In this document: positions 1-64,000 of the stretch, piece after piece
How positions within the stretch are numbered: position 1 is the first letter of the stretch
How the letters are laid out: each line of letters begins with the position of its first letter
DNA from: Phycisphaerae bacterium
GTDB lineage: Bacteria > Planctomycetota > Phycisphaerae > UBA1845 > PWPN01
NCBI GenBank assembly: GCA_018003015.1
Contig: JAGNEZ010000012.1
Location: 1 to 64,000 of the forward strand
Direction of reading: 5' to 3'
Length of the DNA stretch: 64,000 bases
Translations under genes and position numbers: made by a program
The notes under the pieces: model-generated
The model's input: only the letters and a program-made list of their open reading frames with translations
Told to the model about the DNA's origin: nothing
Database searches by the model: none

Positions 1-327
1 GACGGCTTGTCCGTCGGTGTTGTGGTACTGATCGAAGGCCAGGACGACCGCGCGGTCGAGCAGCTCAGCGTTCAGGATATGGCGGAGGAGTATAGTCTCC
101 ATGGCCGCGTCCGTTTCCTGCAGGGGGAGTCGTCGGGGCACACCGAAGAACCACTTTGCGGCTCTCATGCCGATCGAGTTGTTCATTCGCGGGGACAGGT
201 AGGCATCAAGCGACAGTGGCTTGCCGGCGGGCTCGAAGCTGAAGCGGTCGGGTTCCTGGCAGGGTCTGGCCATCTGCCCCATGTGACAGTGGATGTCGAC
301 TCTGAGCGGGGCCGGATCCGGTGTCAC
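1..327 (-). CDS. Amidohydrolase (metal-dependent TIM-barrel hydrolase), N-terminal part only
   Basis: The reading frame is open from a GTG at 327 down to the window edge, giving 109 codons without a stop; the C-terminus lies outside. Residues 10-17 read VDIHCHMG, the HxH metal-binding start of the amidohydrolase-2 (PF04909) family. A later stretch, VVLAFDQYHNTDG, matches the second strand and loop usual in that family. The GTG start overlaps the TGA of the upstream RNase R gene as GTGA, so the two are probably translationally coupled. The substrate cannot be told from this fragment. Family membership is fairly secure. The true start could only be the GTG or an internal ATG at 282, which would remove the HxH motif, so the GTG is preferred. 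Confidence 0.78.
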   Translation of the reverse strand, partial: MTPDPAPLRVDIHCHMGQMARPCQEPDRFSFEPAGKPLSLDAYLSPRMNNSIGMRAAKWFFGVPRRLPLQETDAAMETILLRHILNAELLDRAVVLAFDQYHNTDGQAV

Positions 328-2558
328 CGGTGTGACCTCTTTCCTCGTTTCCGGCGTTTCTGGTTCCTGGCTGGTTTCTGGTTCCTGGCTGAAGGTAGTG
401 CGGGTTCGATTGCTGCCGCCGGCAGGGCCAACTGCAGTTCGCGTTCGGGCACGTTGACAGCCGCGATGGTGACGCGGAGCCTGTCTCCGATGGCGATTCG
501 CCGACCGCTTCGTTGACCGCGGATGAAGCCGCCGTTGACGTTGATGTCCCACCAATCGTCGGCCATTCCCTCGAATCGCAACAGCCCGTCGACCAGGTAC
601 CGTTGGAGCTGAACGAACAGGCCGACGTTGGTCACGCCGGCAACCACTCCGTCTTCCTCATCTCCCAGCCGCCGCTCCAGGAGCCGGAGGATCTTGATCT
701 GGCGCAGCTCCCGTTCGGCGGCCTCGGCATGTCGTTCGGTCGAGCTGCACCGTTTCCCGATAGCGGCCAGTTGGTCGGCGGTGGGCATCGAGGCCCGGTC
801 GCGGTGGCTCTTGAGACCGTTACTCAGGTATCGATCGAATGCCCGGTGGACTACCAGATCGGGGTAGCGCCGGATGGGCGAAGTGAAATGGGTGTAGTGC
901 TCGCTGGCGAGAGCGAAGTGGCCGATCATCTTGGATGAGTACTCGGCCTGGGCCATCGAGCGGAGGAGGGCGAGGTTGACCGAGAACGACTCCGGTCGGC
1001 CCTTGACCTTGTCGAGTAGACGGGTCATGTCTTCGCGGGTGATTCGGCGGGGTAAGCGGTGGCCGAGAATACGCAGGAAGCGGCCGAGTTTATCCTGCGC
1101 GTCGCCGGGCGGACTGGGGTGGATTCGCCGCAGGTGGGGGACTTCCAGGCGGGTGAACAGTTCCGCGACGGCCTCGTTCGCCTCGACCATGAACATCTCG
1201 ATGATGGTGTGGGAGAAGCTGGTATCCGTGGGGGCGACATCGATCACCTGGTCGTCGTCATCGAGAACCAGATCGACCTCGGGCAGGTCCAGGACGACCA
1301 TGCCGGCCGCCAGGCGCCGTTTGCGGATCAGCCGGGCGAGCTTGTCCATGCGTTGCAGGAGGGCGACGACGGGGGGGGTGAAGCCTGCGGTGCGGCCTGA
1401 GATGAGATCGGTTGCCTGGCCGTAGGTGAGTCGCTGGCTGGAGCGGATGACCGTGTTGGCGAAACGGGTTTTCTTCCGCTGTCCCCGGGTGTCGTATTCG
1501 ATGAAGACGCTCTTGGTGAGTCGATCCTGGGCTTCCTGGAGGCTGCAGAGCCCGTTGCTGAGGACTTCCGGGAGCATGGGGATGACATGTCGCGGGAAAT
1601 ACACGCTGTTTCCGCGGAGGCTGGCTTCGGCGTCGAGGGGTCCGCCGTCGCGCACGAACGTGGACACGTCCGCGATGTGGACGCCGAGCTCGAACCGGCC
1701 GGAGTCGAGGGTCCGGATGGAGATGGCGTCGTCGAAATCTCTGGCGTCATCCGGGTCGATGGTGACGATGGTGTGGGTCCGCAGGTCTTCTCGGCGGGTG
1801 AGTTCGTGGTCCAAGTCGTGGCCGGTGATGGCCGCCCGGGCATCTGCGAGAGCAGGCTGGGGGAACTCGGCCCGGAAGTGGTATTGGCGGATGATGCTGA
1901 GGGTATCGATTTCGGGATCGCCGTGTTTGCCGAGGATTTCGGTGATGACTCCTCTGGCCGGGCGGTTGGCGGACGGATACTCGGTGATTTCGATGACCAC
2001 CTGGTCGCCCGCCTTGGCCCGTGTTGCCCGGATATCGCTGATATAGACCGGTTCGTGGAGGACGCGGCCGTCGGGCTGGACGAGCCAATCGCGGCCGTGC
2101 CTGAGGAGTTCGCCGACAAAGCAGCTGGAGCCGCGTTCGCTGATTTCGACGATCTCGCCCTCGACGCGGGTGTCCACTCCGCCTTTGCCCCGGCGGGTGA
2201 TCTTGGCCACGACGCGGTCGCCGGTGAGTGCGCCCAGCGTAGCCGGGGGCGGGATGAACAGGTCGCCGTGTTCGGAAGGGGACTCGGGGACGACGAAGCC
2301 GAAGCCCCGCGGGTGGCCTCGAAAGACGCCCTCGATGCGTCCCGACACATGTGGCGACGGCAAGATGCAGTTGCCCCCGCCGAGGACCACCCGGCCGGCT
2401 CTCATCAGCGTTTTGACCGCCTCTCGGAAAGCGGGGTATTCCACTTCCTGGATGCCCATGGCCCGGGCGAGGGGGCGAGCGCGCTGCGGCCGATAGCTCC
2501 GATCGGCGAGGTGTCGGAGGATGCGATCCGAAATTGCGTTGCGGGGTTTGGTTTTCAT
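324..2558 (-). CDS. rnr: Ribonuclease R (RNB-family 3'-5' exoribonuclease)
   Basis: The 744-residue product degrades structured RNA hydrolytically from the 3' end in the cytoplasm. In order it shows an N-terminal winged-helix-like region (about 1-65), a cold-shock/OB domain (about 74-135), the RNB catalytic domain with the acidic metal site DPDDARDFDDA at 268-278, then HIADVSTFV and RRYPDLVVHRAF, and a C-terminal S1 domain (about 640-725). It ends in a basic tail rich in Arg and Lys, as RNase R does. The frame stays open upstream to 2648, but the ATG at 2558 fits the family start and lies 11 nt behind a promoter. It overlaps the downstream amidohydrolase by 4 nt. Confidence 0.95.
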   Translation of the reverse strand: MKTKPRNAISDRILRHLADRSYRPQRARPLARAMGIQEVEYPAFREAVKTLMRAGRVVLGGGNCILPSPHVSGRIEGVFRGHPRGFGFVVPESPSEHGDLFIPPPATLGALTGDRVVAKITRRGKGGVDTRVEGEIVEISERGSSCFVGELLRHGRDWLVQPDGRVLHEPVYISDIRATRAKAGDQVVIEITEYPSANRPARGVITEILGKHGDPEIDTLSIIRQYHFRAEFPQPALADARAAITGHDLDHELTRREDLRTHTIVTIDPDDARDFDDAISIRTLDSGRFELGVHIADVSTFVRDGGPLDAEASLRGNSVYFPRHVIPMLPEVLSNGLCSLQEAQDRLTKSVFIEYDTRGQRKKTRFANTVIRSSQRLTYGQATDLISGRTAGFTPPVVALLQRMDKLARLIRKRRLAAGMVVLDLPEVDLVLDDDDQVIDVAPTDTSFSHTIIEMFMVEANEAVAELFTRLEVPHLRRIHPSPPGDAQDKLGRFLRILGHRLPRRITREDMTRLLDKVKGRPESFSVNLALLRSMAQAEYSSKMIGHFALASEHYTHFTSPIRRYPDLVVHRAFDRYLSNGLKSHRDRASMPTADQLAAIGKRCSSTERHAEAAERELRQIKILRLLERRLGDEEDGVVAGVTNVGLFVQLQRYLVDGLLRFEGMADDWWDINVNGGFIRGQRSGRRIAIGDRLRVTIAAVNVPERELQLALPAAAIEPALPSARNQKPARNQKRRKRGKRSHR

Positions 2559-2569
2559 TGTGGCGGCAT

Positions 2570-2598
2570 ATGATAGCCGAATCTGGCTGCCCCGCCAA
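2570..2598 (-). promoter_or_regulatory. Promoter of rnr, near-leaderless
   Basis: On the minus strand TTGGCG (2598-2593), a 17-nt spacer and TATCAT (2575-2570) form a sigma70-like promoter. Only 11 nt separate the -10 hexamer from the ATG at 2558, and no Shine-Dalgarno sequence lies between, so the transcript would have almost no leader. Confidence 0.55.
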
Positions 2599-3082
2599 GC
2601 TGGCAGGGTCATGGAGATGCGGATCGACCTGCTCGGCGCGCCGTTCAAGCCGAAGGCCCCGGTTCCGCATGGGTTGTTTGGCCTTGCACATATTACTTGA
2701 TAATATAATAACGTTCTTACGATATATAGTATTATAAATCCTGCATTGGATGCGGGACCGGATGGACCAATGGAGATGCAGCGTTATGGCACAGCGTTGT
2801 CACCGCCCCGCCGGGGGGCGAATGGCGAAGCCGGACACGGCGGCCGAGGGCGAATCGCAGGTTGCTCGGCCGGTACTTGGATCGGCAACCCGGGGCAGCC
2901 GGCGAAAGCGTCGAACGCGTTGCCGGGGACAGGTTCAGCGGGCGGTTCTGGCTGTCGAATTGGCCGTCCAGGTCACCGAGGGCCGGCGACTGAGGCGAGC
3001 GGGAGTTCGGGTTGCCGGTACGGCGGTCCGATCCCGGCGTGGGCCGAAGGCGGCGTTTCCAGGCGTTCGGGAGCGAGAACGC
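2599..3082. other. Gene-less stretch between rnr and the winged-helix gene, with an AT-rich island
   Basis: No convincing gene lies here. A plus-strand frame runs from an ATG at 2750 into the winged-helix gene. Its translation is low in hydrophobic residues, full of Arg and Gly and shows no domain, so it is taken as non-coding, although a long N-terminal extension cannot be excluded. The striking part is the AT-rich block at about 2690-2740, described separately. Confidence 0.5.
2697..2736. promoter_or_regulatory. AT-rich island with TATAAT hexamers on both strands
   Basis: About 40 bases are nearly all A or T in an otherwise GC-rich sequence. The plus strand holds TTGATA at 2697-2702 and a perfect TATAAT at 2704-2709. 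The minus strand holds TATAAT at 2736-2731. This may be a strong promoter region, an easily melted site or a binding site for an AT-binding protein. The nearest plus-strand gene is the winged-helix regulator at 3083, some 350 nt away, which is far for an ordinary promoter. Confidence 0.45.
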
Positions 3083-3400
3083 ATGGCTCAGCAGGTGGTT
3101 CGCGGCATTGACGCGGCCAAGCTGGCTGGGATGCTGGCGGCCATTGCTCATCCTCAGCGGTTGACCATTCTGTTTCGCCTGCTGGCTTGCGAGGCCAGGC
3201 ACCAGTCGCTGGCCCGTGTCACGGGTCTGAAGGCAGGGCCCTTGTACTACCATCTTCGCGAGCTTCGAGCGGCGGGGTTGATCGGCCCGAAGGTCCGAGA
3301 CCTGTATGTGCTCACGCCGATGGGTACAGAGGTCGTTCTGGTGGCGGTGGCGTTTGGGCGGCTATGCGGCCGAGGGGGATCGGCGAAGGCGTTGCGGTAG
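3083..3400 (+). CDS. ArsR-like winged-helix DNA-binding protein
   Basis: The 105-residue product is almost entirely one winged helix-turn-helix domain. Residues about 12-30 hold the AAIAHPQRLTILFRLL helix typical of ArsR-family repressors. The recognition region is GLKAGPLYYHLRELRAAGLI, and the wing follows. No Cys-His metal site is seen, so the signal it senses is unknown. The start at 3083 is chosen because the domain begins just after it and GGGAG lies 9 nt upstream; the frame is open back to 2750. It stands alone, converging on bioB, so its targets cannot be read from context. Confidence 0.7.
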   Translation: MAQQVVRGIDAAKLAGMLAAIAHPQRLTILFRLLACEARHQSLARVTGLKAGPLYYHLRELRAAGLIGPKVRDLYVLTPMGTEVVLVAVAFGRLCGRGGSAKALR

Positions 3401-3475
3401 GGTTGGGCGGGATGAGGTGTTGGCTGGCCGAAAAGGGTGATGAGAGCCCCCCACCGCGACGTCCCATAATGTATG

Positions 3476-4606
3476 TTATGTTGCGTTCATCGCTGCGTGG
3501 GAGGTTAGGGCGGTCGGCTGGCCCGGCTTAAGGCCTGGCGGGCTGGGCTTTAGCTGGCCGGGGTACCCCGCGAGTTCGAGTCCCAGATCGCGAACCATCT
3601 GGCGGTCGGTTTCGGCGGCCCGCCCGCAGGTGGTCAAGTAGTTGCCTATGAGGAAGCCGCTCGCCCCGGCCGCGAAGATCCAGCTCTGCAGGTCGCGGAG
3701 GTTGGCTTCCCGCCCGCCGGCGATTCTGAGTTCTTGGGCGGGTAGGATGAATCGGTAGATGGCGATGATCTTGAGGCACTCGAGAGGCTCCGGGGGCTGA
3801 CGGCCCGCCAAGGGGGTTCCCGGGATGGGGATGAGGAAGTTGATGGGCACGACTTGCGGATTCAGGTTGCGCAGTTCGAAGGCCAGATCCAGCCGGTCCG
3901 ACCAGGTTTCGCCCATGCCAAACAGGGTTCCGCAGCACAGTTCGATTCCGGCCGCTCTGAGGTGCTGAAGCGTGGTGAGTCGCTGATCATAAGTATGTGT
4001 TGTGGTGATCTGCGGAAAGAACCGCCGGGAAGTCTGGAGGTTGTGGTTGTAGCGTTGGACGCCGAGTTCAGCCAGCCGCCGAGCCTGGTGATCGGTGACG
4101 ATACCGAGGCTGGCACAGGCTCGCAGATCACCCCGGGTCCGGAGTTGTCTGATCACTCGTCCGCAGGCCTCGATTTCCGCGTCCGTCGGACCCAAGCCGC
4201 TATGGACGATAGCGAAGCTGTCTGCCCCGCTGATGGCCGCTTCCTCGGCAGCGCGGAGCATCTCGGTCTCGGTCAGGTGCCCGCCACCGAGGACGTGTGT
4301 CGCGTAGTGGCCGGACTGGCTGCAGAAGGCACAGTCCTCGCTGCAGAGTCCGACCTTGCCGGCCGCGATACTGCAGCAGGACACCTTCCTGCCGAAGACC
4401 TGCTCCCGAATGCGGGTAGCCCCCACGAGAAGGTCCGGCAGACTATCCGGTCCGACCTCGTCGACCAGCCACTCGGCCAACGAGCGATTCACATCCTGGC
4501 CCGCGACGACCTTGCACGCCAGTGAGTGGATAGTCTCGGCAATCAAGGATTCGCCCCGGTTGGGTTGAGTCGACTGGATCTGCTCGCACGGGTACGGGGG
4601 GCTCAC
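3476..4606 (-). CDS. bioB: Biotin synthase
   Basis: This radical-SAM enzyme inserts sulfur into dethiobiotin, the last step of biotin synthesis. The 376-residue product has the [4Fe-4S] motif CSEDCAFC (C88, C92, C95), the YNHNLQTS block, and counterparts of the [2Fe-2S] ligands: Cys in RACASLG, Cys in ELCCG and Arg in RIAGGRE. FLIPIPGTPL and GNYLTT are further BioB landmarks. The GTG start overlaps the stop of the preceding membrane-protein gene by 4 nt, so bioB is the last gene of a minus-strand operon. No other biotin gene is in the window, so the dethiobiotin genes must lie elsewhere. Confidence 0.95.
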   Translation of the reverse strand: MSPPYPCEQIQSTQPNRGESLIAETIHSLACKVVAGQDVNRSLAEWLVDEVGPDSLPDLLVGATRIREQVFGRKVSCCSIAAGKVGLCSEDCAFCSQSGHYATHVLGGGHLTETEMLRAAEEAAISGADSFAIVHSGLGPTDAEIEACGRVIRQLRTRGDLRACASLGIVTDHQARRLAELGVQRYNHNLQTSRRFFPQITTTHTYDQRLTTLQHLRAAGIELCCGTLFGMGETWSDRLDLAFELRNLNPQVVPINFLIPIPGTPLAGRQPPEPLECLKIIAIYRFILPAQELRIAGGREANLRDLQSWIFAAGASGFLIGNYLTTCGRAAETDRQMVRDLGLELAGYPGQLKPSPPGLKPGQPTALTSHAAMNAT

Positions 4607-4977
4607 TTCCGGGCCGGACCTCCGGGCTCGCCTGGTCTATCCATGCCTCGCCCGAGCCGTCGAGCCTTCTGGACCGCCTCGGTTATACGTTCCAGGTCGA
4701 TGCCCTGGATCATGTCGATGCGGCCCATGACCTTGTTGAAGGCGTACACGTTCATTTTCTGGCCGCGTTCGCTGACCACCAGCAGCAGTTCAGTCGTGCC
4801 GTCCAGTTGAGCGCTGCTCATGGTGTAGCCTGGTGTTCGGTCGGTCTGGGCAAAGGCCATGGCGGTTCGCGGCTGGAAAGCGTTAAGGAGGAGTATCGCG
4901 GTGAGCAGGATGACGGCGGTGATGCTGAGCACGCCGATGGCGAAGTCTTTGGTGGTGAGGTGTTGTGAGGTGCTCAT
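4603..4977 (-). CDS. Small membrane-anchored protein in the bioB operon
   Basis: The 124-residue protein has a short cytoplasmic start, one hydrophobic helix (about 12-33, ending near NAFQPRTAMAFAQ), and an extracytoplasmic domain. That domain has a beta-rich stretch (TELLLVVSERGQKMNVYAFN) and a basic, Gly/Pro-rich tail. I do not recognise a named family. It overlaps the stop of the upstream 107-residue gene and the start of bioB by 4 nt each, so the three are co-translated. Its layout and the pattern SAQ followed by a hydrophobic strand and a K/H-x-x-x-A-W/F strand resemble its upstream neighbour, suggesting distant paralogy. Confidence 0.75.
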   Translation of the reverse strand: MSTSQHLTTKDFAIGVLSITAVILLTAILLLNAFQPRTAMAFAQTDRTPGYTMSSAQLDGTTELLLVVSERGQKMNVYAFNKVMGRIDMIQGIDLERITEAVQKARRLGRGMDRPGEPGGPARK

Positions 4978-5297
4978 CTGGCTTTCTCCCGATCCCGGTC
5001 TCGCTCGCGGAAGTCGCGTGCCAGGTCCCGGCTGTCCATGTAGATGAGGCCGATCGGATCCTCGACGGTTCGTGGGTATGGCATGACGCGCCAGGCGTGG
5101 AGAAGGTGATTAGCGCCATCGAGGACATAGACGGCGTCATTGCGCAGTTCGGCCTGGGCGGAGACCACTGCGAAGCCGGAACCGCCCCCCTCGACCTGGG
5201 CCATAGCGGCCGGTGGCGAGTAGGCCAAGAGGATGAGGCCGCTCAGCAGGAGCAGGTTCGCGCCGGCCAGCACGACGAACAAGGTATTCCTGGACAT
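4974..5297 (-). CDS. Small membrane-anchored protein, apparent paralogue of the next gene
   Basis: This 107-residue product has one hydrophobic helix (about 5-27, ending LAYSPPAAMAQ), a short extracytoplasmic domain with VVSAQ and a YVLDGANHLLHAWRV strand pair, and a highly charged Arg/Asp/Glu tail. The start at 5297 is chosen because AGGAGG lies 10 nt upstream. An alternative ATG at 5351 overlaps the previous stop as ATGA and adds 18 residues. The function is unknown. The shared layout with the 124-residue neighbour suggests a pair of related envelope proteins made from one transcript. Confidence 0.72.
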   Translation of the reverse strand: MSRNTLFVVLAGANLLLLSGLILLAYSPPAAMAQVEGGGSGFAVVSAQAELRNDAVYVLDGANHLLHAWRVMPYPRTVEDPIGLIYMDSRDLARDFRERDRDREKAR

Positions 5298-5347
5298 TGG
5301 TTTGAAGCCTCCTATCGGGAAGCCGCCGGTGGTCTTTGGGGCGCTAC

Positions 5348-5572
5348 TCATTTCAGGTTGGATCGCCGGGCGGGCTTGAAGGCCACTGCCAGGCAACACA
5401 CCATGAAGATGGCGGCCGCCAGCCATTCCACCGCGCTGCCCTTCTCGGTGGGTATCTTCGGCGCTGGTTCAGTGTAGCTCTGCCCCAGCAACGGCGCTAC
5501 CCAGACGGTCAGACCGAGAAGCCATGTCATCAGCAATCGCATGCCGCGCTCCAGAAGAGAATAGACATCCAA
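5348..5572 (-). CDS. Small two-helix membrane protein
   Basis: The product is 74 residues, or 64 if it starts at the second Met at 5542. It has two hydrophobic segments, about 11-30 and 48-66, joined by a short Pro-rich loop and ending in a basic cytoplasmic tail (KPARRSNLK). No family is recognised. It sits 20 nt after the HYExAFE gene and 50 nt before the 107-residue membrane protein, in the same direction, which supports a real operon member. Being short, it rests mainly on its membrane topology and spacing. Confidence 0.6.
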   Translation of the reverse strand: MDVYSLLERGMRLLMTWLLGLTVWVAPLLGQSYTEPAPKIPTEKGSAVEWLAAAIFMVCCLAVAFKPARRSNLK

Positions 5573-5592
5573 TGCCCGCTATTATGGAATCA

Positions 5593-6114
5593 TCAAGGCC
5601 CGGCTGCAAGGTCCCGGATGGGCGAGGCGATCCGGCGGAAGACCCTGGCCGACACGCTCAGGGTCTGCCAGCTCCCCGAACGCGGTCGGCAATGCCGCTC
5701 ATAGTCCGCCAGGGACACGCCGTAGAACGCGTAGCACTCTCCACGATAGGCGTGCAGCTCCCCTGCCGGCCATCGTTCGGGTGCTCCCTGTAGATGGTAG
5801 GTGAAGACGAATCGGGATTCGAACTCGCTCCCGAATACTTCCTGCCACTCCCCGAGGCCCTCGAGGTCTTCGCGTGTGACCCAGTTTTCCCAGTAGCGCT
5901 TGTTGCCCCTGGCTGTGGTGTAGGGAAACTGGCGGCCCTTGACATCGACGATCCAATGCGGACTGCTGCGGGGGTAGACCAGGAAATCGAAGGATTTGAC
6001 CCGGTTGTCGGTGATGACCGTCCTGCGGGTCTCGTCGATCGGAACGAACGGTACCCCCCTGCCACGAAGGTAGTCCGCGAACGCGGCCTCGTAATGGATC
6101 CGTCGCCGGAGCAT
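5593..6114 (-). CDS. HYExAFE-type protein with PD-(D/E)XK nuclease-like core
   Basis: The 173-residue product opens with HYEAAFADYLRGRGVPFVPI. I recognise this as the signature of a planctomycete protein group named HYExAFE after these residues. It then has SFDFLVY and WIVDVKGR, which together look like the Asp and Asp-x-Lys of a PD-(D/E)XK nuclease fold. Next comes a Trp/Arg-rich stretch (NKRYWENWVTREDLEGL). A nuclease role is inferred only from that pattern. It lies 60 nt after hisS and 20 nt before a small membrane-protein gene on the same strand. Confidence 0.75.
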   Translation of the reverse strand: MLRRRIHYEAAFADYLRGRGVPFVPIDETRRTVITDNRVKSFDFLVYPRSSPHWIVDVKGRQFPYTTARGNKRYWENWVTREDLEGLGEWQEVFGSEFESRFVFTYHLQGAPERWPAGELHAYRGECYAFYGVSLADYERHCRPRSGSWQTLSVSARVFRRIASPIRDLAAGP

Positions 6115-6174
6115 CTTCGATGTTGCGGAGCTGGCATTCCCGTCTAGGCGGCTGACCCGTTGGCGGGCAACGGG

Positions 6175-7467
6175 CTACGGTGGAAAGCCGTCGAGGGGAA
6201 CTTCGGACTGTTGTCCGGTAGCCAGGTTCTTCACCACCAGGGCTTTCCGGTCCTGGTATTCTGCTCCCACGATGACCGCCTTGGCCGCCTGCCGGGTGGA
6301 AGCCTGCTTCAGCTGCTTGCCGATCGCCTGCCGCCGGTAGCTGAACTCGGCGCCGCGTCCGGCCCTTCGCAACCTGGCGGTCAGCTCGATCACCACCGGG
6401 AAGAGGCTTTCTTCGGCGTCGATCACGAAGTAGTCGAGCCGGCTGGTGACCTTGGCGGAGGCCGGAAGCCGGCCCAGGTCGTTGAGCAGGTCGAGAATGA
6501 CGACATCGCTCGATCCGAATCCCAATCCGGACATCGGCGGGCCGCCCAGGGCCTGGAGCAGGTGATCGTACCGCCCCCCGCCGCAGATCGCCCGCTGCAA
6601 ACCGGCCTTCCCGAAACCTTCGAACACCACCCCGGTATAGTATGCCAGGCCGCGAACCACGCCCATGTCGAACGTGCAGTAGTCGCTGACGCCCATCAGT
6701 GCCAGGGTGTCAAACAACGACCGCAACCGGGCGACTTCTGCTTCGGCGGCTTCATTTCCCCGGCCGAGTGCTGCCAGATCGCAGAGGCCGGACTCCCCTT
6801 TTGCCTGAACGATGGTTTCGAGGTCGGATCGCTCCTCGGCGCTTCGCGTCACCTTGTCGAGCACTTCCGCGTATGCCTCCGGAGGCAGCTTGTCGCGCTT
6901 GTCGAGCACGACGTAGAGATCGGCATGCCGTTCGGGGGCGAAGCCCTTGGCGGTGAGCAGTGCAGCCAGCAGTGACCGCGAGTTGATCTTCATCACGCAG
7001 TCGGCCGGGGTCAGTCCGACGTACCGGAAGAAATCCAGGACGACGAGAATGCACTCGGCATCGGCCAGGACGTCGTCCACGCCGACGATGTCCGCGTTCC
7101 ACTGGAAGAATTCTCGCTGCCGTCCGCGCTGGGGTTTTTCGGCCCGGCAAACCCGGGGTACGCTGAACCACTTGATCGGGCGGGGCAGCGACTGGGCCTT
7201 GGCGCAGATCATCCGGGCCAGTGTCGGAGTCATCTCCGGCCGAATGGCGAGTTCCCGATCGCCTCGATCCACAAAATGGAACAACTCGGAGACGATCCCT
7301 TCGCCGCTCTTGGCCTTGAACAGGTCCAGGTACTCGAAAATCGGACCGTCATATTCCTCAAATCCATTGCGAAGCGACACATCCCGCCAGGCCTGGAGGA
7401 TCCAGTTACGGACGGCCATATCCTCCGGGTAGAAATCGCGCGTGCCTTTGACTGCCTGGAACTTCAT
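6175..7467 (-). CDS. hisS: Histidyl-tRNA synthetase
   Basis: The 430-residue class II aminoacyl-tRNA synthetase charges tRNA-His. The start at the ATG at 7467 gives MKFQAVKGTRDFYPED, the usual HisS beginning; the open frame continues far upstream but is not protein-like. Class II motif 2 appears as the FRAEKPQRGRQREFFQWNAD region, here VCRAEKPQRGRQREFFQWNAD. HisS blocks GLAYYTGVVFEGF and ICGGGRYDHLL follow, then a C-terminal anticodon-binding domain. It is first in the minus-strand run leading to bioB and diverges from rsmD. Its promoter ends 9 nt before the start codon. Confidence 0.96.
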   Translation of the reverse strand: MKFQAVKGTRDFYPEDMAVRNWILQAWRDVSLRNGFEEYDGPIFEYLDLFKAKSGEGIVSELFHFVDRGDRELAIRPEMTPTLARMICAKAQSLPRPIKWFSVPRVCRAEKPQRGRQREFFQWNADIVGVDDVLADAECILVVLDFFRYVGLTPADCVMKINSRSLLAALLTAKGFAPERHADLYVVLDKRDKLPPEAYAEVLDKVTRSAEERSDLETIVQAKGESGLCDLAALGRGNEAAEAEVARLRSLFDTLALMGVSDYCTFDMGVVRGLAYYTGVVFEGFGKAGLQRAICGGGRYDHLLQALGGPPMSGLGFGSSDVVILDLLNDLGRLPASAKVTSRLDYFVIDAEESLFPVVIELTARLRRAGRGAEFSYRRQAIGKQLKQASTRQAAKAVIVGAEYQDRKALVVKNLATGQQSEVPLDGFPP

Positions 7468-7476
7468 GGTGGGCGA

Positions 7477-7505
7477 ATTGTACGGTTCCGTTGGGGTGGC
7501 AGCAA
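7477..7505 (-). promoter_or_regulatory. Promoter of hisS, leaderless
   Basis: Minus strand TTGCTG (7505-7500), a 17-nt spacer, then TACAAT (7482-7477). The ATG follows after 9 nt, which puts the expected transcription start at or next to the start codon; no ribosome-binding site is present. Confidence 0.6.
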
Positions 7506-7707
7506 CCGGCCCGCGGTTGCCGACGGGCGACCCATCTAAAAACCCAGCGCATGGCGATGGCAGGCGATGTGAGGTGTGACGTTCGATCGCGACTAGGTCA
7601 GGCGTGTCTCCGATTACCCGGCAGGCCAAGCCGCGGTGTGGCGTGGAACCGCCGGCCTGGCCAATCGCCATCTGCACGGTCGGCGTCGAGTCTGGTATAG
7701 TGTCGCC

Positions 7708-8346
7708 ATGCGGATCATCGCGGGACAATGGCGAGGACGGCGAATCGAGCCGCCACCTGGCGATCAGACTCGGCCGATCCTGGACCGCGTCAAGACCGTG
7801 TTGTTCGATCAGCTTGGCCACATGCTGGCGATGCCCGGCCGATTGCCGTCCATCGCCGTGCTCGACCTGTTTGCCGGGACAGGCAGTCTCGGGCTCGAAG
7901 CCCTGTCGCGCGGGGCGCGTTTTTGTCGGTTTGCCGAGCAGCATCGGGCCACTGCCGCCCTGCTGCGCAAGAATCTGGATGCGCTGGGGGTGATTCGAGA
8001 GGCGGAGGTGTTGGAGGGCGACGCGACGGTTGCCGATCTCAAGCCTCCCCCGGCGGCCGGCAATCTGCCCGCCCAGTACGAGTTGATTTTCCTCGATCCC
8101 CCCTACCGCATGTTGGCCGGCGCGCGTCCCGCCCCAGCGATGGCCGGTCTTCTGGAGCGGCTCGCGGGGGGCTGGGTCATCGCCGAATCCGCTCTTTTCG
8201 TTGTCCGCCACGACGCGCGGAGCGGAGTCCGCCCCGATTTATCTCCTCTGATTGAGATTTCCTCGCGTGTGGTGGGTACGATGGTGCTTCGATTCCTGGC
8301 TCGCTCGGGGACTCGTTCGTCGCAGGCGACGGAGGAGGCCCCGTGA
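7708..8346 (+). CDS. rsmD: 16S rRNA (guanine(966)-N2)-methyltransferase
   Basis: The 212-residue SAM-dependent enzyme methylates G966 of 16S rRNA. It starts MRIIAGQWRGRRI, the classic RsmD opening. SAM-binding motif I is DLFAGTGSLGLEALSRGA, and the catalytic N-methyltransferase motif is LDPPYR. The ATG at 7708 fits this, although the frame extends upstream. TATAGT at 7696-7701 lies just 6 nt before the ATG, so translation may be leaderless; the matching -35 is poor. Its stop overlaps the GTG start of cca by 4 nt, forming a two-gene RNA-modification operon. Confidence 0.93.
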   Translation: MRIIAGQWRGRRIEPPPGDQTRPILDRVKTVLFDQLGHMLAMPGRLPSIAVLDLFAGTGSLGLEALSRGARFCRFAEQHRATAALLRKNLDALGVIREAEVLEGDATVADLKPPPAAGNLPAQYELIFLDPPYRMLAGARPAPAMAGLLERLAGGWVIAESALFVVRHDARSGVRPDLSPLIEISSRVVGTMVLRFLARSGTRSSQATEEAP

Positions 8347-9581
8347 GGAAGCGCGACTGGACCATCGAAGACGCCGCTCTGGCGGTGATCGGCACACTCC
8401 GAGAGCATGGGCACCAGGCCTTGTGGGCGGGCGGTTGCGTCCGCGACATGCTCCTCGGGCATCCGCCGCACGACATTGACGTGGCCACGGATGCTCCCCC
8501 GCCGGTGATCTGTCGCCTGTTCCCCAAGACGCGGAAGGTAGGCGTGCAGTTTGGCGTGGTTCTGGTGCGGCAGGGTCCCCACTGGATCGAGACGGCGACG
8601 TTCCGTACCGACCTGGACTACCGGGATGGCCGTCGACCGGCGCAGGTTGTCTTCACCACGGCGGAGCAGGACGCCCGGCGCCGGGACTTCACCATGAACG
8701 GGTTGTTCTACGACCCGGTCGGTAAGCACGTGATCGACTACGTCGACGGCCGCAGGGACATCGAGGCGGGTATTGTCCGCGCGATTGGCGATCCGGAGGC
8801 CCGGTTTGCGGAGGACCACCTTCGGATGCTCCGAGCGGTGCGATTTGCCACTCGGTTCGGCTTCAGCATCGATCCGATGACGGCCGGCGCGATCTGCCGC
8901 CTGGCGGAGAGGATCCGCCGCATCAGTCCTGAGCGAGTCCGAGAGGAACTGGAGAAGATGCTCGTCGGCTCCTCCCGCGGCCATTCCGTGCGGCTGATCG
9001 CCGAGGTAGGGCTGCTGCCCCACCTGTGGCCGGGTTCCGACTGGTCTTCGGATCGTTTGGACGAGGCCGTCCGAACGCTTGACGCCCTGCCGGAGGACGC
9101 GGACTTTGTTTTGTCCCTGGCTTCCCTTCTCGATCGGGAGTCCCACAGGGAGGCCGAGGGGGTGGCACAGGCGTTGAGATGCAGCAACGATCAGATCGAG
9201 GATGTCGCCTGGCTGGTGGCCAACCGGCGACGACTGGCGGATGTCGAAGCGATGGATTCGGCCTCCTTCAAGAAGCTCGCGGCTCACCGGCGGTTTTCTG
9301 CATTGCTGGCCCTTCATCGGGCGGCTTGCAAGGCTCGACACGAGCCGTTGACGGCCAGCGAGGCCGCCCGGCGGCGGCTCGAGGCCATCCCTCCAGGGCA
9401 GATTGCCCCCCCACCGTTGACAACCGGGCAGGATCTGATTGACCTGGGGCTGGAGCCTGGTCCACGGTTCAAGGCCATTCTGGACCAGCTTTATGATGCG
9501 CAACTCAACGGACTGATCCGCGATCGCGTGCAGGCCCTGGCTCACCTTGGCGGCATTATCCGTCGAGGCTCCGGACGGTGA
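8343..9581 (+). CDS. cca: CCA-adding enzyme / poly(A) polymerase family tRNA nucleotidyltransferase
   Basis: The 412-residue class II nucleotidyltransferase probably adds or repairs the 3' CCA of tRNAs. That fits the tRNA-Val in this window, which has no encoded CCA. Residues 30-35 (GGCVRD) and the metal-binding HDIDVATD at 43-50 form the nucleotidyltransferase head. RRRDFTMNGLFYD at 112-124 and the RMLRAVRFATRFGF block follow in the neck. The C-terminal half is helical. Some relatives are poly(A) polymerases, and sequence alone does not separate the two roles. The GTG start overlaps rsmD by 4 nt. Confidence 0.88.
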   Translation: MRKRDWTIEDAALAVIGTLREHGHQALWAGGCVRDMLLGHPPHDIDVATDAPPPVICRLFPKTRKVGVQFGVVLVRQGPHWIETATFRTDLDYRDGRRPAQVVFTTAEQDARRRDFTMNGLFYDPVGKHVIDYVDGRRDIEAGIVRAIGDPEARFAEDHLRMLRAVRFATRFGFSIDPMTAGAICRLAERIRRISPERVREELEKMLVGSSRGHSVRLIAEVGLLPHLWPGSDWSSDRLDEAVRTLDALPEDADFVLSLASLLDRESHREAEGVAQALRCSNDQIEDVAWLVANRRRLADVEAMDSASFKKLAAHRRFSALLALHRAACKARHEPLTASEAARRRLEAIPPGQIAPPPLTTGQDLIDLGLEPGPRFKAILDQLYDAQLNGLIRDRVQALAHLGGIIRRGSGR

Positions 9582-9674
9582 CCGCCGAGGACATTCCGGC
9601 GGACGGTGAGGGTTGGCGAGACGATCTTACCAGACGCTGGGCTGTGGCCCCCGACCGGACGCCTGGTTTTGTGC

Positions 9675-9703
9675 TTGATCCTGATGGCCGTGGTGTGTAA
9701 AGT
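9675..9703 (+). promoter_or_regulatory. Promoter of the PEP-CTERM gene at 9790
   Basis: TTGATC (9675-9680), a 17-nt spacer and TAAAGT (9698-9703). It leaves a leader of about 80 nt carrying a strong purine-rich ribosome-binding site right before 9790. Confidence 0.5.
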
Positions 9704-9789
9704 ATGGTGTGTGACTGGGAGAGGATGGGGTGGTTGACCCGTTACATCTCCGGTTGAATTGTTGTCCTATCGAGGAGAGGAGCAGAAGC

Positions 9790-11292
9790 ATGTCACTTCG
9801 GAATCTTTGCGTTACCCTTGTTGTCATTGTGGCCGCGGGGGCGGGCACGGTTTTCGGGAACGTGTACGCCACGAATCTCAGCCAGAGTTCGAGCACCCTG
9901 GACTGGGCGGGCGCGGGCCAGACGGTGCACCTCGGTTACCTGTTGAACGAGGACGCCACCGCGGGGGTCAAGGTCGAGGTGCTCGATTCCAGCAACGCCG
10001 TTGTTCGGACGTTCAATACTGCCTCGCAGTCCAAAGGGAGTTACAGCGTGGCCTGGAACGGGCGAGATGACTCGAACGCCCGCGTGGCTCCTGGCAACTA
10101 CTCGTTCCGAGTGACTGCGGCCGCCACTGGCTACGGCTCCTGGACCGAGATCGGGCCCTCCACCGAGCAGACCAGTTTCTACTCGCCGCGCGGCGTTGAC
10201 GTGAACAAGGATCCGGCGAGCAAGTATTACGGCCGCATCTACGTCGCCGAGTCCAGTGGGGGCACGACCACGTTAGCGGTTGTCAATCGGACGACCCAGG
10301 ACGGGGTGTACATACTCAATGCCGACGCGACCGATGCGGTGGGCCAGGGTAATACGGCCCGGACCGGCGGGCTGACCTTCGGTGGCACCAACAGTCCGTT
10401 CCGTCTTGTCTGCGGGCCCGAGGACAAGGTCTACCTGACCGACTGGTCGGACACCAACTCCAATCTCTATGTCGGCAACGCGGACTTCAGTTCAGCCAAC
10501 GAGCTGCTGGACAACACCGGTCGGGCCACCTCTGGGAAGACTGCCAATCACGGCAGTATCCCGACCGTGTATGTCCAGGGCGTCGGCGCCAGCCGCGCGG
10601 TCTATACGATGGATGAGGATTTTGACGCCGGCACCGATACCGCTCACGGCGGTATCGGCAGCATTCTCAAGTATGATGTGGGCACGGCCACGTCGTTCAC
10701 CGACCAGCCTTCGATCTTCTACGACGACGGGGCCCACGGGACGTTCAAAGGCCTGATCCAGAACTACTACGACGACATGGTCCGTGCATCCGATGGCACC
10801 TGGTGGGTCTCTCAGAACCGCAGCGGCGGGGCCAGCGATACGCTCGCCAGCCTGATCCAAATCAGTGCGGACGGCTCGACCGTGTTGTGGAAGTCCGTGC
10901 CCGACCTGGCGGCCAACTCTCTTACCGATCCCCTCAAGAAGAACTATGGCCTGGCCTGGGATCCGGTGCACGACTACCTGGCTCTGGCGACCTCCGATAC
11001 CGGCAAGATCCTGATCTTCGACGACGACGACAAGGCCGTCATTGCCACCATTTCGTTCGGCGGCACTTCCTCGAGCGCGTGCCGTGACCTGGCGTTTGAC
11101 GCCGTGGGCAACCTGTATGTTGTGAACAACAGCGTCGAGCGGCTGAAGATCTTCTCGCCCGGCGACGGCGCGAACTCGGCGTTCACCGACTCGTTTGCTG
11201 TTCTGGGATCGATTACCGTCACCCCCGAGCCGGCCACTCTGCTGTGCCTCGGCCTGGGTGCCCTGTTGACGCTGCGTCGTCGCTCACGCTGA
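9790..11292 (+). CDS. PEP-CTERM secreted protein with FlgD-like Ig and beta-propeller-like region
   Basis: The 500-residue product has a signal peptide (about 1-24). It then has an Ig-like domain (about 45-115) of the FlgD type, with the pattern VKVEVLDSSNAVVRTF and SVAWNGRDDSNARVAPGNYSFRV. A long repeat-like beta region with Tyr/Asp-rich strands such as GRIYVAESS, NLYVGN and NLYVVNNS suggests an NHL or propeller fold. The C-terminus, TPEPATLLCLGLGALLTLRRRSR, is a PEP-CTERM sorting signal: Pro-Glu-Pro, hydrophobic helix, Arg cluster. Such proteins are exported and processed by an exosortase, which is not in this window. The start at 9790 follows GAGGAGAGGAG. A terminator follows the gene, so it is probably monocistronic. 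Confidence 0.85.
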   Translation: MSLRNLCVTLVVIVAAGAGTVFGNVYATNLSQSSSTLDWAGAGQTVHLGYLLNEDATAGVKVEVLDSSNAVVRTFNTASQSKGSYSVAWNGRDDSNARVAPGNYSFRVTAAATGYGSWTEIGPSTEQTSFYSPRGVDVNKDPASKYYGRIYVAESSGGTTTLAVVNRTTQDGVYILNADATDAVGQGNTARTGGLTFGGTNSPFRLVCGPEDKVYLTDWSDTNSNLYVGNADFSSANELLDNTGRATSGKTANHGSIPTVYVQGVGASRAVYTMDEDFDAGTDTAHGGIGSILKYDVGTATSFTDQPSIFYDDGAHGTFKGLIQNYYDDMVRASDGTWWVSQNRSGGASDTLASLIQISADGSTVLWKSVPDLAANSLTDPLKKNYGLAWDPVHDYLALATSDTGKILIFDDDDKAVIATISFGGTSSSACRDLAFDAVGNLYVVNNSVERLKIFSPGDGANSAFTDSFAVLGSITVTPEPATLLCLGLGALLTLRRRSR

Positions 11293-11341
11293 TCGTAAGC
11301 CATGGCCGGTTGACCGGCCGCAACGAGCGAGGCTCAATCTG

Positions 11342-11379
11342 GAGACCGGCGGGAAAGAGTAGCCGCCGGTCTCTTGTTT
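11342..11379 (+). terminator. Rho-independent terminator of the PEP-CTERM gene
   Basis: A perfect 11-bp stem (GAGACCGGCGG at 11342-11352 with CCGCCGGTCTC at 11363-11373), a 10-nt loop, then TTGTTT. It lies 50 nt after the stop codon. Confidence 0.8.
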
Positions 11380-11483
11380 CATCTGAACTGAGAACCGAGC
11401 CAGCCGAGTCTCTGCTGCGCGAGCGTGCCCGTCGCAGTGAATGCAGCAGCGGACCGTTGACTGGGGGGTGCCCTGGGCCGCGA

Positions 11484-11513
11484 TTGGCCCAATGGGGCGC
11501 GTTGCGGTATCAT
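11484..11513 (+). promoter_or_regulatory. Promoter of the PDZ-ABC exporter, leaderless
   Basis: TTGGCC (11484-11489), an 18-nt spacer and TATCAT (11508-11513), 8 nt before the ATG at 11522. No Shine-Dalgarno site is present, which fits a leaderless transcript and supports that start. Confidence 0.55.
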
Positions 11514-11521
11514 CTCCGCCT

Positions 11522-13714
11522 ATGCTTGTTGTGCCTCGCGTTGAATCAGAAGAGTCCGCCAAGAGGTCGCTGGAAAGCACGACCTTCAAGCACTTTCGCC
11601 GGCTGTTGCGTTATGCCTGGCCGCACAAGCGGTATCTCCTGCCCGCCGGGGTGTGCATTCTGCTGATGGCGGTCACCTACTCGGCCAGTATTGGCTCCAT
11701 GCTGCCGCTGCTGACCGTGATGCTGAAGCCGCAGGGTCTGCATGGCTGGGTGGACCAATACATTGCCGAGAGTCGGTTGAGGTGTGAGCTCGGCTACTAC
11801 GAAGTCCTCCGCCATGGCAAGATCGATGAGGTTCCGGCGGGCGCCGGGCTGATCAGGACCATCAAGTCCCATTCTCCTCTGAGCGGGCAGCTTCACGAAG
11901 GCGATTTCATTCTCGCGGTCAACGGCCATACGGGTGATGCGGTGGAGGTTTTTCGCCAACTGGCCGGAGCCGAGCAGGAAGTGAGCATCACTTACCGCAC
12001 GGCCCAAGGCACGAGTGGGACGGCGGTCGTCCCCATTCCCCCACCCCGGACGATGAGCGATGCCGCCTATGCCAAGGCCCTGGCTGTGGCCAAGAAGGCC
12101 GTCGGCCTCATTCCCGGCGGTCGTTCACCCGAGGAGCGATGGCTTACCCTCGTTTACGTGCTGGGCGTGCTCTTGGCCACGGCCCTGATCGGCGGAACCG
12201 CCAACGTCCTCGCCGAGTACCTGGTCCTGATTGTGAACTGCCGGGCGATCATCGATATTCGCCGTCAGATGTACCGCCACGTGCTGAATCTGCCCCTGAG
12301 CCACTTCAGTCGGAGCACGGCTGATACGATGAGCAAGTTCCTGCAGGATACCCAGGACATCTTCCGGGGTCTCACGAACTTTTTCCAGAAGGTCGTCACC
12401 GAGCCTTTCAAGGCGATCGGGGTCACGGTCGTGGCTTTGTTATTGGACTGGCAATTGACCCTTGCCCTGCTTCTCGGTGCTCCGCTGGCCGTCCTCCTGT
12501 TCCGCAAGTTGGGCAAGATCATCCGCAAGGCGAACCGCAAGCTGCTGGCAGGATATGGTCGGATGCTCAGTCGTCTGGAGAGCACTCTGGTCGGTCTGCG
12601 GGTGGTCAAGGCCTACACCCGGGAGAACTACGAACGCAAGCGGCTGTTCAGGGTGGACCGATCCATGCTCAAGCAGGAGTTGAAGATGGGCCTTGTTGAG
12701 GCGTTGACCAGTCCGACCATCGAGTTCTTCGCGTTTCTTGGCGCGTCCGCCGTGATTCTGTATTTTGCCACCGGTGTACTCCATCAGCCCGACAAGCTGG
12801 CGGACTTCATGACCATGCTGGTTTGCATGGGGGCGATTTTCGACCCTATCCGCAAGCTCAGCTCCGTCTATCCCAAGCTGCAGCGAGCCAACGCCGCCGC
12901 TCAACGGATTTTCGAGTTGATCGACAGCCGCAATGAGTACGAGCAGGATGCCGGTCGGCCCGCGATCCGCCCCATCACCGAGTCGATCCGGTTCGAGAAC
13001 GTCAGCTTCGCCTACCCTGGCTCCGACCGGCCCGCGGTTTGCGACTTCTGGCTGACCGTCAGGAAAGGTGAGACCATCGCCATCGTGGGGCCCAACGGCT
13101 CAGGGAAGACCACGTTGCTCAGTCTTCTGCCTCGGTTTTTTCCTCTGGATAGAGGGCGGATCCTGATCGACGGGCAGGACATCGCGGGCGTCACCCTGCG
13201 TTCACTCCGCAGTCAGTTCAGCATTATCACCCAGGAGTCGGTGATTTTTCCCGATACCGTGGCGGAGAACATCGCTTACGGCCGACCGGCAGCCAGCCGT
13301 GCCGAGATCGAGGCGGCCGCCACCCAGGCCTTCGCCGACGAGTTCGTCCGGCAGATGCCGGAAGGCTACGAGACCGTTCTCGGGGAGCACGGCGCCAACC
13401 TCTCCGGCGGCCAGCGTCAGCGCATCGCGATCGCGAGGGCGATCCTCCGCAACGCCCCGATCCTCATTTTCGATGAGGCCACCGGCCAGGTGGACCCGGA
13501 ATCAGAGATGAAGATCCACCAGGCCCTCGACGTCGTCCTGAAGAACCGGACCACGTTCATTATCGCTCACCGGTTCAGCACGATCAGCGGTGCCGACCGC
13601 ATCGTGGTCATGGACCGCGGCCAGATGGTCGCCGCCGGCCCGCACGCCGAGCTGATGGAGAATTGCCCGCTGTATCGATCGCTGTACGAAAGCTCGTTCC
13701 GGGAGAGCGGTTGA
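11522..13714 (+). CDS. ABC exporter (MsbA-type half transporter) with an inserted PDZ-like domain
   Basis: The 730-residue half transporter fuses a six-helix membrane domain with a nucleotide-binding domain. TM1 is about 37-60. Instead of the usual short external loop, residues about 70-205 form a large extracytoplasmic insert before TM2 (about 208-228). Within it, about 93-172 reads like a PDZ domain: SGQLHEGDFILAVNGH, then a helix and a strand pair. The ATPase has Walker A GPNGSGKT (about 522-529), signature LSGGQ (about 626), Walker B ILIFDEAT and switch AHRFS. The layout suggests a lipid or lipopolysaccharide flippase-type exporter; the substrate is unknown. A longer start at 11441 is possible, but the promoter favours 11522. 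Confidence 0.9.
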   Translation: MLVVPRVESEESAKRSLESTTFKHFRRLLRYAWPHKRYLLPAGVCILLMAVTYSASIGSMLPLLTVMLKPQGLHGWVDQYIAESRLRCELGYYEVLRHGKIDEVPAGAGLIRTIKSHSPLSGQLHEGDFILAVNGHTGDAVEVFRQLAGAEQEVSITYRTAQGTSGTAVVPIPPPRTMSDAAYAKALAVAKKAVGLIPGGRSPEERWLTLVYVLGVLLATALIGGTANVLAEYLVLIVNCRAIIDIRRQMYRHVLNLPLSHFSRSTADTMSKFLQDTQDIFRGLTNFFQKVVTEPFKAIGVTVVALLLDWQLTLALLLGAPLAVLLFRKLGKIIRKANRKLLAGYGRMLSRLESTLVGLRVVKAYTRENYERKRLFRVDRSMLKQELKMGLVEALTSPTIEFFAFLGASAVILYFATGVLHQPDKLADFMTMLVCMGAIFDPIRKLSSVYPKLQRANAAAQRIFELIDSRNEYEQDAGRPAIRPITESIRFENVSFAYPGSDRPAVCDFWLTVRKGETIAIVGPNGSGKTTLLSLLPRFFPLDRGRILIDGQDIAGVTLRSLRSQFSIITQESVIFPDTVAENIAYGRPAASRAEIEAAATQAFADEFVRQMPEGYETVLGEHGANLSGGQRQRIAIARAILRNAPILIFDEATGQVDPESEMKIHQALDVVLKNRTTFIIAHRFSTISGADRIVVMDRGQMVAAGPHAELMENCPLYRSLYESSFRESG

Positions 13715-13751
13715 ACGGATATCCGTGACTTCTGCGTGTGGGATGCGGAGA

Positions 13752-16700
13752 TCAGCGCTGCCCCAAAACCCGCTTGCGAACCGCGTGGTAGGCGGTCACG
13801 ACCAGGTTGTTTCGCACGAAAAGCGATTCGGCCAGCCGCTCGATCGAAACAAAGTTGACCCGTTCATCGAGCAGAGCCCCGTCCTCGGCCACCAGGCCGC
13901 TTTTCACGAACAGGGGAACGCGGCCCTGCCCGGACTCCGCCCAGTACTTGCTGTCGAAATCCGCCAGGAAGTCAACGCCGACCTCATACTCGAACTGCCG
14001 ATCTGGATCAGAGTGGCCGATCATGTAGAGGTTGTAGATTGGACCGCGGAAAATCATCTGATGGTGGATCCGGCCTGTCGGTGTTTTCTTGAACCAGGAG
14101 TGCATGTAGGAGAAATCGAACCGGGCGAGATTCAGGCCCGGCAGGTAACGGGCCATCCATCGCGGCGCCGCCCGCCCGATGACGCTTCCGCCCTTAATGA
14201 TCAGCTCTCCCTGGCCGACCTCGTAGTTCGGGTCTCCGACCTCTGGCAGCAGCTTCTGGTAGGTCTCGTCGATGAGCGTAAGCGGGCCTGTCGCTTTCAT
14301 TCCTGGAAACGACAGTCGCAGATACCCGTCCACGAGCGGGCCCGGATGGATGTCCTCGGCCGTGTATTTCAGGTGGTAGACCGGGTCGCTGGATTGGGTT
14401 GCGGACACGATCTCGCCGGTGATCACGCCGCCGTCGGCCAGACCCTGGAAGCTGACTTGCACCGGCCCCTTCTGGATCAGTGACCGAGCCGCCACCGCGT
14501 CCGCGACGATAGGCTGTTTGGGAGGAAGGACCGCTTCCAGGACGTCGATGTGGGCATCCACGGTGACTTCCGCGGAACGAAGTCGCTCAATCACCGCGCG
14601 GACGATTGCCCGGCTGCTCCCGGGACTCCCGGGTGTCCCGGTGGCCGGACTCCCGCTGACTGCTTGCAGCCGGCGCCGCAGATCGCCGATGTCCAGGTGC
14701 TCCATCGCAACGCCGATCGTGCCGACCTGGGTGTCTCCTTGCTGGCGGACACTGCCGCTGATCACGCCTCGCGAAGCGCCCCACTCGCATCGCAGCTGAT
14801 CGAAGGACAGGCCGTCCTGTTCGATGGCCACGGCACCGTTCAACTCGATCGGTTGGTCGCGTGTTCCCACCGCCAGTTCGTCGAACTCAAGGCGGCTGCG
14901 TCCCAGTCGCAGGCCGCGCTGGTCCTTGAGCAGGTTGAGCCATGCCTCCGCCTTGCCTTCGAGATCGTTGATCCATGACTCTGGCAGCATGGCCGCCAGG
15001 CTTCTCGGTTTCTGCACCCGTATGTGGCTGGTGAGGTCCACCTCCACGTTGTCTGGACGGCTCGCGTGGCCGAGCGCGCATCTCAGCGTTCCGGCAACCG
15101 ATGCCTCGTTTCCATCGAGTCTGAGCACCAGATCTCGAATCAGCAGACTCCGCTCGTCATCCTCCCGCTCGGGTCCGAGGACCGCATCCCAGCTCAGCGA
15201 GAGTGGAGTCCCGGTCGCTTTTCTCACCTGCGGGAAGGACTCATGTCCCGTTGCCAGCGAGAATGCACTGGCTCGGGTGTCGAGCGAGCCGGTCAGCGCG
15301 AGGCCGTCGGGGCGAGCGTGGGCTTCGCCGCGCCACTCGGCGGTGCCCGTGACCTGGGCGCGGCTGAGCCACTCCTGAAGGCGCGGGTGCATGGATCGAA
15401 GCGAGTCGTCAAACGCGATTCGACCGCTGGCCTCGAAATCCGCGAGCCGCAACTGGAACGGAATCGTGCCGGCATTCTGCCCCGAATCGGAGGTGGGGTT
15501 CTTCGATTCCGCCACCCGCCCCTTGACGCCGAAAGCCGCCGATGCACGATCGAGCTCCAGGCCCGCGATTCTCGCGCTGCCGCCGGTGATTCTGAGGATT
15601 CTCTCGTTGCCGTCCTCCGGAGATGGTTCATGGTTCCATGCGAACGCCACGTTGAGCGGGTTTCCCGCCGGCTTGCGTGCATCCGGGGATCCGGGGATGC
15701 GGAATCCCGCCTGGGAGGCCTCGAGGCTAAACGAACCTTGGCTCCGCGCGCCGGTCATCTCCGCCTCCGCACCGACCTTCAAGCGGCCGCTCGGATCCCA
15801 AGCTTCCGCTTGTTGCGACAGGGATGGAACCATGTCCAACCATCCGGCGACATCGGTAATGTCTGCCCTGAACTTGGTCCGCTGCGTGGTCCCTTCACTT
15901 GGTCGAGGAAGGAAAAAGCCTCCATCCGCATTCACTCGGTCCCGCGACCATGATCCTGATACGGTGCCCCCAGTCCCTTGCAGCGTGACCTCGAGGCTCT
16001 GATCCCCCTCTTTCTTTGCCAGCCGGACGTGATGGGACACAGACACGGACAGCGGTACGCCGGTTGCCTTGGTCACCGCGTTGTCCCAACGAAACTGCAT
16101 CCGGTCGGCGACCAGGTCCGCGCCGGTCCGGAGGGTCCTGTTCGGGCCGACCAGGGCCAGCTCGCCGTGCAAACGGATGCCGGCCGTCCCAGCGACCTCC
16201 CGATCAGGACCGGCCTCGCACCACGTTCGCCACTGCGGCCAAAGCGTCAGCAGATCTTCGACGTGTGACGCCTGTGCCGCCAGCGACCAGGATGCCTTCA
16301 GCAAGCGCTCTTGACCGGACTCAAGTAGATCTTGCTTCGGCAGCCTCAGTTCATAATCCAGTCGGACATCGTCGGGTCCGGCCACGATTCGGGAACGCCC
16401 GCAATCCACCTGCACGCGGAGATCCTTCACCCGGCCAATCGCGGTCGGAGCGAAATCCAGCCATGCGCTGGCTCGCAGGCTCTGCCCCTCAGGTTTATCG
16501 AAGAGGTCGCGGTACTTGATGCGCGTATCCGCCTGGGTAATGAGGTCCAGCTTGATGCGCCGATTGTCTGCCTCCGGTTTGCAGGACAAGCCGAGCTGTA
16601 CGGGCCCACGGCAATCTCGCAAGTCCTCGGTGACGCTCGACGGCGGCAACAACCTGAGGATCTCCTCCATCTGCCGGGAGAAGATCTCGATTTCCCCCTG

Positions 16701-18218
16701 GGCGCTCGGCAGGATTTGCGCTGCAATCTCGCTGAGGTTGCCCGGAGTCAAATCGCTCCAGGCAACAGGCGACACCCAGTCCGCCCATCCCGAAATCGAC
16801 AAGCTACCCAGCGTCCCCTCAAATCGTGGCTGAACGCGCTGGGGCAGGGAGTGGCCGGCAATGAGGTCGATCCTGGCGGTCTTGGGGATGTCGGCGATGA
16901 CGGCCAGAATGGGTCGTTCGCCGCTGGTGATGCTGCACGCGGTCCGGGCGCCATCGATGGTGACGAGCACATGGTCTTCATCGCGGCGTCGTGTTACGTT
17001 CAGTCCGAAATCCGTGCCGCCTGAGAGGACCAGGCCAGCCTGCCGGACGCGATCCTCGAGCTGCGGCCACTCCTGGTAGAGGATGCTCCAGTCCTTGACG
17101 GTGCCGGTCGTGTGCAGTTCCAGCGACACCTCGCCCTGGGGGTCGATCCTGGCCGCCGGTGATCCGGGGCCGGCGGGGCCAACCAGTTTGATGGCCGGTG
17201 TCTCATAGCCCAGCGACTTGAGTACGAGCACATCCGTGGTCGGGTCCCAGTGCCCCTCGCCGAGAACTTGGGCGTCGGGCAACTGGGGCCATCGGCCCCG
17301 ATCCCCACGCTGCAGTCTGACGCCGTGCAGGGTGACCTTAAGCCCGAAGTCAATACCCAGGTCCGGCTGGGCGTGGATCGTCATTCGCCCGGCGCTTGTT
17401 CCCCTGACTTGCTCGAAGGGCAGCTTGGGCACCAGGCCGAGCGGCAAGTCCCGCAAGGACAGCTGGTCCCATTCGATCTGGATTTCTCCGGTCAGGTTCT
17501 CTCCCCGTTTCAGACGCGGCACGGTCAGGTGAGCATGAATGCTCAGCCGTCGGCTTGCCGTCGCCTCTCGAGCGGCGAGATTCACCTCCGGAGTCGCTCC
17601 TGCGCGTCCCCGATCTTCCTTGCCTGTCCAGACCTGCCCCAGAAGCCGCAGAATGCCCGTGTCATGGTCCAGATGACATTCCAGCGACTCGAGGCCCACC
17701 GTGTCGAGTCCCCGGGGCGTGTGCACGTGGCACGTCAACCGCCGTACCAAGAAGTTGCGGGACGGCAGGCCGCGGAATTCCTGGCTGGCCAGATCGTCGA
17801 TATTCAGTCGCCCATCCTGATCCACCGCCAGAAACAGGCTGGGGTCATCGATTTGGAGTTCCTGGACCCGTCCCTTGACCGCCGTGATGATCGGTTTGAA
17901 CTCGCACCGGATCCGTCCGAACTGGGCCAATATGGGCACCGTGCTGTCCGGACGATCCTGGATGGTAACCCCCTCGAAGACGATTCCTTCGATCCAGCCG
18001 AGGCGCACCCTGTCGATCTGGACCCGCCGGTTCAGTGCGGTCGAGAGCTGGTTCATGAGCTGCCGGGCGAGCCACTCCGGCGGCAGCCAGAACGGCAGTG
18101 TCGCATACCCGATCGACAACACGCCCGCCACCGCAACCAGGACGCGGATCAGCCACCACGACTTGGGTCGTCTTCGTGGTGTGCTGGTCGGCAATGTCGG
18201 CGCATCCGCTATCCTCAC
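13752..18218 (-). CDS. Very large AsmA/TamB-like envelope protein
   Basis: The 1488-residue product has a basic cytoplasmic start, one membrane anchor (about 21-44, around WWLIRVLVAVAGVLSIGYATLPFWL), and a very long periplasmic part rich in amphipathic beta strands. The sequence just after the anchor (LARQLMNQLSTALNRRVQIDRVRLGWIEGIVFEGVTI) is the AsmA-family opening. These proteins form hydrophobic grooves thought to move phospholipids between membranes, so this one implies a double-membrane envelope. The GTG start at 18218 lies 10 nt after the nucleoside hydrolase stop; the frame is open to 18296, but that would overlap the upstream gene. The exact subfamily is uncertain. Confidence 0.78.
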   Translation of the reverse strand: MRIADAPTLPTSTPRRRPKSWWLIRVLVAVAGVLSIGYATLPFWLPPEWLARQLMNQLSTALNRRVQIDRVRLGWIEGIVFEGVTIQDRPDSTVPILAQFGRIRCEFKPIITAVKGRVQELQIDDPSLFLAVDQDGRLNIDDLASQEFRGLPSRNFLVRRLTCHVHTPRGLDTVGLESLECHLDHDTGILRLLGQVWTGKEDRGRAGATPEVNLAAREATASRRLSIHAHLTVPRLKRGENLTGEIQIEWDQLSLRDLPLGLVPKLPFEQVRGTSAGRMTIHAQPDLGIDFGLKVTLHGVRLQRGDRGRWPQLPDAQVLGEGHWDPTTDVLVLKSLGYETPAIKLVGPAGPGSPAARIDPQGEVSLELHTTGTVKDWSILYQEWPQLEDRVRQAGLVLSGGTDFGLNVTRRRDEDHVLVTIDGARTACSITSGERPILAVIADIPKTARIDLIAGHSLPQRVQPRFEGTLGSLSISGWADWVSPVAWSDLTPGNLSEIAAQILPSAQGEIEIFSRQMEEILRLLPPSSVTEDLRDCRGPVQLGLSCKPEADNRRIKLDLITQADTRIKYRDLFDKPEGQSLRASAWLDFAPTAIGRVKDLRVQVDCGRSRIVAGPDDVRLDYELRLPKQDLLESGQERLLKASWSLAAQASHVEDLLTLWPQWRTWCEAGPDREVAGTAGIRLHGELALVGPNRTLRTGADLVADRMQFRWDNAVTKATGVPLSVSVSHHVRLAKKEGDQSLEVTLQGTGGTVSGSWSRDRVNADGGFFLPRPSEGTTQRTKFRADITDVAGWLDMVPSLSQQAEAWDPSGRLKVGAEAEMTGARSQGSFSLEASQAGFRIPGSPDARKPAGNPLNVAFAWNHEPSPEDGNERILRITGGSARIAGLELDRASAAFGVKGRVAESKNPTSDSGQNAGTIPFQLRLADFEASGRIAFDDSLRSMHPRLQEWLSRAQVTGTAEWRGEAHARPDGLALTGSLDTRASAFSLATGHESFPQVRKATGTPLSLSWDAVLGPEREDDERSLLIRDLVLRLDGNEASVAGTLRCALGHASRPDNVEVDLTSHIRVQKPRSLAAMLPESWINDLEGKAEAWLNLLKDQRGLRLGRSRLEFDELAVGTRDQPIELNGAVAIEQDGLSFDQLRCEWGASRGVISGSVRQQGDTQVGTIGVAMEHLDIGDLRRRLQAVSGSPATGTPGSPGSSRAIVRAVIERLRSAEVTVDAHIDVLEAVLPPKQPIVADAVAARSLIQKGPVQVSFQGLADGGVITGEIVSATQSSDPVYHLKYTAEDIHPGPLVDGYLRLSFPGMKATGPLTLIDETYQKLLPEVGDPNYEVGQGELIIKGGSVIGRAAPRWMARYLPGLNLARFDFSYMHSWFKKTPTGRIHHQMIFRGPIYNLYMIGHSDPDRQFEYEVGVDFLADFDSKYWAESGQGRVPLFVKSGLVAEDGALLDERVNFVSIERLAESLFVRNNLVVTAYHAVRKRVLGQR

Positions 18219-18228
18219 CGATCGCTTC

Positions 18229-19281
18229 TCACTTGGCCGGAGTTTCCGCCGGCCCGGGCGGCTGGCTCGCAAGCTGCACCAAGGCTTCACGGACACGGGC
18301 GATCTGCTCGGGCGTCACCGTCAGGTAGCGGTGCTTTCCGTCTGGCGAGGGCGCGTGCGCCGTGTGTCCTTCGCCGTCGATCAGCACGCGGCCGGGCTCC
18401 GACAAGCCGAAGTAGCCCCGTTCCGGCCGGACGGCGAACAGGACGGCCGTCAGGTCCCACGTCGGCCGGTCGTAGGGCATCTTCATGTAATGCCGATACG
18501 CCTCGGCCAGGGGGTGGTGCTTCACGTAGCCGTAGTCCTGCTCGATACTCACCGCCGGGTACTGGATCGCCCGGCCGATCTCGAAACCGCTGACCACGAT
18601 CGGTGTCGGCCACTCGGCGAACACCTTCCTTGCGGCGGGCAGGTCCTCGACTACGTTGTATTCCTTATGCTGGTTGCCTTTCTCGAACATGCCGGCCATG
18701 CTCGAGAGCAGGCGGCATTTTCTGGCTACCAGTTCCATGCCTCTCAGCGGTGAATAGCCGTCCGGAGGCGAATCGAGAAGCCGGGCGAGATTGGTGGAGA
18801 ATCCGACCACGGCGATGACGACACTTCCGTCCGGTTGTCCGGCGAGCACCTGGCGAAGCAGGCCCACCGCTTCAGGGGCGTCCTTGCCGCTCGCCAGATC
18901 GTGGGGATAGCGGGGTTTTCCTCCATCCTGGGCCTGGCAAGGCGGTCGAATGTAGTTGCCGTCCTCCGGTGTCTTGCCGTCGCGAACCACACCGACAGGA
19001 ACGTCTCCCCGGCCGTAGAACGTGTTCACCAGATCCACAAACGGGCCGCTGAACTCATTGTCCTTGCTCAACGTCACCGCAAGCAGCCGGCATTCGCCAC
19101 GGCTGTGCAGGGCATGAATGACGCCCAGCGCGAGGGCGTCGTCAATGTCGTTGCCCATGTCGGTGTCGAAGATCAGCCGGACGGGTTCGCGGCCCCCACC
19201 GGCGTCCGCGGCGGCGGTACCCGGGATCATCAGTGACACCAGAGACAGCACGGTCAATGAGATGCTGATAGATCGACTCAT
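18229..19281 (-). CDS. Secreted nucleoside hydrolase (IU-nucleoside hydrolase superfamily)
   Basis: The 350-residue product has a signal peptide (about 1-22, ending PGTAAADA), then the calcium-binding signature FDTDMGNDIDDALALG. This defines inosine-uridine-preferring nucleoside hydrolases, which cleave the N-glycosidic bond of ribonucleosides. Planctomycete genomes carry many exported members whose real substrates are unclear. The ATG at 19281 is chosen over the far upstream open frame because AAAGGA lies about 11 nt before it and the signal peptide starts there. The AsmA-like gene begins 10 nt after the stop, so they are probably co-transcribed, although no functional link is known. Confidence 0.85.
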   Translation of the reverse strand: MSRSISISLTVLSLVSLMIPGTAAADAGGGREPVRLIFDTDMGNDIDDALALGVIHALHSRGECRLLAVTLSKDNEFSGPFVDLVNTFYGRGDVPVGVVRDGKTPEDGNYIRPPCQAQDGGKPRYPHDLASGKDAPEAVGLLRQVLAGQPDGSVVIAVVGFSTNLARLLDSPPDGYSPLRGMELVARKCRLLSSMAGMFEKGNQHKEYNVVEDLPAARKVFAEWPTPIVVSGFEIGRAIQYPAVSIEQDYGYVKHHPLAEAYRHYMKMPYDRPTWDLTAVLFAVRPERGYFGLSEPGRVLIDGEGHTAHAPSPDGKHRYLTVTPEQIARVREALVQLASQPPGPAETPAK

Positions 19282-19425
19282 GCTTTCGGGCATCCTTTCT
19301 CGGTAGCGCAACGTCGCCCCCGGCAGACTTCCCAGGCTGTCGGTGCCATCATCGCCGTGCCGGATCGTGAAATCAACCTCCCTGTGATGGACGGGCTCAG
19401 AACCGCGGTACGCCTGTCCCCGGCC

Positions 19426-19455
19426 TTGTTCACCTTCGGCCGGATGCGGTATAAA
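19426..19455 (+). promoter_or_regulatory. Promoter of the phosphodiesterase gene, leaderless
   Basis: TTGTTC (19426-19431), an 18-nt spacer and TATAAA (19450-19455), with the ATG 9 nt later at 19465 and no ribosome-binding site between. Confidence 0.5.
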
Positions 19456-19464
19456 CTCGCCGGA

Positions 19465-19944
19465 ATGCGAATTGGCGTACTTTCCGATACCCACGACCGG
19501 CTGCCCGCCATTGACGCGGCTCTGGCCGCTTTTGCCCGGGCGGGCGTGCAAGCGATTCTGCACCCGGGCGACCTGGTGGCGCCCTTTGCCGCCAGGCGGC
19601 TGCTCGGCTGGAAGGGACCGCTATACGTGACCTACGGCAACAACGACGGTGAGCGGGAAGGGCTCCGGAGCATACTCCCTCAGATCCAGGACGGCCCCGT
19701 CTTCGTCGAGCTGGCGGGAAAGCGAATCCTGCTCCAGCACGATCTCGCCCGGTGCAAGTCGACCGACCTGGACAAGGCTGAGATCGTCGTTACCGGTCAC
19801 ACCCATGAGGTGGTCAATGAGGTCCGCGACAATCGACTGGTCTTGAATCCGGGCGAGTGCTGTGGATGGGTATCCGGACGCTCGACGGTTGCAGTGCTTG
19901 ACACGGACGCCTTTTCGGCGAACATTGTCGAACTGACGCTATGA
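19465..19944 (+). CDS. YfcE/MJ0936-type metallophosphoesterase
   Basis: The 159-residue calcineurin-like phosphoesterase starts MRIGVLSDTHDR (metal motif DxH). It continues with HPGDLV (GD), YGNNDGE (GNxD), GHTHEV and the terminal NPGECCG, the full metal-ligand set of the YfcE family. These enzymes hydrolyse phosphodiesters in vitro; the physiological substrate is generally unknown. The start at 19465 removes an upstream tail that matches no family member. It overlaps the PEGA lipoprotein gene by 4 nt (ATGA), so the two form an operon. Confidence 0.9.
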   Translation: MRIGVLSDTHDRLPAIDAALAAFARAGVQAILHPGDLVAPFAARRLLGWKGPLYVTYGNNDGEREGLRSILPQIQDGPVFVELAGKRILLQHDLARCKSTDLDKAEIVVTGHTHEVVNEVRDNRLVLNPGECCGWVSGRSTVAVLDTDAFSANIVELTL

Positions 19945-20363
19945 AGGATACCCGCTTCATCTGCCGGTTGGTCACGACTGCGTGTATCGTGCTCTGCTCG
20001 GGCGCGCCCGGCTGCGTACGGCGCACGCTGACGGTCAACACGGTTCCTCAGGGTGCCAGGGTGATCCTCAACGACGAGGAAGTCGGTACCAGTCCGGTCC
20101 AGGTCGACTTTCTCTGGTATGGGGACTACGACGTCATCTTGAGGAAGGACGGTTACAGCACGCTGCGCACGCACCAGAAGATCGATCCCCCCTGGTATCA
20201 GATCCCGCCAGTGGATTTCTTCGCCGAGACCCTGATTCCGGTCATGCTTCATGACCAGCAGCAGATGTCCTTCACGCTTGAGCCGGCCCAGCCGATCGAC
20301 AAAGCTGAACTCATCCAGAAAGCCGGCGAAGTCCGCGAGCGAGCGCTTTTCAGTGAGGATTAG
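19941..20363 (+). CDS. PEGA-domain lipoprotein
   Basis: The 140-residue product has a lipoprotein signal peptide with the lipobox-like end SGAPGC at about Cys25. Next comes one PEGA repeat (about 28-70): LTVNTVPQGARVILNDEEVGTSPVQVDF, then YDVILRKDGY. PEGA domains are small beta modules on bacterial surface proteins. The rest is a charged helical tail. It overlaps the phosphoesterase by 4 nt at the start, and at the 3' end it overlaps the convergent oxidoreductase by 14 nt. Confidence 0.82.
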   Translation: MKDTRFICRLVTTACIVLCSGAPGCVRRTLTVNTVPQGARVILNDEEVGTSPVQVDFLWYGDYDVILRKDGYSTLRTHQKIDPPWYQIPPVDFFAETLIPVMLHDQQQMSFTLEPAQPIDKAELIQKAGEVRERALFSED

Positions 20364-21705
20364 CCACCGGCGTCGTGGCGGGCGTGGGCTCGCCCGGAGT
20401 CAACTCGTCCTTGTCCGCGTCGAATTCTATCCGCCTACCCTGCCGGAGGGACATGGCCGCCATCGTCGTCGCCAGGGCGGCATCGAAGGCTCCATCCACG
20501 CCGGCACAAGGTTGGCGCCGGGAACGCATTGACGAGAAGAAGTCCGACATGTGATCGCGATCCGGCTTTCCCCTCAGGATAACGCCGCCTTTGACTCGGT
20601 CGGGCAACCGGCGGAGGGCGTCCGTCGTGTACTCTGGGAACCGTGCCCCCGGGTTCTGCAGTACCACCTCTCCCCCCCCACCTTCACCGAACGCGACGCC
20701 AGCCTGGAGATCCAGCGTGCCGTTGGTGCCATAGAACATCAGCTCCCGGGTATGTGCTCCGTTGCCCAGACGCATGTGAAAACTCACCAGGCATCCGCTG
20801 GGATACTCGAGCAGGCAATGCACGGTGTCGGGGTTGTTGCGGCCGTCCTGCCACAGGTAGATACCGCCGGACGACACCGCGGTCCTGGGTTGCTCGCCGA
20901 GCACGAGGTTGACCTGGTCGATGGAGTGCGTCATCCATTGGCAGATGGGGCCGGAGGAATACGGCCAGAACAATCGGAACTCGCGATAGTAGCGGGCATT
21001 GAAGGGGACCTTGGGCGTGTAGCTGATAAACTCGCCCCAATTGGTGTCACTCTCGCTAAGCGACGTTTCCGCACCTGGGATCCGCCACCTCTGCTGGAAT
21101 GTGGGCAGTGAGGTCTCGACGTAGGTGATTTTGCCCAACTGACCCTTGCGAACGAACTCGCGAGCCGCCCAGACCAGACCCTCGCTTCGGCGCTGGGTGC
21201 CAAGTTGGAGAATCCGGCGTGTCCGCTTCACGGCGTCACGAGCGAGCTTGATCTGTCGGAAATCGCAGCCCAGCGGCTTCTCCACAAAGACGTCCTTGCC
21301 GGCCTCAACCGCCTGCTTGGCCTGTGGGGCATGCTGGAAGTCCGGTGTCGCGATCACGAGGGCGTCCACGTCTCCCAGATCGCACATCTCGGATAGCGTT
21401 CGGCATTCGCGAACCGATTGTCCGAACAACTCGGCGGCCTTCTGTGCGGCGGATTCCCGTCTCTGGTTCCATATGTCGCAGACCGCGGTCACGGTGACGT
21501 TGTCTTGGCGTGCAAGTCGATTGATCCATTCCATGAGGACCATTCCACGGTCCCCGGCCCCCACCAGGCCGACTGAGATCCGCTCGTTCGCCCCGGCGGG
21601 TCGACTGGTTGGCACAGAACGTGCCGTCGGCGCTGCGGCCGCCAGGACCGCCGAGCCAAGCGAATAGCCTATCAACTCCCGCCGTGAACGATGAACGCCT
21701 GCCAT
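20350..21705 (-). CDS. Gfo/Idh/MocA-family oxidoreductase with Tat-type signal
   Basis: The 451-residue product begins with SRRELIG followed by a hydrophobic stretch, a twin-arginine-like signal. The NAD(P)-binding Rossmann fold follows, with ISVGLVGAGDRG. The family catalytic block EKPLGCDFRQIKLARDAV contains the conserved EKP, and a C-terminal alpha/beta domain follows. Exported members of this family are abundant in Planctomycetota and are thought to act on sugars or glycosides in the periplasm; the substrate here is unknown. GGAGAGG precedes the ATG. A second, cytoplasmic-type family member is encoded at 48204. Confidence 0.88.
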   Translation of the reverse strand: MAGVHRSRRELIGYSLGSAVLAAAAPTARSVPTSRPAGANERISVGLVGAGDRGMVLMEWINRLARQDNVTVTAVCDIWNQRRESAAQKAAELFGQSVRECRTLSEMCDLGDVDALVIATPDFQHAPQAKQAVEAGKDVFVEKPLGCDFRQIKLARDAVKRTRRILQLGTQRRSEGLVWAAREFVRKGQLGKITYVETSLPTFQQRWRIPGAETSLSESDTNWGEFISYTPKVPFNARYYREFRLFWPYSSGPICQWMTHSIDQVNLVLGEQPRTAVSSGGIYLWQDGRNNPDTVHCLLEYPSGCLVSFHMRLGNGAHTRELMFYGTNGTLDLQAGVAFGEGGGGEVVLQNPGARFPEYTTDALRRLPDRVKGGVILRGKPDRDHMSDFFSSMRSRRQPCAGVDGAFDAALATTMAAMSLRQGRRIEFDADKDELTPGEPTPATTPVANPH

Positions 21706-22024
21706 CAGAACCTCTCCAAGACTGAGAACCTGTGTGGCTTCAGGATGGTGGCCACCCTGGCCTGCCCTCGCCTGAGATTGCCTATTCTATCATCAACGCC
21801 GCTTGACGATGAAGTGAGCGTGCGTTGGTCGGAAATTGTCTCGGAGCCGAGTCAACATTCTGTCCCACCTGTGATAAGATCCTAATTGACAGCAGGTAAA
21901 AAGGGAGTATGCTGATCGCAAGTGCTGGCTCGACGGCATTTGTACGAATAGCATCACCAAAGGAAGGCGAGAGGAAAGAGGCGAACCGTCCCTTGGTAAT
22001 CCCGTTCACCGGGAGGCGTGCGCC
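21706..22024. other. Divergent intergenic region with glycosyltransferase promoter and leader
   Basis: These 319 nt separate the oxidoreductase and glycosyltransferase starts. Apart from the promoter at 21886-21913 and a GGGAGG ribosome-binding site just before 22025, the roughly 110-nt leader shows no recognised riboswitch. Confidence 0.5.
21886..21913 (+). promoter_or_regulatory. Sigma70-type promoter of the glycosyltransferase gene
   Basis: A perfect -35 TTGACA (21886-21891), a 16-nt spacer and TATGCT (21908-21913). It is the best -35 match noticed in the window. Confidence 0.6.
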
Positions 22025-23383
22025 ATGAGAGTCCTGATGCTTGGCTGGGAGTTCCCGCCTTTCATTTCTGGTGGTCTGGGTACCGCGTGCTACGGTCTGA
22101 CCAAGGCAATGAGTCAGATCGGCACGGACGTGATCTTCGTTCTGCCCAAGCCCATCGATCCTGATTTTGCCAGCCACGTGCGTCTGCTCTCTCCTCGATC
22201 CCTGGCCGCCAAGCGTATGGCGGGTCTTGCAGCTGACTATGAGCTTCAGGAGATGCAGCACGTGAAGTTCTGCGCTGTCGAGGCCGGCCGCGGCATCTCG
22301 CCGTATCACACGCCGGAGCAGTATGAGGAGATGGCTCGTGAGCGGACTCGCCGTGTGCGGGCCCTCGATCGAGGTGAAGTCCCGGCCGAGGGAAACGAAG
22401 CGGCGGGGGTTCCCGCTGGGGCCTCCAGCCCAACGACGACTACCGACTACGGCGGTGATTTGTTTTCCCAGATCGAGCGCTATGCCCGCCTGGCCACCTA
22501 CATCGCCGACCACGAGCAGTTTGACGTGATTCATGCCCACGACTGGATGACCTACCGCGCCGGCATCGCCGTCTCCGCTCTGACTGGCCGGCCGCTGGTC
22601 GTCCACATCCATTCGACCGAGTTCGACCGCAGCGGCGAGCATGTCAACCAGCGGATCTACGACATCGAACGTCAGGGTCTGCATTTCGCCCGCAAGGTCA
22701 TTGCGGTCAGCCATCTGACCAAGAGCATCGTCACCTCGCGCTACGCCGTCCCGGCGGAGAAGGTCGAGGTCGTCTACAATGCGATCGATTGGAACGGCAC
22801 CCAGCCTCCGATCAACCCGCCGGCAATTCGCCGGGACGAGAAACTCGTGCTCTTCCTCGGACGAATCACGATGCAGAAGGGGCCGGAGTACTTTCTGGCC
22901 GCGGCCAAGCGGGTGCTCGAGGTCATGGACAACGTGCGTTTCATCATGGCCGGCTGGGGGGACATGATTCGCCGGACGATCGAGCTGGCCGCCCAGATGA
23001 ACATCGGTCACAAGGTGCTCTTCACCGGTTTTCTGAGGGGTGGTGATGTCGATCGCATCTTTCGCATGGCCGATCTTTACGTCATGCCCAGCGTGTCCGA
23101 GCCGTTCGGAATCGCGCCCCTGGAGGCGATGTCCAACGATGTTCCAGTCATCATCAGTAAACAGTCTGGCGTGTCGGAAGTCATCCAGCATGCCCTGAAA
23201 GTCGATTTCTGGGACGTGAACGAGATGGCCAACAAGATCATCGCCGTCCTTCGTCACCGCCCGCTGCACAGCACGCTGCGGGAGCACGGCCGGATGGAGA
23301 TTCACAAGTTGTCCTGGGCTGACTCCGCTCGCCAGTGCATCGACGTCTACCGAGACGCCATCAGCCTGGCCCACGCCGAGTGA
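22025..23383 (+). CDS. Glycogen-synthase-like glycosyltransferase (GT4/GT5 fold)
   Basis: The 452-residue GT-B enzyme opens MRVLMLGWEFPPFISGGLGTACYGL, the usual start of ADP-glucose or sugar-nucleotide transferases of the glycogen-synthase type. It has DVIHAHDWMTY, VEVVYNAIDW, LFLGRITMQKGPEYF and the donor-binding EPFGIAPLEAM. A low-complexity Ala/Thr/Ser linker lies near residues 120-145. It probably makes a storage or cell-surface glucan. No other glucan genes are adjacent, so the product remains open. It has its own promoter and leader. Confidence 0.85.
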   Translation: MRVLMLGWEFPPFISGGLGTACYGLTKAMSQIGTDVIFVLPKPIDPDFASHVRLLSPRSLAAKRMAGLAADYELQEMQHVKFCAVEAGRGISPYHTPEQYEEMARERTRRVRALDRGEVPAEGNEAAGVPAGASSPTTTTDYGGDLFSQIERYARLATYIADHEQFDVIHAHDWMTYRAGIAVSALTGRPLVVHIHSTEFDRSGEHVNQRIYDIERQGLHFARKVIAVSHLTKSIVTSRYAVPAEKVEVVYNAIDWNGTQPPINPPAIRRDEKLVLFLGRITMQKGPEYFLAAAKRVLEVMDNVRFIMAGWGDMIRRTIELAAQMNIGHKVLFTGFLRGGDVDRIFRMADLYVMPSVSEPFGIAPLEAMSNDVPVIISKQSGVSEVIQHALKVDFWDVNEMANKIIAVLRHRPLHSTLREHGRMEIHKLSWADSARQCIDVYRDAISLAHAE

Positions 23384-23583
23384 CGGGCTGGGTCTGAGGC
23401 GGGTCCCACCTTGTATACACCAGCCCCCTACCGTCCTGACGCGATGTTCAACGCAGCCTCAGCGCTGCCTTCGCGGAGAGTCTTGAACCGATCCCGCGCG
23501 GGCCTGCACAGGCTGCCTTCAAGGAGGTTGGCGCATGGATCAGCGGCCTTTAGCATACGCTGGGACCATGGAGAGAACGGCCC

Positions 23584-24510
23584 ATGCTGCTATCCAGAGT
23601 TCTATTGGGCAGCCTGATGATTGTGGCCTTGGGCGGCCTGATCGCCCTTGACGCGTGGTTGTCAGTCGGCGAGCCGCCCCCCGGCCTCGGTTCGGACGGC
23701 TACCCCCCGATGGAGACTGGGATCCGGTTCGCGGGCCTGCCCGTGGTTGCGGTTGCCATGCTCCTGGTGGTTCTGGCGGCTTTCGAGTTCGGGGCGCTGC
23801 TTCGGCTGGGCGGATATCGGCCGGTGACGCTCTGGGCGGCCTTGGTCAGCGCCGGTCTGGTCGTGATCCCCTGGCTCCCGCCTCGTTTGTCGGTCTCCGG
23901 CGAGTCGATGACCGTCGTCTGGCTGATGGGTGGCGTCATTGGCGCCGCCTTGGCCGCCATGGCCCGCAAGACAACGGAACGAGCGACTACGGCCATGGCC
24001 ACGACGGTCCTGATCATCGTCTACCTGGGGGTGCTCGGCTCGTTTTTCGTGCGAATCCGATTCATCGATCCGGGGCCTGCCGGGGCGATACTCCTGGTGT
24101 ACACCGTCCTGACGATCAAGGCGGCGGACATTGGGGCGTACTTCACCGGAATGTGCTTGGGTCGCCACGCCCTTGCCCCGTGGTTGAGCCCTAAGAAGAC
24201 CGTTGAAGGGTTTCTGGGCGCGATGGTCGTCTCGGCCGGTGTTGCGGCCGGCGGGGCGGCCTTCTGGCCGGTGATCGCGCCTGGCTCCCCGCCCTTTGGT
24301 GTGCTGCAAGCTCTTGTCTTTGGCGTTCTTATGGCAGTCATGGGTCACCTGGGGGATCTGGCGGAGTCGGCGATCAAGCGAGACATCGGGGTGAAGGATT
24401 CGGCCGCCCTGATCCCGGCTTTTGGCGGCCTGCTGGATCTCCTGGATTCGACGTTGTTTGCGGCCCCGGTGGCCTGGTGGATGCTAACGTTCATGCCGAA
24501 AATCGGCTAG
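23584..24510 (+). CDS. cdsA: Phosphatidate cytidylyltransferase (CDP-diglyceride synthase)
   Basis: The 308-residue integral membrane enzyme makes CDP-diacylglycerol from phosphatidic acid and CTP. About eight hydrophobic helices are visible. The C-terminal CdsA signature is present as SAIKRDIGVKD followed by PAFGGLLDLLDS. The usual form has PGHGG and an Arg after the Asp, so this copy departs at those positions while keeping the acidic residues. An uppS gene, often upstream, is absent; the 200 nt before cdsA hold no convincing gene. It leads a same-strand cluster into phoH. Confidence 0.88.
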   Translation: MLLSRVLLGSLMIVALGGLIALDAWLSVGEPPPGLGSDGYPPMETGIRFAGLPVVAVAMLLVVLAAFEFGALLRLGGYRPVTLWAALVSAGLVVIPWLPPRLSVSGESMTVVWLMGGVIGAALAAMARKTTERATTAMATTVLIIVYLGVLGSFFVRIRFIDPGPAGAILLVYTVLTIKAADIGAYFTGMCLGRHALAPWLSPKKTVEGFLGAMVVSAGVAAGGAAFWPVIAPGSPPFGVLQALVFGVLMAVMGHLGDLAESAIKRDIGVKDSAALIPAFGGLLDLLDSTLFAAPVAWWMLTFMPKIG

Positions 24511-24537
24511 AATAGCCCTGGGCTGGACCGCCTTACG

Positions 24538-25548
<1,011 letters not shown>

Positions 25549-25557
25549 GCCTGGAAC

Positions 25558-28002
25558 TTGAGGTCGAAACAGACAAACCGAGCCGAGGCCCTGCGTCAGG
25601 AAGCCAAGCGTCAGCTCAGTGAGCATCATGGCACCCTGTGGCGCCGACTTTGCCGAGCCGTCAATCCTGCGACCCTGGCGATCTGGGTGGGCTTCTACGC
25701 CATCGCGGTCACGATCCTCGTGGTCGGCGGCGATTCCATGCCCCGCTACCGCAACGAGCTCGTGCAGAATGACATCGTCGCCCGGGTCGGCTTCCAGGTG
25801 GAAGATACCGAGCGCACGCAGCAGGAGCGTCAAGCCGCGGCGATCAATGCCCCCGATGTGTATCTTGAGAATCCGGCGCCGCTGGCTTCGCTTCGCAGCG
25901 ATCTGACTGAGCTCTTGGCCACGGTCAAGGCGGTAACCGAGAATCCTGGCCCTCAGTTGCTCTCCAAAGGGTGGGCCATCAGCGATGCCGGCCTGGCGGC
26001 TTTGCGGGCCTACGCCGCCGACGAGTTCCAGAGCAGCGAGTACGACAAGCTGGTCAAGAGGGTACTCAGCGAGCTCGGGGGGCAGTACTTGGTGCACAAG
26101 CCGGCCAAGACCTTTCGCGAAGGCACTCCCCAGACGAGCGTTCTGCGTCACAAGGATGCCAAGGATGCGCCGGACATCGAGATACTGACCAGCCGGCTTC
26201 AATACGTGGGCGACGAGAAGGTCGTCGATCAAATCGCCACCGAAGTGGCCGAGCGGACGGTGCCCGAGGCGCTGCGTGGACCAGTTCGGGAGCGGATCCG
26301 CAGGGTGCTGACCGGCGCGCCCGACAAGAGCGGGACTCAGCCGCAACCGGTTCCGCTCTGGCGATACGACCAAGACGCGACCAAGGAGGCCACCAAGCAG
26401 GCCCAGGACCGAATCCCGGTCTACACCCTGCGGTATGAGGTCGGCGATCCGATCGTTCGGGCGCGCACGGTTTTGGCGCCCCAGAAGATCGAGCTGCTCA
26501 AAAAGGAGCACGAGGAGTTTCGACGGGCTCAGCGCACCGATCCTACGCTCTACCGCCAGCGCTGGTTGGGCGAGTTGGGCAAAGCGATCATCATTCTCAT
26601 GGTGACGCTCGGCCTGATCACATACATTGTCATCTACCAGCAGCGGATCTTCCAGAAACCGACGCGCGCCCTGGGCCTGGTGACGCTCCTGCTCCTCCTC
26701 CTGCTGTGTACCCGGCTTCTGAACCAGATCCAGTCGCCCGCTCATCCACCCGCCGAGTTCACGCTGGCCTTCGTCGCGACGGCGGCCATGCTCCTGACGA
26801 TCGCCTACAACCAGCGGTTTGCTTTCGGCACGGGCGGAACCCTGGCCATCCTGGCGACCCTGGCATCCGGTGGTGATTTCGGCCTGTTTCTGACCCTCAC
26901 TGTCGGCATGAGCGTTGCCGTCTTCACACTCCAGGAGGTTCGAACCCGCAGCAAGATCATCCTGGTAGGGCTCATGGCCGCGGCCGCCGCGTTTGTGGCC
27001 GCCACCGCCGTCGGCTTCCACGAGGGCCAGGACGTGAAATACGTTCTCGAGCATTCGGCCGCCGCCGCCCTGGCGGCCCTGTTCGCCGGTTTCTTCGTTC
27101 AGGGGATCCTGCCCAGTTTCGAGCGCTGGTTCGGCATCGCCACGAGTATGACCCTACTGGAGTGGTGCGACGCCAGCCGTCCGCTCCTCCGCCGACTGGC
27201 CCAGGAAGCGCCGGGAACGTACAGCCACTCACTGGTGCTGAGCCAGATGAGTGAAGCGGCCGCCGGGGCCATCGGGGCCAACGGCCTGCTCGCCCGCGTC
27301 GGGGCTCTCTACCACGACATCGGCAAGGTCCAGAAGACCGAGTACTTTGTCGAGAACCAGGAAGCCCGGATGAACCGCCATGACCGGCTATCGCCGACCA
27401 TGAGCCTGCTGATCATCACCGGACACGTCAAGGACGGTCTGGAGATGGCCAAGGCCTACGGGTTACCGCGCCTCCTTCATCAGTTCATCCTCGAGCATCA
27501 CGGCACCACCGTGGTTCGCTACTTCCACCACATGGCCACCGAGGCCGCTGCCAAGAAGACCGGCAAACACGATCGCGAGATACCCGAGAGTGAGTTCCGC
27601 TATCCTGGTCCCAAGCCCCGCTCCCGTGAGTCGGCGATCCTGATGATCTGCGACGGCTGCGAGGGCGCCGTCCGGGCCCTATCGGAACCGACGCCCGGGC
27701 GTATCGAGAGCACCGTCCACCAGGTGGTCATGGACCGGCTCACTGACGGGCAGTTTGACGAATGCGACATCACGCTCCGTGATCTCAACCTTGTCGAGCA
27801 GACGATCGTCAAGAGCCTGTGCGCGATCCACCATGGCCGGATCAAGTATCCCAAGGCCGGCGGGAGCGTGCCGCGGGTCCCGAGCCAACAGGAGCCGAAG
27901 TTGCTCAGGCCGTCGGTCGAGCCTTCGAAGCCGGCGGTTGTGGTTCCGGCCCAGCCGGTCGCCGACCTGGTCGAACCCGCTCCCGCGAGTAGCTCATCAT
28001 GA
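25558..28002 (+). CDS. PgpH-like 7TM-HD phosphohydrolase
   Basis: The 814-residue membrane protein has an N-terminal helix (about 40-58) and a large extracytoplasmic domain (about 60-330). A block of about seven hydrophobic helices (about 345-525) follows, then a cytoplasmic HD domain with TYSHS near 554, YHDIGK near 586 and EHHGT near 645. This is the PgpH/YqfF arrangement, known in Gram-positives to hydrolyse cyclic di-AMP. The activity here is inferred. It ends in a Pro/Val-rich tail. It starts with TTG and overlaps ybeY by 4 nt. Confidence 0.88.
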   Translation: MRSKQTNRAEALRQEAKRQLSEHHGTLWRRLCRAVNPATLAIWVGFYAIAVTILVVGGDSMPRYRNELVQNDIVARVGFQVEDTERTQQERQAAAINAPDVYLENPAPLASLRSDLTELLATVKAVTENPGPQLLSKGWAISDAGLAALRAYAADEFQSSEYDKLVKRVLSELGGQYLVHKPAKTFREGTPQTSVLRHKDAKDAPDIEILTSRLQYVGDEKVVDQIATEVAERTVPEALRGPVRERIRRVLTGAPDKSGTQPQPVPLWRYDQDATKEATKQAQDRIPVYTLRYEVGDPIVRARTVLAPQKIELLKKEHEEFRRAQRTDPTLYRQRWLGELGKAIIILMVTLGLITYIVIYQQRIFQKPTRALGLVTLLLLLLLCTRLLNQIQSPAHPPAEFTLAFVATAAMLLTIAYNQRFAFGTGGTLAILATLASGGDFGLFLTLTVGMSVAVFTLQEVRTRSKIILVGLMAAAAAFVAATAVGFHEGQDVKYVLEHSAAAALAALFAGFFVQGILPSFERWFGIATSMTLLEWCDASRPLLRRLAQEAPGTYSHSLVLSQMSEAAAGAIGANGLLARVGALYHDIGKVQKTEYFVENQEARMNRHDRLSPTMSLLIITGHVKDGLEMAKAYGLPRLLHQFILEHHGTTVVRYFHHMATEAAAKKTGKHDREIPESEFRYPGPKPRSRESAILMICDGCEGAVRALSEPTPGRIESTVHQVVMDRLTDGQFDECDITLRDLNLVEQTIVKSLCAIHHGRIKYPKAGGSVPRVPSQQEPKLLRPSVEPSKPAVVVPAQPVADLVEPAPASSSS

Positions 28003-28487
28003 CCCCCACTCCTGCCGCTGGTGCCCCAGTCACCGTTCGCATGGTGTGTCGCGTTGCCGGTCTGTCCAGGTCGCGGATTAAGGGGGCGGTGCGGGCCGCG
28101 GCAGGCGATCAGCCTATCCGGGCGATCGGAGTGGCCGTCGTCGACGATGCCATGATCGCCCTGTTGCACGGGCGCTACCTCGCGGATCCTCGGGCGACGG
28201 ACGTGATGAGCTTTGATTTGCGCGACGATCCGCGCGATGGCGAGCTCGAGGGTGAGATCGTCATATCCGCCGAGACCGCCGCCCGGCAGGCCCGGGCGCT
28301 GGGCCTGAGGATGGACCAGGAAGTGCTGCGTTACGTCGTTCACGGCGTATTGCATCTGCTCGGACACGATGATAAAACTGCCTCCCAACGCAGGCGGATG
28401 CGGCGGCAGGAGAATGCTGTCCTGTCTCGGCTGGCCGATCGGCCTGAGCCTGCCTGTCGCCTCCCACCGCGAGAAAGAAGGGTGTAG
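27999..28487 (+). CDS. ybeY: Endoribonuclease YbeY
   Basis: The 162-residue product has the zinc-binding signature HGVLHLLGHD at 115-124 and the upstream block ATDVMSFDL, which define YbeY. YbeY is an RNase involved in 16S rRNA maturation and ribosome quality control. The position between the PgpH-like gene and a CorC-type gene, after a PhoH gene, is the conserved order in many bacteria. The start overlaps the previous stop as ATGA. The C-terminal Arg/Pro-rich tail is longer than usual. Confidence 0.92.
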   Translation: MTPTPAAGAPVTVRMVCRVAGLSRSRIKGAVRAAAGDQPIRAIGVAVVDDAMIALLHGRYLADPRATDVMSFDLRDDPRDGELEGEIVISAETAARQARALGLRMDQEVLRYVVHGVLHLLGHDDKTASQRRRMRRQENAVLSRLADRPEPACRLPPRERRV

Positions 28488-28492
28488 CCAAC

Positions 28493-29767
28493 GTGCCCGA
28501 CTCGGAACTGTTCATCGGGCTGGGACTTGCTGTCCTGGCCACCTTGAGCACCACTGCGAATGTCGCTCTCCGGCATTTCTCGCGCGTGCAGCTCGACGAG
28601 CGACTGGAGAGAACCGGGAGGGCGTCCCTGCTCGATCGACTGACCGAGCGCCGTGACGACCTCATCTTCTCCACCTCGGTCGTCCGCATCTGTTCGATTC
28701 TCGGGCTGGTCTTGCTGATTGCCCATGCCTTCGGCTTTGGCCCATCCGCCCACGCCCAGGCCGGCTACATCACAGTTTTCACGCTCTCGGTTCTGGTCGT
28801 CTTGGTTTTGGGTGTTGCCTTGCCCCACGCGTGGGCTCGGTACGCCGGCGACGGGTACCTGGCGGCGATCCTGCCGGCGTTGCTGCTTCTGCGCACGCTC
28901 CTCTTTCCCTTCCTGGCCATCCAGCATCTGTTCAACGGTCTGGTCCGCCGCTTGGCGGGTGTTCCGCTCGCCGACGAGGAAGAAGCCGAGGCTGACCAGA
29001 TCGAGCAACAGATCCTGGGGGCGGTCAGCGAGGGCGAACTGGCAGGTGCCGTTCACGAAGAAGACGCCGAGATGATCCAGTCGGTGATGGGTCTTCGCGA
29101 CAAGCACGTTGCCCAGATCATGACTCCCCGGACCGAGATGGTGGCCTTGCCGGCCAGCATCACGCTGGACGAGGCCAAGGAGTTCATCGCCCGCGAAGGG
29201 CACTCCCGCATCCCCATCTACGGCGACAGCCTCGACGACGTACGGGGCGTGTTGTACGCCAAGGATCTGCTCATGTTCACCGATCGCGACGAGTTCGAGC
29301 CGCTCGAGGCGATGCGGAAGGTGCCCTTCGTACCCGAGACCAAGCGCATTCCCGACCTATTGACCGAGCTGCGCGAGAAGAAGGTCCACCTGGCCATTGT
29401 CGTAGACGAGTACGGGGGGACTGCAGGCCTGGTGACGATCGAGGACATCATCGAGGAGATCGTGGGTGACATCGCCGACGAGTATGAGAACCCTGCGCCC
29501 GAGAGCATTCGCCACATCGACGACAAGACGGTGGAAGTCGATGCTCGCGTACACATTGACGAGCTGAACCACGAACTCGGCATCGAACTGCCCGAGGACA
29601 GGGACTACGACACAGTCGGTGGTTTCCTATTCAGTGAGATGGGCAAGATCCCGGCAGCGGGCGAAGAACTGAGCTTCCGCAACATCCGGTTCAGTGTCCT
29701 GGACGCCGAAGAGCGGAAGATCAACCGTCTGCGCATCCAGGTCGTGCCGGACGAGCCCGCTCACTGA
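28493..29767 (+). CDS. Hemolysin C/CorC-type membrane protein with CBS domains
   Basis: The 424-residue product has an N-terminal CNNM-like membrane domain with helices near 5-25, 63-83, 90-112 and 120-143. A pair of CBS domains (about 203-330) holds IMTPRTEMVALPA, GHSRIPIYGDSLDDVRGVLYAKD and VVDEYGGTAGLVTIEDI. A C-terminal CorC_HlyC domain (about 345-420) has YDTVGGF. Such proteins are linked to magnesium or cobalt resistance and efflux. The GTG start lies 5 nt after ybeY, so they are co-transcribed. Confidence 0.9.
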   Translation: MPDSELFIGLGLAVLATLSTTANVALRHFSRVQLDERLERTGRASLLDRLTERRDDLIFSTSVVRICSILGLVLLIAHAFGFGPSAHAQAGYITVFTLSVLVVLVLGVALPHAWARYAGDGYLAAILPALLLLRTLLFPFLAIQHLFNGLVRRLAGVPLADEEEAEADQIEQQILGAVSEGELAGAVHEEDAEMIQSVMGLRDKHVAQIMTPRTEMVALPASITLDEAKEFIAREGHSRIPIYGDSLDDVRGVLYAKDLLMFTDRDEFEPLEAMRKVPFVPETKRIPDLLTELREKKVHLAIVVDEYGGTAGLVTIEDIIEEIVGDIADEYENPAPESIRHIDDKTVEVDARVHIDELNHELGIELPEDRDYDTVGGFLFSEMGKIPAAGEELSFRNIRFSVLDAEERKINRLRIQVVPDEPAH

Positions 29768-29809
29768 CGGCGGATACCCGGCCCATTTCCGCGAGAAAGG
29801 ACACGCCTC

Positions 29810-30529
29810 ATGAACCTGGTCCTCAGCGAACACGAGCGGCGAGTCATTGGCGTCCTCATGGAAAAGTCGATGGCCCAGCCGGAGTACTACCCTATGACGG
29901 CCAATGCCATTGTCGCCGCCTGTAACCAACGCAACAATCGCGATCCTATCATGGAGCTTGACGAGGTGGCGGTCAGTGCCACGCTGGATGCTCTTCGAAA
30001 GCGCGGACTGGTCGAGCAGATCCTGCCTGCCCCGGGTGCGCGAACCGACCGTTTCAGGCACAAGATCGATGTCTGCTTTGGCTGGGGCCCGCGTGAGCGG
30101 GCGATCGTGGCCGAGCTCTTGCTCCGGGGACCACAGACTCCGGGTGAGCTGCGTTCGCGCGGGTCGCGGCTCACGGCGTTCGAGAACCTCGATGCCGTCC
30201 ACACCGTCCTGGAGGCATTGCGGACCTGCGATCCCCCGGTTGTCGCTCCCCTGCCTCGTGAGCCGGGACAGTCCGCCATCCGCTTCACCCACCTGTTCTA
30301 CCCGGAAGGCGAGATACCGACGGTGGCCGGTGTAGTCCCAAACACCGGGCGGCACGAGAGCTGTGAGCCGCCGGGGATGGCGCGGCCTTCTCCGGAGCGG
30401 GTAGCTGGAACGACGTCGTCTGGCCGGACCGACCTGGCCCGACTCGAGGCCGAGCTGGCTGAATTGCGCAGTCATCTCCTACAGCTTGCGCGGCGGATTG
30501 AGGCCCTGGAGGCTGGCCGGAGCTCGTGA
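29810..30529 (+). CDS. YceH family (DUF480) protein
   Basis: The 239-residue product has LSEHERRVIGVLMEKSMAQPEYYPMTANAIVAACNQ and the block LLLRGPQTPGELRSR. These are the two winged-helix-like repeats of the YceH/DUF480 family. The function is not established. A 50-residue variable linker is followed by a C-terminal coiled coil (about 205-236, leucine-rich heptads). AAAGGA precedes the ATG. It closes the cdsA-to-yceH block. Confidence 0.9.
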   Translation: MNLVLSEHERRVIGVLMEKSMAQPEYYPMTANAIVAACNQRNNRDPIMELDEVAVSATLDALRKRGLVEQILPAPGARTDRFRHKIDVCFGWGPRERAIVAELLLRGPQTPGELRSRGSRLTAFENLDAVHTVLEALRTCDPPVVAPLPREPGQSAIRFTHLFYPEGEIPTVAGVVPNTGRHESCEPPGMARPSPERVAGTTSSGRTDLARLEAELAELRSHLLQLARRIEALEAGRSS

Positions 30530-30771
30530 CCGGGCGAGGTGGTCTTCCAGGGCGGTGGCGAAAGCTGGCATGTCTCGTGCCATTCCGGAGCGCCACGTTC
30601 CAGATACACGATGAAATAGAGCGTTTGCCCTGCTTTTCCTCAAGATTTGGAGTTGAAGCCGACGATCATGCCCTTTGGCCTCGCCGCGTCGAAAGCGGAC
30701 CAGGGCCGTGGAGGCGTGGGGTTCATGCTGACGGTGGAGCCACCTGCCGGCCTGGACCGAGGAGCACAGTT
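30530..30771. other. Intergenic region after yceH
   Basis: No gene, hairpin with a T-run or promoter that I can support is seen in these 242 nt before the small reading frame at 30772. Confidence 0.4.
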
Positions 30772-30948
30772 TTGTTCGCCGATGCAGACATCCCGCCGGC
30801 CGCCCCGAAATCGCAGGATTCCGTGGTCATTTCTTTTGAGGAGTTCACGCGGCTCTTGGCGCTCATGCAGACCATGACCAGCACGATCGTTGAGCTCTAC
30901 GTCTGGATGGCCACCGCTGGCCAGCGTGTCGATACCGATCGCCGTTGA
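30772..30948 (+). CDS. Possible small protein, TTG start
   Basis: A 58-residue frame begins at TTG with GAGGAG 7 nt upstream (30759-30764). The first 15 residues are Pro/Ala-rich. The rest (VVISFEEFTRLLALMQ and TIVELYVWMATAG) looks like two amphipathic or hydrophobic helices. No family is recognised. The site spacing and protein-like composition favour a gene; the short length and TTG start argue for caution. The tRNA-Val promoter begins just after its stop. Confidence 0.35.
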   Translation: MFADADIPPAAPKSQDSVVISFEEFTRLLALMQTMTSTIVELYVWMATAGQRVDTDRR

Positions 30949-30949
30949 G

Positions 30950-30978
30950 TTGTTACCCCAATACTGAGCCGGTACAAT
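30950..30978 (+). promoter_or_regulatory. Promoter of tRNA-Val
   Basis: TTGTTA (30950-30955), a 17-nt spacer and TACAAT (30973-30978), about 63 nt before the mature 5' end of the tRNA. Confidence 0.5.
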
Positions 30979-31041
30979 GACCCCTGCTGTCATGCATGTA
31001 GGCGATTGGCCGTAATGCACGCAGGCAAACTGTGATGTGCC

Positions 31042-31115
31042 CGGGCGATTAGCTCAGCTGGCTAGAGCGTCTCGCTTACACCGAGAAGGTCACTGGTTCG
31101 AGTCCGGTATCGCCC
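31042..31115 (+). tRNA. tRNA-Val (anticodon UAC)
   Basis: A full cloverleaf can be folded. The acceptor stem is GGGCGAT with ATCGCCC. The D-arm has GCTC and GAGC, and the anticodon arm has TCTCG and CGAGA around the loop CTTACAC. The T-arm is ACTGG, TTCGAGT, CCGGT. The discriminator base is A. The anticodon TAC reads GUA and other Val codons. The 3' CCA is not encoded, so it must be added by the cca product. Confidence 0.95.
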
Positions 31116-31422
31116 AATACCCCCACGTGACGCCAAGAACCAGCGCCAAACGAAGCCAATTCAGAATCAGCTGTGAGCCGGAGCGGTGGGAGCTGACCTC
31201 GTCCGAGCCTGGACCGCGGCGAGTCAAGCGGCAGGGCTATTAGGATTTCAAAGAGCTGGGAGGCGGACCGCAGGGATCGTCCTCCACACTCATATCACCT
31301 GTCCCGTCCCGGGCCAGGAAAGGTGATCAGCGGTCAACGGTCAGCAAGAGGAAACGGGTGGAACCCCTAGTCACCCGTGGCATGAGAACAGCATATCCCG
31401 CAAATCACGGAGCCTGCCCCTG
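31116..31422. other. Intergenic region between tRNA-Val and a minus-strand gene
   Basis: No gene is supported in these 307 nt. A 7-bp inverted repeat TCACCT...AGGTGA spans about 31296-31327, and the hairpin at 31354-31378 is listed separately. Confidence 0.4.
31354..31378 (-). terminator. Possible terminator of the 178-residue gene
   Basis: ACGGGTG and CACCCGT form a 7-bp stem with an 11-nt loop, followed on the minus strand by TTTCCTCTT. It lies about 45 nt after the stop of the gene at 31423-31959. The T-tract is imperfect. Confidence 0.4.
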
Positions 31423-31959
31423 TTACCCCTCTTCCGCCTCCTCACGTGGACTGCTTGACGGGGTGCACTTGCCAGCAAGCAGCCGATAGAGCCTGATTGA
31501 GATAGCATCGGAACTGCTTACGTACCAACGTTTGCTCTCGATAATACGCGTGAGCTGCCCAGTTTTCGGATCAACTATGCGCCCGTCACGCAGTGCAAGC
31601 GATTCGATTGGTATACCCCATTTGACCGAGAGATCCTCAACACGGAGAAGGACCGTAGGTGGCAATTCGCTCGTGGCAACCTGCCACTCGGTCTTCCCGT
31701 TCCAAGAGATCGCGCGCAGCAGACCAGCAGACTCCAAATCACTGAACCCGGTGGGCATCCTGCCGTGGGCCTGAACATACAGTTCCAGCACCACTCCGAG
31801 GATCACCCGGGTCCGGGACAACAACTGATACTTCGGCACAACAGGTAGCACAGACAGACCGAGCACCGCTACTACTACTACCAGTCCGACGACTGTGATA
31901 CGACGCCCACGGCTCAATGGCTGGTCTCTCCGAGATCGTTGCAGTCGCCGTTTCTCCAA
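31423..31959 (-). CDS. Membrane-anchored protein of unknown function
   Basis: The 178-residue product has a strongly basic N-terminus (about 1-20), one hydrophobic helix (about 21-43, TVVGLVVVVAVLGLSVLPVV), and an extracytoplasmic domain with LELYVQAHGRMPTGFSDLESAGLL. That motif resembles the short region after the helix in type II secretion pseudopilin-like proteins, but the prepilin cleavage site is not seen. Its GC content and codon use look lower than the neighbours, which hints at a different origin. The start is TTG, since no ATG lies in frame before the helix. The function is unknown. Confidence 0.55.
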   Translation of the reverse strand: MEKRRLQRSRRDQPLSRGRRITVVGLVVVVAVLGLSVLPVVPKYQLLSRTRVILGVVLELYVQAHGRMPTGFSDLESAGLLRAISWNGKTEWQVATSELPPTVLLRVEDLSVKWGIPIESLALRDGRIVDPKTGQLTRIIESKRWYVSSSDAISIRLYRLLAGKCTPSSSPREEAEEG

Positions 31960-32020
31960 TCGGCATTGCCTGCATCGATGACTCCTGCCGTTAGCCTCAT
32001 GCCGTTCGGGGCAGAAGCCG

Positions 32021-32740
32021 TTAGGCCGCCTTCTCGCCTACCTTCCGCGGCCGGCCGACTGGGCGGAGGCTGCTTTCCAGACCCAATTTGACCGCCGTTC
32101 GACGCGTCCACGCTTCATCATCGTACGGCTGACCGCGTTGCAGGCAAGTGTGAAGCCGGTCCAGTTCCTTCTTGCTCTGCGGCTCGTTCACCAACCGCCG
32201 CCAGCGGCGTGGCCGATCCACAGGCCCATCATCCAGCAGTGCCGTTCCCTTGCCCAGCTTCCCCTCTCGGCAGGCCAGTGAACACCACACCCAAGCCTCC
32301 GCCCGCTTGACCAGCTTGGCCCGCAGGGCGTTCCGCTCCACGTGTCGGCACACGCTCAGGAAATGCTCGTTCGCCTGGATCGGGAAGCTCTTGAAGTGCG
32401 ACTGGTACAGGTGCCCGTGGCCAGCTCTGTGGCGATGGGCGTGCCACCGCTGGGTGTGCGTCATGGTCAGCCACTGCATGAACCGCGAGAGATCCCCGTC
32501 CTTTCGCGGCCACAGCACCAGGTGGAAATGGTTGGGCATCAGGGCGTAGGCACAAACCCGCATCCCCGCCCGCTCCCGGGCCTCGGCCAGTACCCGCTCA
32601 AACGCCTCATAGTCCTTATCGTCGTCAAACAGGTTCAGCCCGGCTGGACCGCCGGTCCCCTGGTACGTCGACTTGGCGTGGGGGTCGTCTGTCTTGAGGT
32701 TTTTGGGGCGGGCAAGCGATTGGGTGACATGCGGAACCAC
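32021..32740 (-). pseudogene. REP-associated tyrosine transposase (RAYT/IS200-like), probably inactive
   Basis: The 239-residue frame carries the Y1-transposase core: FERVLAEARERAGMRVCAYALMPNHFHLVLWP with the HUH pair HFH, FMQWLTMTHTQRWHAH, and the GHLYQSHFKSFPIQ block. Where relatives have RY(V/I)ExNPLRA with the catalytic tyrosine, this copy reads RHVERNALRA: Tyr is replaced by His (codon CAC at 32344-32342). The first 35 residues do not match the usual family start and may come from an indel. Both changes point to a dead or repurposed copy. No flanking target duplication is seen. Confidence 0.75.
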
Positions 32741-32941
32741 GGCCAGCCGCTACCCCCCGTGGCCTGTGTCCGCGAGGGTGGGGCTGACCGAAAGGTGGCG
32801 CCGCAGCCAGCCGCGACTGCAGGCCGGCCATGTGGCCGGTGGGATTCTTGTGCGGTACGGGCGAGTTTCGCCGAGCAAGACGCCACTGGCCGGCACCCCC
32901 CGGCGGATGCAGGCTGGGAGATGAACCGAGCAGATCGGGAC

Positions 32942-32970
32942 TTGCCTGTTCTTTGGGCTGACGGTATATT
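32942..32970 (+). promoter_or_regulatory. Promoter of the second PEP-CTERM gene
   Basis: TTGCCT (32942-32947), a 17-nt spacer and TATATT (32965-32970), 55 nt before the start codon. An AGGAGAGGAGGA ribosome-binding site lies in the short leader. Confidence 0.6.
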
Positions 32971-33024
32971 ATCAGGTTGACGGTGGCATTTTCCCGGAGC
33001 ATGTCTGAGGAGAGGAGGAAGATC

Positions 33025-33732
33025 ATGAAGCGTCGTTTTCTGTGCGCGGCATCCTTGCTGGCCCTGATGTGCTCGGGGGCGGCTTTCGCGGCCGGTATCC
33101 ACGTGGCCGTCGATATCGACAGCGCCCGCCGGTCCGGATCGGACACCTCCGGCACATTCGCTACCCAGAGTGGTTTTACGTCGTGGGACATGACCACGTT
33201 TGTTCGCACGCCCGACCCGTCGCTGACATTCGGTGACGTGAAGCTCGAGCTCTTTGGCTTCTCGGCCGACAACCAGAGCCGCGGCCGCGCGAAGGGTGGG
33301 GGTGGTGGCCCTTACGACGCCCTTCTCGCCGATTTTGTCTACAACGAAGGCGGCTCTAACCGGGCGGTCGCGCTCAGAATCACCGGCTTGGACGTCGGCA
33401 CCTATGCGATGCAGAGTTGGCATTACGATTCGGAGATCACCGGGGAGAACTACATCCAGATCGAAGCTCGGAATCAGGGCGATTCCTCATCCACCGTTAT
33501 CCTCGTGGATCAGCGCCCGTTCGGAGAGGAGCCTGCGTCTTTCACGTTCGATGTGACGGCTGCCGGGCAGGTTAAGGAGATTGTTTTCCGGGAGGACGAT
33601 TTGGCCACAGTCACGGATCCGACCGACAGCAACCGGGCTCGTCTGAACGGTTTCACGCTAACACCCGAGCCGAGCTCGCTGATCCTGCTGCTTTTGGCGA
33701 CCGGGGCCTTCTCGACTTGCCGGCGCCGGTAG
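33025..33732 (+). CDS. PEP-CTERM secreted protein of unknown function
   Basis: The 235-residue product has a signal peptide (about 1-22, ending SGAAFAAG) and a compact extracellular beta-rich domain. The C-terminus is TPEPSSLILLLLATGAFSTCRRR, a PEP-CTERM sorting signal. A Gly-rich turn lies near residue 92. The central sequence (FVYNEGGSNRAVALRITGLDVGTYAMQSWHYDSE) resembles surface beta-sandwich domains but I recognise no named family. The start at 33025 is fixed by AGGAGG just upstream. It is probably monocistronic. Confidence 0.8.
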   Translation: MKRRFLCAASLLALMCSGAAFAAGIHVAVDIDSARRSGSDTSGTFATQSGFTSWDMTTFVRTPDPSLTFGDVKLELFGFSADNQSRGRAKGGGGGPYDALLADFVYNEGGSNRAVALRITGLDVGTYAMQSWHYDSEITGENYIQIEARNQGDSSSTVILVDQRPFGEEPASFTFDVTAAGQVKEIVFREDDLATVTDPTDSNRARLNGFTLTPEPSSLILLLLATGAFSTCRRR

Positions 33733-33860
33733 GCGCCCGTCCCGGGCCCGGAGAAGGAGAAGCGGTCGGCGATCGGCCATCAGCAAGAGGGACGGGATGG
33801 CCCCCCTGGCCGGGGAGACGCGGGCCGCAGATCCTGCACAGACCAAGACACCACGGACAG

Positions 33861-33886
33861 CAGGAAAATCATCCTGACACTTTTTT
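33861..33886 (+). terminator. Possible terminator after the second PEP-CTERM gene
   Basis: CAGGA and TCCTG form a short 5-bp stem around a 6-nt loop (33861-33876), followed by ACAC and six Ts. The stem is weak and the site also abuts the end of the convergent CoA-ligase gene. Confidence 0.35.
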
Positions 33887-35205
33887 CAGGGGGTGCCTCT
33901 GCGGTCTACGACGGGGGTGGACGGGCCGGCTTCCCGGCGCAGGGACTGGGGCTCGGCGAAGGAGACCCGGGCGTCGAGGTTGAGGACGTTCATCAGCCGA
34001 TCGCTGATGCCGCGGCGGAGGGTTTCGAGCGTTCGGACCTCATCCAGGGAGGGAAACGCCTCGCACACTTCCACCTTAATCTCGAGCGTGTCCGCCCCGC
34101 CGACCCGATCGAGGATGATCTGGTAGTGGGGGCTCGCGCCCTCGACCTGGGCCAGGACCTGCTCGATCTGGGACGGGGTGAAGGCCACGCCGCGGAAGAC
34201 CACGAGGTCGTCGGTGCGGCCGGAGACGCGGGCCATTCGGACGAAGGTTCGGCCGCAAGCGCAAGGCCGGTGATGGATCGAGGTCAGATCACCGGTTCGG
34301 TAGCGGATGAGCGGGAAGCCTTCCTTGGTGATGGTGGTCAGGACGAGCTCGCCTTTCTGGCCGGGGCCGAGGGGCTGAAGCGTTTTGGGATCGATGACCT
34401 CGACGATGAAGTGGTCCTCATTGATGTGCATGCCCTGCCGCGCGTGGCACTCTCCGGCCACGCCTGGTCCCATCAGAGCGGTCAGCCCGTAGGTGTCGGT
34501 TGCGACGATGCGGAGGCGTTCCTCGATCTGCCGTTGAAGCTGGTCGCTCCAGCGCTCGCCGCCGAAGAGGCCCAGCTTCAGACAGAGCCGTTCGGGATGA
34601 AGCCCCATCTGCTCGAGGCCCGAGGCGATGCTGAGGGCGTGGCTCGGCATGGTAATCAGCGCCGTGGTCTTGAAGTCCTTCATGACCGCGATTTGTTTTT
34701 CGACGCTGGCCGTCGAGGATGCGGGGATCACCGAGGCCCCGATCTGTTCGGCGCCTTGCTGGAAGCCGAAACCGCCGGGGAACAGGCCGTAATCGAGGGC
34801 GATCTGGACCACATCGTGCTCGGTGATGCCGGCCGCGGCCAGGACACGGGCGCTGCATTCGGTCCAGTTCCGCAGATCGTTCCTGGTGTAGCCGACGACG
34901 ATGGGTGCGCCGCTCGCCGCCGCCCCGGAATGGATGCGGACGATATCGCGCAGTGGAACGGCGAACATGTCGTAGGGATAGCTCTTGCGCAGATCCTCGG
35001 GCGTGGTGAACGGGAGACCTGCCAGGGCCGGAAGGTCCCGGATTCGCTCCAGGTTGACGCAGTGGGTATCGAAGGCGTTGCGGTAGAAGGCGACGTTGCG
35101 GTACACCCGGTTCAGGGTCGACTGAAGCCGCTCGATCTGGAGTTGTTCCAGTTCATCGCGGCCCAGCGTTTCGCAGCCCGGATTGTGGAGTCGTGCATGG
35201 CTCAT
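33886..35205 (-). CDS. Phenylacetate-CoA-ligase-like acyl-CoA synthetase
   Basis: The 439-residue ANL-superfamily enzyme activates an aryl or related acid to its CoA thioester using ATP. PaaK landmarks are YRNVAFYRNAFD, LPFTTPEDLRKSYPYDMFAV, TDTYGLTALMGPGVAGEC, LTTITKEGFPLIRYRTGDLT and FVRMARVSGRTDDLVVFRG. The glycine-rich loop reads HSGAAASGAPIVVGYT, without the usual TTGKP Lys. It is the last gene of the Liv operon, 9 nt after livF, so its substrate is probably what the transporter brings in or a keto-acid product of it. The exact acid cannot be told. Confidence 0.88.
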   Translation of the reverse strand: MSHARLHNPGCETLGRDELEQLQIERLQSTLNRVYRNVAFYRNAFDTHCVNLERIRDLPALAGLPFTTPEDLRKSYPYDMFAVPLRDIVRIHSGAAASGAPIVVGYTRNDLRNWTECSARVLAAAGITEHDVVQIALDYGLFPGGFGFQQGAEQIGASVIPASSTASVEKQIAVMKDFKTTALITMPSHALSIASGLEQMGLHPERLCLKLGLFGGERWSDQLQRQIEERLRIVATDTYGLTALMGPGVAGECHARQGMHINEDHFIVEVIDPKTLQPLGPGQKGELVLTTITKEGFPLIRYRTGDLTSIHHRPCACGRTFVRMARVSGRTDDLVVFRGVAFTPSQIEQVLAQVEGASPHYQIILDRVGGADTLEIKVEVCEAFPSLDEVRTLETLRRGISDRLMNVLNLDARVSFAEPQSLRREAGPSTPVVDRRGTP

Positions 35206-35214
35206 GGCCTCACC

Positions 35215-35961
35215 TCACTCGTCGATTCGCTCGTATTCCTTGCCCAAATACGCTCGCTGGACCTCCTGGTTGTCGGCCAGTTCCTGGGTGGTCCCTTCGA
35301 GGACAATCTGACCGGTCTCGATGACGTAGCCGCGGTCGGCCACGGCCAGGGCGGCCCGGGCGTTCTGTTCGACCAATAGGATCGTCAGTCCGTTGCGTTT
35401 CAGGCGAGCGACGGCCTGGTAGATGTCGCGGACCACGATGGGTGCAACGCCCAGCGAGGGTTCATCCATCATCAGGAGTTTTGGCCTGGACATCAGGGCT
35501 CGGCCGATGGCGAGCATCTGCTGCTGTCCGCCGGAGAGCGTTCCGGCGATCTGGCCGTGGCGTTCCTTGAGGATCGGGAACAGGGAGTGGACCTCCTCGA
35601 GGCTCGCAGTCACCTCCGCGGCGGACTGCTTCCTCCGGCGGAGGGCGTAGGCGCCGAGGATGAGGTTGTCTTTGACGGTGAGGGTGGGAAACACGTGACG
35701 GCCCTCGGGAACCAGCGAGCAGCCGGACTCGACGACGTTTTCCGGGGCACGGCCCTGAATTTCGTGTTTGTCGAATGATACCTTTCCCGATCGCGGTCTG
35801 ATCACGCCGGCGACCGTCTTGAGAAGCGTGGTCTTGCCGGCGCCGTTGGCCCCGATGATGGCGACCGCCTCGCCCTGCGACACGTGCAGGGAGACGCCCT
35901 TCAGGACCCTGAGCGGGCCGTATCCTGCTTCAAGATTTGCCAGCCGCAGCATGATCGTCAC
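35215..35961 (-). CDS. livF: Branched-chain amino-acid ABC transporter ATPase LivF
   Basis: The 248-residue ATPase has Walker A GANGAGKT, LSGGQQQ, and Walker B KLLMMDEPSLG, followed by the LivF-type GYVIETGQIVLEGTTQEL. The GTG at 35961 is preferred because GGAGGTGAT, fully complementary to the 16S tail, lies upstream inside livG. The genes overlap by 32 nt. It pairs with LivG to power the permease. Confidence 0.92.
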   Translation of the reverse strand: MTIMLRLANLEAGYGPLRVLKGVSLHVSQGEAVAIIGANGAGKTTLLKTVAGVIRPRSGKVSFDKHEIQGRAPENVVESGCSLVPEGRHVFPTLTVKDNLILGAYALRRRKQSAAEVTASLEEVHSLFPILKERHGQIAGTLSGGQQQMLAIGRALMSRPKLLMMDEPSLGVAPIVVRDIYQAVARLKRNGLTILLVEQNARAALAVADRGYVIETGQIVLEGTTQELADNQEVQRAYLGKEYERIDE

Positions 35962-36715
35962 CCAGATAGACGCGTATCACCTCCGGGTCGCGCTGAATGG
36001 CCCGGGGAGGTCCCTCCGCGATCTTGGCTCCTTGATCGAGAACCACGACGTCGTCCGAGATACTCATCACCAGGGACATGTCGTGCTCCACGACCAGACA
36101 CGTGATGCCCCGATCCCGAATCCTGAGGATCAATCGGGAGAGGGCTTGCGTTTCGTAGATGTTCAGGCCGGCCGCCGGCTCATCGAGAAGCAGGATTCTC
36201 GGCTCGGTGGCCAGTGCTCTGGCGAACTCGACCAATCGTTGGCGGCCGAAGGAGAGGTTGGCGGCCGTTTCCCGGGCGTATTCTGTGAGATTAAGGTCGG
36301 CCAGGATCTCCATGGCCTTGCTCCGCACCTCGCGTTCCTCGCGCCAGGTATGGGGCAGGTTGAGCATTCCGGCGATGAAGCCGGACCGGGTCCGCGGATG
36401 GCGTCCCATCATGACGTTCTCGAGGACGGTCATGTGCGGGAACAGCTTGGTGGTCTGGAAGGTTCGGGCAATGCCTTGCGCGGCCACGGCGTGCGGTTTC
36501 CAGGCGGTGATCGATCGCCCGCGAAAGAGGACCTGGCCGCCGTTGGGTGGGATGGAGCCCGCGACGAGGTTGAACAGCGTGGTCTTGCCTGCGCCGTTGG
36601 GACCGATTACCGCCTTGATCATTCCTTGCGCGACCGTGAAACTCACGTCCTTGACGGCATGAAGGCCGCCGAAGTAGCGGTTCAGGTTTCGTGTTTCGAG
36701 GAGTGTCTCAGCCAT
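35930..36715 (-). CDS. livG: Branched-chain amino-acid ABC transporter ATPase LivG
   Basis: The 261-residue ATPase has Walker A GPNGAGKT, the signature LSFGRQRLVEFARAL, Walker B ILLLDEPAAGLN, and a HDMSLVMSISD switch. These features are typical of LivG. Its start overlaps livM by 8 nt and its end overlaps livF by 32 nt. The subunit acts on the inner face of the membrane. Confidence 0.92.
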   Translation of the reverse strand: MAETLLETRNLNRYFGGLHAVKDVSFTVAQGMIKAVIGPNGAGKTTLFNLVAGSIPPNGGQVLFRGRSITAWKPHAVAAQGIARTFQTTKLFPHMTVLENVMMGRHPRTRSGFIAGMLNLPHTWREEREVRSKAMEILADLNLTEYARETAANLSFGRQRLVEFARALATEPRILLLDEPAAGLNIYETQALSRLILRIRDRGITCLVVEHDMSLVMSISDDVVVLDQGAKIAEGPPRAIQRDPEVIRVYLGDDHAAAGKS

Positions 36716-37781
36716 GGGGCTTCCTCTGGAGCCGAGAACGAAGAGCCCGCCAGTTCGGCATGCGCAGAAGGCCTTCGGAGGCGAAGAGCATCATGACGAT
36801 CAGGATGGCGCCGAAGACCAGGTCGTCGTAGGTACCGAACACGCCTCTCAGGGAGAGGAAGCTGAGCAGGACGCCCATCAGCATTGCGCCCCACAGGTTG
36901 GCCATTCCGCCGACGGCCACGATGGCCACGTAGCGCACGGACTTCATCACCGACACCTCGGAGGGTCCGATGCTTCCGTTGTAGTGGGTGAGGAGGATAC
37001 CGCCCATGGCGGCGAAGAGAGCGCTCAGTACGAAGGTGGCCAGCTTGTAGCGGTAGGTATTGACGCCGAGTGAATGCGCGGCCTCCTCGTTCTCATGGAT
37101 TGAGCGGAGCGCCCGGCCGACGCGTGAGTGGACCAAGTTGATGGCCAGCACGAGGGCGACCAGGGCGACCGTCCAGGCGATGTAGTAGTTCTGGACGCGG
37201 AAGGCCGCCCGCCCGTTGACCTCCAGGCCCCCGAAGAGCTGGAACGGCGGCACGTTGGAGATGCCGTCGGCCTGGCCGAAGACCTGGGCTCCTTGGACGA
37301 TGCGATGGATGATCAAGCCGAACCCCAGGGTGGCCATAGCCAGGTAGTGCCCTTTCAGGCGGATGACGGGCACGCCGATCAGGAGGGCCACCAGGCCGGT
37401 CAGCACCAATGCGGTGATGCATGCCGGCCAGGGGGAGAAGCACAGCATGGGGTGGCCGTAGAGATCCTGCTTCTCAATGAGGAGTCCGACCGACCGGCAC
37501 CAGCCGACCAGAGCGGCATCGTGGTAAGCGCTGAGGTTACAGGTGGTCATGACGGCGGCGGTGTAGCCGCCGACAGCGAAGAAACCGGCGTGTCCCAGCG
37601 AGGCTTGCCCGGCGTAGCCCATCAGCAGGCAGAGCCCGAGGACCACGAGGGCGTAATAGACCGACATCGTGACTTGGGTCATGTAGTAGGGTGCGTGGCT
37701 CGCGGACAGCGCGAACTGCAAGACCATCACGGCCACAGCGGCGGCGATGACAGGCCCGTACATGCGCAGGTGCTTGTTCAT
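36708..37781 (-). CDS. livM: Branched-chain amino-acid ABC transporter permease LivM
   Basis: The 357-residue membrane protein has about eight helices. It carries the LivM signature GYAGQASLGHAGFFAVGGYT and the EAA-like loop ALRSIHENEEAAHSLGVNTYRYK that contacts an ATPase. The ATG at 37781 is chosen because it overlaps the livH stop by 4 nt and starts the first helix; the frame is open for another 150 codons upstream. A stretch of about 30 residues after helix 3 (near 95-115) is longer than usual. Confidence 0.92.
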   Translation of the reverse strand: MNKHLRMYGPVIAAAVAVMVLQFALSASHAPYYMTQVTMSVYYALVVLGLCLLMGYAGQASLGHAGFFAVGGYTAAVMTTCNLSAYHDAALVGWCRSVGLLIEKQDLYGHPMLCFSPWPACITALVLTGLVALLIGVPVIRLKGHYLAMATLGFGLIIHRIVQGAQVFGQADGISNVPPFQLFGGLEVNGRAAFRVQNYYIAWTVALVALVLAINLVHSRVGRALRSIHENEEAAHSLGVNTYRYKLATFVLSALFAAMGGILLTHYNGSIGPSEVSVMKSVRYVAIVAVGGMANLWGAMLMGVLLSFLSLRGVFGTYDDLVFGAILIVMMLFASEGLLRMPNWRALRSRLQRKPHG

Positions 37782-38665
37782 GCTCGCAAGGCACTCGTCT
37801 CTCGCCGAGCGAAAAGGCCGCTGGGTCTGAAGATCAGAACCAGCAGGAGAACCACAATGGACACGACTTCCTTGTAGGCAACCGGAAGCTGGCTGACCGC
37901 CAATGTTTCGAGCAGGCCGAGCAGCAGGCCGGCCACGACTGCGGCCATGCTGTTGCCCAGTCCCCCGAGTATGGCCACGGTGAAGCCCTTGATGGCCAGG
38001 GGGGCGCCCATGTCGTACTGCGTCTGGGTGAGTGGCGAGATCACGCAGCCGGCGAGGGCCCCGATGGCTGCGCTGAGCATGAACGACAAGGTGACCATCC
38101 GCGAGTCCTTGATACCGCAGAGCCTGGCGGCCATCCGGTCGTCCGCACAGGCTCGCATGGCTCGCCCGGTCAGCGTGAACCTGAAGAACAGCGTCAGGGC
38201 GGCGACGATCACGGTGCACACGCCCAGTACCCACAGCACCTGCGGCGAGATCCTCGCGCCCATCAGGCCGATGGTGGACAGCGACGATCCCGTGAAATAG
38301 GGCAAGCCGCGGACCTGCTCATCCCAGACGTGCAGCATGCCCTCGCGGAGCAGGATAGAGACGCCGATGGTGATCACGATCAGGCGAAGCACGGAAGCAT
38401 CGCGGACCCGCCGGATGAACACCAGTTCGATCAGGCCGCCCAGGACAGCCGTGATCGCCACCGCCAGCAGGACCGCCACCGGAAGAGGCATGTAGTGGTT
38501 AAAGCTGACCGCGGTCATCGCCCCGACGATGAGGAACTCTCCCTGGGCGAAGTTGATGATGCCTGTCGCGCTGTAAATGATATTGAACCCGATGGCAACG
38601 ATGGCATAGACGCTGCCGACGGTGATTCCGGCGAGGCAATACTGCAGCACCTGGGTGAAGTCCAC
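37778..38665 (-). CDS. livH: Branched-chain amino-acid ABC transporter permease LivH
   Basis: The 295-residue membrane protein starts VLQYCLAGITVGSVYAIVAIGFNIIYSATGIINFAQGEFLIVGA, the standard LivH N-terminus. A conserved cytoplasmic loop near residue 185 (RAMRACADDRMAARLCGI) docks the ATPase. It lies 35 nt after the upstream substrate-binding gene. Confidence 0.93.
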   Translation of the reverse strand: MDFTQVLQYCLAGITVGSVYAIVAIGFNIIYSATGIINFAQGEFLIVGAMTAVSFNHYMPLPVAVLLAVAITAVLGGLIELVFIRRVRDASVLRLIVITIGVSILLREGMLHVWDEQVRGLPYFTGSSLSTIGLMGARISPQVLWVLGVCTVIVAALTLFFRFTLTGRAMRACADDRMAARLCGIKDSRMVTLSFMLSAAIGALAGCVISPLTQTQYDMGAPLAIKGFTVAILGGLGNSMAAVVAGLLLGLLETLAVSQLPVAYKEVVSIVVLLLVLIFRPSGLFARRETSALRA

Positions 38666-38700
38666 CTGCGGTCCACTCCTCTATTCTGGGCCCTAAGCGG

Positions 38701-39864
38701 CTACTTCCTGTAGGTGGCGAACTTGCCGTCCTTGACGGTCAGCAGCTCGAAGGCGTCCATCCCGAGGCCGTTGTGGTCCTCGGCCGACATCTTGAACACG
38801 CCGGCCGTGCCGACCACGTCCTTGAGCGTCTCAAGTGCGTCGCGGACCTTCTTGCGATCGGCACTGCCGGCCTTCTTGACCGCCTCAGTGAGCAACAGCA
38901 TGGCGTCATACGCGTGGCCGCCGAAGGTGCTCGCATCTTCCTTGAACTTGCCCTCGTAGTCCTTCTTGTAGGTCATGAGGACTTTCTTCTGGGCATGCTT
39001 GTCGGGAAGCGTGTCGGCGACCAGCAACCGGCCCGCGGGGAAGAGAGTCCCGTTGGCGGCCTCTCCGCTGGCCTGGGCGTACTTGATGTTGCCGAAGCCG
39101 TGACTCTGGAACAGGGGTACGTCCAGACCGATTTGCTTCATGGTCTTGGCCACCAGCCCTTGTGCAGGAACGATGGACCAGTTGATCACGGCCTGGACTT
39201 GGCGGCCTTTGAGCTTGGTCAGGACGCCGGTGAGGTCCGTTTCCTGCTTGTCATAGGCTTCCGAAATGACCACGGTGATGCCGAAGTCGCCCGCGAGTTT
39301 CTCGAGCTGGGCCTTGCCGGCCATCCCGAAACCATCGTTGCTGGTGATCACGCCCACCTTGGTGAGCCCTTTTTCCTTCATGGTCTTGTAGATCCACCTG
39401 GCGGCGTCGCTGTCCTTCTGGGGGGTTTTGAAGACGTAACTGGCGACGGGGCTGACGATTGTCTCGGCGGCGGCGCAGGACAGGAGAATCGTCTCGCCTT
39501 CCTGGCAGATGTTCTTGATGGCCATGGTTTCGCCGCTGGTCGACGGCCCGATGATGGCCAGGACCTTCTCTTCCTCGATGAGCTGCTTGGTCATCGAGAT
39601 GGCGCTTTCGGGCTTGCCGCCGGTGTCCTTGATGATGAGTTGGATTTTCCGGCCATTGATGCCTCCCGCGTCGTTGATTTTCTGTACGAACATTTCGGCT
39701 GTCTTGGCCTCTGGTGCCCCCAGGAATGATGCGGGGCCGGTGACGGAGAAGACCGCTCCCACTTTAATGGGCGGGGCGTCGGCCGCGGAGGCAGAATGCG
39801 CGATGCCCATGCTGAGTCCCATGGCCAGCGCGACGCATAGAATCCCCCGGTTTCCTGTGTTCAT
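38701..39864 (-). CDS. Periplasmic substrate-binding protein (LivJ/LivK type), soluble copy
   Basis: The 387-residue type I periplasmic binding protein has a cleavable signal peptide (about 1-27, ending SASA). The mature part starts IKVGAVFSVTGPASFLG, with the ligand-binding blocks IIGPSTSGETMAIKNIC and SNDGFGMAGKAQLEKLAGDF. It is nearly a repeat of the next gene upstream, with much of the mature sequence matching residue for residue; the two differ mainly in the signal. It delivers ligand to LivHMGF. A missing lipobox makes this the soluble partner. Confidence 0.9.
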   Translation of the reverse strand: MNTGNRGILCVALAMGLSMGIAHSASAADAPPIKVGAVFSVTGPASFLGAPEAKTAEMFVQKINDAGGINGRKIQLIIKDTGGKPESAISMTKQLIEEEKVLAIIGPSTSGETMAIKNICQEGETILLSCAAAETIVSPVASYVFKTPQKDSDAARWIYKTMKEKGLTKVGVITSNDGFGMAGKAQLEKLAGDFGITVVISEAYDKQETDLTGVLTKLKGRQVQAVINWSIVPAQGLVAKTMKQIGLDVPLFQSHGFGNIKYAQASGEAANGTLFPAGRLLVADTLPDKHAQKKVLMTYKKDYEGKFKEDASTFGGHAYDAMLLLTEAVKKAGSADRKKVRDALETLKDVVGTAGVFKMSAEDHNGLGMDAFELLTVKDGKFATYRK

Positions 39865-39957
39865 GGATCGTCTCCCTTTCTTGATTGTCCCAGCCGAGGC
39901 TGGGGAACGCGAAGCGGGCCTTTCCGTCTCCGGCGGCGGGTGGCCTCTTCGCGAGAG

Positions 39958-41160
39958 TTAATCTGTTGCCAGGGCGAACTTGCCGTCCCTGACGGTCAGC
40001 ATCTCGAACGCATCGATGGTCAGGCCGCTGTGATCCTCGGCCGAGAAGTTGAAGATTCCGGCCGTTCCGACGATGCCCTTGAGGTTCTCGATGGCGTCCC
40101 GGACCTTCTCGCCATCCGTGCTTCCGGCCTTCTTGATGGCCTCGGTCAGGATGAGCAGGGCATCGTAGGGATGGCCGCCGAACGTGCTTGCGTCCTCCTT
40201 GAACTTGCCTTCGTAGTCGGTTTTGTAGGCCATCAGGAGGGCCTTTTGGGGGTGGTCGGCCGGGAGGACGTCGGCCACGAGGATCCGGCCGCACGGCAGG
40301 AGCGTACCGTTGACGGCCTCGCCGCCGGCCTGAGCGTACTTGATGTTACCGAAGCCGTGGCTCTGGTAGAGCGGAACGTCGAAGCCAATCTGTTTCATAT
40401 TCTTGGCGACGAGACTCTGGGCGGGAACGATTGACCAGTTGACCACGGCCTGGACCTGCTGGCCCTTCAGCTTGGTCAGGACGTTGGTGAGATCCGTTTC
40501 CTGTTTGTCGTAGGCTTCCGAGATCACCACGGTGATGTCGAAGTCACCGGCCAGCTTCTCCAGCTGGGCCTTGCCGGCCATGCCAAAACCGTCATTGCTG
40601 GCAATCACGCCGACTTTCGAGATTCCCTTGGCCTTCATCGTCTTGTAGATGAGTCGCGCGGCGTCGCTGTCCTGAGGTGCGACCTTGAAGACGTAGCTGG
40701 CGACCGGTTTGGCGATGGTCTCGGCCGCGGCACAGGAAATCAGGATTGTCTTGGCTTCCTGGCACAGGTTCTTGATGGCCAGCGTTTCGCCGCTGGTCGA
40801 CGGCCCGATGATGGCCAGGACCTTCTCTTCATCGATCAGTTGCTTGGCGAGTGACAGGGCATTTTCCGGTTTGCTTCCGGAGTCCTTGACGATAAGCTGG
40901 ATCTTGTGGCCGTTGACGCCGCCCGCGGCGTTCATCTTGTCAACCAGCATGGTTGCCGTTCGTTCCTCGGGAATCCCCAGGAAGGACGCCGGGCCGCTGA
41001 TCGCGAAGATGGCTCCGACCTTGATGGGATCGCCCTCGGTCGACCTGGCTCCCGCAGGCGCGGAGGCGCTCGACGATGGACTGCCCGGCTCCTTGCAGCC
41101 CGTCAGGCAGACCGCGAAGCATGCAACCAAACCCAGTAGTGCCACAAGTCGTCTGTTCAT
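39958..41160 (-). CDS. Substrate-binding lipoprotein (LivJ/LivK type), lipid-anchored copy
   Basis: The 400-residue product has a lipoprotein signal ending LTGC at about residue 22, a Ser/Ala-rich spacer, then IKVGAIFAISGPASFLG and the same blocks as its neighbour (VLAIIGPSTSGET, ASNDGFGMAGKAQLEKLAGDF). By eye roughly three quarters of the mature residues match the 38701 copy, implying a recent tandem duplication. The two may bind related ligands or separate free and membrane-held pools. It lies 28 nt after the ACT gene. Confidence 0.9.
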   Translation of the reverse strand: MNRRLVALLGLVACFAVCLTGCKEPGSPSSSASAPAGARSTEGDPIKVGAIFAISGPASFLGIPEERTATMLVDKMNAAGGVNGHKIQLIVKDSGSKPENALSLAKQLIDEEKVLAIIGPSTSGETLAIKNLCQEAKTILISCAAAETIAKPVASYVFKVAPQDSDAARLIYKTMKAKGISKVGVIASNDGFGMAGKAQLEKLAGDFDITVVISEAYDKQETDLTNVLTKLKGQQVQAVVNWSIVPAQSLVAKNMKQIGFDVPLYQSHGFGNIKYAQAGGEAVNGTLLPCGRILVADVLPADHPQKALLMAYKTDYEGKFKEDASTFGGHPYDALLILTEAIKKAGSTDGEKVRDAIENLKGIVGTAGIFNFSAEDHSGLTIDAFEMLTVRDGKFALATD

Positions 41161-41188
41161 GGAAGCCGTCCTTTCTGAACTAAGTGCA

Positions 41189-41620
41189 TCACAGGTTCTG
41201 AATAGCGTCCTCCGGGAGAATAGGGATCGCGTTCTTCCTCATGGTTTCCGCGGCCTGGGCCGCATTGTCGATCTTCAGGACCACGATGGCCGTATCCACG
41301 TTCTTCCGGAAGAACGTGTACATGTACTCGATATTGACGTTGTCACGATCGAAGACCTCGATGATACGATGCAGGCCGCCGGGTTCGTCCTGGATTTCCA
41401 CCGCAATCACGTCGGCTTCCTGCACGGCGAAACCGTGGTCCCGGAGTGCCTGGAGGCAACGGAGGCGATCGTCGACGATGAGCCGCAGCACCCCGAGGTC
41501 GGGCATGTCGGCCAGGGACATGGCTCGGATGTTGATCTTGTGTTCGGCCAGCAGGCGAGTTACCTCGGCCAACCTGCCCCTCCGGTTCTCGATAAACACG
41601 CACAACTGCTTGGTGTACAT
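41189..41620 (-). CDS. Tandem ACT-domain protein
   Basis: The 143-residue product is two ACT domains in a row (about 4-70 and 71-143): QLCVFIENRRGRLAEVTRLLAEHKINIRAMSLAD, then DEPGGLHRIIEVFDRDNVNIEYMYTFF. ACT domains bind amino acids and regulate enzymes. This stand-alone form is typically encoded with PaaK-type ligases and Liv transporters. It is the first gene of the operon, suggesting that it senses the amino acid or its acid product. The precise ligand is not evident. Confidence 0.88.
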   Translation of the reverse strand: MYTKQLCVFIENRRGRLAEVTRLLAEHKINIRAMSLADMPDLGVLRLIVDDRLRCLQALRDHGFAVQEADVIAVEIQDEPGGLHRIIEVFDRDNVNIEYMYTFFRKNVDTAIVVLKIDNAAQAAETMRKNAIPILPEDAIQNL

Positions 41621-41930
41621 GGCGTCCTATCCGGCGGAACCTGACCCGGCCCCAGATGATACCTTACCCGCAAAGGGCCTTGCGGACAAGTAGGACTGAA
41701 ACCCGTTACCGACAATCGAGCGATGTGGCCAGGCCCGGGCTCGCGATCGCGGGTGCCGCCGGCACGGAGGCAGAGGGCGTCTGGGGCGGTCTGCACGATC
41801 CGGTTGCCCACTCGATGTCTGGCGGAACGGCCCGCGAAAACGCTCCGCGGCACTCCTGGTATAGTCCGAGTACCGGCGAGGACGCGAGGCGTCGCCCAGG
41901 CTTTGGCCCTGGAGTCTCCGAGAAGGGGAT
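41621..41930. other. Intergenic region between ilvD and the ACT-Liv operon
   Basis: These 310 nt hold no supported gene. Hairpins are present at 41668-41685 (CCGCAA/TTGCGG), 41875-41896 and 41897-41913, the latter two just after ilvD. None has a T-run. The ACT-operon promoter should lie here, but I found no good -35/-10 pair and no T-box. Confidence 0.45.
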
Positions 41931-43763
41931 TCAGGTTCGATCCCATTTCAGAACTGCGCCGGTGCTGGCGCTGGTCGCCATGGCGGTGTACTTCGCGAGG
42001 TAACCGCTCTTGTATCGTGGCTCGGGGGCCTTCCAGTCTTTCCTTCGCTTGGCGAGGTCGGTCTGGGAGAGCCTGGCGTTGAGCTTTCGGCCGGGAATGT
42101 CAATTTCGATGATGTCGCCGTTCCGCAGCAGGGCGATCGCCCCGCCTCGAGCCGCCTCCGGACTGACGTGGCCGATGCACGCACCGGCCGTACCTCCGCT
42201 GAAGCGCCCGTCGGTGATGAGGGCCACCGATTTCGCCAGCTCCGGGTTGCCCTTGATGTAGCTGGTCGGGGCGAGCATCTCCTGCATTCCCGGCCCACCC
42301 TTGGGGCCTTCGTAACGGATCACCACCACGTCGCCCGGTTTCACCTTGCCGGCCAGGATGCCCGCGCAAGCCTCTTCCTGGCTTTCGAAGATGACCGCCG
42401 GACCGCTGTGCACGAGCATCTCCTTGTCTACCCCGGCGGTCTTGACCACCGCCCCCTCCAGGGCAATGTTCCCGTACAGGACGCTCAGGCCGCCTTCCTG
42501 CGAATAGGCCGCTGGCACGGTTCGAATGCAATCGGTGGGTTCGAACTGTTTGGCTGCGAGCGTGGTCAGCACCCCCGCCCCGCCCTTGCCGGCATGATCG
42601 GTAAACTTGCTCAGTTCGCTTCGGGTGGCGGTACTGATGCCGTCCAGGCGCACCGTCTGACCCCTGAAGCGGATATCGTGGGCTCGGATGTTCTCCCCGA
42701 TGGTTTTTCCCGTGACGGTCGTGCACTTCTCGTTGACCAGGCCGCTCTTGCCCCGCACCAGTTCGCCAAGAATGGTCATGATGCCGCCGGCAGCGTGGCA
42801 GTCCTCGATGTGGTACAAGCGCCCGTTATCACCCGACGAAGGGGCCAGCTTGCACAGGTTCGGCGTCTGCCGGGAGACGCTGTCGATGTCTTTCAGGGTG
42901 AACGCGACGCCCGCCTCCTGGGCTACGGCCAGGACATGGAGGACGGTGTTTGTCGAGCCGCCCATGGCCATGTCCAGGATCATCGCGTTCTCGAACGCCT
43001 GGCGGGTCATGATCTCCCTGGGCAGGGGTCCGCCGGCCCTGGCCATCTCGACGATCCGCCTGGCCGCCTCCCGGTAGAGTGTCTTGCGGTCTTCACTGGT
43101 TGCCAGAGTCGTGCCGTTGCCGGGCAGGGCCATGCCCAGCGCCTCCGCGAGGCAGTTCATACTGTTGGCGGTGAACATCCCAGAGCAGCTGCCGCAGGTC
43201 GGGCAGGCGTTGTTTTCAATGTCGCGGACCTGGTCCTCGCTCATCAGCCCCGCGGTGTGCTGGCTGACCGCGTAGAAGGCGCTAATGAGATCCACCTTCT
43301 TGCCCTCGGACGTGCGTCCCGCTTCCATCGGGCCGCCACTGACGAAGATGGCCGGGATATTGCACCGCGCGGCGGCCATCATCATGCCGGGTACGATCTT
43401 GTCGCAGTTGGGGATGCAGACCATCGCATCGAACCGATGAGCCTCGATCATTGATTCCACGCTGTCGGCGATGAGTTCCCGGCTGGGCAGCGAGAACTTC
43501 ATTCCCAGGTGTCCCATCGCGATGCCGTCGTCGATTCCGATGGTGTTGAAGATGAACGGTACGCCGCCTGCCTCGCGGACGGCTTCCTTGACGAAGTAGC
43601 CGACCTTGTCCAGGTGGGCGTGGCCGGGAATGATCTCAACAAACGAGTTGACGATCGCGATGAACGGCTTGTCGATGTCCGCATCGGTGAAATTGCCTGT
43701 GGCCTTCAGCAGGCTTCGGTGCGGCGCCCGCTCGATTCCCCGCTTGACCAGATCACTGCGCAT
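41931..43763 (-). CDS. ilvD: Dihydroxy-acid dehydratase
   Basis: The 610-residue iron-sulfur enzyme dehydrates dihydroxy acids in valine, isoleucine and pantothenate synthesis. IlvD/Edd signatures are present: [15 protein letters not shown] and [17 protein letters not shown] (cluster ligands), [12 protein letters not shown], and [22 protein letters not shown]. It is longer than the usual 555-570. Between GKTIGENI and [11 protein letters not shown] it has about 60 residues where about 25 are typical. The ATG at 43763 follows AAAGGA at 8-nt spacing. It stands near, but is separate from, the Liv operon. Confidence 0.93.
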
Positions 43764-43990
43764 GGCTGTTCCTTTCTTGACTACCGGGACTATGAACCCA
43801 TCCTCAGCCCTGCGCGCCTGGTCTCCAGCTGGTCTGCTCGATGGGCGAGGAGGCGGCTTCCAGGCAATAATATAGCCCGTCTTGGATCGCGTTTCGAGAG
43901 CCTTTCCGCAACCGAGCCTTGGGATGGTCGGTATCAGCTTGTAGACATCCCGGCCGCACGACAGACCACCCTTGTTCAAAGGAGCCCATC

Positions 43991-44770
43991 ATGTCCTGTC
44001 GAACGATCGTTCTCCTGGTCTTCTGCACGATCCTCACCGGCGTCCTGGTCTTGGCTCTTCATGCCCAGGAGCGGCCGGTGCCACCCGACCCTCCCCGGGA
44101 GAGCCGGTCGCGTTCCGAAACTCCGGTGATTCGTGCCACGGCCGTGTCGCCCGGGCAAACCGCTCAGAGCCGGCGTTCGCCCGGCCCTCCGGCTTCCGCC
44201 GCACCGTCTCAACCCACGCGGCTCCAGATCGACATCTTCGAACTGGCCTGCACCAGTGAGATGCTTGCTGCCCTGCACCTGGACAGCATTATCGCCAAGA
44301 ACCCTGTTCCGCCCGAGATGCTGGTCCGCCTGACCAAAATGGGCAAAGCGCGGCTGTTGCTCCGCGCGGACAGCACCGTAGATTTGGGAGCCTCCGCCAC
44401 GCTGATGCAGAACCAGAAGGTACCCGTGGTGCGGGACGTTGTCGTCAACAAGGAAGGGAAGGCCGTGCAAAATGTCTCCTACGAAAGCATTGGCCTGACC
44501 ACGGATACCCGTGGCCGTTGGCGGGAGGACAAGCCCGATCGCGCCGACCTCTCCTTCAAGCTGGAGCTCTGCAGCACAGTAGCCGGGGCGACTGAAACCG
44601 CTTCGGGCGTCAAGCCCCCGGTTCTCGCCAATCTCTCCACGAGTGGAAGCCTCATGGCGGTCAGCGGGGTGCCGGTCTGGACGATGGCCAGTAGTCTGGC
44701 TCTCGACGACGACCAGGCCACGATCACCGTCACGCTCATCCGATTGACGGTAACTCGCCTGGAGCAATGA
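43991..44770 (+). CDS. Secreted protein of unknown function, possible secretin-like tail
   Basis: The 259-residue product has a signal peptide (about 1-24), a Pro/Arg/Ser-rich low-complexity linker (about 25-75), then a folded domain. The last 110 residues alternate polar and hydrophobic residues (YESIGLTTDTRGRW, LSFKLELCSTV, GSLMAVSGVPVWTMASSLAL, ITVTLIRLTV). This weakly recalls a secretin C-domain, but it is too short for a pore. AAGGAG precedes the ATG. It diverges from ilvD and converges with GH2. Confidence 0.65.
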   Translation: MSCRTIVLLVFCTILTGVLVLALHAQERPVPPDPPRESRSRSETPVIRATAVSPGQTAQSRRSPGPPASAAPSQPTRLQIDIFELACTSEMLAALHLDSIIAKNPVPPEMLVRLTKMGKARLLLRADSTVDLGASATLMQNQKVPVVRDVVVNKEGKAVQNVSYESIGLTTDTRGRWREDKPDRADLSFKLELCSTVAGATETASGVKPPVLANLSTSGSLMAVSGVPVWTMASSLALDDDQATITVTLIRLTVTRLEQ

Positions 44771-44801
44771 CACCGGATCAGGGGCCGTCATGCTCGCAGT
44801 A

Positions 44802-44822
44802 GGCGATCTGGGTCCGATCGCC
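44802..44822. terminator. Perfect hairpin between convergent genes
   Basis: GGCGATC and GATCGCC make a 7-bp perfect stem with a 7-nt loop between the secreted-protein gene and the GH2 gene. It has no T-run on either side, so it may act only as a weak or Rho-assisted bidirectional terminator. Confidence 0.4.
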
Positions 44823-44831
44823 CAGGGCGAA

Positions 44832-47800
44832 TCACTTGCCTGGCTGCCTCGCTGTCGGCGTGTTCGTACCGAGCACCTTCAATCCGACGTCGATGTTCTG
44901 TTCGCCATGCGTCTGTCTGCAGTGAACTGCAATCACGTTCACCCCTGGCTTGAAGAGGCTCAAGGTCTGCTCATTGCAGGGCAGGCTGATGTAGGTCTTC
45001 TCACTTCCCCGGCGCTGAAGGACTCTGTGCCCGTTGAGGTAGATGTCGACGTCTTCATCGTGGTGGATCCGCCAGAGGGCGCCGCGGAGGTTGGCGGGGG
45101 CGTCGATCGTGACCCGGGTGCGCAGCCAGATGTCCGGGGTGTCCCAGACGGTATTGACGATCGCGCCTGGTGTCTGCCTGGTGCCAAAGCCGCCGAGGCC
45201 CGTTTTCCAGGACCTGGTCTCGTAGTCGGTCGCCATCCACTTCCCGGCCGGCGTTGAGGTCGTGTAGCTCCATTCCGCGCCGCCCTTTTCTGCGGTGGGC
45301 AGGACCGTGACCCAGTTTGCGGCCATCCGGGCGACTGCCACGCTTGCCATCGAAGTGAATCCGGCCTTGAGCCCGTGGGGCTTCTCGAATGTCATCAGGC
45401 AGGTTGGCTCGAGCGGGTAGGCACCCAGGCCCTCTCCGAACACGGCCAGCCCCCCTTTGTGGGTTGCGTCGGGCGCTACTTCGAAGCGCACGTGCAGGAT
45501 GCGGTCCTGGCCGATGCGCGATACCAGCTTCCGGAGGCTTTCCCCCTGCAAGGTAGCGCGAGTGAGATATCCGTACGATCCCGGTTCGTATTGACGGAAG
45601 TGGGACAGGACCCCCCACGCATCGGCCGGGTCATCGTCAAGCGTTTCCACCTCCCCAAGCACCTGCTTGCCATTGAGAAGCAGGTTGACGTCCGTTGCCC
45701 AGGTCTTGACGTCGCTCTGCGGATAGTCCAGCGGGTTCCTGCGTGCCGGCCAATCCAGTTTTTCGGGCCCGGCCTTGCTTGACAGCTCGGCCATCACGGT
45801 CAGCTCGCTGAGTGCGTCGAGCGGTAGCGAGGCGGGAATGCTGAGACAATACTCTGCCATGCCGGCACCTCGGCCATGGACCTTATGTGCGGCGACCCCT
45901 TCGGGAATTGGGACGCCTTGGGTGAAGGTCCATTCCGCCAAGTCTGCCGGCGACCATCGCATGGCGAGCGTTGTGGCGGTCATGGCCTCGATGCGCGGGG
46001 CGGGGCCGCGATCGACCAGTAGATTGATGTAGTTTCGAGCCACGAGCGTCTGGCCATCCAGAAGTTCGACGAGCAGGGCGCCCAGGACGCCGTCGCCGTC
46101 GGCCGTCACTCGTACCGCCTGCTGGTCCACGACCCGGTAAGGTTGCCAGGTGGCCGGCTGGTTCTGCCACCGCCCGTGGACGCGCGATGCGAAGCGATCG
46201 AACCAGTCCACACGGTATCGAAGAGTCAACGATTCGCCAGGCCGTTCCGACCAGTGGCTGATCTTGATCGGGATTTCGCGGGTCTGGCCCGGCTCGAGTT
46301 CCACGACCGGAGGCGCGTCGAGGGCTACGAAGTCCGGACCGTTCAAGTCCTTGAGGGAGAAGCCGGGGTGCCACTGCTCGTAGCCAAAGTCCTTGGGGGT
46401 GCGGTCGTAGTTCACGAAACCGTTGTGTTCCCACTCGATGTCCGACAACTCGGTGTACACGTAGCCGCAGATCTTGTCGTGCAGCCGCAGCTCATTGGTC
46501 AGGTACTTGAAGCACCAGCTGACGTCCTGGTCGCCCTGGCTTGACCCAATGCCGCCGTACTCGCTGTTGATCAGCGGGGCGTTGCCCTGCCGGTGGCCGC
46601 GGGCGTAGTTGAACGTCGAGCCGGGGTAAGTGTGTCTCACGACCTCCTGGATGTGGGCGCGGGCCCTCTGGTGATCATTGATGTAGAAGTGCCAGGAATT
46701 AATATCGCTGGTAACGTGATCGTAGAGGCACGGGGAGTTGTCCTCAATCAGCCGGGTCGGGTCGGTTCGCTTGGCGAGATCGAACATCTGGGCCACCCAC
46801 TGTTGGCGGTCTTCCGAGTACCCTTTGTCGCCGATTCCCCAGGTTTCGTTGAAGAGGCACCAGGAGAAGACGGAGGGGTGGTTGAAGTCCCGCTCGACGG
46901 CAGCCGCAAACATCTCCTGCCAGAAGGCCTGGGCCTGTGGGGTATGTCGCCAGTAGCTGGGCATGTCCTGCATGATGAGGATGCCGGTCTTGTCCGCCCA
47001 GAACAACTCGCGGGGGACGGGTATCTTGATGTGAATTCGAAGGAAGTTGAGTCCGATCCGCTTGCACAGGTCGTAGTCGCTCTGCATGACGCTGTCGCTG
47101 GGGTATTGGTGGATGGCGTTCGGATGGAATGACTGATGCAGGGCGCCTCGGAGGTAAATGGGCTTGCCGTTGAGGAAGATGTACTGGTCGTCGCGTCCCG
47201 GGGCGACGCCGACCGAGATCTCGCGCAGGCCGAAGTAGGTTTCCACGGAATCGGATGGCTCCGCCGGCCGGTCGGGATCGCCTAGTGTGAGGGTGACCGG
47301 ATACAGCGTGGGTGAATCCGGTGACCAGAGTTGGGGGGTGTGAACCCGGAGAGTCGCTTCGACGATGTTCCTGCTCCCGTCCAGCGGCAGGTGGACCGCT
47401 TCAAACGCGTTGTCCGGGCTGCGAACGATCAGCGTCTGGTGGGCGGGCTCACCGTCGAGGCGTATCGTGTATTTGACCTGGCCGGTCGCGATTCGCGGTT
47501 CTGCCCGGACCGAGCGAATATAGCTGCGTCCCCGCCCCTCCAGGAAGACGGTCTGCCAGATTCCGCTGGTTCGCGTGTACCAGTTGATCTGCTTGCCTGT
47601 CGGCTGTTGCGGATCAGTCTTGTCCACGACGCGGATGACAACGGTCACCTTCCGACCGACCTGGCCGAACGGGGACAGATTGACGTCGAACGGCACATAC
47701 CCGCCGACGTGTTCTGCGGCCAGCCGGCCGTTCACCCAGATCTTGGCTTCCCAGTCGCAGGCCCCGACCACCAGCCAGACGTCGCGTTCTTTCCACGCGT

Positions 47801-48110
47801 TTCCCGCGGGCAGTTCGATCTCCCGCGCGTACCAAGCCACGCCCCTGTATTCGGTGTCGGTAACGCCGCTCAGGCGGCTCTCCCACGGAAACGGCACGAT
47901 GATCCTGCGGTTCCACGCGTGTTTGCCCGGGGCAAACCACTGTTCCTTCTCGCCCACGTCCTCGGCGTCGAACGCGAAGCTCCAGGGTCCGTTCAGGTTG
48001 ACCCACGGTTCCCGTTTGAGATCGGGGCGCGGATGTTCCGGCCAAGGGACTTCAGCGGCAGCGGCCATAGTGATCCATCCCATGAACGAGGGTAACAAGA
48101 GCAGCTTCAT
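44832..48110 (-). CDS. Secreted glycoside hydrolase family 2 protein
   Basis: The 1092-residue enzyme has a signal peptide (about 1-19), a GH2 sugar-binding domain (about 35-195), an Ig-like domain (about 200-300), and a TIM barrel (about 305-600). The barrel carries the acid/base in FNETWG (Glu422) and the nucleophile in NSEYGG (Glu517), as in beta-galactosidases and beta-glucuronidases. About 480 more residues of beta-rich sequence follow, with a jelly-roll-like region near 960-1070 (TRVTIDAPANLRGALWRIHHDEDVDIYLNGHRV). Substrate specificity is not clear. TATCAT lies 9 nt before the ATG, suggesting a leaderless transcript. Confidence 0.9.
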   Translation of the reverse strand: MKLLLLPSFMGWITMAAAAEVPWPEHPRPDLKREPWVNLNGPWSFAFDAEDVGEKEQWFAPGKHAWNRRIIVPFPWESRLSGVTDTEYRGVAWYAREIELPAGNAWKERDVWLVVGACDWEAKIWVNGRLAAEHVGGYVPFDVNLSPFGQVGRKVTVVIRVVDKTDPQQPTGKQINWYTRTSGIWQTVFLEGRGRSYIRSVRAEPRIATGQVKYTIRLDGEPAHQTLIVRSPDNAFEAVHLPLDGSRNIVEATLRVHTPQLWSPDSPTLYPVTLTLGDPDRPAEPSDSVETYFGLREISVGVAPGRDDQYIFLNGKPIYLRGALHQSFHPNAIHQYPSDSVMQSDYDLCKRIGLNFLRIHIKIPVPRELFWADKTGILIMQDMPSYWRHTPQAQAFWQEMFAAAVERDFNHPSVFSWCLFNETWGIGDKGYSEDRQQWVAQMFDLAKRTDPTRLIEDNSPCLYDHVTSDINSWHFYINDHQRARAHIQEVVRHTYPGSTFNYARGHRQGNAPLINSEYGGIGSSQGDQDVSWCFKYLTNELRLHDKICGYVYTELSDIEWEHNGFVNYDRTPKDFGYEQWHPGFSLKDLNGPDFVALDAPPVVELEPGQTREIPIKISHWSERPGESLTLRYRVDWFDRFASRVHGRWQNQPATWQPYRVVDQQAVRVTADGDGVLGALLVELLDGQTLVARNYINLLVDRGPAPRIEAMTATTLAMRWSPADLAEWTFTQGVPIPEGVAAHKVHGRGAGMAEYCLSIPASLPLDALSELTVMAELSSKAGPEKLDWPARRNPLDYPQSDVKTWATDVNLLLNGKQVLGEVETLDDDPADAWGVLSHFRQYEPGSYGYLTRATLQGESLRKLVSRIGQDRILHVRFEVAPDATHKGGLAVFGEGLGAYPLEPTCLMTFEKPHGLKAGFTSMASVAVARMAANWVTVLPTAEKGGAEWSYTTSTPAGKWMATDYETRSWKTGLGGFGTRQTPGAIVNTVWDTPDIWLRTRVTIDAPANLRGALWRIHHDEDVDIYLNGHRVLQRRGSEKTYISLPCNEQTLSLFKPGVNVIAVHCRQTHGEQNIDVGLKVLGTNTPTARQPGK

Positions 48111-48119
48111 GATACGAGA

Positions 48120-48147
48120 ATGATACGCTGGCCTCCCTCTTTCGCAA
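48120..48147 (-). promoter_or_regulatory. Promoter of the GH2 gene, leaderless
   Basis: Minus strand TTGCGA (48147-48142), a 16-nt spacer and TATCAT (48125-48120), 9 nt before the start codon at 48110, with no ribosome-binding site in between. Confidence 0.55.
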
Positions 48148-48203
48148 GCCAGGCCGTTGCGATAAGATGCGTGCCACGGCGAGCGTCATCGCAGGAGGAA
48201 GAC

Positions 48204-49232
48204 ATGATTCGTGTGGGTTTGATTGGTGCGGGATTCGTCGGCCGGAACCACTTCAATCAGTACGAGAAGCTACCCGGCCGGGCTTCAGTCGTGGCCTTGT
48301 GCGACCGGGAGGCCGACCGCCGGGCTGGCGACTGGTCCAAGGTTGGCGGCAATCTGGCCGACACCCAGGGGACCAAGCGTGACCTGGGAGCGATCAAGCC
48401 GTACACGAACTGGCAGGATCTCCTGGCCGACCCCGACGTCGATCTGGTTGATATCTGCGTGCCGACGACCGCCCACTGCGAGATATCGATTGCCGCCCTC
48501 AAGGCCGGCAAGCACGTCCTGTGCGAGAAGCCCATGGCCCTGAGCGTTGCGGACTGCGACCTGATGCTGGCCGCCGGACGTGATGCCCCGGGCAAGTTCA
48601 TGATCGCGCAATGCATCCGGTTCTGGCCGGAATACGTGTTTCTGAAGTCGGTGTTCGATCAGAAGAAGTATGGTTTGCTGAAGGCGCTCTCGCTCCGTCG
48701 GCAGGCTGAGGCTCCCACCTACTCGCTGAACAGCTGGGTACTCAAGCCTGAGTTGAGTGGCGGGGCAGTCCTTGACCTTCATGTGCATGACGTTGACTTC
48801 GCGATCCATCTGCTGGGCAAGCCGCAAGCGGTGACAGCGCAAGGCTATCCCTCGCCGCAAGGCTCGCTGGACCATATCCACGCCTTTTGGCACTATGGTC
48901 CGGGCCTTGTCGTGAGTCTTGAGGGCTGCTGGGATCTGCCGGCCGGTTTCGGTTTCAACATGGGATTCACGGCCGTGTTCGAACAGGCGGCTATCACCTG
49001 GGATCTGGCCACAGGCAAGCCGCTGACAGTCTTCCGTTCGGGATCTGCACCAGAGACGCCGGCGATGCTTGCCGGCGGAGACGGCTACTTTGGCGAGATT
49101 GCGTATTTCATCGAGTGCATTGAACGTGGTCAGACGCCGAAGACGAGCACGCCGCAGGAGAGCCGGGATGCTGTAGCCTTGGCCCTGGCCGAGAAGAAGA
49201 GCGCCCTTTCGAACAAGCGGGTGAATGTCTGA
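48204..49232 (+). CDS. Gfo/Idh/MocA-family oxidoreductase (cytoplasmic)
   Basis: The 342-residue product starts MIRVGLIGAGFVGRNHFNQYEK, a Rossmann NAD(P) site. CEKPMALSVADCDLMLAA follows, holding the catalytic-block EKP, and then a C-terminal domain with GGAVLDLHVHDVDFAIHLLG. There is no signal peptide. AGGAGG is 6 nt before the ATG at 48204, which is preferred over the upstream frame. It diverges from GH2, so it may oxidise a sugar freed by that enzyme; this is inference only. Confidence 0.9.
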   Translation: MIRVGLIGAGFVGRNHFNQYEKLPGRASVVALCDREADRRAGDWSKVGGNLADTQGTKRDLGAIKPYTNWQDLLADPDVDLVDICVPTTAHCEISIAALKAGKHVLCEKPMALSVADCDLMLAAGRDAPGKFMIAQCIRFWPEYVFLKSVFDQKKYGLLKALSLRRQAEAPTYSLNSWVLKPELSGGAVLDLHVHDVDFAIHLLGKPQAVTAQGYPSPQGSLDHIHAFWHYGPGLVVSLEGCWDLPAGFGFNMGFTAVFEQAAITWDLATGKPLTVFRSGSAPETPAMLAGGDGYFGEIAYFIECIERGQTPKTSTPQESRDAVALALAEKKSALSNKRVNV

Positions 49233-49233
49233 T

Positions 49234-49626
49234 CTAGCGAGCAGAAGCGGCTGGGCCGTTTCCCCAGCCCAGGTGCTCCGGGGCCACCGGGGTGGAGACG
49301 TCGACGTACACCTTGCCCTCGCGAATCTCGTGGCGATAGAACGTAAGCCGCATATGCGGATAGTCCGGATCGGTCAGCCCGGTCCTCAGGTTCCAGGGCC
49401 AGCGATGGACGGGACAGATAACGCATCCGTTGGCGACTTCGCCCCTGCCCAGTGAACCCTGGGCGTGCGGACACAGATTGCCCACCACCACGAATCGTCC
49501 GGCGTCGTTGCAGATCGCGTACGATTGCTCCCCTACCTGGACGCGTACGGCGCTCCCTGGAGGAGCCTGCGTGACATCGATTGTGTAGACCCATTCCGGG
49601 GCCGCCCCGTGACTGCTGCGCATCAC
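49234..49626 (-). CDS. Rieske [2Fe-2S] protein, NirD-like
   Basis: The 130-residue single-domain ferredoxin has the two Rieske ligand pairs, CPHAQGSLGRG and CPVHRWPWNLRTG. A NirD-like fold is suggested by VYTIDVTQAPPGSAVRVQVGEQSYAIC. It is encoded downstream of a siroheme reductase. That reductase is of the ferredoxin-dependent type, which does not normally need NirD, so its role may be electron transfer to it or to another enzyme. It ends 2 nt from the convergent oxidoreductase. Confidence 0.85.
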   Translation of the reverse strand: MMRSSHGAAPEWVYTIDVTQAPPGSAVRVQVGEQSYAICNDAGRFVVVGNLCPHAQGSLGRGEVANGCVICPVHRWPWNLRTGLTDPDYPHMRLTFYRHEIREGKVYVDVSTPVAPEHLGWGNGPAASAR

Positions 49627-49657
49627 CCTGATCCCTCGTCTTGTCTTGCGCGCTCTG

Positions 49658-50140
49658 TTACCCCGCCCGCAGCTGCCGGCGACATTCGCGACAAATCCAC
49701 TGGCTCGACTCGATCTGCTGGAGGGAGCCCAGCCGCCCGCAGCCGTCGCACAAATCCACTCTTCCCTTGTGTGAGGCCTTGGCGACTTCCTCGTTGAGCT
49801 CGAGGATGTCCTCCAGAAGCTGAACCTGCAGGGAGGCGTTCATTGCCCGGTCGCGATGCATGGCCAGGATCTGCCCCACGGACCCGAAGACCAGGAATCC
49901 GACCAGCCCGATGCTGGCCACGGCGGCAGCGCCCAGATAGAGCTGGTTGGAGTTGTATTGATGAAGCAGGCCGGAAAGTGGGCCGCCGACGAGGACGCCG
50001 TCGATCAGGGCTTGGGCGCGGAGGACGAGGTAGCCCCCAAGGCCGGCACCGGCGATCAGCACCACCACCGCCAGAGCATAGAAAGAGCCGATGAGGAAGC
50101 GAATGATGCCGTATTTGCGTTTCTTGCGCTTACTGGCCAT
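49658..50140 (-). CDS. Two-helix membrane protein with C-terminal zinc ribbon
   Basis: The 160-residue product has a basic N-terminus, two transmembrane helices (about 15-40 and 68-90), a coiled-coil segment (about 97-120), and a small zinc ribbon. The ribbon reads CDGCGRLGSLQQIESSQWICREC, two CxxC pairs. I do not recognise a named family. It lies between the reductase and the Rieske gene on the same strand, so it may be part of that unit. Confidence 0.7.
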   Translation of the reverse strand: MASKRKKRKYGIIRFLIGSFYALAVVVLIAGAGLGGYLVLRAQALIDGVLVGGPLSGLLHQYNSNQLYLGAAAVASIGLVGFLVFGSVGQILAMHRDRAMNASLQVQLLEDILELNEEVAKASHKGRVDLCDGCGRLGSLQQIESSQWICRECRRQLRAG

Positions 50141-50213
50141 GCGGGTGCCGTCCTACTCACCGGTGGCGGGTCCATGCGGCAGCCGGGCACTATAGCGGCA
50201 GAGGAGCCGGCGT

Positions 50214-51842
50214 TCAATCCGCGCTGACCGTCACCAGCTCCGCCAATCGATCCATCTCCTGCCGCAGGGCCCAATCCGGGAATCGCTCGGACGGGCGTTT
50301 CTCGGCCTGGTATGCCCGGATGACCTGCGCGATCGCCAGGTGAACGAGCTCGGCCGGCACCTTGATTTTCCTGTCGCCGTCCCGGCACACAAAACGTCCG
50401 AACTCCGGTTGTGAGCCGAGTCGTCCGCCGAGCAGGATGTGATAGTGCTCCACGCCCTTCCGGCCCTTGTAGTTGTACAGCGTCCCCTGCAGTCCGATCT
50501 CGGCGATCTGGTACTGGGCGCAGCTGTTCGGGCAGCCGGTTACGGAGATGAAGATCGGCTCCTGCATCGGTACATTGGCTTCGAGATAGTCCAGAATGCG
50601 CCTGGCCCGGTCCTTGGTCTCGACCACGGCGAGGTTGCAGAACTGCGTTCCGGTGCAGCTCAGGATTCGCTGCCGAACCAGCGGGGCGTCCGACGGCAGA
50701 CCGATATCCGCCAGCCCCTTTTTGACATCCGGCAGGTCGGCCCTGGGTATGTTCAGCAGCAGGAGGTTCTGCTTGATGCTCGCGTTGATCTGCCGTTCCG
50801 GATCGCGACAATACCGTTCGGCCAGGTCAGCGAGCTGCATCATCTGGTCACCGGTCAGGCGGCCGCAGGGAACCGGGACTCCCACAAATGCCAGACCGTT
50901 TTTCAGTACGCCTCCGCCCGCATGGTCATCGCTGGATGCTCCGGCCGGGGCTACGATTTCCTGGTCATGCTCGAGGGGGTAGCCCAGATAGTGCTCCAGC
51001 TGAACGCGGAACGCCTCCCAGCCGATCTGGGCGACGTAGAACTTCAAACGGGCTCGCAAGCGGCCTTCGCGGAGATGGCTTTGATCCCTGAAGATGTGTG
51101 CGGTTGCCCGGCAGACGTCGATGACCAGGCCCAGGTCCGGTTTCAGAAACACGCGGAGCGACTGCCCGAAGTGCGGCGTGTCGCGCAGCCCGCCACCCAC
51201 GCTGACGCCGAATCCTCGCTCGCGGCCGTTGGCTCGTTTACGTTCCACGCCGAAGAACGCCAGGCAATTGATCTGTGGCGCATGGCAGTGGACGCGACAT
51301 CCACTGATCGAGGTCTTGAACTTCCGGGGCAGATTGCTGAACTCCCTGCCGCCCGCCCGGTACATGTCGGTGATGGCCTGAGCGAACGGCCGGGTGTCCA
51401 CGATCTCGTCGGCCAGCTCACCCGCCAGCGGGCACGCGGTCACGTTGCGAGGGGTGTCTCCGCAGGCGAACTCCTGGTGCATCCCAAGGGTTTGGTAGAT
51501 GGTGGACAGGGCGTCGGGCAGGTCCTGGACGCGCAGCCAGTGCAGCTGGATATCCTGACGCGTGGTTACATCTCCGAAGTTGCGGCCGTAACGCCGGGCC
51601 AGTTGCCCGATCTCCCGCAGTCGAAACGCGGTCAGTGCTCCGCCCGGCATCTTGATCCGGAGCATGAAATGCCCTTCGTTGGGCTTCTGCTTGTAGATGC
51701 CGTACCATTTGAAGCGATCCAGATCGTCGGGATCGATGGCCGCGTAGTCTCCTGCGGCCGCGTATCGGTGGATATCGTCCCAGACGTCCAGACCGTCCTT
51801 GATTCGCTTGAGTTCTTCTGCCTGAGCAGCTTTGACGGCCAT
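50214..51842 (-). CDS. Ferredoxin-dependent siroheme nitrite/sulfite reductase
   Basis: The 542-residue hemoprotein has the ferredoxin-type half domains: GHFMLRIKMPGGALTAFRLREIG, RYGRNFGDVTTRQDIQLHWLRVQDLP and TGCPNSC. The siroheme/[4Fe-4S] ligands sit in CTGTQFC (about 392-398) and GCPNSC (about 433-437). It reduces nitrite to ammonium or sulfite to sulfide; sequence by eye does not decide. The start at 51842 is preferred to the upstream frame because GAGGAA lies just before it. It leads toward the zinc-ribbon and Rieske genes. Confidence 0.9.
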   Translation of the reverse strand: MAVKAAQAEELKRIKDGLDVWDDIHRYAAAGDYAAIDPDDLDRFKWYGIYKQKPNEGHFMLRIKMPGGALTAFRLREIGQLARRYGRNFGDVTTRQDIQLHWLRVQDLPDALSTIYQTLGMHQEFACGDTPRNVTACPLAGELADEIVDTRPFAQAITDMYRAGGREFSNLPRKFKTSISGCRVHCHAPQINCLAFFGVERKRANGRERGFGVSVGGGLRDTPHFGQSLRVFLKPDLGLVIDVCRATAHIFRDQSHLREGRLRARLKFYVAQIGWEAFRVQLEHYLGYPLEHDQEIVAPAGASSDDHAGGGVLKNGLAFVGVPVPCGRLTGDQMMQLADLAERYCRDPERQINASIKQNLLLLNIPRADLPDVKKGLADIGLPSDAPLVRQRILSCTGTQFCNLAVVETKDRARRILDYLEANVPMQEPIFISVTGCPNSCAQYQIAEIGLQGTLYNYKGRKGVEHYHILLGGRLGSQPEFGRFVCRDGDRKIKVPAELVHLAIAQVIRAYQAEKRPSERFPDWALRQEMDRLAELVTVSAD

Positions 51843-51894
51843 GCCTTGAGTTCCTCGCGACAGCGCTGGAAACCCGGGCAAGCCGTTGCCCGGG

Positions 51895-53484
51895 CTAGGT
51901 TCCGGCGGGCTGGGTGGCGGGTTTTCCAGCGGGCGAGGCGCCCCCCGACCTCAGCCGGTCCACGAACCGCATGAGAGATTCTAGCTCCGGGTGCGTGGTT
52001 TGACCGCCGCCGGCGGGCCTGGTGGCCAAGGCTGGATTCATGGCATCGCGGTTTTCGGCCAGTTCCTTGGTCCGGATCGCGATTCCACGTTCCATATGCG
52101 TCATACCCAGATCGCTGAGCCCGACGGCAAACTCCGTGTATCCGAGCAAAAACCGAAGCCGGTAGTCGTCCTCCGGCTCCAGTCGTCCCTTCAACTCGAT
52201 GATCCGATGATTGATGTTCTTGAGGTCGCGGGCGAAGGCCAGGAGATCTGGTTGGGGCTTCTTCGTTTGGTCGAGCAGGCGCACGGCCTGAAACAGTGCC
52301 GACGCACTGGTCAGGTACTCACCTGCCCCGAGCAGCGCCATTGACCGGCCCAACGCGGGTGCCGGATCCTGGGGGTCCATCATTTGTGCGATCTCGAACT
52401 GGCCCGCGGCTTGATAGTACTTGCCGTCTTTGAGCGATTGGGATGCCTGGCTCAGTCGCACGCCGACCGCGGAATCGCCTTTGTTCATGAAAGGAATGGC
52501 GAGCAGAGACGTTGCCTGGTCCGCGCCCGGTGTCTCGGGGGCGGCATCCGGCCATCCGGTCGGAGCTTGCGGCTCGCCCGGTGTGCTGTCGCCCGGTTGC
52601 ATCGGGCGGTTGATGGGCTTGGCCAACCGTGTCTCCAGGTTGCGTCCGCGTTCGAGAATGGACGCCACCGAGTCCATTCTGGCGGGAGGTACTCCCGGGG
52701 AGAGCCGATTGTCCGTTCTGCGGGGATCCTCCGGTCCGGGTGCCTTGACCCGGGTATCCACGAGACTTGTCAGAGGCCTCGGTCCGGTCGCCCCCGTCGT
52801 GGCCTGATCTTGGGCGGCATCCCGAACCAGTTGGTCGGCGGAAATCCGTCCGGCGCTAGTCTGGTACAGGTCGGGCAGTTGTGCGGGGACGTTTCCTCCC
52901 TGGAGCGATTGTCGGGCGGCAACCAGCGGGTCGAAGGTGGTTGTTCCCAGCAGGCGACCTGATCGGGCATATGGATACGGACCGCCCCCATAAGCTGATC
53001 CGACTCGATTATAGCTTTGAGCGGAGGCACCATATCCTGTCGCGTAAGCCGTTGAGGAGTAGTAGGTGCCTGATTGCCATGCCGGGGTATAGGGATCCCG
53101 GTTGTCGCTGTAACTATAGCTGTCGCGGTAGAAATTGCTGAGTGGATCGGCTGCATACCCGCTTGTGTAGCCGCTGCGAGTGCGCAGGGTTGAGCTGCTG
53201 GTGACTCCGTAGCCGCTCAAGTTTGGGCTGCCCAGGAAGAGCGAGCTGGAATCGCGGATGGGTGAGTAGCCCTGGAAAGCCCGGCCGCCGCTGACGTTGC
53301 CGGTGACAATCCGGTTACTCGCGTTGGGCTCGTACATCCGACCGGCGGGGTTGAAGCCGCCGGAGCCGCGCTGAGGATTCGCGTCCAAGGCGTTGCCGTC
53401 GCGAATCAGCTGTTGCCCGGTTGCCGGCAGACACAGGACCAGGGCAGATACGATGCCAGGCAGTGAGTACTTGCGAAGGCTCAT
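51895..53484 (-). CDS. Secreted protein with C-terminal TPR-like region
   Basis: The 529-residue product has a signal peptide (about 1-24, ending PATGQQ). A long Ser/Tyr/Gly-rich low-complexity segment (about 25-190) suggests a flexible extracellular or periplasmic tether. Pro-rich linkers follow, then a helical C-terminal part (about 340-500) with TPR-like repeats (LSQASQSLKDGKYYQAAGQF, GRSMALLGAGEYLTSASALF, LLGYTEFAVGLSDLGMTHM). No family is recognised. AAAGGA precedes the ATG. A 295-nt gap separates it from the ABC permease gene; I see nothing in it. Confidence 0.7.
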   Translation of the reverse strand: MSLRKYSLPGIVSALVLCLPATGQQLIRDGNALDANPQRGSGGFNPAGRMYEPNASNRIVTGNVSGGRAFQGYSPIRDSSSLFLGSPNLSGYGVTSSSTLRTRSGYTSGYAADPLSNFYRDSYSYSDNRDPYTPAWQSGTYYSSTAYATGYGASAQSYNRVGSAYGGGPYPYARSGRLLGTTTFDPLVAARQSLQGGNVPAQLPDLYQTSAGRISADQLVRDAAQDQATTGATGPRPLTSLVDTRVKAPGPEDPRRTDNRLSPGVPPARMDSVASILERGRNLETRLAKPINRPMQPGDSTPGEPQAPTGWPDAAPETPGADQATSLLAIPFMNKGDSAVGVRLSQASQSLKDGKYYQAAGQFEIAQMMDPQDPAPALGRSMALLGAGEYLTSASALFQAVRLLDQTKKPQPDLLAFARDLKNINHRIIELKGRLEPEDDYRLRFLLGYTEFAVGLSDLGMTHMERGIAIRTKELAENRDAMNPALATRPAGGGQTTHPELESLMRFVDRLRSGGASPAGKPATQPAGT

Positions 53485-53779
53485 GTTGCGTCCTTTCACA
53501 ACCGGGCCGGGTCCGCGTGCAGGCCGCTGCGGAGCCGCCCCCGGATAGTCGTCATGGTGCTTTATCGGCCAACCTCAGGTCCGGGCCGCACAATACTGTC
53601 CTGGTGGTCCGGTCAAGGTCCGGATCTCGCCGAGGTTTCGGGCTCACCCGAATTATAGCGGACCTGCGCGCACCTTGTCACCGCAGGTCCCCCCTGTCGT
53701 TGGATGCCGTCGGCGAGCCGAAGTTCCGCGTGGAGCCGGGCGTTCCGACGCTGGCGTGTTTGAGGCCGGTGTTTCGGCT

Positions 53780-55636
53780 CTACTTCTGCTGTTTCCGCAC
53801 GATCACGTCGAAGTTCTTCACCATGGATCGGTAGGTTCCGGCGACGATCGCGCCATAGAGCGCCGCGGCGATGAATGTCCCTATGCACAGGAGCACGTTG
53901 AGGTCGAAGGGGTTTGCCGAAGTACCGAACTGATTCCGCCCGAGGCTGCCCGGGTCGAGCACGTAGTAGATCGCGGTGACGAAGGTGAGGGGAACGGTGA
54001 TGCTGGCGATTTCCGGGGGCACCTGCGATGTGCTCACGGCACACAGCGACAGGCCGAAGGCCACCACGAGCAGAATACCCATGCTGGCCATCACCGCCTG
54101 CACCGATTTCCTGCTTTTCAGCGACATCTGCAGACCGATCATGCAGGCGAATGACGCATAGACGGTCAGGAGGATCGGAAGCAGGACGGCCGACAGGAGC
54201 GACACGACCGGCTCCGGTGCTGCCCGGACCATATCGAAGATCGCGGCCGCAAGAACGGTGACGGCGGGGACGGCCATCAGGGGCAGGGCGAAGCTGATGA
54301 GCCCGCGAAGCTTACCCCAGACGATGTAGCGGCTGGTCAAGGGGGTGGTCAGGAGCAATTCCATGGTGCCATCGTCGCGTTCCCGGGTAATAGCTGTTCC
54401 GGCCGTATTCGCCGCCATCAGCAGGACGACCAGGAATTCGACCATCACGATCCAGATGAGCCACGCCCGGGCCAGAGTGGGTGAGGTTCCGGTCACGGGG
54501 TTGAACCACCCGGATCCGTAGCCATACAGGAACAGCACCCCGGTTGTCGCTCCGCCGATGAGGTAGGAGTACCGCATGAAGCCGCTGCTGGCGGCGCTGG
54601 CCTTGGTCACCGCTTCGCGCCAGGCGATCGGGTTCGACCAGACGCGGCGAATCCGGTGGCATCGCTCTTCGTCGGTCTTACGTCTGCCGAACCTGACCTG
54701 AAGGCTCCGAAGCAGTCCGGCCTCGCCCTGCTTGATGCCGCTCCGCAAGAAGAGCGTGGCGATGCCGACCAACACGGCGGATGCCAGGAGTGTCAGGGTC
54801 ATGTACGCCCACTGCGGCGAGGCGAGCATGTAGTTGAACGGCCAGGCGCGATGGGCAACCGCCGCGGCATCGGGCGGACGAATGTGATTCAGGGCCACTT
54901 CCAGTGCGTAGTAGGGGTGGATGATGGCCAGCCAGGTCATGCCCGTGTTGACACCGGGAATGACGGACTCCGGGACACAAGTCCACTGCAGGTTGCCCAG
55001 GCCGAGACCGGCGAACAGATAGACAGCGATGCCCACATAAAACGAGAAGATCGTACCCCGCGAGCCCACGCGTAGCACGCTCACCAGAATGGCCAGCGAG
55101 CCGGTCAGGATGGCCGTGCACCCCGCGATGCCGAAGCTCAGGAAGATCTGCTCGCTGGTCACGCCGCCGAAGATCATGGTGATGCAGAAGATCGGCAGGC
55201 CGGCGACCAAAAGGGCCAGAACGAAGAACAGCCGGCTGCCCAGTGAGCCAAGCACGATCTGGGCGTTGGTCAGCGGGGTGGTCAGCAGCACGTTGAACGT
55301 CTCTGCGTCCTTTTCCTGTGAAATCGCGCCGGCGGTGAAGACCGGTGCCAGGAAACACATCATGGCCAGCTGCAAAACGGCGATAATTTCGAAAATGCGG
55401 GTCGAGCCCTTGGCCAGGAGGGTCAGAGACTGCCCGGAACTGGAGTTGGCGAACTGAGCGATGAGCATCACGCCGAAGAGAATGAGCAGATACAGCACGC
55501 GGACCCAGAGATGCTGAGTCCGTTTGCCGCCGCCCTGCACGACACGCAGGACGATAGGGTTGGCCGGAAGCAGCCGCCACACCGCCAGGGCCATGTCGTG
55601 GAGCAGTGGCTTGGCGATCTCTCGTTTGATCTGCAT
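53780..55636 (-). CDS. ABC-2-type permease, double-length (two half units fused)
   Basis: The 618-residue membrane protein has about 12 helices in two halves. Each half contains the same cytoplasmic motif, ETFNVLLTTPLTNAQIVLG and GTMELLLTTPLTSRYIVWG, the mark of the ABC-2 permease. One chain therefore carries what is normally a dimer. It follows the two paralogous secreted proteins and an ABC ATPase. It probably moves a lipid, glycan or peptide; the substrate is unknown. The ATG at 55636 is chosen to remove an unsupported N-terminal tail. Confidence 0.85.
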   Translation of the reverse strand: MQIKREIAKPLLHDMALAVWRLLPANPIVLRVVQGGGKRTQHLWVRVLYLLILFGVMLIAQFANSSSGQSLTLLAKGSTRIFEIIAVLQLAMMCFLAPVFTAGAISQEKDAETFNVLLTTPLTNAQIVLGSLGSRLFFVLALLVAGLPIFCITMIFGGVTSEQIFLSFGIAGCTAILTGSLAILVSVLRVGSRGTIFSFYVGIAVYLFAGLGLGNLQWTCVPESVIPGVNTGMTWLAIIHPYYALEVALNHIRPPDAAAVAHRAWPFNYMLASPQWAYMTLTLLASAVLVGIATLFLRSGIKQGEAGLLRSLQVRFGRRKTDEERCHRIRRVWSNPIAWREAVTKASAASSGFMRYSYLIGGATTGVLFLYGYGSGWFNPVTGTSPTLARAWLIWIVMVEFLVVLLMAANTAGTAITRERDDGTMELLLTTPLTSRYIVWGKLRGLISFALPLMAVPAVTVLAAAIFDMVRAAPEPVVSLLSAVLLPILLTVYASFACMIGLQMSLKSRKSVQAVMASMGILLVVAFGLSLCAVSTSQVPPEIASITVPLTFVTAIYYVLDPGSLGRNQFGTSANPFDLNVLLCIGTFIAAALYGAIVAGTYRSMVKNFDVIVRKQQK

Positions 55637-55690
55637 GCTACAGACGCCTCTCGTGCGACTCCTGGTCAAGCGGCCGAGGTCGTTGGCGGG

Positions 55691-56815
55691 TTATGGTTGT
55701 GCTCCCAGCCCCAGGGCCACGAGATCCGACTCGTCGAACGGCATTCCGTGCTGGTCGGCCCGCTCCCGGATGGGTGCCGCCGCGGCCTCGCGCTGTTCCG
55801 CGGTTGCCAGGGCTATCACCGCCGCCTGAAACTCTCGCTGGACCTCCCGGATGGGGCCGGTCAGATGCTCATACTCACGCTCCATGTGGTAGATCCAGGG
55901 ACGGACGCTCTCTTGGCTCAGCGACCACCGCATCGAGTACTTCATGCGATTCTGCCGGCATTGTGCGCGCCAATTGCCGACCATGAGGGCCTCGGCCCGC
56001 TCGCGGTACTTGGCCAGCAGGTCCTCGGCCTGGACCATCTGTTGTTCGTCGTATTTGAAGAACTGCTTGACGGCCGTCAGGTAGCTCCGCCATTGCTTCG
56101 GATCGATCTGCTGCAGCTCGTTATCGGCTTGCCACCGAGCCTGGCGCATTGCGGGAGGCTCTTTTGCAGCCGCCTTCTCGTCCATGTCGATTTCCTGCTC
56201 AAGCCCGTTGATCGTATCTTCGGAGGGTTTGAGTTCACCTCGAGACCATCGCTGGAGGGTTTCCTCCATGTGGTCGAACTTCCTCCTCATCTCCTCCATG
56301 CCCGCGCGGTACTTTGCCCATTGCTCGTCCGAGAGTTCGGCGCGGGCGTCGCTGGAGAAGCCCTTGAACAGCTCGCGAATCGCGGGGGTGAAGCCTGCCC
56401 CGCGTCGCCCGAGTTCCTTGGTCATCTCCGGGCCGATCTTCTGGCCGCGGGTCGTCATCAGGGTCTCCATCCAGTACTCGCACAGATCGCGCATCGCCTC
56501 GCCGTGCCGGTGGCCCATGTCCATGGTCCGCTCAGCGAAGCTCCCGCTCAGCTTGTCGATCTGCTCGCTGGAAAGCCCGATTTCCTTGTTGACCTCCTTG
56601 GCCACGAATTGGCGGGAGAACAGCCGAACGACTTCCGGAGTCAGGCGGAAACCGTTCTGCGTCGGCCGCATCAGCTCATCGGTCGTCGTGGTCTCGTTCG
56701 AACCGGTCGCGTCCTGGGCCATGAGCGATCCCGGGAGACCGGCCCCTACCGCGCCGGTCAAGAGCCAGACTGCCAGGCCGCGGCCTCGCCGGACCAGACG
56801 TGGTTCCGCACTCAT
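55691..56815 (-). CDS. Secreted helical protein B of a paralogous pair
   Basis: The 374-residue product has a signal peptide (about 1-34, ending SLMAQDA) and is otherwise almost wholly alpha-helical and charged. It has Trp/Arg-rich repeats such as KQWRSYLTAVKQFFKYDEQQMVQAEDLL and RERAEALMVGNWRAQCRQNRMKYSMRW. These line up with the same positions of protein A upstream. The start overlaps the stop of A by 4 nt. I know of no family. Encoded between the ATPase and permease, it may be a periplasmic accessory. Confidence 0.75.
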   Translation of the reverse strand: MSAEPRLVRRGRGLAVWLLTGAVGAGLPGSLMAQDATGSNETTTTDELMRPTQNGFRLTPEVVRLFSRQFVAKEVNKEIGLSSEQIDKLSGSFAERTMDMGHRHGEAMRDLCEYWMETLMTTRGQKIGPEMTKELGRRGAGFTPAIRELFKGFSSDARAELSDEQWAKYRAGMEEMRRKFDHMEETLQRWSRGELKPSEDTINGLEQEIDMDEKAAAKEPPAMRQARWQADNELQQIDPKQWRSYLTAVKQFFKYDEQQMVQAEDLLAKYRERAEALMVGNWRAQCRQNRMKYSMRWSLSQESVRPWIYHMEREYEHLTGPIREVQREFQAAVIALATAEQREAAAAPIRERADQHGMPFDESDLVALGLGAQP

Positions 56816-57981
56816 TGGTCTTCTCCTGTCTTCAGGTCGTCGCCGGCGGCAGCGGTCTCGGCCGTGCCAGCCGACTGGCCCTCGACCGTCGAGCCCGCGG
56901 GCTGCGAAGCGGCAGGCTCCTGGTAGCCGTGGGCGATCAGCGCCTTTGCGATGCGCTCCTCGGCTGCCGCCCGCTGGGCCTGGGTGGGAATGGCGTCGAT
57001 CCGCTGCTTCAGGTCGTCGCCGATCGTCTTGATCGGCTGGACCATCACGCTGTGGACGTTGTCCAGGTGGCCCCGAAGCGGGTGGTTCGGCCCGATCCGC
57101 AGCTCCCACAGCATATGGTACCATATGCGGTTTCGATACACTTTTTCACGCCACTGGGTATCCTGGGTGATGGCCTGGGCCCGCTCCAGGCACTCGCGAA
57201 GCACGGAATCCGCGGTGTTGGACTGCGATTCGTCAAAACCGTAGAATTTCTTGGCCTCCTCGACATATCGCTTCCACTGGTTCGATTCGGCATTGTCGAT
57301 TTCCCGTTGGGCGATCTGCTTCGCGTTGGTATAGCGTGCCGACTGTCCGCTGCCGTCCTTCCTGACGTCGTTTCCTTCTTCCGAGAAGGGGTTCTCGTAA
57401 GGTTTGATGTCACCGTTCTCCCACCGCTGCATGGTCTTATCGAAGATGTCCAGCGCGGTCGTCATGCCCATCAGATCCGCAGCAAAGGTGAGCTGGTCCT
57501 TGGCCGCCAGCATTGGGCGGATGTCCTTCGAGACACCCTGGAGCATCTCCCGCAAGGCGGGCATGAACGGCTTGGATGCCTGGCTGATCGCCTTGGCCAC
57601 ACCCGGTTTGACGATCCCTCGATTGTCCTCTCCGCTGTCTTCGATCTCGGCCCGAAGGACCTCGGCGACGAAATGCTCCATCTGTTGGTTGTAGCCCGCC
57701 GCGTCCAGCTTGTGGGCCATGCTCATCAGTCGCCGGGCCACCGTCTCGGCGGCCTCGTCCACTTTGCTCGCGTCGAGGTTGTATCGCTTGGCGGCCACCT
57801 CTTCGGCGAACAGTCGGCCCATTGCCCGGGCCATGCCGGGAGTGAACCGCACGCCGAGCTCGGTCGGTTGGTCCCTGCTCGTCCGCTCGCTGTCCGGCGG
57901 GGCCTGGACCTGGCCGGGGAGGGGTGTGGCCAGGCCGAGCAGCACGCCCGGCAGCCAGCGCCATCGCATCGAACACTGCAT
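56812..57981 (-). CDS. Secreted helical protein A of a paralogous pair
   Basis: The 389-residue product has a signal peptide (about 1-27) and a helical body. Body sequences such as FTPGMARAMGRLFAEEVAAK, NQWKRYVEEAKKFYGFDESQ and REKVYRNRIWYHMLWELR match protein B in order, spacing and key Trp/Tyr/Arg residues, showing that the two are paralogues. A short Ala/Thr-rich tail ends it. GGAG precedes the ATG. Function unknown; it lies 21 nt after the ATPase gene. Confidence 0.75.
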   Translation of the reverse strand: MQCSMRWRWLPGVLLGLATPLPGQVQAPPDSERTSRDQPTELGVRFTPGMARAMGRLFAEEVAAKRYNLDASKVDEAAETVARRLMSMAHKLDAAGYNQQMEHFVAEVLRAEIEDSGEDNRGIVKPGVAKAISQASKPFMPALREMLQGVSKDIRPMLAAKDQLTFAADLMGMTTALDIFDKTMQRWENGDIKPYENPFSEEGNDVRKDGSGQSARYTNAKQIAQREIDNAESNQWKRYVEEAKKFYGFDESQSNTADSVLRECLERAQAITQDTQWREKVYRNRIWYHMLWELRIGPNHPLRGHLDNVHSVMVQPIKTIGDDLKQRIDAIPTQAQRAAAEERIAKALIAHGYQEPAASQPAGSTVEGQSAGTAETAAAGDDLKTGEDQ

Positions 57982-58002
57982 GAAGAACGCTCCTTCCGGG
58001 GG

Positions 58003-58932
58003 TTATTGGACGATGCCCTTGGTGAGCCGCAGGAAGGCCGTCTCCAGGTTGGCTTCTTCCTCGCGAAGCTCGGTGATGGCCAGCCGGTTCTCCAGCAAGG
58101 CCCGAGCCAGGAAGGAGAAGTCGTGCATCTCCGTCTTGAGCTCCACGGACAGGCATCCGTTGTTCTGCTCCACGCTTTTGACCGGCTCGAGCTGCTGCAG
58201 GACGCGGGCGGCCAGATCCGATCGATCGGCCACCCCGACCTGCACGCGGGTCCCCATGCCCGCCTGGCGGGTGGCGTCGCGGACCGATCCGTGGAAGAGC
58301 AGCTCGCCGCGCTCGATGATTCCCACGGTCGAGCAAAGCTCGGCCAGCTCGTGCAGGATGTGCGAGCTGATGACGATGGTCTTGCCCATCTTGTGCAGTT
58401 CCTTGAGCAGCTCCCGGATTTCGATCCGCGCTCGCGGATCCAGCCCGCTGGCCGGCTCATCCAGCAGTAGCACCTTCGGGTCGTGCAACAGCACGCGGGC
58501 GATGCTCAGGCGCTGTTTCATGCCTCGGGACAGCGAGTCCACCAGGGCCTCACGCTTGTAGGCCAGGTCGGTGAGGTCCAGCACGTCCCCGACGATCTTG
58601 CGGCGGTGTTGCCCGGTGATGCCGTAGGCCGAGGCGAAGAACTCCAGGTACTCCTGCACGACCATGTCGCTGTAGGCCCCGAAGAAATCGGGCACGTAAC
58701 CGATCAGCGGTCGGATCTTACGTGACTGGTAGCCGATGACGTGCCCGCAGACCCGGGCCTCGCCCCAGGTCGGCTGCAGCAAGGTGGCCAGAATCTTGAT
58801 CGTGGTGGTCTTGCCGGCCCCGTTCGGGCCGATGTACCCGAAACACTCCCCCTCCTCGATGTTGAGATGGAGGTTGTTCAGGGCCACCAAGTCGCCATAA
58901 CGCTTCGTCAGGTTGATCGTCTCGATGATCAC
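58003..58932 (-). CDS. ABC transporter ATPase of an ABC-2 type exporter
   Basis: The 309-residue ATPase has IIETINLTKRYGDLVALNN, Walker A GPNGAGKTT, the signature LSRGMKQRLSIARVLL, Walker B VLLLDEPASGLD and SSHILHEL. A C-terminal regulatory part of about 90 residues follows, as in drug-type or export ATPases. A GTG at 58932 fits the family start, with GAGGTGG upstream. It serves the double permease encoded downstream. Confidence 0.9.
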   Translation of the reverse strand: MIIETINLTKRYGDLVALNNLHLNIEEGECFGYIGPNGAGKTTTIKILATLLQPTWGEARVCGHVIGYQSRKIRPLIGYVPDFFGAYSDMVVQEYLEFFASAYGITGQHRRKIVGDVLDLTDLAYKREALVDSLSRGMKQRLSIARVLLHDPKVLLLDEPASGLDPRARIEIRELLKELHKMGKTIVISSHILHELAELCSTVGIIERGELLFHGSVRDATRQAGMGTRVQVGVADRSDLAARVLQQLEPVKSVEQNNGCLSVELKTEMHDFSFLARALLENRLAITELREEEANLETAFLRLTKGIVQ

Positions 58933-59056
58933 GCTAGCCAACCACCTCAGCAAAGCCAGAATCCGGGGGCCCTCACCCGGCCGCATGCCGGCTGGCGAAT
59001 ACAGCCCGCGTTCTCCGGCCGGTGTCCAACGATCGCGTCTCTTCCCGCCCGCTTAG

Positions 59057-61381
59057 TCAATCCTGCGGCTCCATCACGGGAACCGCCATCCGGTACACCA
59101 CGTCCGCCTGCGTCGGCTGCAGCGGCGCCCACTTCTGCTTCGTTCCAGCCTCCCGATAGCAGAGGCGGGCCGGCCCCGGGTCGCGGCTGAATCCGACGAA
59201 CAGCGCGGTGCTCTGACGAAGGTGGGCCGAGCGATCGAGCTCGTGCCCGCGGGACCTTGTCAGGTCAAAGCCGCTTTTCTTGGTCTCTTTCTGATCGAAC
59301 TCGTCGTAAAGACTCATCAGCAGCAGAGCGGCCTCGAAACCCTCCTGGGTAATCTCCCTCCTGTCTTGTTCCTGGTCGACACGGCCGCCATAGGCGTTGA
59401 CCTGCATGCCCAGGCTTCGCAGCCATCCTCCCTGATTGGCCTGCAGGACGCCGAGATCCCTGAAATCGCCGAGGCTCGCTCTGGCGTCCGCGGGCAGCCT
59501 CTCAAGCCCGTACACTCGGATCTGGAGATCGCGAGTCACCCGGGCCTGCGGCACGTCACTTCCTGCGACAAAGAGGTAGCAGCTCCTCAGCTCGGTTCCC
59601 AGGCCGTTCTTGATCCAGCTGTCCGTGTTGAGCTTGACCGTGCCGGCCTGCTCGCGCCTCAGGCCCGCCTCCAACCGGCCGGGCAATTGCCCCGCCCACT
59701 TGGCCTCGAACTGCTTGAGGGTCGCCCGCATTGGCACGCCCTGGAGCTCACCGAGGCCGGCCACGGCCTGATACCGCTCCCGCGACGCGAACACCGTCCC
59801 TTCCCGCTCCGGGGCGAGCGGGGCCAGCAGGCCGTTGATGTCCGTCGGGCTCCCGGGATCAAGCCAGTTGCACGGCACCCGCAGATCCAGCCTGCTGTGT
59901 ACCGGGGCCTTCAAGCCGAAGTAGCAGGCCGCATGGGCCTGGTTCGAACCCGCCTCCCCATCCACAATGGAGAGTTCCTGAACCCGGTAGCTGATCCCGC
60001 GAATCCATTGCACCGACGCCACGCTCACGACACTGGCCGCGATGCTCACCATCGCAAAGGCGGTCCAGGTGTGCTGAACCTTCTGCTGCCGCTTGAGCCA
60101 CGCCCACGTCCCCCCCGTCGCCAGCAGGATGTAGGCCACCACGAACAGGAACGCGAACCCGAGATACAAACCGGCAGTGACGCCGAACGTGGTCTTGCGG
60201 CGCAGGGTGTTGAAGACGTCGGCCTCCACTCTCAGGCCGCTGATACTGCTCTTGTCCGGTGGGTCGCCCTTCAAAAGGCGAACCCCGATCAGATCAGCCA
60301 GGACCCGCTCGCTCGGCCGCGAACCCCGGCTCAACAGATCGCTCAGCTCGGCAGCGACGAAAATGACCTGCCCTCGGCCGACGGGGCGGCGGGTCACAAA
60401 GGCGTGGTCGTCCTTGGCCGCGGTGGCTCCCGCCCGGTCTGAGTTGGTCAGCGGCCCGGGCACGAGTATCTGCGCGCCGCTGGCCAAGTTCTTCACGGTG
60501 ATCGGGCAGTAGCTCAGTGCCGGCGTGAAGCTCTTCGCATCAAAGGCGTCGATCGAGAGGAGTTCGGTCAGGTACTCGGGCGGCGTGGACATGGCGGCCA
60601 TCTGCGTTGGCACGACCGGGAGCATCTCTCCGAACTTGCCCTTGCCAACGAGATCCCACGTCCTGCTGACCCCCAGCACCAGTGTGCCCCCGCGTCGGAC
60701 CCACTCGACCAGGGCGTTCCGGGGCTCCAGATCCATAAGGCTCGGATCCGCTGCATCCCAGACGATGACGTCGGCCATGTCCAGGCCGGCCACGTCGTCC
60801 GGCAGGTCCTTGGCCACGCCGCGGAGCACGACCAGCGGGCGGACCAGTTTCTCTTCTTCCTTCATCAGATTGCGCAGCGGAGCCAGCGGCTTCTGCGAAA
60901 CGTCCAGAATCACCTGGTGGTCCGAAGGAATCGGCTGGAGCACAGGGGGAGGCTTCAGCTCGGTGATATCCGCGCCCGTCGGGCCGACCAGTTTGGCGTA
61001 CTGCCCCTTCGAGTCATACACCCGAACCGTGAAGTACTGAGGCGCCTGTTCCCTGCCGGCCGGCAGGTACAGGAAGTAGCGTTGCTTGCTTTGCGGCCAC
61101 ACCGTGCGACGGGCCAGGATTTCGTCGCCGTCCTGATCCTGTTGTCGGGCTTCCAGGGTGAGTTCAGTCTGCTCGCCCCCGAGGTTCACCAGCTCGACCA
61201 CGATGGGGATCCACGAGCCGATCCGGTATCGATCAAGCCCTTGATCCTGCCCGCTGCTGCTGGTGTTGCCTGGGAAGCCGATGTGGACGATTTCGCCCTG
61301 CACTTGGACGGCACTGGCGGCCCCGGACGACAGGGTGAGCGCCGCGATGATCATCGCACAGGCATGTCGCCAACCGAGCAT
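59057..61381 (-). CDS. Large periplasmic/membrane protein with glutaminase-like fold, ABC-associated
   Basis: The 774-residue product has a signal peptide (about 1-22) and an extracytoplasmic beta domain (about 23-145). A Rossmann-like or class I amidotransferase-like domain follows (about 155-370, VIVWDAAD, WVRRGGTLVLGV, GQVIFVAAEL). Two membrane helices lie near 400-425 and 440-462. A final extracytoplasmic part ends in several strand-rich segments. The catalytic Cys of true amidotransferases is not seen. The design resembles GldG-like auxiliary proteins of ABC systems. GGAGG precedes the ATG at 61381. It is the first gene of the locus. Confidence 0.72.
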   Translation of the reverse strand: MLGWRHACAMIIAALTLSSGAASAVQVQGEIVHIGFPGNTSSSGQDQGLDRYRIGSWIPIVVELVNLGGEQTELTLEARQQDQDGDEILARRTVWPQSKQRYFLYLPAGREQAPQYFTVRVYDSKGQYAKLVGPTGADITELKPPPVLQPIPSDHQVILDVSQKPLAPLRNLMKEEEKLVRPLVVLRGVAKDLPDDVAGLDMADVIVWDAADPSLMDLEPRNALVEWVRRGGTLVLGVSRTWDLVGKGKFGEMLPVVPTQMAAMSTPPEYLTELLSIDAFDAKSFTPALSYCPITVKNLASGAQILVPGPLTNSDRAGATAAKDDHAFVTRRPVGRGQVIFVAAELSDLLSRGSRPSERVLADLIGVRLLKGDPPDKSSISGLRVEADVFNTLRRKTTFGVTAGLYLGFAFLFVVAYILLATGGTWAWLKRQQKVQHTWTAFAMVSIAASVVSVASVQWIRGISYRVQELSIVDGEAGSNQAHAACYFGLKAPVHSRLDLRVPCNWLDPGSPTDINGLLAPLAPEREGTVFASRERYQAVAGLGELQGVPMRATLKQFEAKWAGQLPGRLEAGLRREQAGTVKLNTDSWIKNGLGTELRSCYLFVAGSDVPQARVTRDLQIRVYGLERLPADARASLGDFRDLGVLQANQGGWLRSLGMQVNAYGGRVDQEQDRREITQEGFEAALLLMSLYDEFDQKETKKSGFDLTRSRGHELDRSAHLRQSTALFVGFSRDPGPARLCYREAGTKQKWAPLQPTQADVVYRMAVPVMEPQD

Positions 61382-61541
61382 ACCCACGCCCTCCAACCCT
61401 CGGTTCGGGCCGACGAGGCAGTCCTCGTCAGCTTGTACGCCCCAATACCGGGTAGAGTTTCACCAAGTCCACACCCGACCGGCCATTGTACGCCCGGCCC
61501 GCAGAGGCCTCAAACTGGAGATCAAGTCCTGCTTGATCAGC

Positions 61542-62705
61542 CTACTTCCTCGGACCCCGGAGGCACCTCAGGGCCCGCTGGAGCGACTCGACGAAGAAGA
61601 ACTCGCCCCACATCACGGATTCATCCACGCCCAGCCCCTTGTTGCGATGGTATACCCCGTGCTTGAGGATCCCTTCCCAGCTGCCATCGCCCAAGGCCAG
61701 ATACTCCGGCCCGCACAGCGCCCCCACCATCCGGAGGCCGACCTCCTTGAGGTGCTGGCGCTGCCTTGCCTCCTTCTCGCCCACGAGTTGCTGGGCGTCC
61801 GCCAGCTCGAACAGGCCACAGGCCGCGATCGCTCCGGCGGAGGTATCTTTCTGTCGCCTTGATTCCTCGGGGGCATCAAAATCCCACGGCGGCACCGGGT
61901 CCGCTGACACCCTCTCCATCAGGTACTGGGCGCAGTGCCGAGACGTTTCCAGCCACGGGATGAAGTTCAGGATCCGACCCGACGTGGCGAACCCGTAGAT
62001 TGCCCATGCCAGGCCGCGTGACCAGCACGAGTCGCCGCGATAGCCCTGGTGAGTCGTCTGCCTGAGGCACTCGCCGGTCGATAGGTCGAACATCGCCTCG
62101 TGAGACGTCGAGCCGTCGCCCCGCACGAGGTAGCGACGTGATGTCGCGCAGTGCTTGCTGGCCACCTCCAGCAGCTCGCTGTCGTTTGTCTCGACCGCGG
62201 TCAGCAGGATGATCGGCACATTCATCATGATGTCTACGAAAAGCGAATCGGGAGCCACGAACGATCGCAGGTAGTTGCCGACGGGCATGAATCGTTTGGC
62301 GAGCGTCCGGCCGGCGTGATGAACGACCTCGCGTAGGGCGGGATCCGGCTTACCTTCGCGGACCGTCGCCTCGTACCATCGCCGGTACGTCCCGTGGTAG
62401 AAGAGGAAGCCGAGGTCGTGGACGTCCCGGTCGTCCTTCCGCGGCTCGATCAGCCGGCTGTAATGCTCGGCCTTCTCTCGCCAGTAACGGTCGCCCGTCT
62501 CCTCGTGGAAGATCCACATCATGCCGGGCAGGAAACCCTCGCACCAGTTGGTCCATTTCTCCCCTGTGTGCTGCCACTTCCCCTGAACGGTGTACATGGG
62601 GAAGTAGTCCGGGTATCGCTCGACCAGCTTTCGTACCTGCTGCTGGGCGAACTCAAACCCTGCTTCAATCCGTTTCAGCAACTGGGACTGCTCCTTTTTG
62701 GCCAT
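61542..62705 (-). CDS. Glycoside hydrolase family 88/105-type enzyme
   Basis: The 387-residue cytoplasmic-type enzyme is a six-hairpin (alpha/alpha) hydrolase of the unsaturated glucuronyl/galacturonyl hydrolase group, which hydrolyses unsaturated uronic sugars released by lyases. Family blocks are TGEKWTNWCEGFLPGMMWIFHEETGD, VHDLGFLFYHG (catalytic Asp), FVDIMMNVPIILL (second catalytic Asp region), GDSCWSRGLAWAIYGFA and DTSAGAIAACGL. AAGGAG precedes the ATG at 62705, which removes a longer upstream frame. It diverges from the isomerase gene across a palindrome, hinting at shared control. Confidence 0.88.
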   Translation of the reverse strand: MAKKEQSQLLKRIEAGFEFAQQQVRKLVERYPDYFPMYTVQGKWQHTGEKWTNWCEGFLPGMMWIFHEETGDRYWREKAEHYSRLIEPRKDDRDVHDLGFLFYHGTYRRWYEATVREGKPDPALREVVHHAGRTLAKRFMPVGNYLRSFVAPDSLFVDIMMNVPIILLTAVETNDSELLEVASKHCATSRRYLVRGDGSTSHEAMFDLSTGECLRQTTHQGYRGDSCWSRGLAWAIYGFATSGRILNFIPWLETSRHCAQYLMERVSADPVPPWDFDAPEESRRQKDTSAGAIAACGLFELADAQQLVGEKEARQRQHLKEVGLRMVGALCGPEYLALGDGSWEGILKHGVYHRNKGLGVDESVMWGEFFFVESLQRALRCLRGPRK

Positions 62706-62741
62706 GGACAGACTCCTTCTCCTGTTGTCGCAAACCCTTGC

Positions 62742-62758
62742 CATTCCTTACAGGAATG
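62742..62758. promoter_or_regulatory. Perfect palindrome between divergent GH88 and isomerase genes
   Basis: CATTCCT, TAC, AGGAATG is a perfect 17-bp inverted repeat with a 3-nt centre. It lies between the start codons of GH88 (62705) and the isomerase (62776). It overlaps possible promoters on both strands: minus TTGTCC-17-TGTAAG (62775-62747) and plus TTGCCA (62738-62743) with TATCGG (62763-62768). It is a good candidate operator for a sugar-responsive repressor. No regulator gene is adjacent. Confidence 0.55.
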
Positions 62759-62775
62759 AGGGTATCGGCGGACAA

Positions 62776-63678
62776 ATGCGTGGTCAAACCTGGGTCTCGG
62801 TCTGTGATCCGCCAAACGGTTTCTGGTATCATGCCTTCGCGCCCGAGGAGGATCGCGATTTGATCAAGGCGGTCAACGGTTGGACGTTCGAGGCGGGCAC
62901 GCCGCTGGTTCAGGCCGCCGAAGCTTCGGCCCTGGCCGGCTTCCGGGCGTTCGAGCCGGTCCTGACCGCGGAGGGCGAACTGTCCCTGGCCACCGGCGAG
63001 GCGGAGTGCCGCAAGCTGGGTGACACCATCCGGGCGGCCGGGCTGGGGGTGGCCTCACTGGCGTGTGGGCTCTTCTGGCAGTGGCACTTCACTGCCCAGT
63101 CTCCAGCTGACCGCCGAAAGGCCTGGGACATCACCATCGCCGGCCTGGATCGGGCGCGCTGGCTGGGGACTGATGCCCTGCTCGTCGTTCCTGGGGTGGT
63201 CACCCACTTCCGCAGGCCCCGCGAGCTGCTCTGCGGCTACGCTGACGCCCTCAAGCTGACCTTTGATGCCCTCAGGGGACTCGTTCCGGAGGCCGAGAAG
63301 CGCGGCGTCGTCCTCGCGATCGAGAACGTCTGGAACCAGTTTCTCCTGTCGCCGGTTGAGATTTGCGAGCTGATCGACCGCCTCAACTCGCCCTGGGTCC
63401 GCGTCTGTCTCGATGTCGGAAACGTCGTCAAGTGGGGGCTTCCGGAAGACTGGGTCGATACACTGGGCAGGAGGATCTGTCGGATTCATCTCAAGGACTT
63501 CAGGACGGCTGTCGGCACGGTTGAGGGATTCTGCCTGCCGGGCGACGGCGACGTGAACTGGCCGGCGGTCATGGCCGCTCTGAAACGCATCCATTACGCT
63601 GGTCCGCTGATCCACGAGGGTCGGGGCGATCTGGTCGACATCTCCCGGCGGATCGACGCGATCCTGGCCGATGCGTGA
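62776..63678 (+). CDS. Sugar phosphate isomerase/epimerase (TIM-barrel)
   Basis: The 300-residue product is a xylose-isomerase-like TIM barrel (AP_endonuc_2 family). Metal-ligand motifs are [24 protein letters not shown] (Glu), [11 protein letters not shown] (Asp) and [11 protein letters not shown] (His), with a final Glu in IHEGRG. These enzymes interconvert sugars or inositol-type compounds; the substrate is unknown. The start at 62776 is preferred; the frame is open to 62698. It diverges from the GH88 gene, so together they likely handle a uronate or polysaccharide sugar. Confidence 0.86.
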
Positions 63679-63686
63679 GGTACACG

Positions 63687-64000
63687 ATGGACAAGATCAT
63701 TCGCGCGTTCATACGGGAGCACCTGGAAGGCATCCAGCGGCTCGATGCCGCCCGCCAGGCCGAGATTGCGGCCGCCGCCCGCCTGCTCATCGACTGCTTC
63801 CGCTCCGGCGGGCGGGTCTACATCGGCGGCAACGGTGGGTCCGCGGCTGACGCCCAGCACATCGCCGCCGAACTGGTCGGCCGGTTTCTCCGTGAACGCC
63901 CGGGCCTGCCCTGCGTTGCCCTGACCACCGACACCAGCGCCCTGACCGCCATCAGCAATGATTACGGCTTCGACCGCGTCTTCGCCCGCCAGGTCGAGGC
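63687..64000 (+). CDS. gmhA: SIS-domain phosphoheptose isomerase, N-terminal part only
   Basis: The frame runs from the ATG at 63687 to the window end (104 complete codons, no stop). The sequence has an N-terminal helical part, then [27 protein letters not shown], the GmhA SIS signature, and [20 protein letters not shown]. GmhA converts sedoheptulose 7-phosphate to the first intermediate of ADP-heptose for lipopolysaccharide or glycoproteins. It begins 8 nt after the isomerase gene and is probably co-transcribed. The symbol is provisional because related DiaA-type proteins share the fold. Confidence 0.85.

Follow-up and report, generated by a model that had tools for sequence, protein, structure and literature searches.

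A five-gene locus in the window (the whole stretch of DNA analysed, 64,000 nucleotides) combines an ABC-2 core of the GldA/F/G or NosFY type with two secreted helical proteins, A and B, which are a new, order-restricted part. We propose, tentatively and at a little under an even chance, that A and B are periplasmic accessory subunits of a single envelope ABC-2 complex. The core, consisting of a GldG-like GIFT-domain protein, an ABC ATPase and a double permease, is near-universal in the whole planctomycete order, and a natural series of lineages, from those lacking A/B proteins to those with one or two, separates the core from its add-on parts.

Organization of the locus

The five genes share the minus strand, in the order given by the original prediction (Table 1). 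The intergenic gaps were 124 nt between the GIFT and ATPase genes, 21 nt between the ATPase gene and A, −4 nt between A and B, and 54 nt between B and the permease gene, so both the 4-nt overlap and the tight fit of the pair between ATPase and permease were as predicted. The overlapping stop and start codons (ATGA) are consistent with translational coupling of A and B. The conserved start of the ATPase is the GTG at 58932 (V/MIIETINLTKRYG), not the ATG at 58986. Compared with a congeneric genome, dN/dS was 0.12 for the GIFT gene, 0 for the ATPase, 0.15 for both A and B, and 0.05 for the permease, indicating that all five are constrained genes under purifying selection. A chance arrangement was excluded because the same gene order is kept in other genomes.

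Besides the candidate promoter in Table 1, a stronger promoter-like site (GTGACA-18-TATAAT, 53681-53652), likewise a consensus match only, is located between the permease gene and its 3' neighbour; the operon therefore probably ends at 53780. This neighbour (51895-53499, minus strand), which has the promoter-like site as its own, encodes a secreted protein of 534 aa that matches nothing in Pfam, and the gene at 50214-51881 (minus strand) resembles a ferredoxin-dependent nitrite/sulfite reductase by sequence appearance. Upstream of the operon are a GH88-like glycoside hydrolase gene on the same strand (61542-62744) and a divergent xylose-isomerase-like TIM-barrel gene (62698-63678).

Table 1. 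Features of the locus, and occupied ATPase-permease junctions in related loci without A/B
Feature	Position	Strand	Length or remark
GldG-like GIFT-domain membrane protein	59057-61381	minus	774 aa
ABC ATPase	58003-58932	minus	309 aa
A, all-helical, Sec-exported (predicted)	56812-57981	minus	389 aa
B, paralogue of A	55691-56815	minus	374 aa
Single-chain double ABC-2 permease	53780-55636	minus	618 aa
A/B stop/start overlap, ATGA	56812-56815	minus	4 nt
Candidate sigma-70-like promoter, TTGAGG-17-TACAAT	61485-61513	minus	5' of GIFT gene; consensus match only
Occupied ATPase-permease junctions, A/B-less loci	L086:10931-11428, L089:10058-10486, L103:10931-11476, L083:7479-8018, L141:11299-11832
Occupied ATPase-permease junctions, A/B-less loci (continued)	L090:9647-10096, L142:3727-4332, L098:11508-11984, L082:10911-11651

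The ABC core

The ATPase matched Pfam ABC_tran (E 7.3e-27) and carries the intact motifs of an apparently active enzyme (Walker A GPNGAGKT, signature LSRGMKQR, Walker B LLLDEP and SSH), which were invariant among 17 orthologues of 73-100% identity. Its closest relatives of solved structure were ABCA lipid transporters, with NosF lower on the list. ABC-2 models matched the permease in two stretches (ABC2_membrane_2, E 4e-22), bearing out the two ABC-2 units that had been ascribed to it, and its relatives contain about 12 hydrophobic TM segments. The nearest solved permease was NosY (E 2.5e-4), with an alignment over one half only. When the Gld equivalogs were searched, the ATPase scored 224.6 bits against GldA (TIGR03522; cut-off 402.6) and the permease 39.8 bits against GldF (TIGR03518; cut-off 288.5), while the GldG model matched none of the locus proteins in the NCBIfam search. 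The locus thus resembles GldAFG, but was not filed as that family because the GldA and GldF cut-offs were not reached.

The AlphaFold2 model of the 774-aa GIFT protein had a mean pLDDT of 87.6 and a pTM of 0.88. A signal peptide or N-terminal helix is followed by a predicted periplasmic beta domain (residues 27-150), a predicted GIFT/GATase-like Rossmann domain (155-370), a predicted TM hairpin (400-431 and 435-461) and a predicted C-terminal beta domain (466-774). The fold of residues 155-370 matched GATase-like proteins, IFT52 (Z 13.1), the GH42 trimerisation domain and OST48/Wbp1 (about 10.9), with VIA-align Z values of 16.6-10.9; there was no sequence match, the likeness being one of fold. 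Pfam DUF4350 gave a weak match below its cut-off (E 0.0065). The GIFT domain set was named after GldG and IFT52 (PMC7226087). Because the predicted fold falls in this set, the label GldG-like is apt for the large protein, and the fold would fit a role like that of GldG. AP2-mu-like Foldseek rows were dropped for poor rmsd.

The secreted pair A and B

A and B are paralogous as claimed: they matched each other in the whole-genome scan (phmmer E 3.7e-34) and by BLASTP (E 8e-38; 26% identical over 341 aa), their identity lying at 26-27%. The signal peptides foreseen for both were also recognised, A having a hydrophobic N-terminus and B its own signal peptide (LMAQ/DATG). By our own threshold, 34 of 40 A/B sequences carried a hydrophobic leader; the six without a strong one were all from family f7, where the start codons were probably placed too late by the script. 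Given that most members have such a leader, export of A and B is probably by Sec, and the two are not ordinary substrates of their own ABC system.

The model of A (pLDDT 80.9) was all-helical, with 13 helices forming two halves. Neither protein belonged to a family in Pfam or NCBIfam, and sequence searches of the PDB, whether run with A, with B or with a family profile, returned nothing convincing. With the A model, Foldseek gave no match below E 0.4 and VIA-align no confident PDB match (best Z 7.4, a level common for helical models). Two of the best VIA-align rows, the Bacteroides proteins 3kdw and 3g6i (labelled as putative sugar-binding or as part of a carbohydrate-binding complex), were set aside at 14 Å rmsd.

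Each half of A/B bears two LxxxQ-like motifs; the Gln is invariant in the C half, and in FDxxQ and LPTxxQ. A conserved segment, PTxxGxRFTPxMA, is a candidate contact surface between A and B and between A/B and the GIFT protein. Alignment of the N half with the C half gave P 8e-4 but just 24% probability, and comparison of the halves with Escherichia coli Spy and CpxP yielded short motif matches only. The LTXXQ, Metal_resist and DUF4890 models did not match A or B, and were absent from the 25 most-matched families when 40 subfamily members were searched at E 1. Among 19 mostly diverged homologues, Pfam LTXXQ matched one (E 8e-4), and DUF4890 and Metal_resist matched once or twice. The motifs, the weak half-to-half alignment and these sporadic matches raise a Spy/CpxP-like origin of A/B, which we treat as a lead and not as a result.

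Distribution of the core and of A/B

Within the window's order, 106 of 114 genomes have the permease, including 64 of the 65 good genomes. It is nearly always single-copy, and the rare second matches appear to be fragments of a gene divided between contigs or frames. The A/B family was seen in this order only: none of 293 genomes sampled outside it matched the narrow profile, and none of 198 the wide profile. Within the order, 110 of 114 genomes encode some A/B-like protein, the diverged homologues being unlinked to the permease. Strong matches to the A/B subfamily (E below 1e-70) were confined to two families, f7 and the family of the window, f1; the 84 genomes from other families all lack the subfamily, while the permease is present in 79 of them. 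Family f7 carries one copy in the order GIFT-ATPase-A-permease, and f1 usually two, in the order GIFT-ATPase-A-B-permease.

Among the 28 genomes with the subfamily, it adjoins the permease in 25 and is linked to ABC core genes in 26. The split operon of G026 (L185, L186) keeps GIFT, ATPase and A/B genes together, with the permease at another place. In G406, the subfamily gene lies at a contig edge. In G006 (L036:7063-11365), the genes directly 5' of the A/B pair are those for a GntR regulator, a different ABC ATPase and a single ABC-2 permease, and the GIFT gene and double permease are located elsewhere. On the question raised earlier, whether A and B always travel with this ATPase and permease, the linkage held in 25 genomes by the permease and in G026 by the ATPase, but not in G006. 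It had also been considered that homologues might be found mostly alone, which is the case for the wider family, present and unlinked in nearly all genomes of the order, but not for the subfamily studied here.

The best ATPase matches gave 80 named loci, almost all of which carry Planctomycetota or Phycisphaerae MAG labels: 51 had GIFT, ATPase and permease without A/B, 12 had one A/B gene and six had two, the remainder being incomplete. Across the phylum, a homologue of the GIFT protein was found in 66 of 246 genomes. In all 18 neighbourhoods examined (L166-L183), an ATPase abuts or closely follows the GIFT gene, accompanied by other permeases or by none recognised by profile. The GIFT-ATPase pair appears to be a phylum-wide module with differing permeases.

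Extra A/B sets away from the core were found in G005 and G010; the former carries a tandem ABAB array of four genes (L041:2644-7156) with no ABC genes nearby. The window's own genome has three more diverged members (on C114, C29 and C28), five in all, and the C114 copy (L194, G000:C114:2663-3703) adjoins a YhhN gene and sugar-metabolism genes. In relatives without A/B, the junction between ATPase and permease holds 23S rRNA intervening-sequence (IVS) four-helix proteins at five loci and IS200-like transposases at two, as well as a PD-(D/E)XK nuclease and a DUF3800 protein (Table 1). In these lineages, the junction may be an insertion-prone spot or a route by which the operon is split.

Evolutionary history of A/B

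The A/B tree placed A, B, the f7 form and the free-standing homologues each in a group of its own, set off by a branch with 99-100 bootstrap support, and the subfamily formed a clade separate from the free-standing homologues (100/100). These separate clades indicate that the duplication took place within the f1 lineage, is old, and was followed by retention of both copies. G005, an f1 genome with 5% contamination, has a single A/B copy on one contig and the ABAB array on another. The unrooted tree of permeases did not place the f1 and f7 groups that bear A/B next to each other, and forcing all A/B-bearing permeases into one clade was mildly rejected (p-AU 0.028). Since these permeases do not form one clade, A/B may have been lost several times, gained twice or transferred.

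Proposed function and alternative readings

The locus would encode one inner-membrane ABC-2 complex, in which two copies of the ATPase drive the single-chain double permease and the GIFT-domain protein serves as membrane-anchored periplasmic partner, as GldG does for GldA and GldF. A and B, probably exported by Sec rather than by the ABC system itself, would associate physically with this complex as accessory subunits in the periplasm, most likely as an A-B pair in f1 and as a single protein in f7. ATP hydrolysis would most likely be coupled, in the manner of NosDFY and GldAFG, to conformational change or to the handling of envelope material via periplasmic partners, which would be mechanical work rather than transport. 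As had been supposed, the locus may plausibly serve in periplasmic export or in remodelling of the envelope. The accessory-subunit reading draws on the conserved gene orders of f1 and f7, the position beside the permease in 25 of 28 genomes, the linkage in G026, the dN/dS of about 0.15 for A/B, their leaders, the well-supported clades (99-100), the near-universal permease, the GIFT fold and NosY as nearest permease. Against it stand the core without A/B in 51 of 80 loci, the G006 pair beside another ABC system, the extra sets in G005 and G010, and the scattering of A/B-bearing permeases over the tree. A bolder version, which we consider improbable, is a non-transporting ABC machine in which ATP drives a periplasmic A/B heterodimer via the GIFT partner, as an envelope chaperone or remodelling device that recruited a free-standing secreted protein and then duplicated it. 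If true, this would be a new kind of ABC-powered envelope device.

The locus might instead be a true exporter of lipid, glycan or peptide, in which A and B receive the exported substrate as carriers or adaptors in the periplasm. ABC-2 permeases commonly export, the nearest solved ATPases are ABCA lipid transporters, and the LxxxQ-like motifs recall the substrate-holding Spy/CpxP proteins; nevertheless, the operon contains no recognised substrate biosynthesis gene and is without an outer-membrane or fusion-protein partner, and the same permease occurs without A/B in most of the order, making this reading rather unlikely. In another reading, A and B belong to an order-specific family of Spy-like proteins with general periplasmic roles and are expressed together with the ABC genes without joining the complex. 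This would suit the unlinked homologues that almost every genome of the order contains, the G006 pair, and the sets standing alone in G005 and G010. We judge this reading unlikely, since the subfamily is linked to the core in 26 of 28 genomes and branches separately from the free-standing homologues. Chance landing of A and B as passengers in an insertion-prone junction is suggested by the IVS proteins, transposases, nuclease and DUF3800 protein found there in other lineages, but is very improbable for genes that are kept and constrained over two families, are tightly spaced with a 4-nt overlap, and stay with the ATPase where the permease has moved. A bona fide gliding-motility GldAFG system is scarcely credible: the matches to the GldA and GldF models and the predicted GIFT domain recall it, but the scores were far below the cut-offs and GldG was not matched. 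The SprA model was silent in this genome and equally silent in control genomes.

Comparison with known systems

The locus offers a defined five-protein set for structural work. It shares an ATPase, an ABC-2 permease and a GIFT-domain membrane partner with GldA-GldF-GldG of Bacteroidota gliding, in which membrane localisation of GldA needs GldF and GldG (PMC9127263). The locus differs from GldAFG in having both permease units fused into one chain, in the central TM hairpin and additional C-terminal beta domain of its GIFT protein, in sequences that score far under the Gld cut-offs, and in A and B, for which the Gld ABC proteins offer no counterpart.

In NosDFY, an ABC-2 unit of the NosF ATPase and NosY permease works with the periplasmic partner NosD. 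NosY is the nearest solved permease and NosF is among the related ATPases; here, however, the permease is fused and a GIFT protein with A and B takes the place of the NosD beta-helix. NosD and beta-helix models matched none of the five locus proteins. Like Spy/CpxP (LTXXQ) proteins, A and B are secreted and all-helical with LxxxQ-like motifs, and one diverged homologue matched that family; unlike them, they are twice the size, and A and B themselves had no significant match, nor did the fold searches find one. We found no papers on planctomycete GldG-like loci, and the A/B-bearing set did not appear under another name in the literature searched. The claim that no described system has this set stands for A and B, but not for the core, in which GIFT protein, ATPase and permease are of the known GldAFG/NosFY kind.

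Follow-up and report, generated by a model that had tools for sequence, protein, structure and literature searches.

The Spy-like proteins known so far act as free chaperones or as sensors. According to two papers (PMC8144458, PMC4791398), Spy consists of four helices, carries two LTxxQ motifs, dimerises in the shape of a cradle and can hold unfolded clients in an ATP-independent way. Here we describe two adjacent genes from an uncultured planctomycete, encoding the proteins A and B, which by their sequences look like Spy-like periplasmic helical proteins that went through two rounds of doubling and became part of an exporter operon. As in the Spy/CpxP family (PF07813), both proteins are all-helical and probably periplasmic, each of their halves appears to carry two LTxxQ-type motifs approximately 80 aa apart, and each half of the A/B family matches an LTXXQ profile. 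They differ from Spy/CpxP in having two such domains per chain, in their degenerate motifs, in their scores below the Pfam cut-off, in the overall acidity of the family, in their tie to an ABC operon and in forming a paralogous pair.

This offers an identity for a protein family that has no Pfam or NCBIfam match. It is also an example of a Spy-like module that would have been doubled within the chain, placed in an exporter operon and then duplicated into a conserved pair. An exporter-tied Spy-like protein, if true, would widen the known uses of such proteins, and the occurrence of no gene, one gene or two genes at the same site provides natural before-and-after states for an ABC-2 exporter.

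Organisation of the locus

The window, that is, the whole stretch of 64,000 nucleotides that was analysed, is part of a 6.86-Mb genome (G000, contig C12). The operon lies on its minus strand and reads, in this order, DUF4350-like protein, ABC ATPase, A, B, ABC-2 permease and TPR-like protein. The first gene of the cassette (61396-59057) encodes a membrane protein which resembles DUF4350 very weakly (PF14258, E 0.0064, below the cut-off). It is followed by the gene of a DrrA/GldA-like ABC transporter ATPase (58986-58003; PF00005, E 8.4e-27), placed immediately upstream of the gene for protein A (57981-56812), a chain of 389 aa which probably begins with a signal peptide and whose two helical halves, both Spy-like, cover residues 48-188 and 215-350 approximately. 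Its paralogue B (56815-55691, 374 aa) begins at an ATG which overlaps the stop TGA of A by 4 bp (ATGA); a longer frame of 477 aa, starting within A, is not likely to represent the true start. Immediately downstream of B is the gene of the ABC-2 permease (55669-53780; PF12679, E 4.2e-22, in two stretches), which has two permease-like regions and for which an in-frame ATG at 55636 is the likelier start. The last gene of the operon (53499-51895) encodes a TPR-like secreted protein; it is also found behind the cassette in genome G001 and was not seen at this place in the other pair-bearing stretches that were read. Since PF00005 and PF12679 were both matched above their cut-offs in adjacent genes of the same strand, the operon is that of an ABC-2 exporter, and the operon setting that an earlier note on this DNA had proposed for A and B is borne out.

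The ATPase and the permease show some likeness to GldAF(G), with 224 bits against GldA and 39.4 bits against GldF, both far below the NCBIfam equivalog cut-offs (402.6 and 288.5, respectively). In contrast to the Gld system, the permease of the window has a length of 629 aa and contains two permease-like regions. The Gld system is not known to have a Spy-like part.

Relationship between A and B

BLASTP aligned A and B colinearly with 90 identical residues out of 341 (26%) and an E value of 8e-38. The score of this alignment was 136 bits (without composition correction), while shuffled versions of B reached at most 35 bits in 1000 full shuffles and 43.5 bits in 1000 shuffles within ten-residue windows. 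When the A clade (9 rows) and the B clade (13 rows) were compared as profiles, hhalign gave a probability of 100% over 309 columns. By halves, the N-terminal parts of A and B matched each other with 99.95% and the C-terminal parts with 99.8%, and no cross match of an N half with a C half was obtained (<1%). Moreover, the predicted models of A and B (pLDDT 75.9 and 78.2, pTM 0.53 and 0.54, respectively) have the same order of helices, arranged in two helix groups with a poorly predicted linker between them. A and B are paralogues and descend from one gene.

The earlier note had described the two as paralogous back-to-back genes, and the 4-bp overlap together with a similarity well beyond that of the shuffles agrees with this. 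The aligned helix motifs that it had quoted are indeed present and in register in the BLAST alignment, QWKRYVEEAKKFYGFDE at position 235 of A with QWRSYLTAVKQFFKYDE at position 241 of B, and YRNRIWYHMLWEL at position 282 of A with RQNRMKYSMRWSL at position 287 of B. The profile alignment and the structure prediction that it had suggested as checks gave a significant similarity and one shared helix order, respectively, and its idea of duplication plus divergence is supported by the clade and half profiles as well as by the tree given below. It had also called the proteins unrecognised. For A no Pfam or NCBIfam family was matched; B had no NCBIfam match and only sub-threshold Pfam matches, GH-E being the best one (E 0.15). 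A function of B as a nuclease (GH-E) or as an exocyst protein was discarded, as these Pfam matches (E 0.15-0.18) are noise. As to the secretion that it assumed, inspection by eye shows an N-terminus that is hydrophobic and has an A-Q type site behind it. The earlier note overlooked that the family looks Spy/LTXXQ-like, that the operon belongs to an ABC exporter and that A and B go back to a single gene.

Distribution and duplication history

A total of 61 genomes of one order (Phycisphaerae, Planctomycetota) were compared. At E ≤0.001 A was matched in 58 and B in 32 of them, many of these matches being weak or partial, and strong full-length matches were confined to two families, here designated f1 and f7. 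In f1, A-B pairs are present in 12 of the 13 genomes, the thirteenth (G011) being 55% complete. The order is A then B in all of the 14 pairs, and the junction is a 4-bp overlap in 8 of these, the rest having short overlaps or gaps, with one unclear start. One genome (G012) has an additional cut-off B-like gene upstream of its pair. In f7 there is instead a single homologue, found at the cassette in 13 of 14 genomes, with a second copy elsewhere in G041; the fourteenth genome (G056) has no match to the first protein of the cassette or to the permease either. In a profile search of 246 genomes of the phylum, in which up to 8 candidates per genome were scored, the genome of the window was the only one matched at E 1e-6.

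The tree was built from 37 rows, i.e. 31 family members from these loci and six distant relatives; the A row of G001 and the pairs of G002 and G012 were omitted. All 11 A rows fell in one clade (100/100) and all 12 B rows in another (100/100). The singles of f7 are outside both clades, which places the duplication in the f1 line, and the lone single of an f1 genome (G005) is found near the base of A+B.

The exporter cassette

The first protein of the cassette was matched in 57 and the permease in 58 of the 61 relatives, and the former also in 37 of 120 genomes sampled from the class. We read 40 additional cassette stretches, 32 of them outside f1 and f7. Of these 32, 28 contain a complete cassette (13 in family f8, 11 in f4, three in f2 and one in f5), and in none of the 28 was the A/B profile matched between ATPase and permease; the remaining four lack at least one of the three cassette genes. 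By this distribution, the cassette of DUF4350-like protein, ATPase and permease is order-wide and predates A and B.

All 13 genomes of f7 that possess the single homologue have it in or at the cassette. The four genes were called in order in ten of them and placed by coordinates in G038; G053 is without a called ATPase, and in G026 the single follows the ATPase, the permease being located on a separate contig. In f1, A-B is placed immediately before the permease in 10 of the 12 pair-bearing genomes, eight having the whole cassette and two being cut by contig ends. Genome G005 has kept a single in the cassette and has a row of A-B-A-B elsewhere, while in G006 the cassette is dispersed and the pair stands behind a different ABC-2 ATPase and permease. 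In G010 a second pair (G010:C9) comes after the genes of an ECF sigma factor and of a WD40-repeat kinase.

The A-B-A-B array of G005 (L070:2641-7156, G005:C336) is located away from the cassette and is flanked by a malectin-domain protein on one side and a sodium-solute symporter on the other. In some f4 genomes (L175, L204/L205) other genes, which are not A/B-like, were found between ATPase and permease. This site seems to accept insertions repeatedly.

Relation to the Spy/CpxP (LTXXQ) family

Neither A nor B matched PF07813 (LTXXQ) or PF13801 (Metal_resist) at E ≤1. Distant relatives of the two, which are secreted proteins encoded by stand-alone genes and approximately 330-520 aa long, occur throughout the order, and the genome of the window has two of them; their profile E values are mostly between 1e-10 and 1e-40. 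These proteins (e.g. in L154, L106, L115) share with A and B the two-half architecture and a similar length; they differ in being free-standing in the loci read, outside the exporter cassette, and the six included in the tree are outside the clade of A, B and singles. They show a clearer pattern, namely Y-x-L-(T/D)-x-x-Q and, about 80 residues on, L-(T/S)-x-x-Q, which is repeated in the second half. Two full-length relatives come near the Pfam LTXXQ family, with E values of 2.1e-4 (22.4 bits) and 8e-4 (20.5 bits) against a cut-off of 24.3 bits; the first of them had 26.4 bits in the genome search.

We compared the family with an LTXXQ profile for which 17 LTXXQ-type segments were taken from this order. 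In hhalign the halves of the A/B family matched it with 95.7% (N) and 87.8% (C), and those of all relatives together with 97.0% and 94.0%, respectively. Both motif positions of each half align on the two LTxxQ positions of the profile. Reversed profiles used as controls gave at most 0.9% for the A/B-family halves and at most 4.9% over the four cases (A/B-family and all-relatives halves), with 11.4% for the distant relatives alone. The highest value in 20 column shuffles was 0.34% for the A/B-family halves and 0.5% across the four cases, and three unrelated profiles did not exceed 0.26%. When the rows were split, the N and C halves matched with 96% and 91% for B, 91% and 36% for the singles, and 61% and 28% for A. 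Having the weakest match, A is the more diverged member.

The motif positions are 67/157 and 247/331 in A and 79/159 and 253/336 in B. The spacing is therefore 90/84 in A and 80/83 in B, compared with mostly 76-84 in LTXXQ proteins. In each half the LTxxQ-type motifs are degenerate, B having LSSEQ and LSDEQ and A having LDASK in place of the first. The internal repeat of N and C halves was detected with 85% when the wider superfamily was used and with 8%, which is not significant, within A, B and singles alone. Taken together, A and B have the look of periplasmic proteins with two Spy-like units in tandem. That their homologues are acidic overall (net charge between 0 and -15 in the C-terminal 340 residues, computed for 32 A, B and single homologues other than the window's own two), whereas the cradle of Spy is basic, and that no Pfam cut-off is reached, count against a plain copy of Spy; the comparison of acidity concerns net charge only.

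At least two LTXXQ stretches per chain above the Pfam cut-off were seen in L142 (G025:C4), L145 (G028:C12) and L150 (G015:C4), so that the order has doubled Spy-like units in other proteins as well. In L113:759-4533 (G007:C128) an ECF sigma factor, a zf-HC2 anti-sigma factor, an LTXXQ/Metal_resist protein and a tandem-Spy relative stand in one row, and similar LTXXQ and tandem-Spy neighbours occur in L137 and L141. Literature searches found no work pairing LTXXQ with Planctomycetes. Those on CpxP, Spy, ZraP, LTXXQ or CnrX had none with Phycisphaerae among the matches listed, and those on LTXXQ and ABC transporters returned expression or comparative studies, judged by title.

Structure comparisons

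The helix order of the predicted models fits the Spy-type four-helix fold, with Z values within helical noise. Using VIA-align, CnrX was found at rank 11 for the N half of A (Z 6.3, 104 aligned residues, 5.4 Å), at rank 3 for the N half of B (Z 7.1, 105 aligned, 4.8 Å) and at rank 23 for the C half of A (Z 5.7, 98 aligned, 5.3 Å). For the C half of B, NccX was at rank 2 (Z 7.6, 135 aligned, 7.4 Å) and ZraP at rank 12 (Z 6.4, 78 aligned, 3.2 Å). Z values of 5.7-7.6 are in the chance range of helical bundles, and similar scores were reached by BAR domains, spidroin and pieces of clamp loaders. We give moderate weight to the recurrence of CnrX, NccX and ZraP in the lists of both halves, which would support a Spy-like family. 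E. coli Spy and CpxP were not among the structure matches listed, which excludes nothing. Foldseek searches of the PDB returned mixed helical proteins, with 128 and 140 matches at E ≤10, of which none reached 0.001.

A sequence search of the PDB with the 31-row profile had a MotA/TolQ/ExbB-type chain as best match (E 0.002 over 98 positions), which was dismissed as a coiled-helix chance match, as were the following ones, ubiquitin-conjugating enzymes and designed proteins.

Possible role of the A-B pair

The homology of A and B, their single-gene ancestry, the conservation of the operon and the remote LTXXQ relationship were computed. We are inclined to suggest, with a probability of roughly 0.5, that A-B is a late-added, duplicated, tandem Spy-like periplasmic chaperone or adaptor of the ABC-2 exporter. 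An ancestral single gene would have entered the old order-wide cassette between ATPase and permease and would later have been duplicated to give A and B. Their products would be soluble periplasmic proteins, each with two Spy/CpxP-like helical domains in tandem, which on the periplasmic side of the exporter would serve as a holdase or adaptor that needs no ATP; the periplasmic location, the chaperone-like activity and the contact with the transporter are what we infer here. An exported or transporter-associated client may be gripped in the helical cradles of A-B, and A and B, which would probably form a hetero-oligomer, may each have become specialised for a surface or partner of its own. For a neighbour of an exporter, the role that suggests itself would be to receive or shield exported material, or to steady the transporter from the periplasmic side.

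As each chain has two Spy-like halves, a lone chain could form a Spy-like cradle, and A and B together could make a larger one. That the two genes are kept together in constant order and often with a 4-bp overlap is consistent with a putative partner pair, which we regard as plausible. A more specific proposal would be an obligate heterodimer of tandem-Spy chains, each chain a pseudo-dimer, serving as a dedicated periplasmic client-handling module of the exporter that was added in one planctomycete lineage and split by duplication into specialised halves; we consider this rather unlikely. Among the observations that count against the chaperone or adaptor reading and its tie to the exporter are the complete exporter core without A/B in all 28 complete cassettes read outside f1 and f7, and the A-B pairs that stand apart from any ABC gene (G010:C9 and G005:C336).

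A and B could also be sensors or regulators like CpxP, ZraP and CnrX, which would read the envelope state or the export traffic and signal to the ABC complex or to an ECF sigma pathway. CnrX, NccX and ZraP are the named relatives among the structure matches, the second pair of G010 follows an ECF sigma factor gene, and in G007 a distant relative ends the row of ECF sigma, zf-HC2 anti-sigma and LTXXQ/Metal_resist genes, a layout which resembles that of cnr-type metal-sensing operons. However, the neighbours of A-B in the window are ABC genes, with none for a sigma factor, an anti-sigma factor or a two-component system among them, no membrane anchor is visible besides the probable signal peptide, and the residues invariant in 31 rows (E102, W236, Q253, P301, Q336 and G352 in A numbering) include no His, Met or Cys for a metal site. 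In these respects A and B are unlike CnrX, NccX and ZraP. A strict metal sensor was rejected for want of a conserved metal-ligand residue, and a sensory or regulatory role in the broader sense we find possible but doubtful.

The position of A-B between ATPase and permease, together with the constant order and the frequent 4-bp overlap, which favour equal synthesis, would also suit fixed hetero-oligomeric subunits of the exporter, which would have no chaperone activity and would form a cap or bridge in the periplasm by which permease and DUF4350-like protein are coupled. Such subunits are improbable in our opinion, as the core cassette exists without A/B in four other families and A-B pairs exist without the cassette. 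The free-standing pairs G010:C9 and G005:C336, as well as the many stand-alone distant relatives in the order, could instead point to a duplicated secreted gene that hitch-hikes in the operon and encodes a general envelope stress protein, functionally unlinked to the exporter. This we hold to be very improbable, since the position has been kept in two families, in 10 of 12 (f1) and 13 of 13 (f7) genomes, and since in G006 the pair accompanies a different ABC-2 exporter.

Other features of the window

Upstream of the cassette there is a gene for a GH88-like glycoside hydrolase (61542-62744), and both G001 and G007 have a homologue at the corresponding position. Behind the TPR-like gene, a long ORF of the minus strand (50214-51881) reads, by eye, as a nitrite/sulfite reductase hemoprotein, and its homologue is found at the same place in G001. 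The sole RNA gene found in the window (Rfam, ARAGORN) is a tRNA-Val (tac) at 31043-31116.
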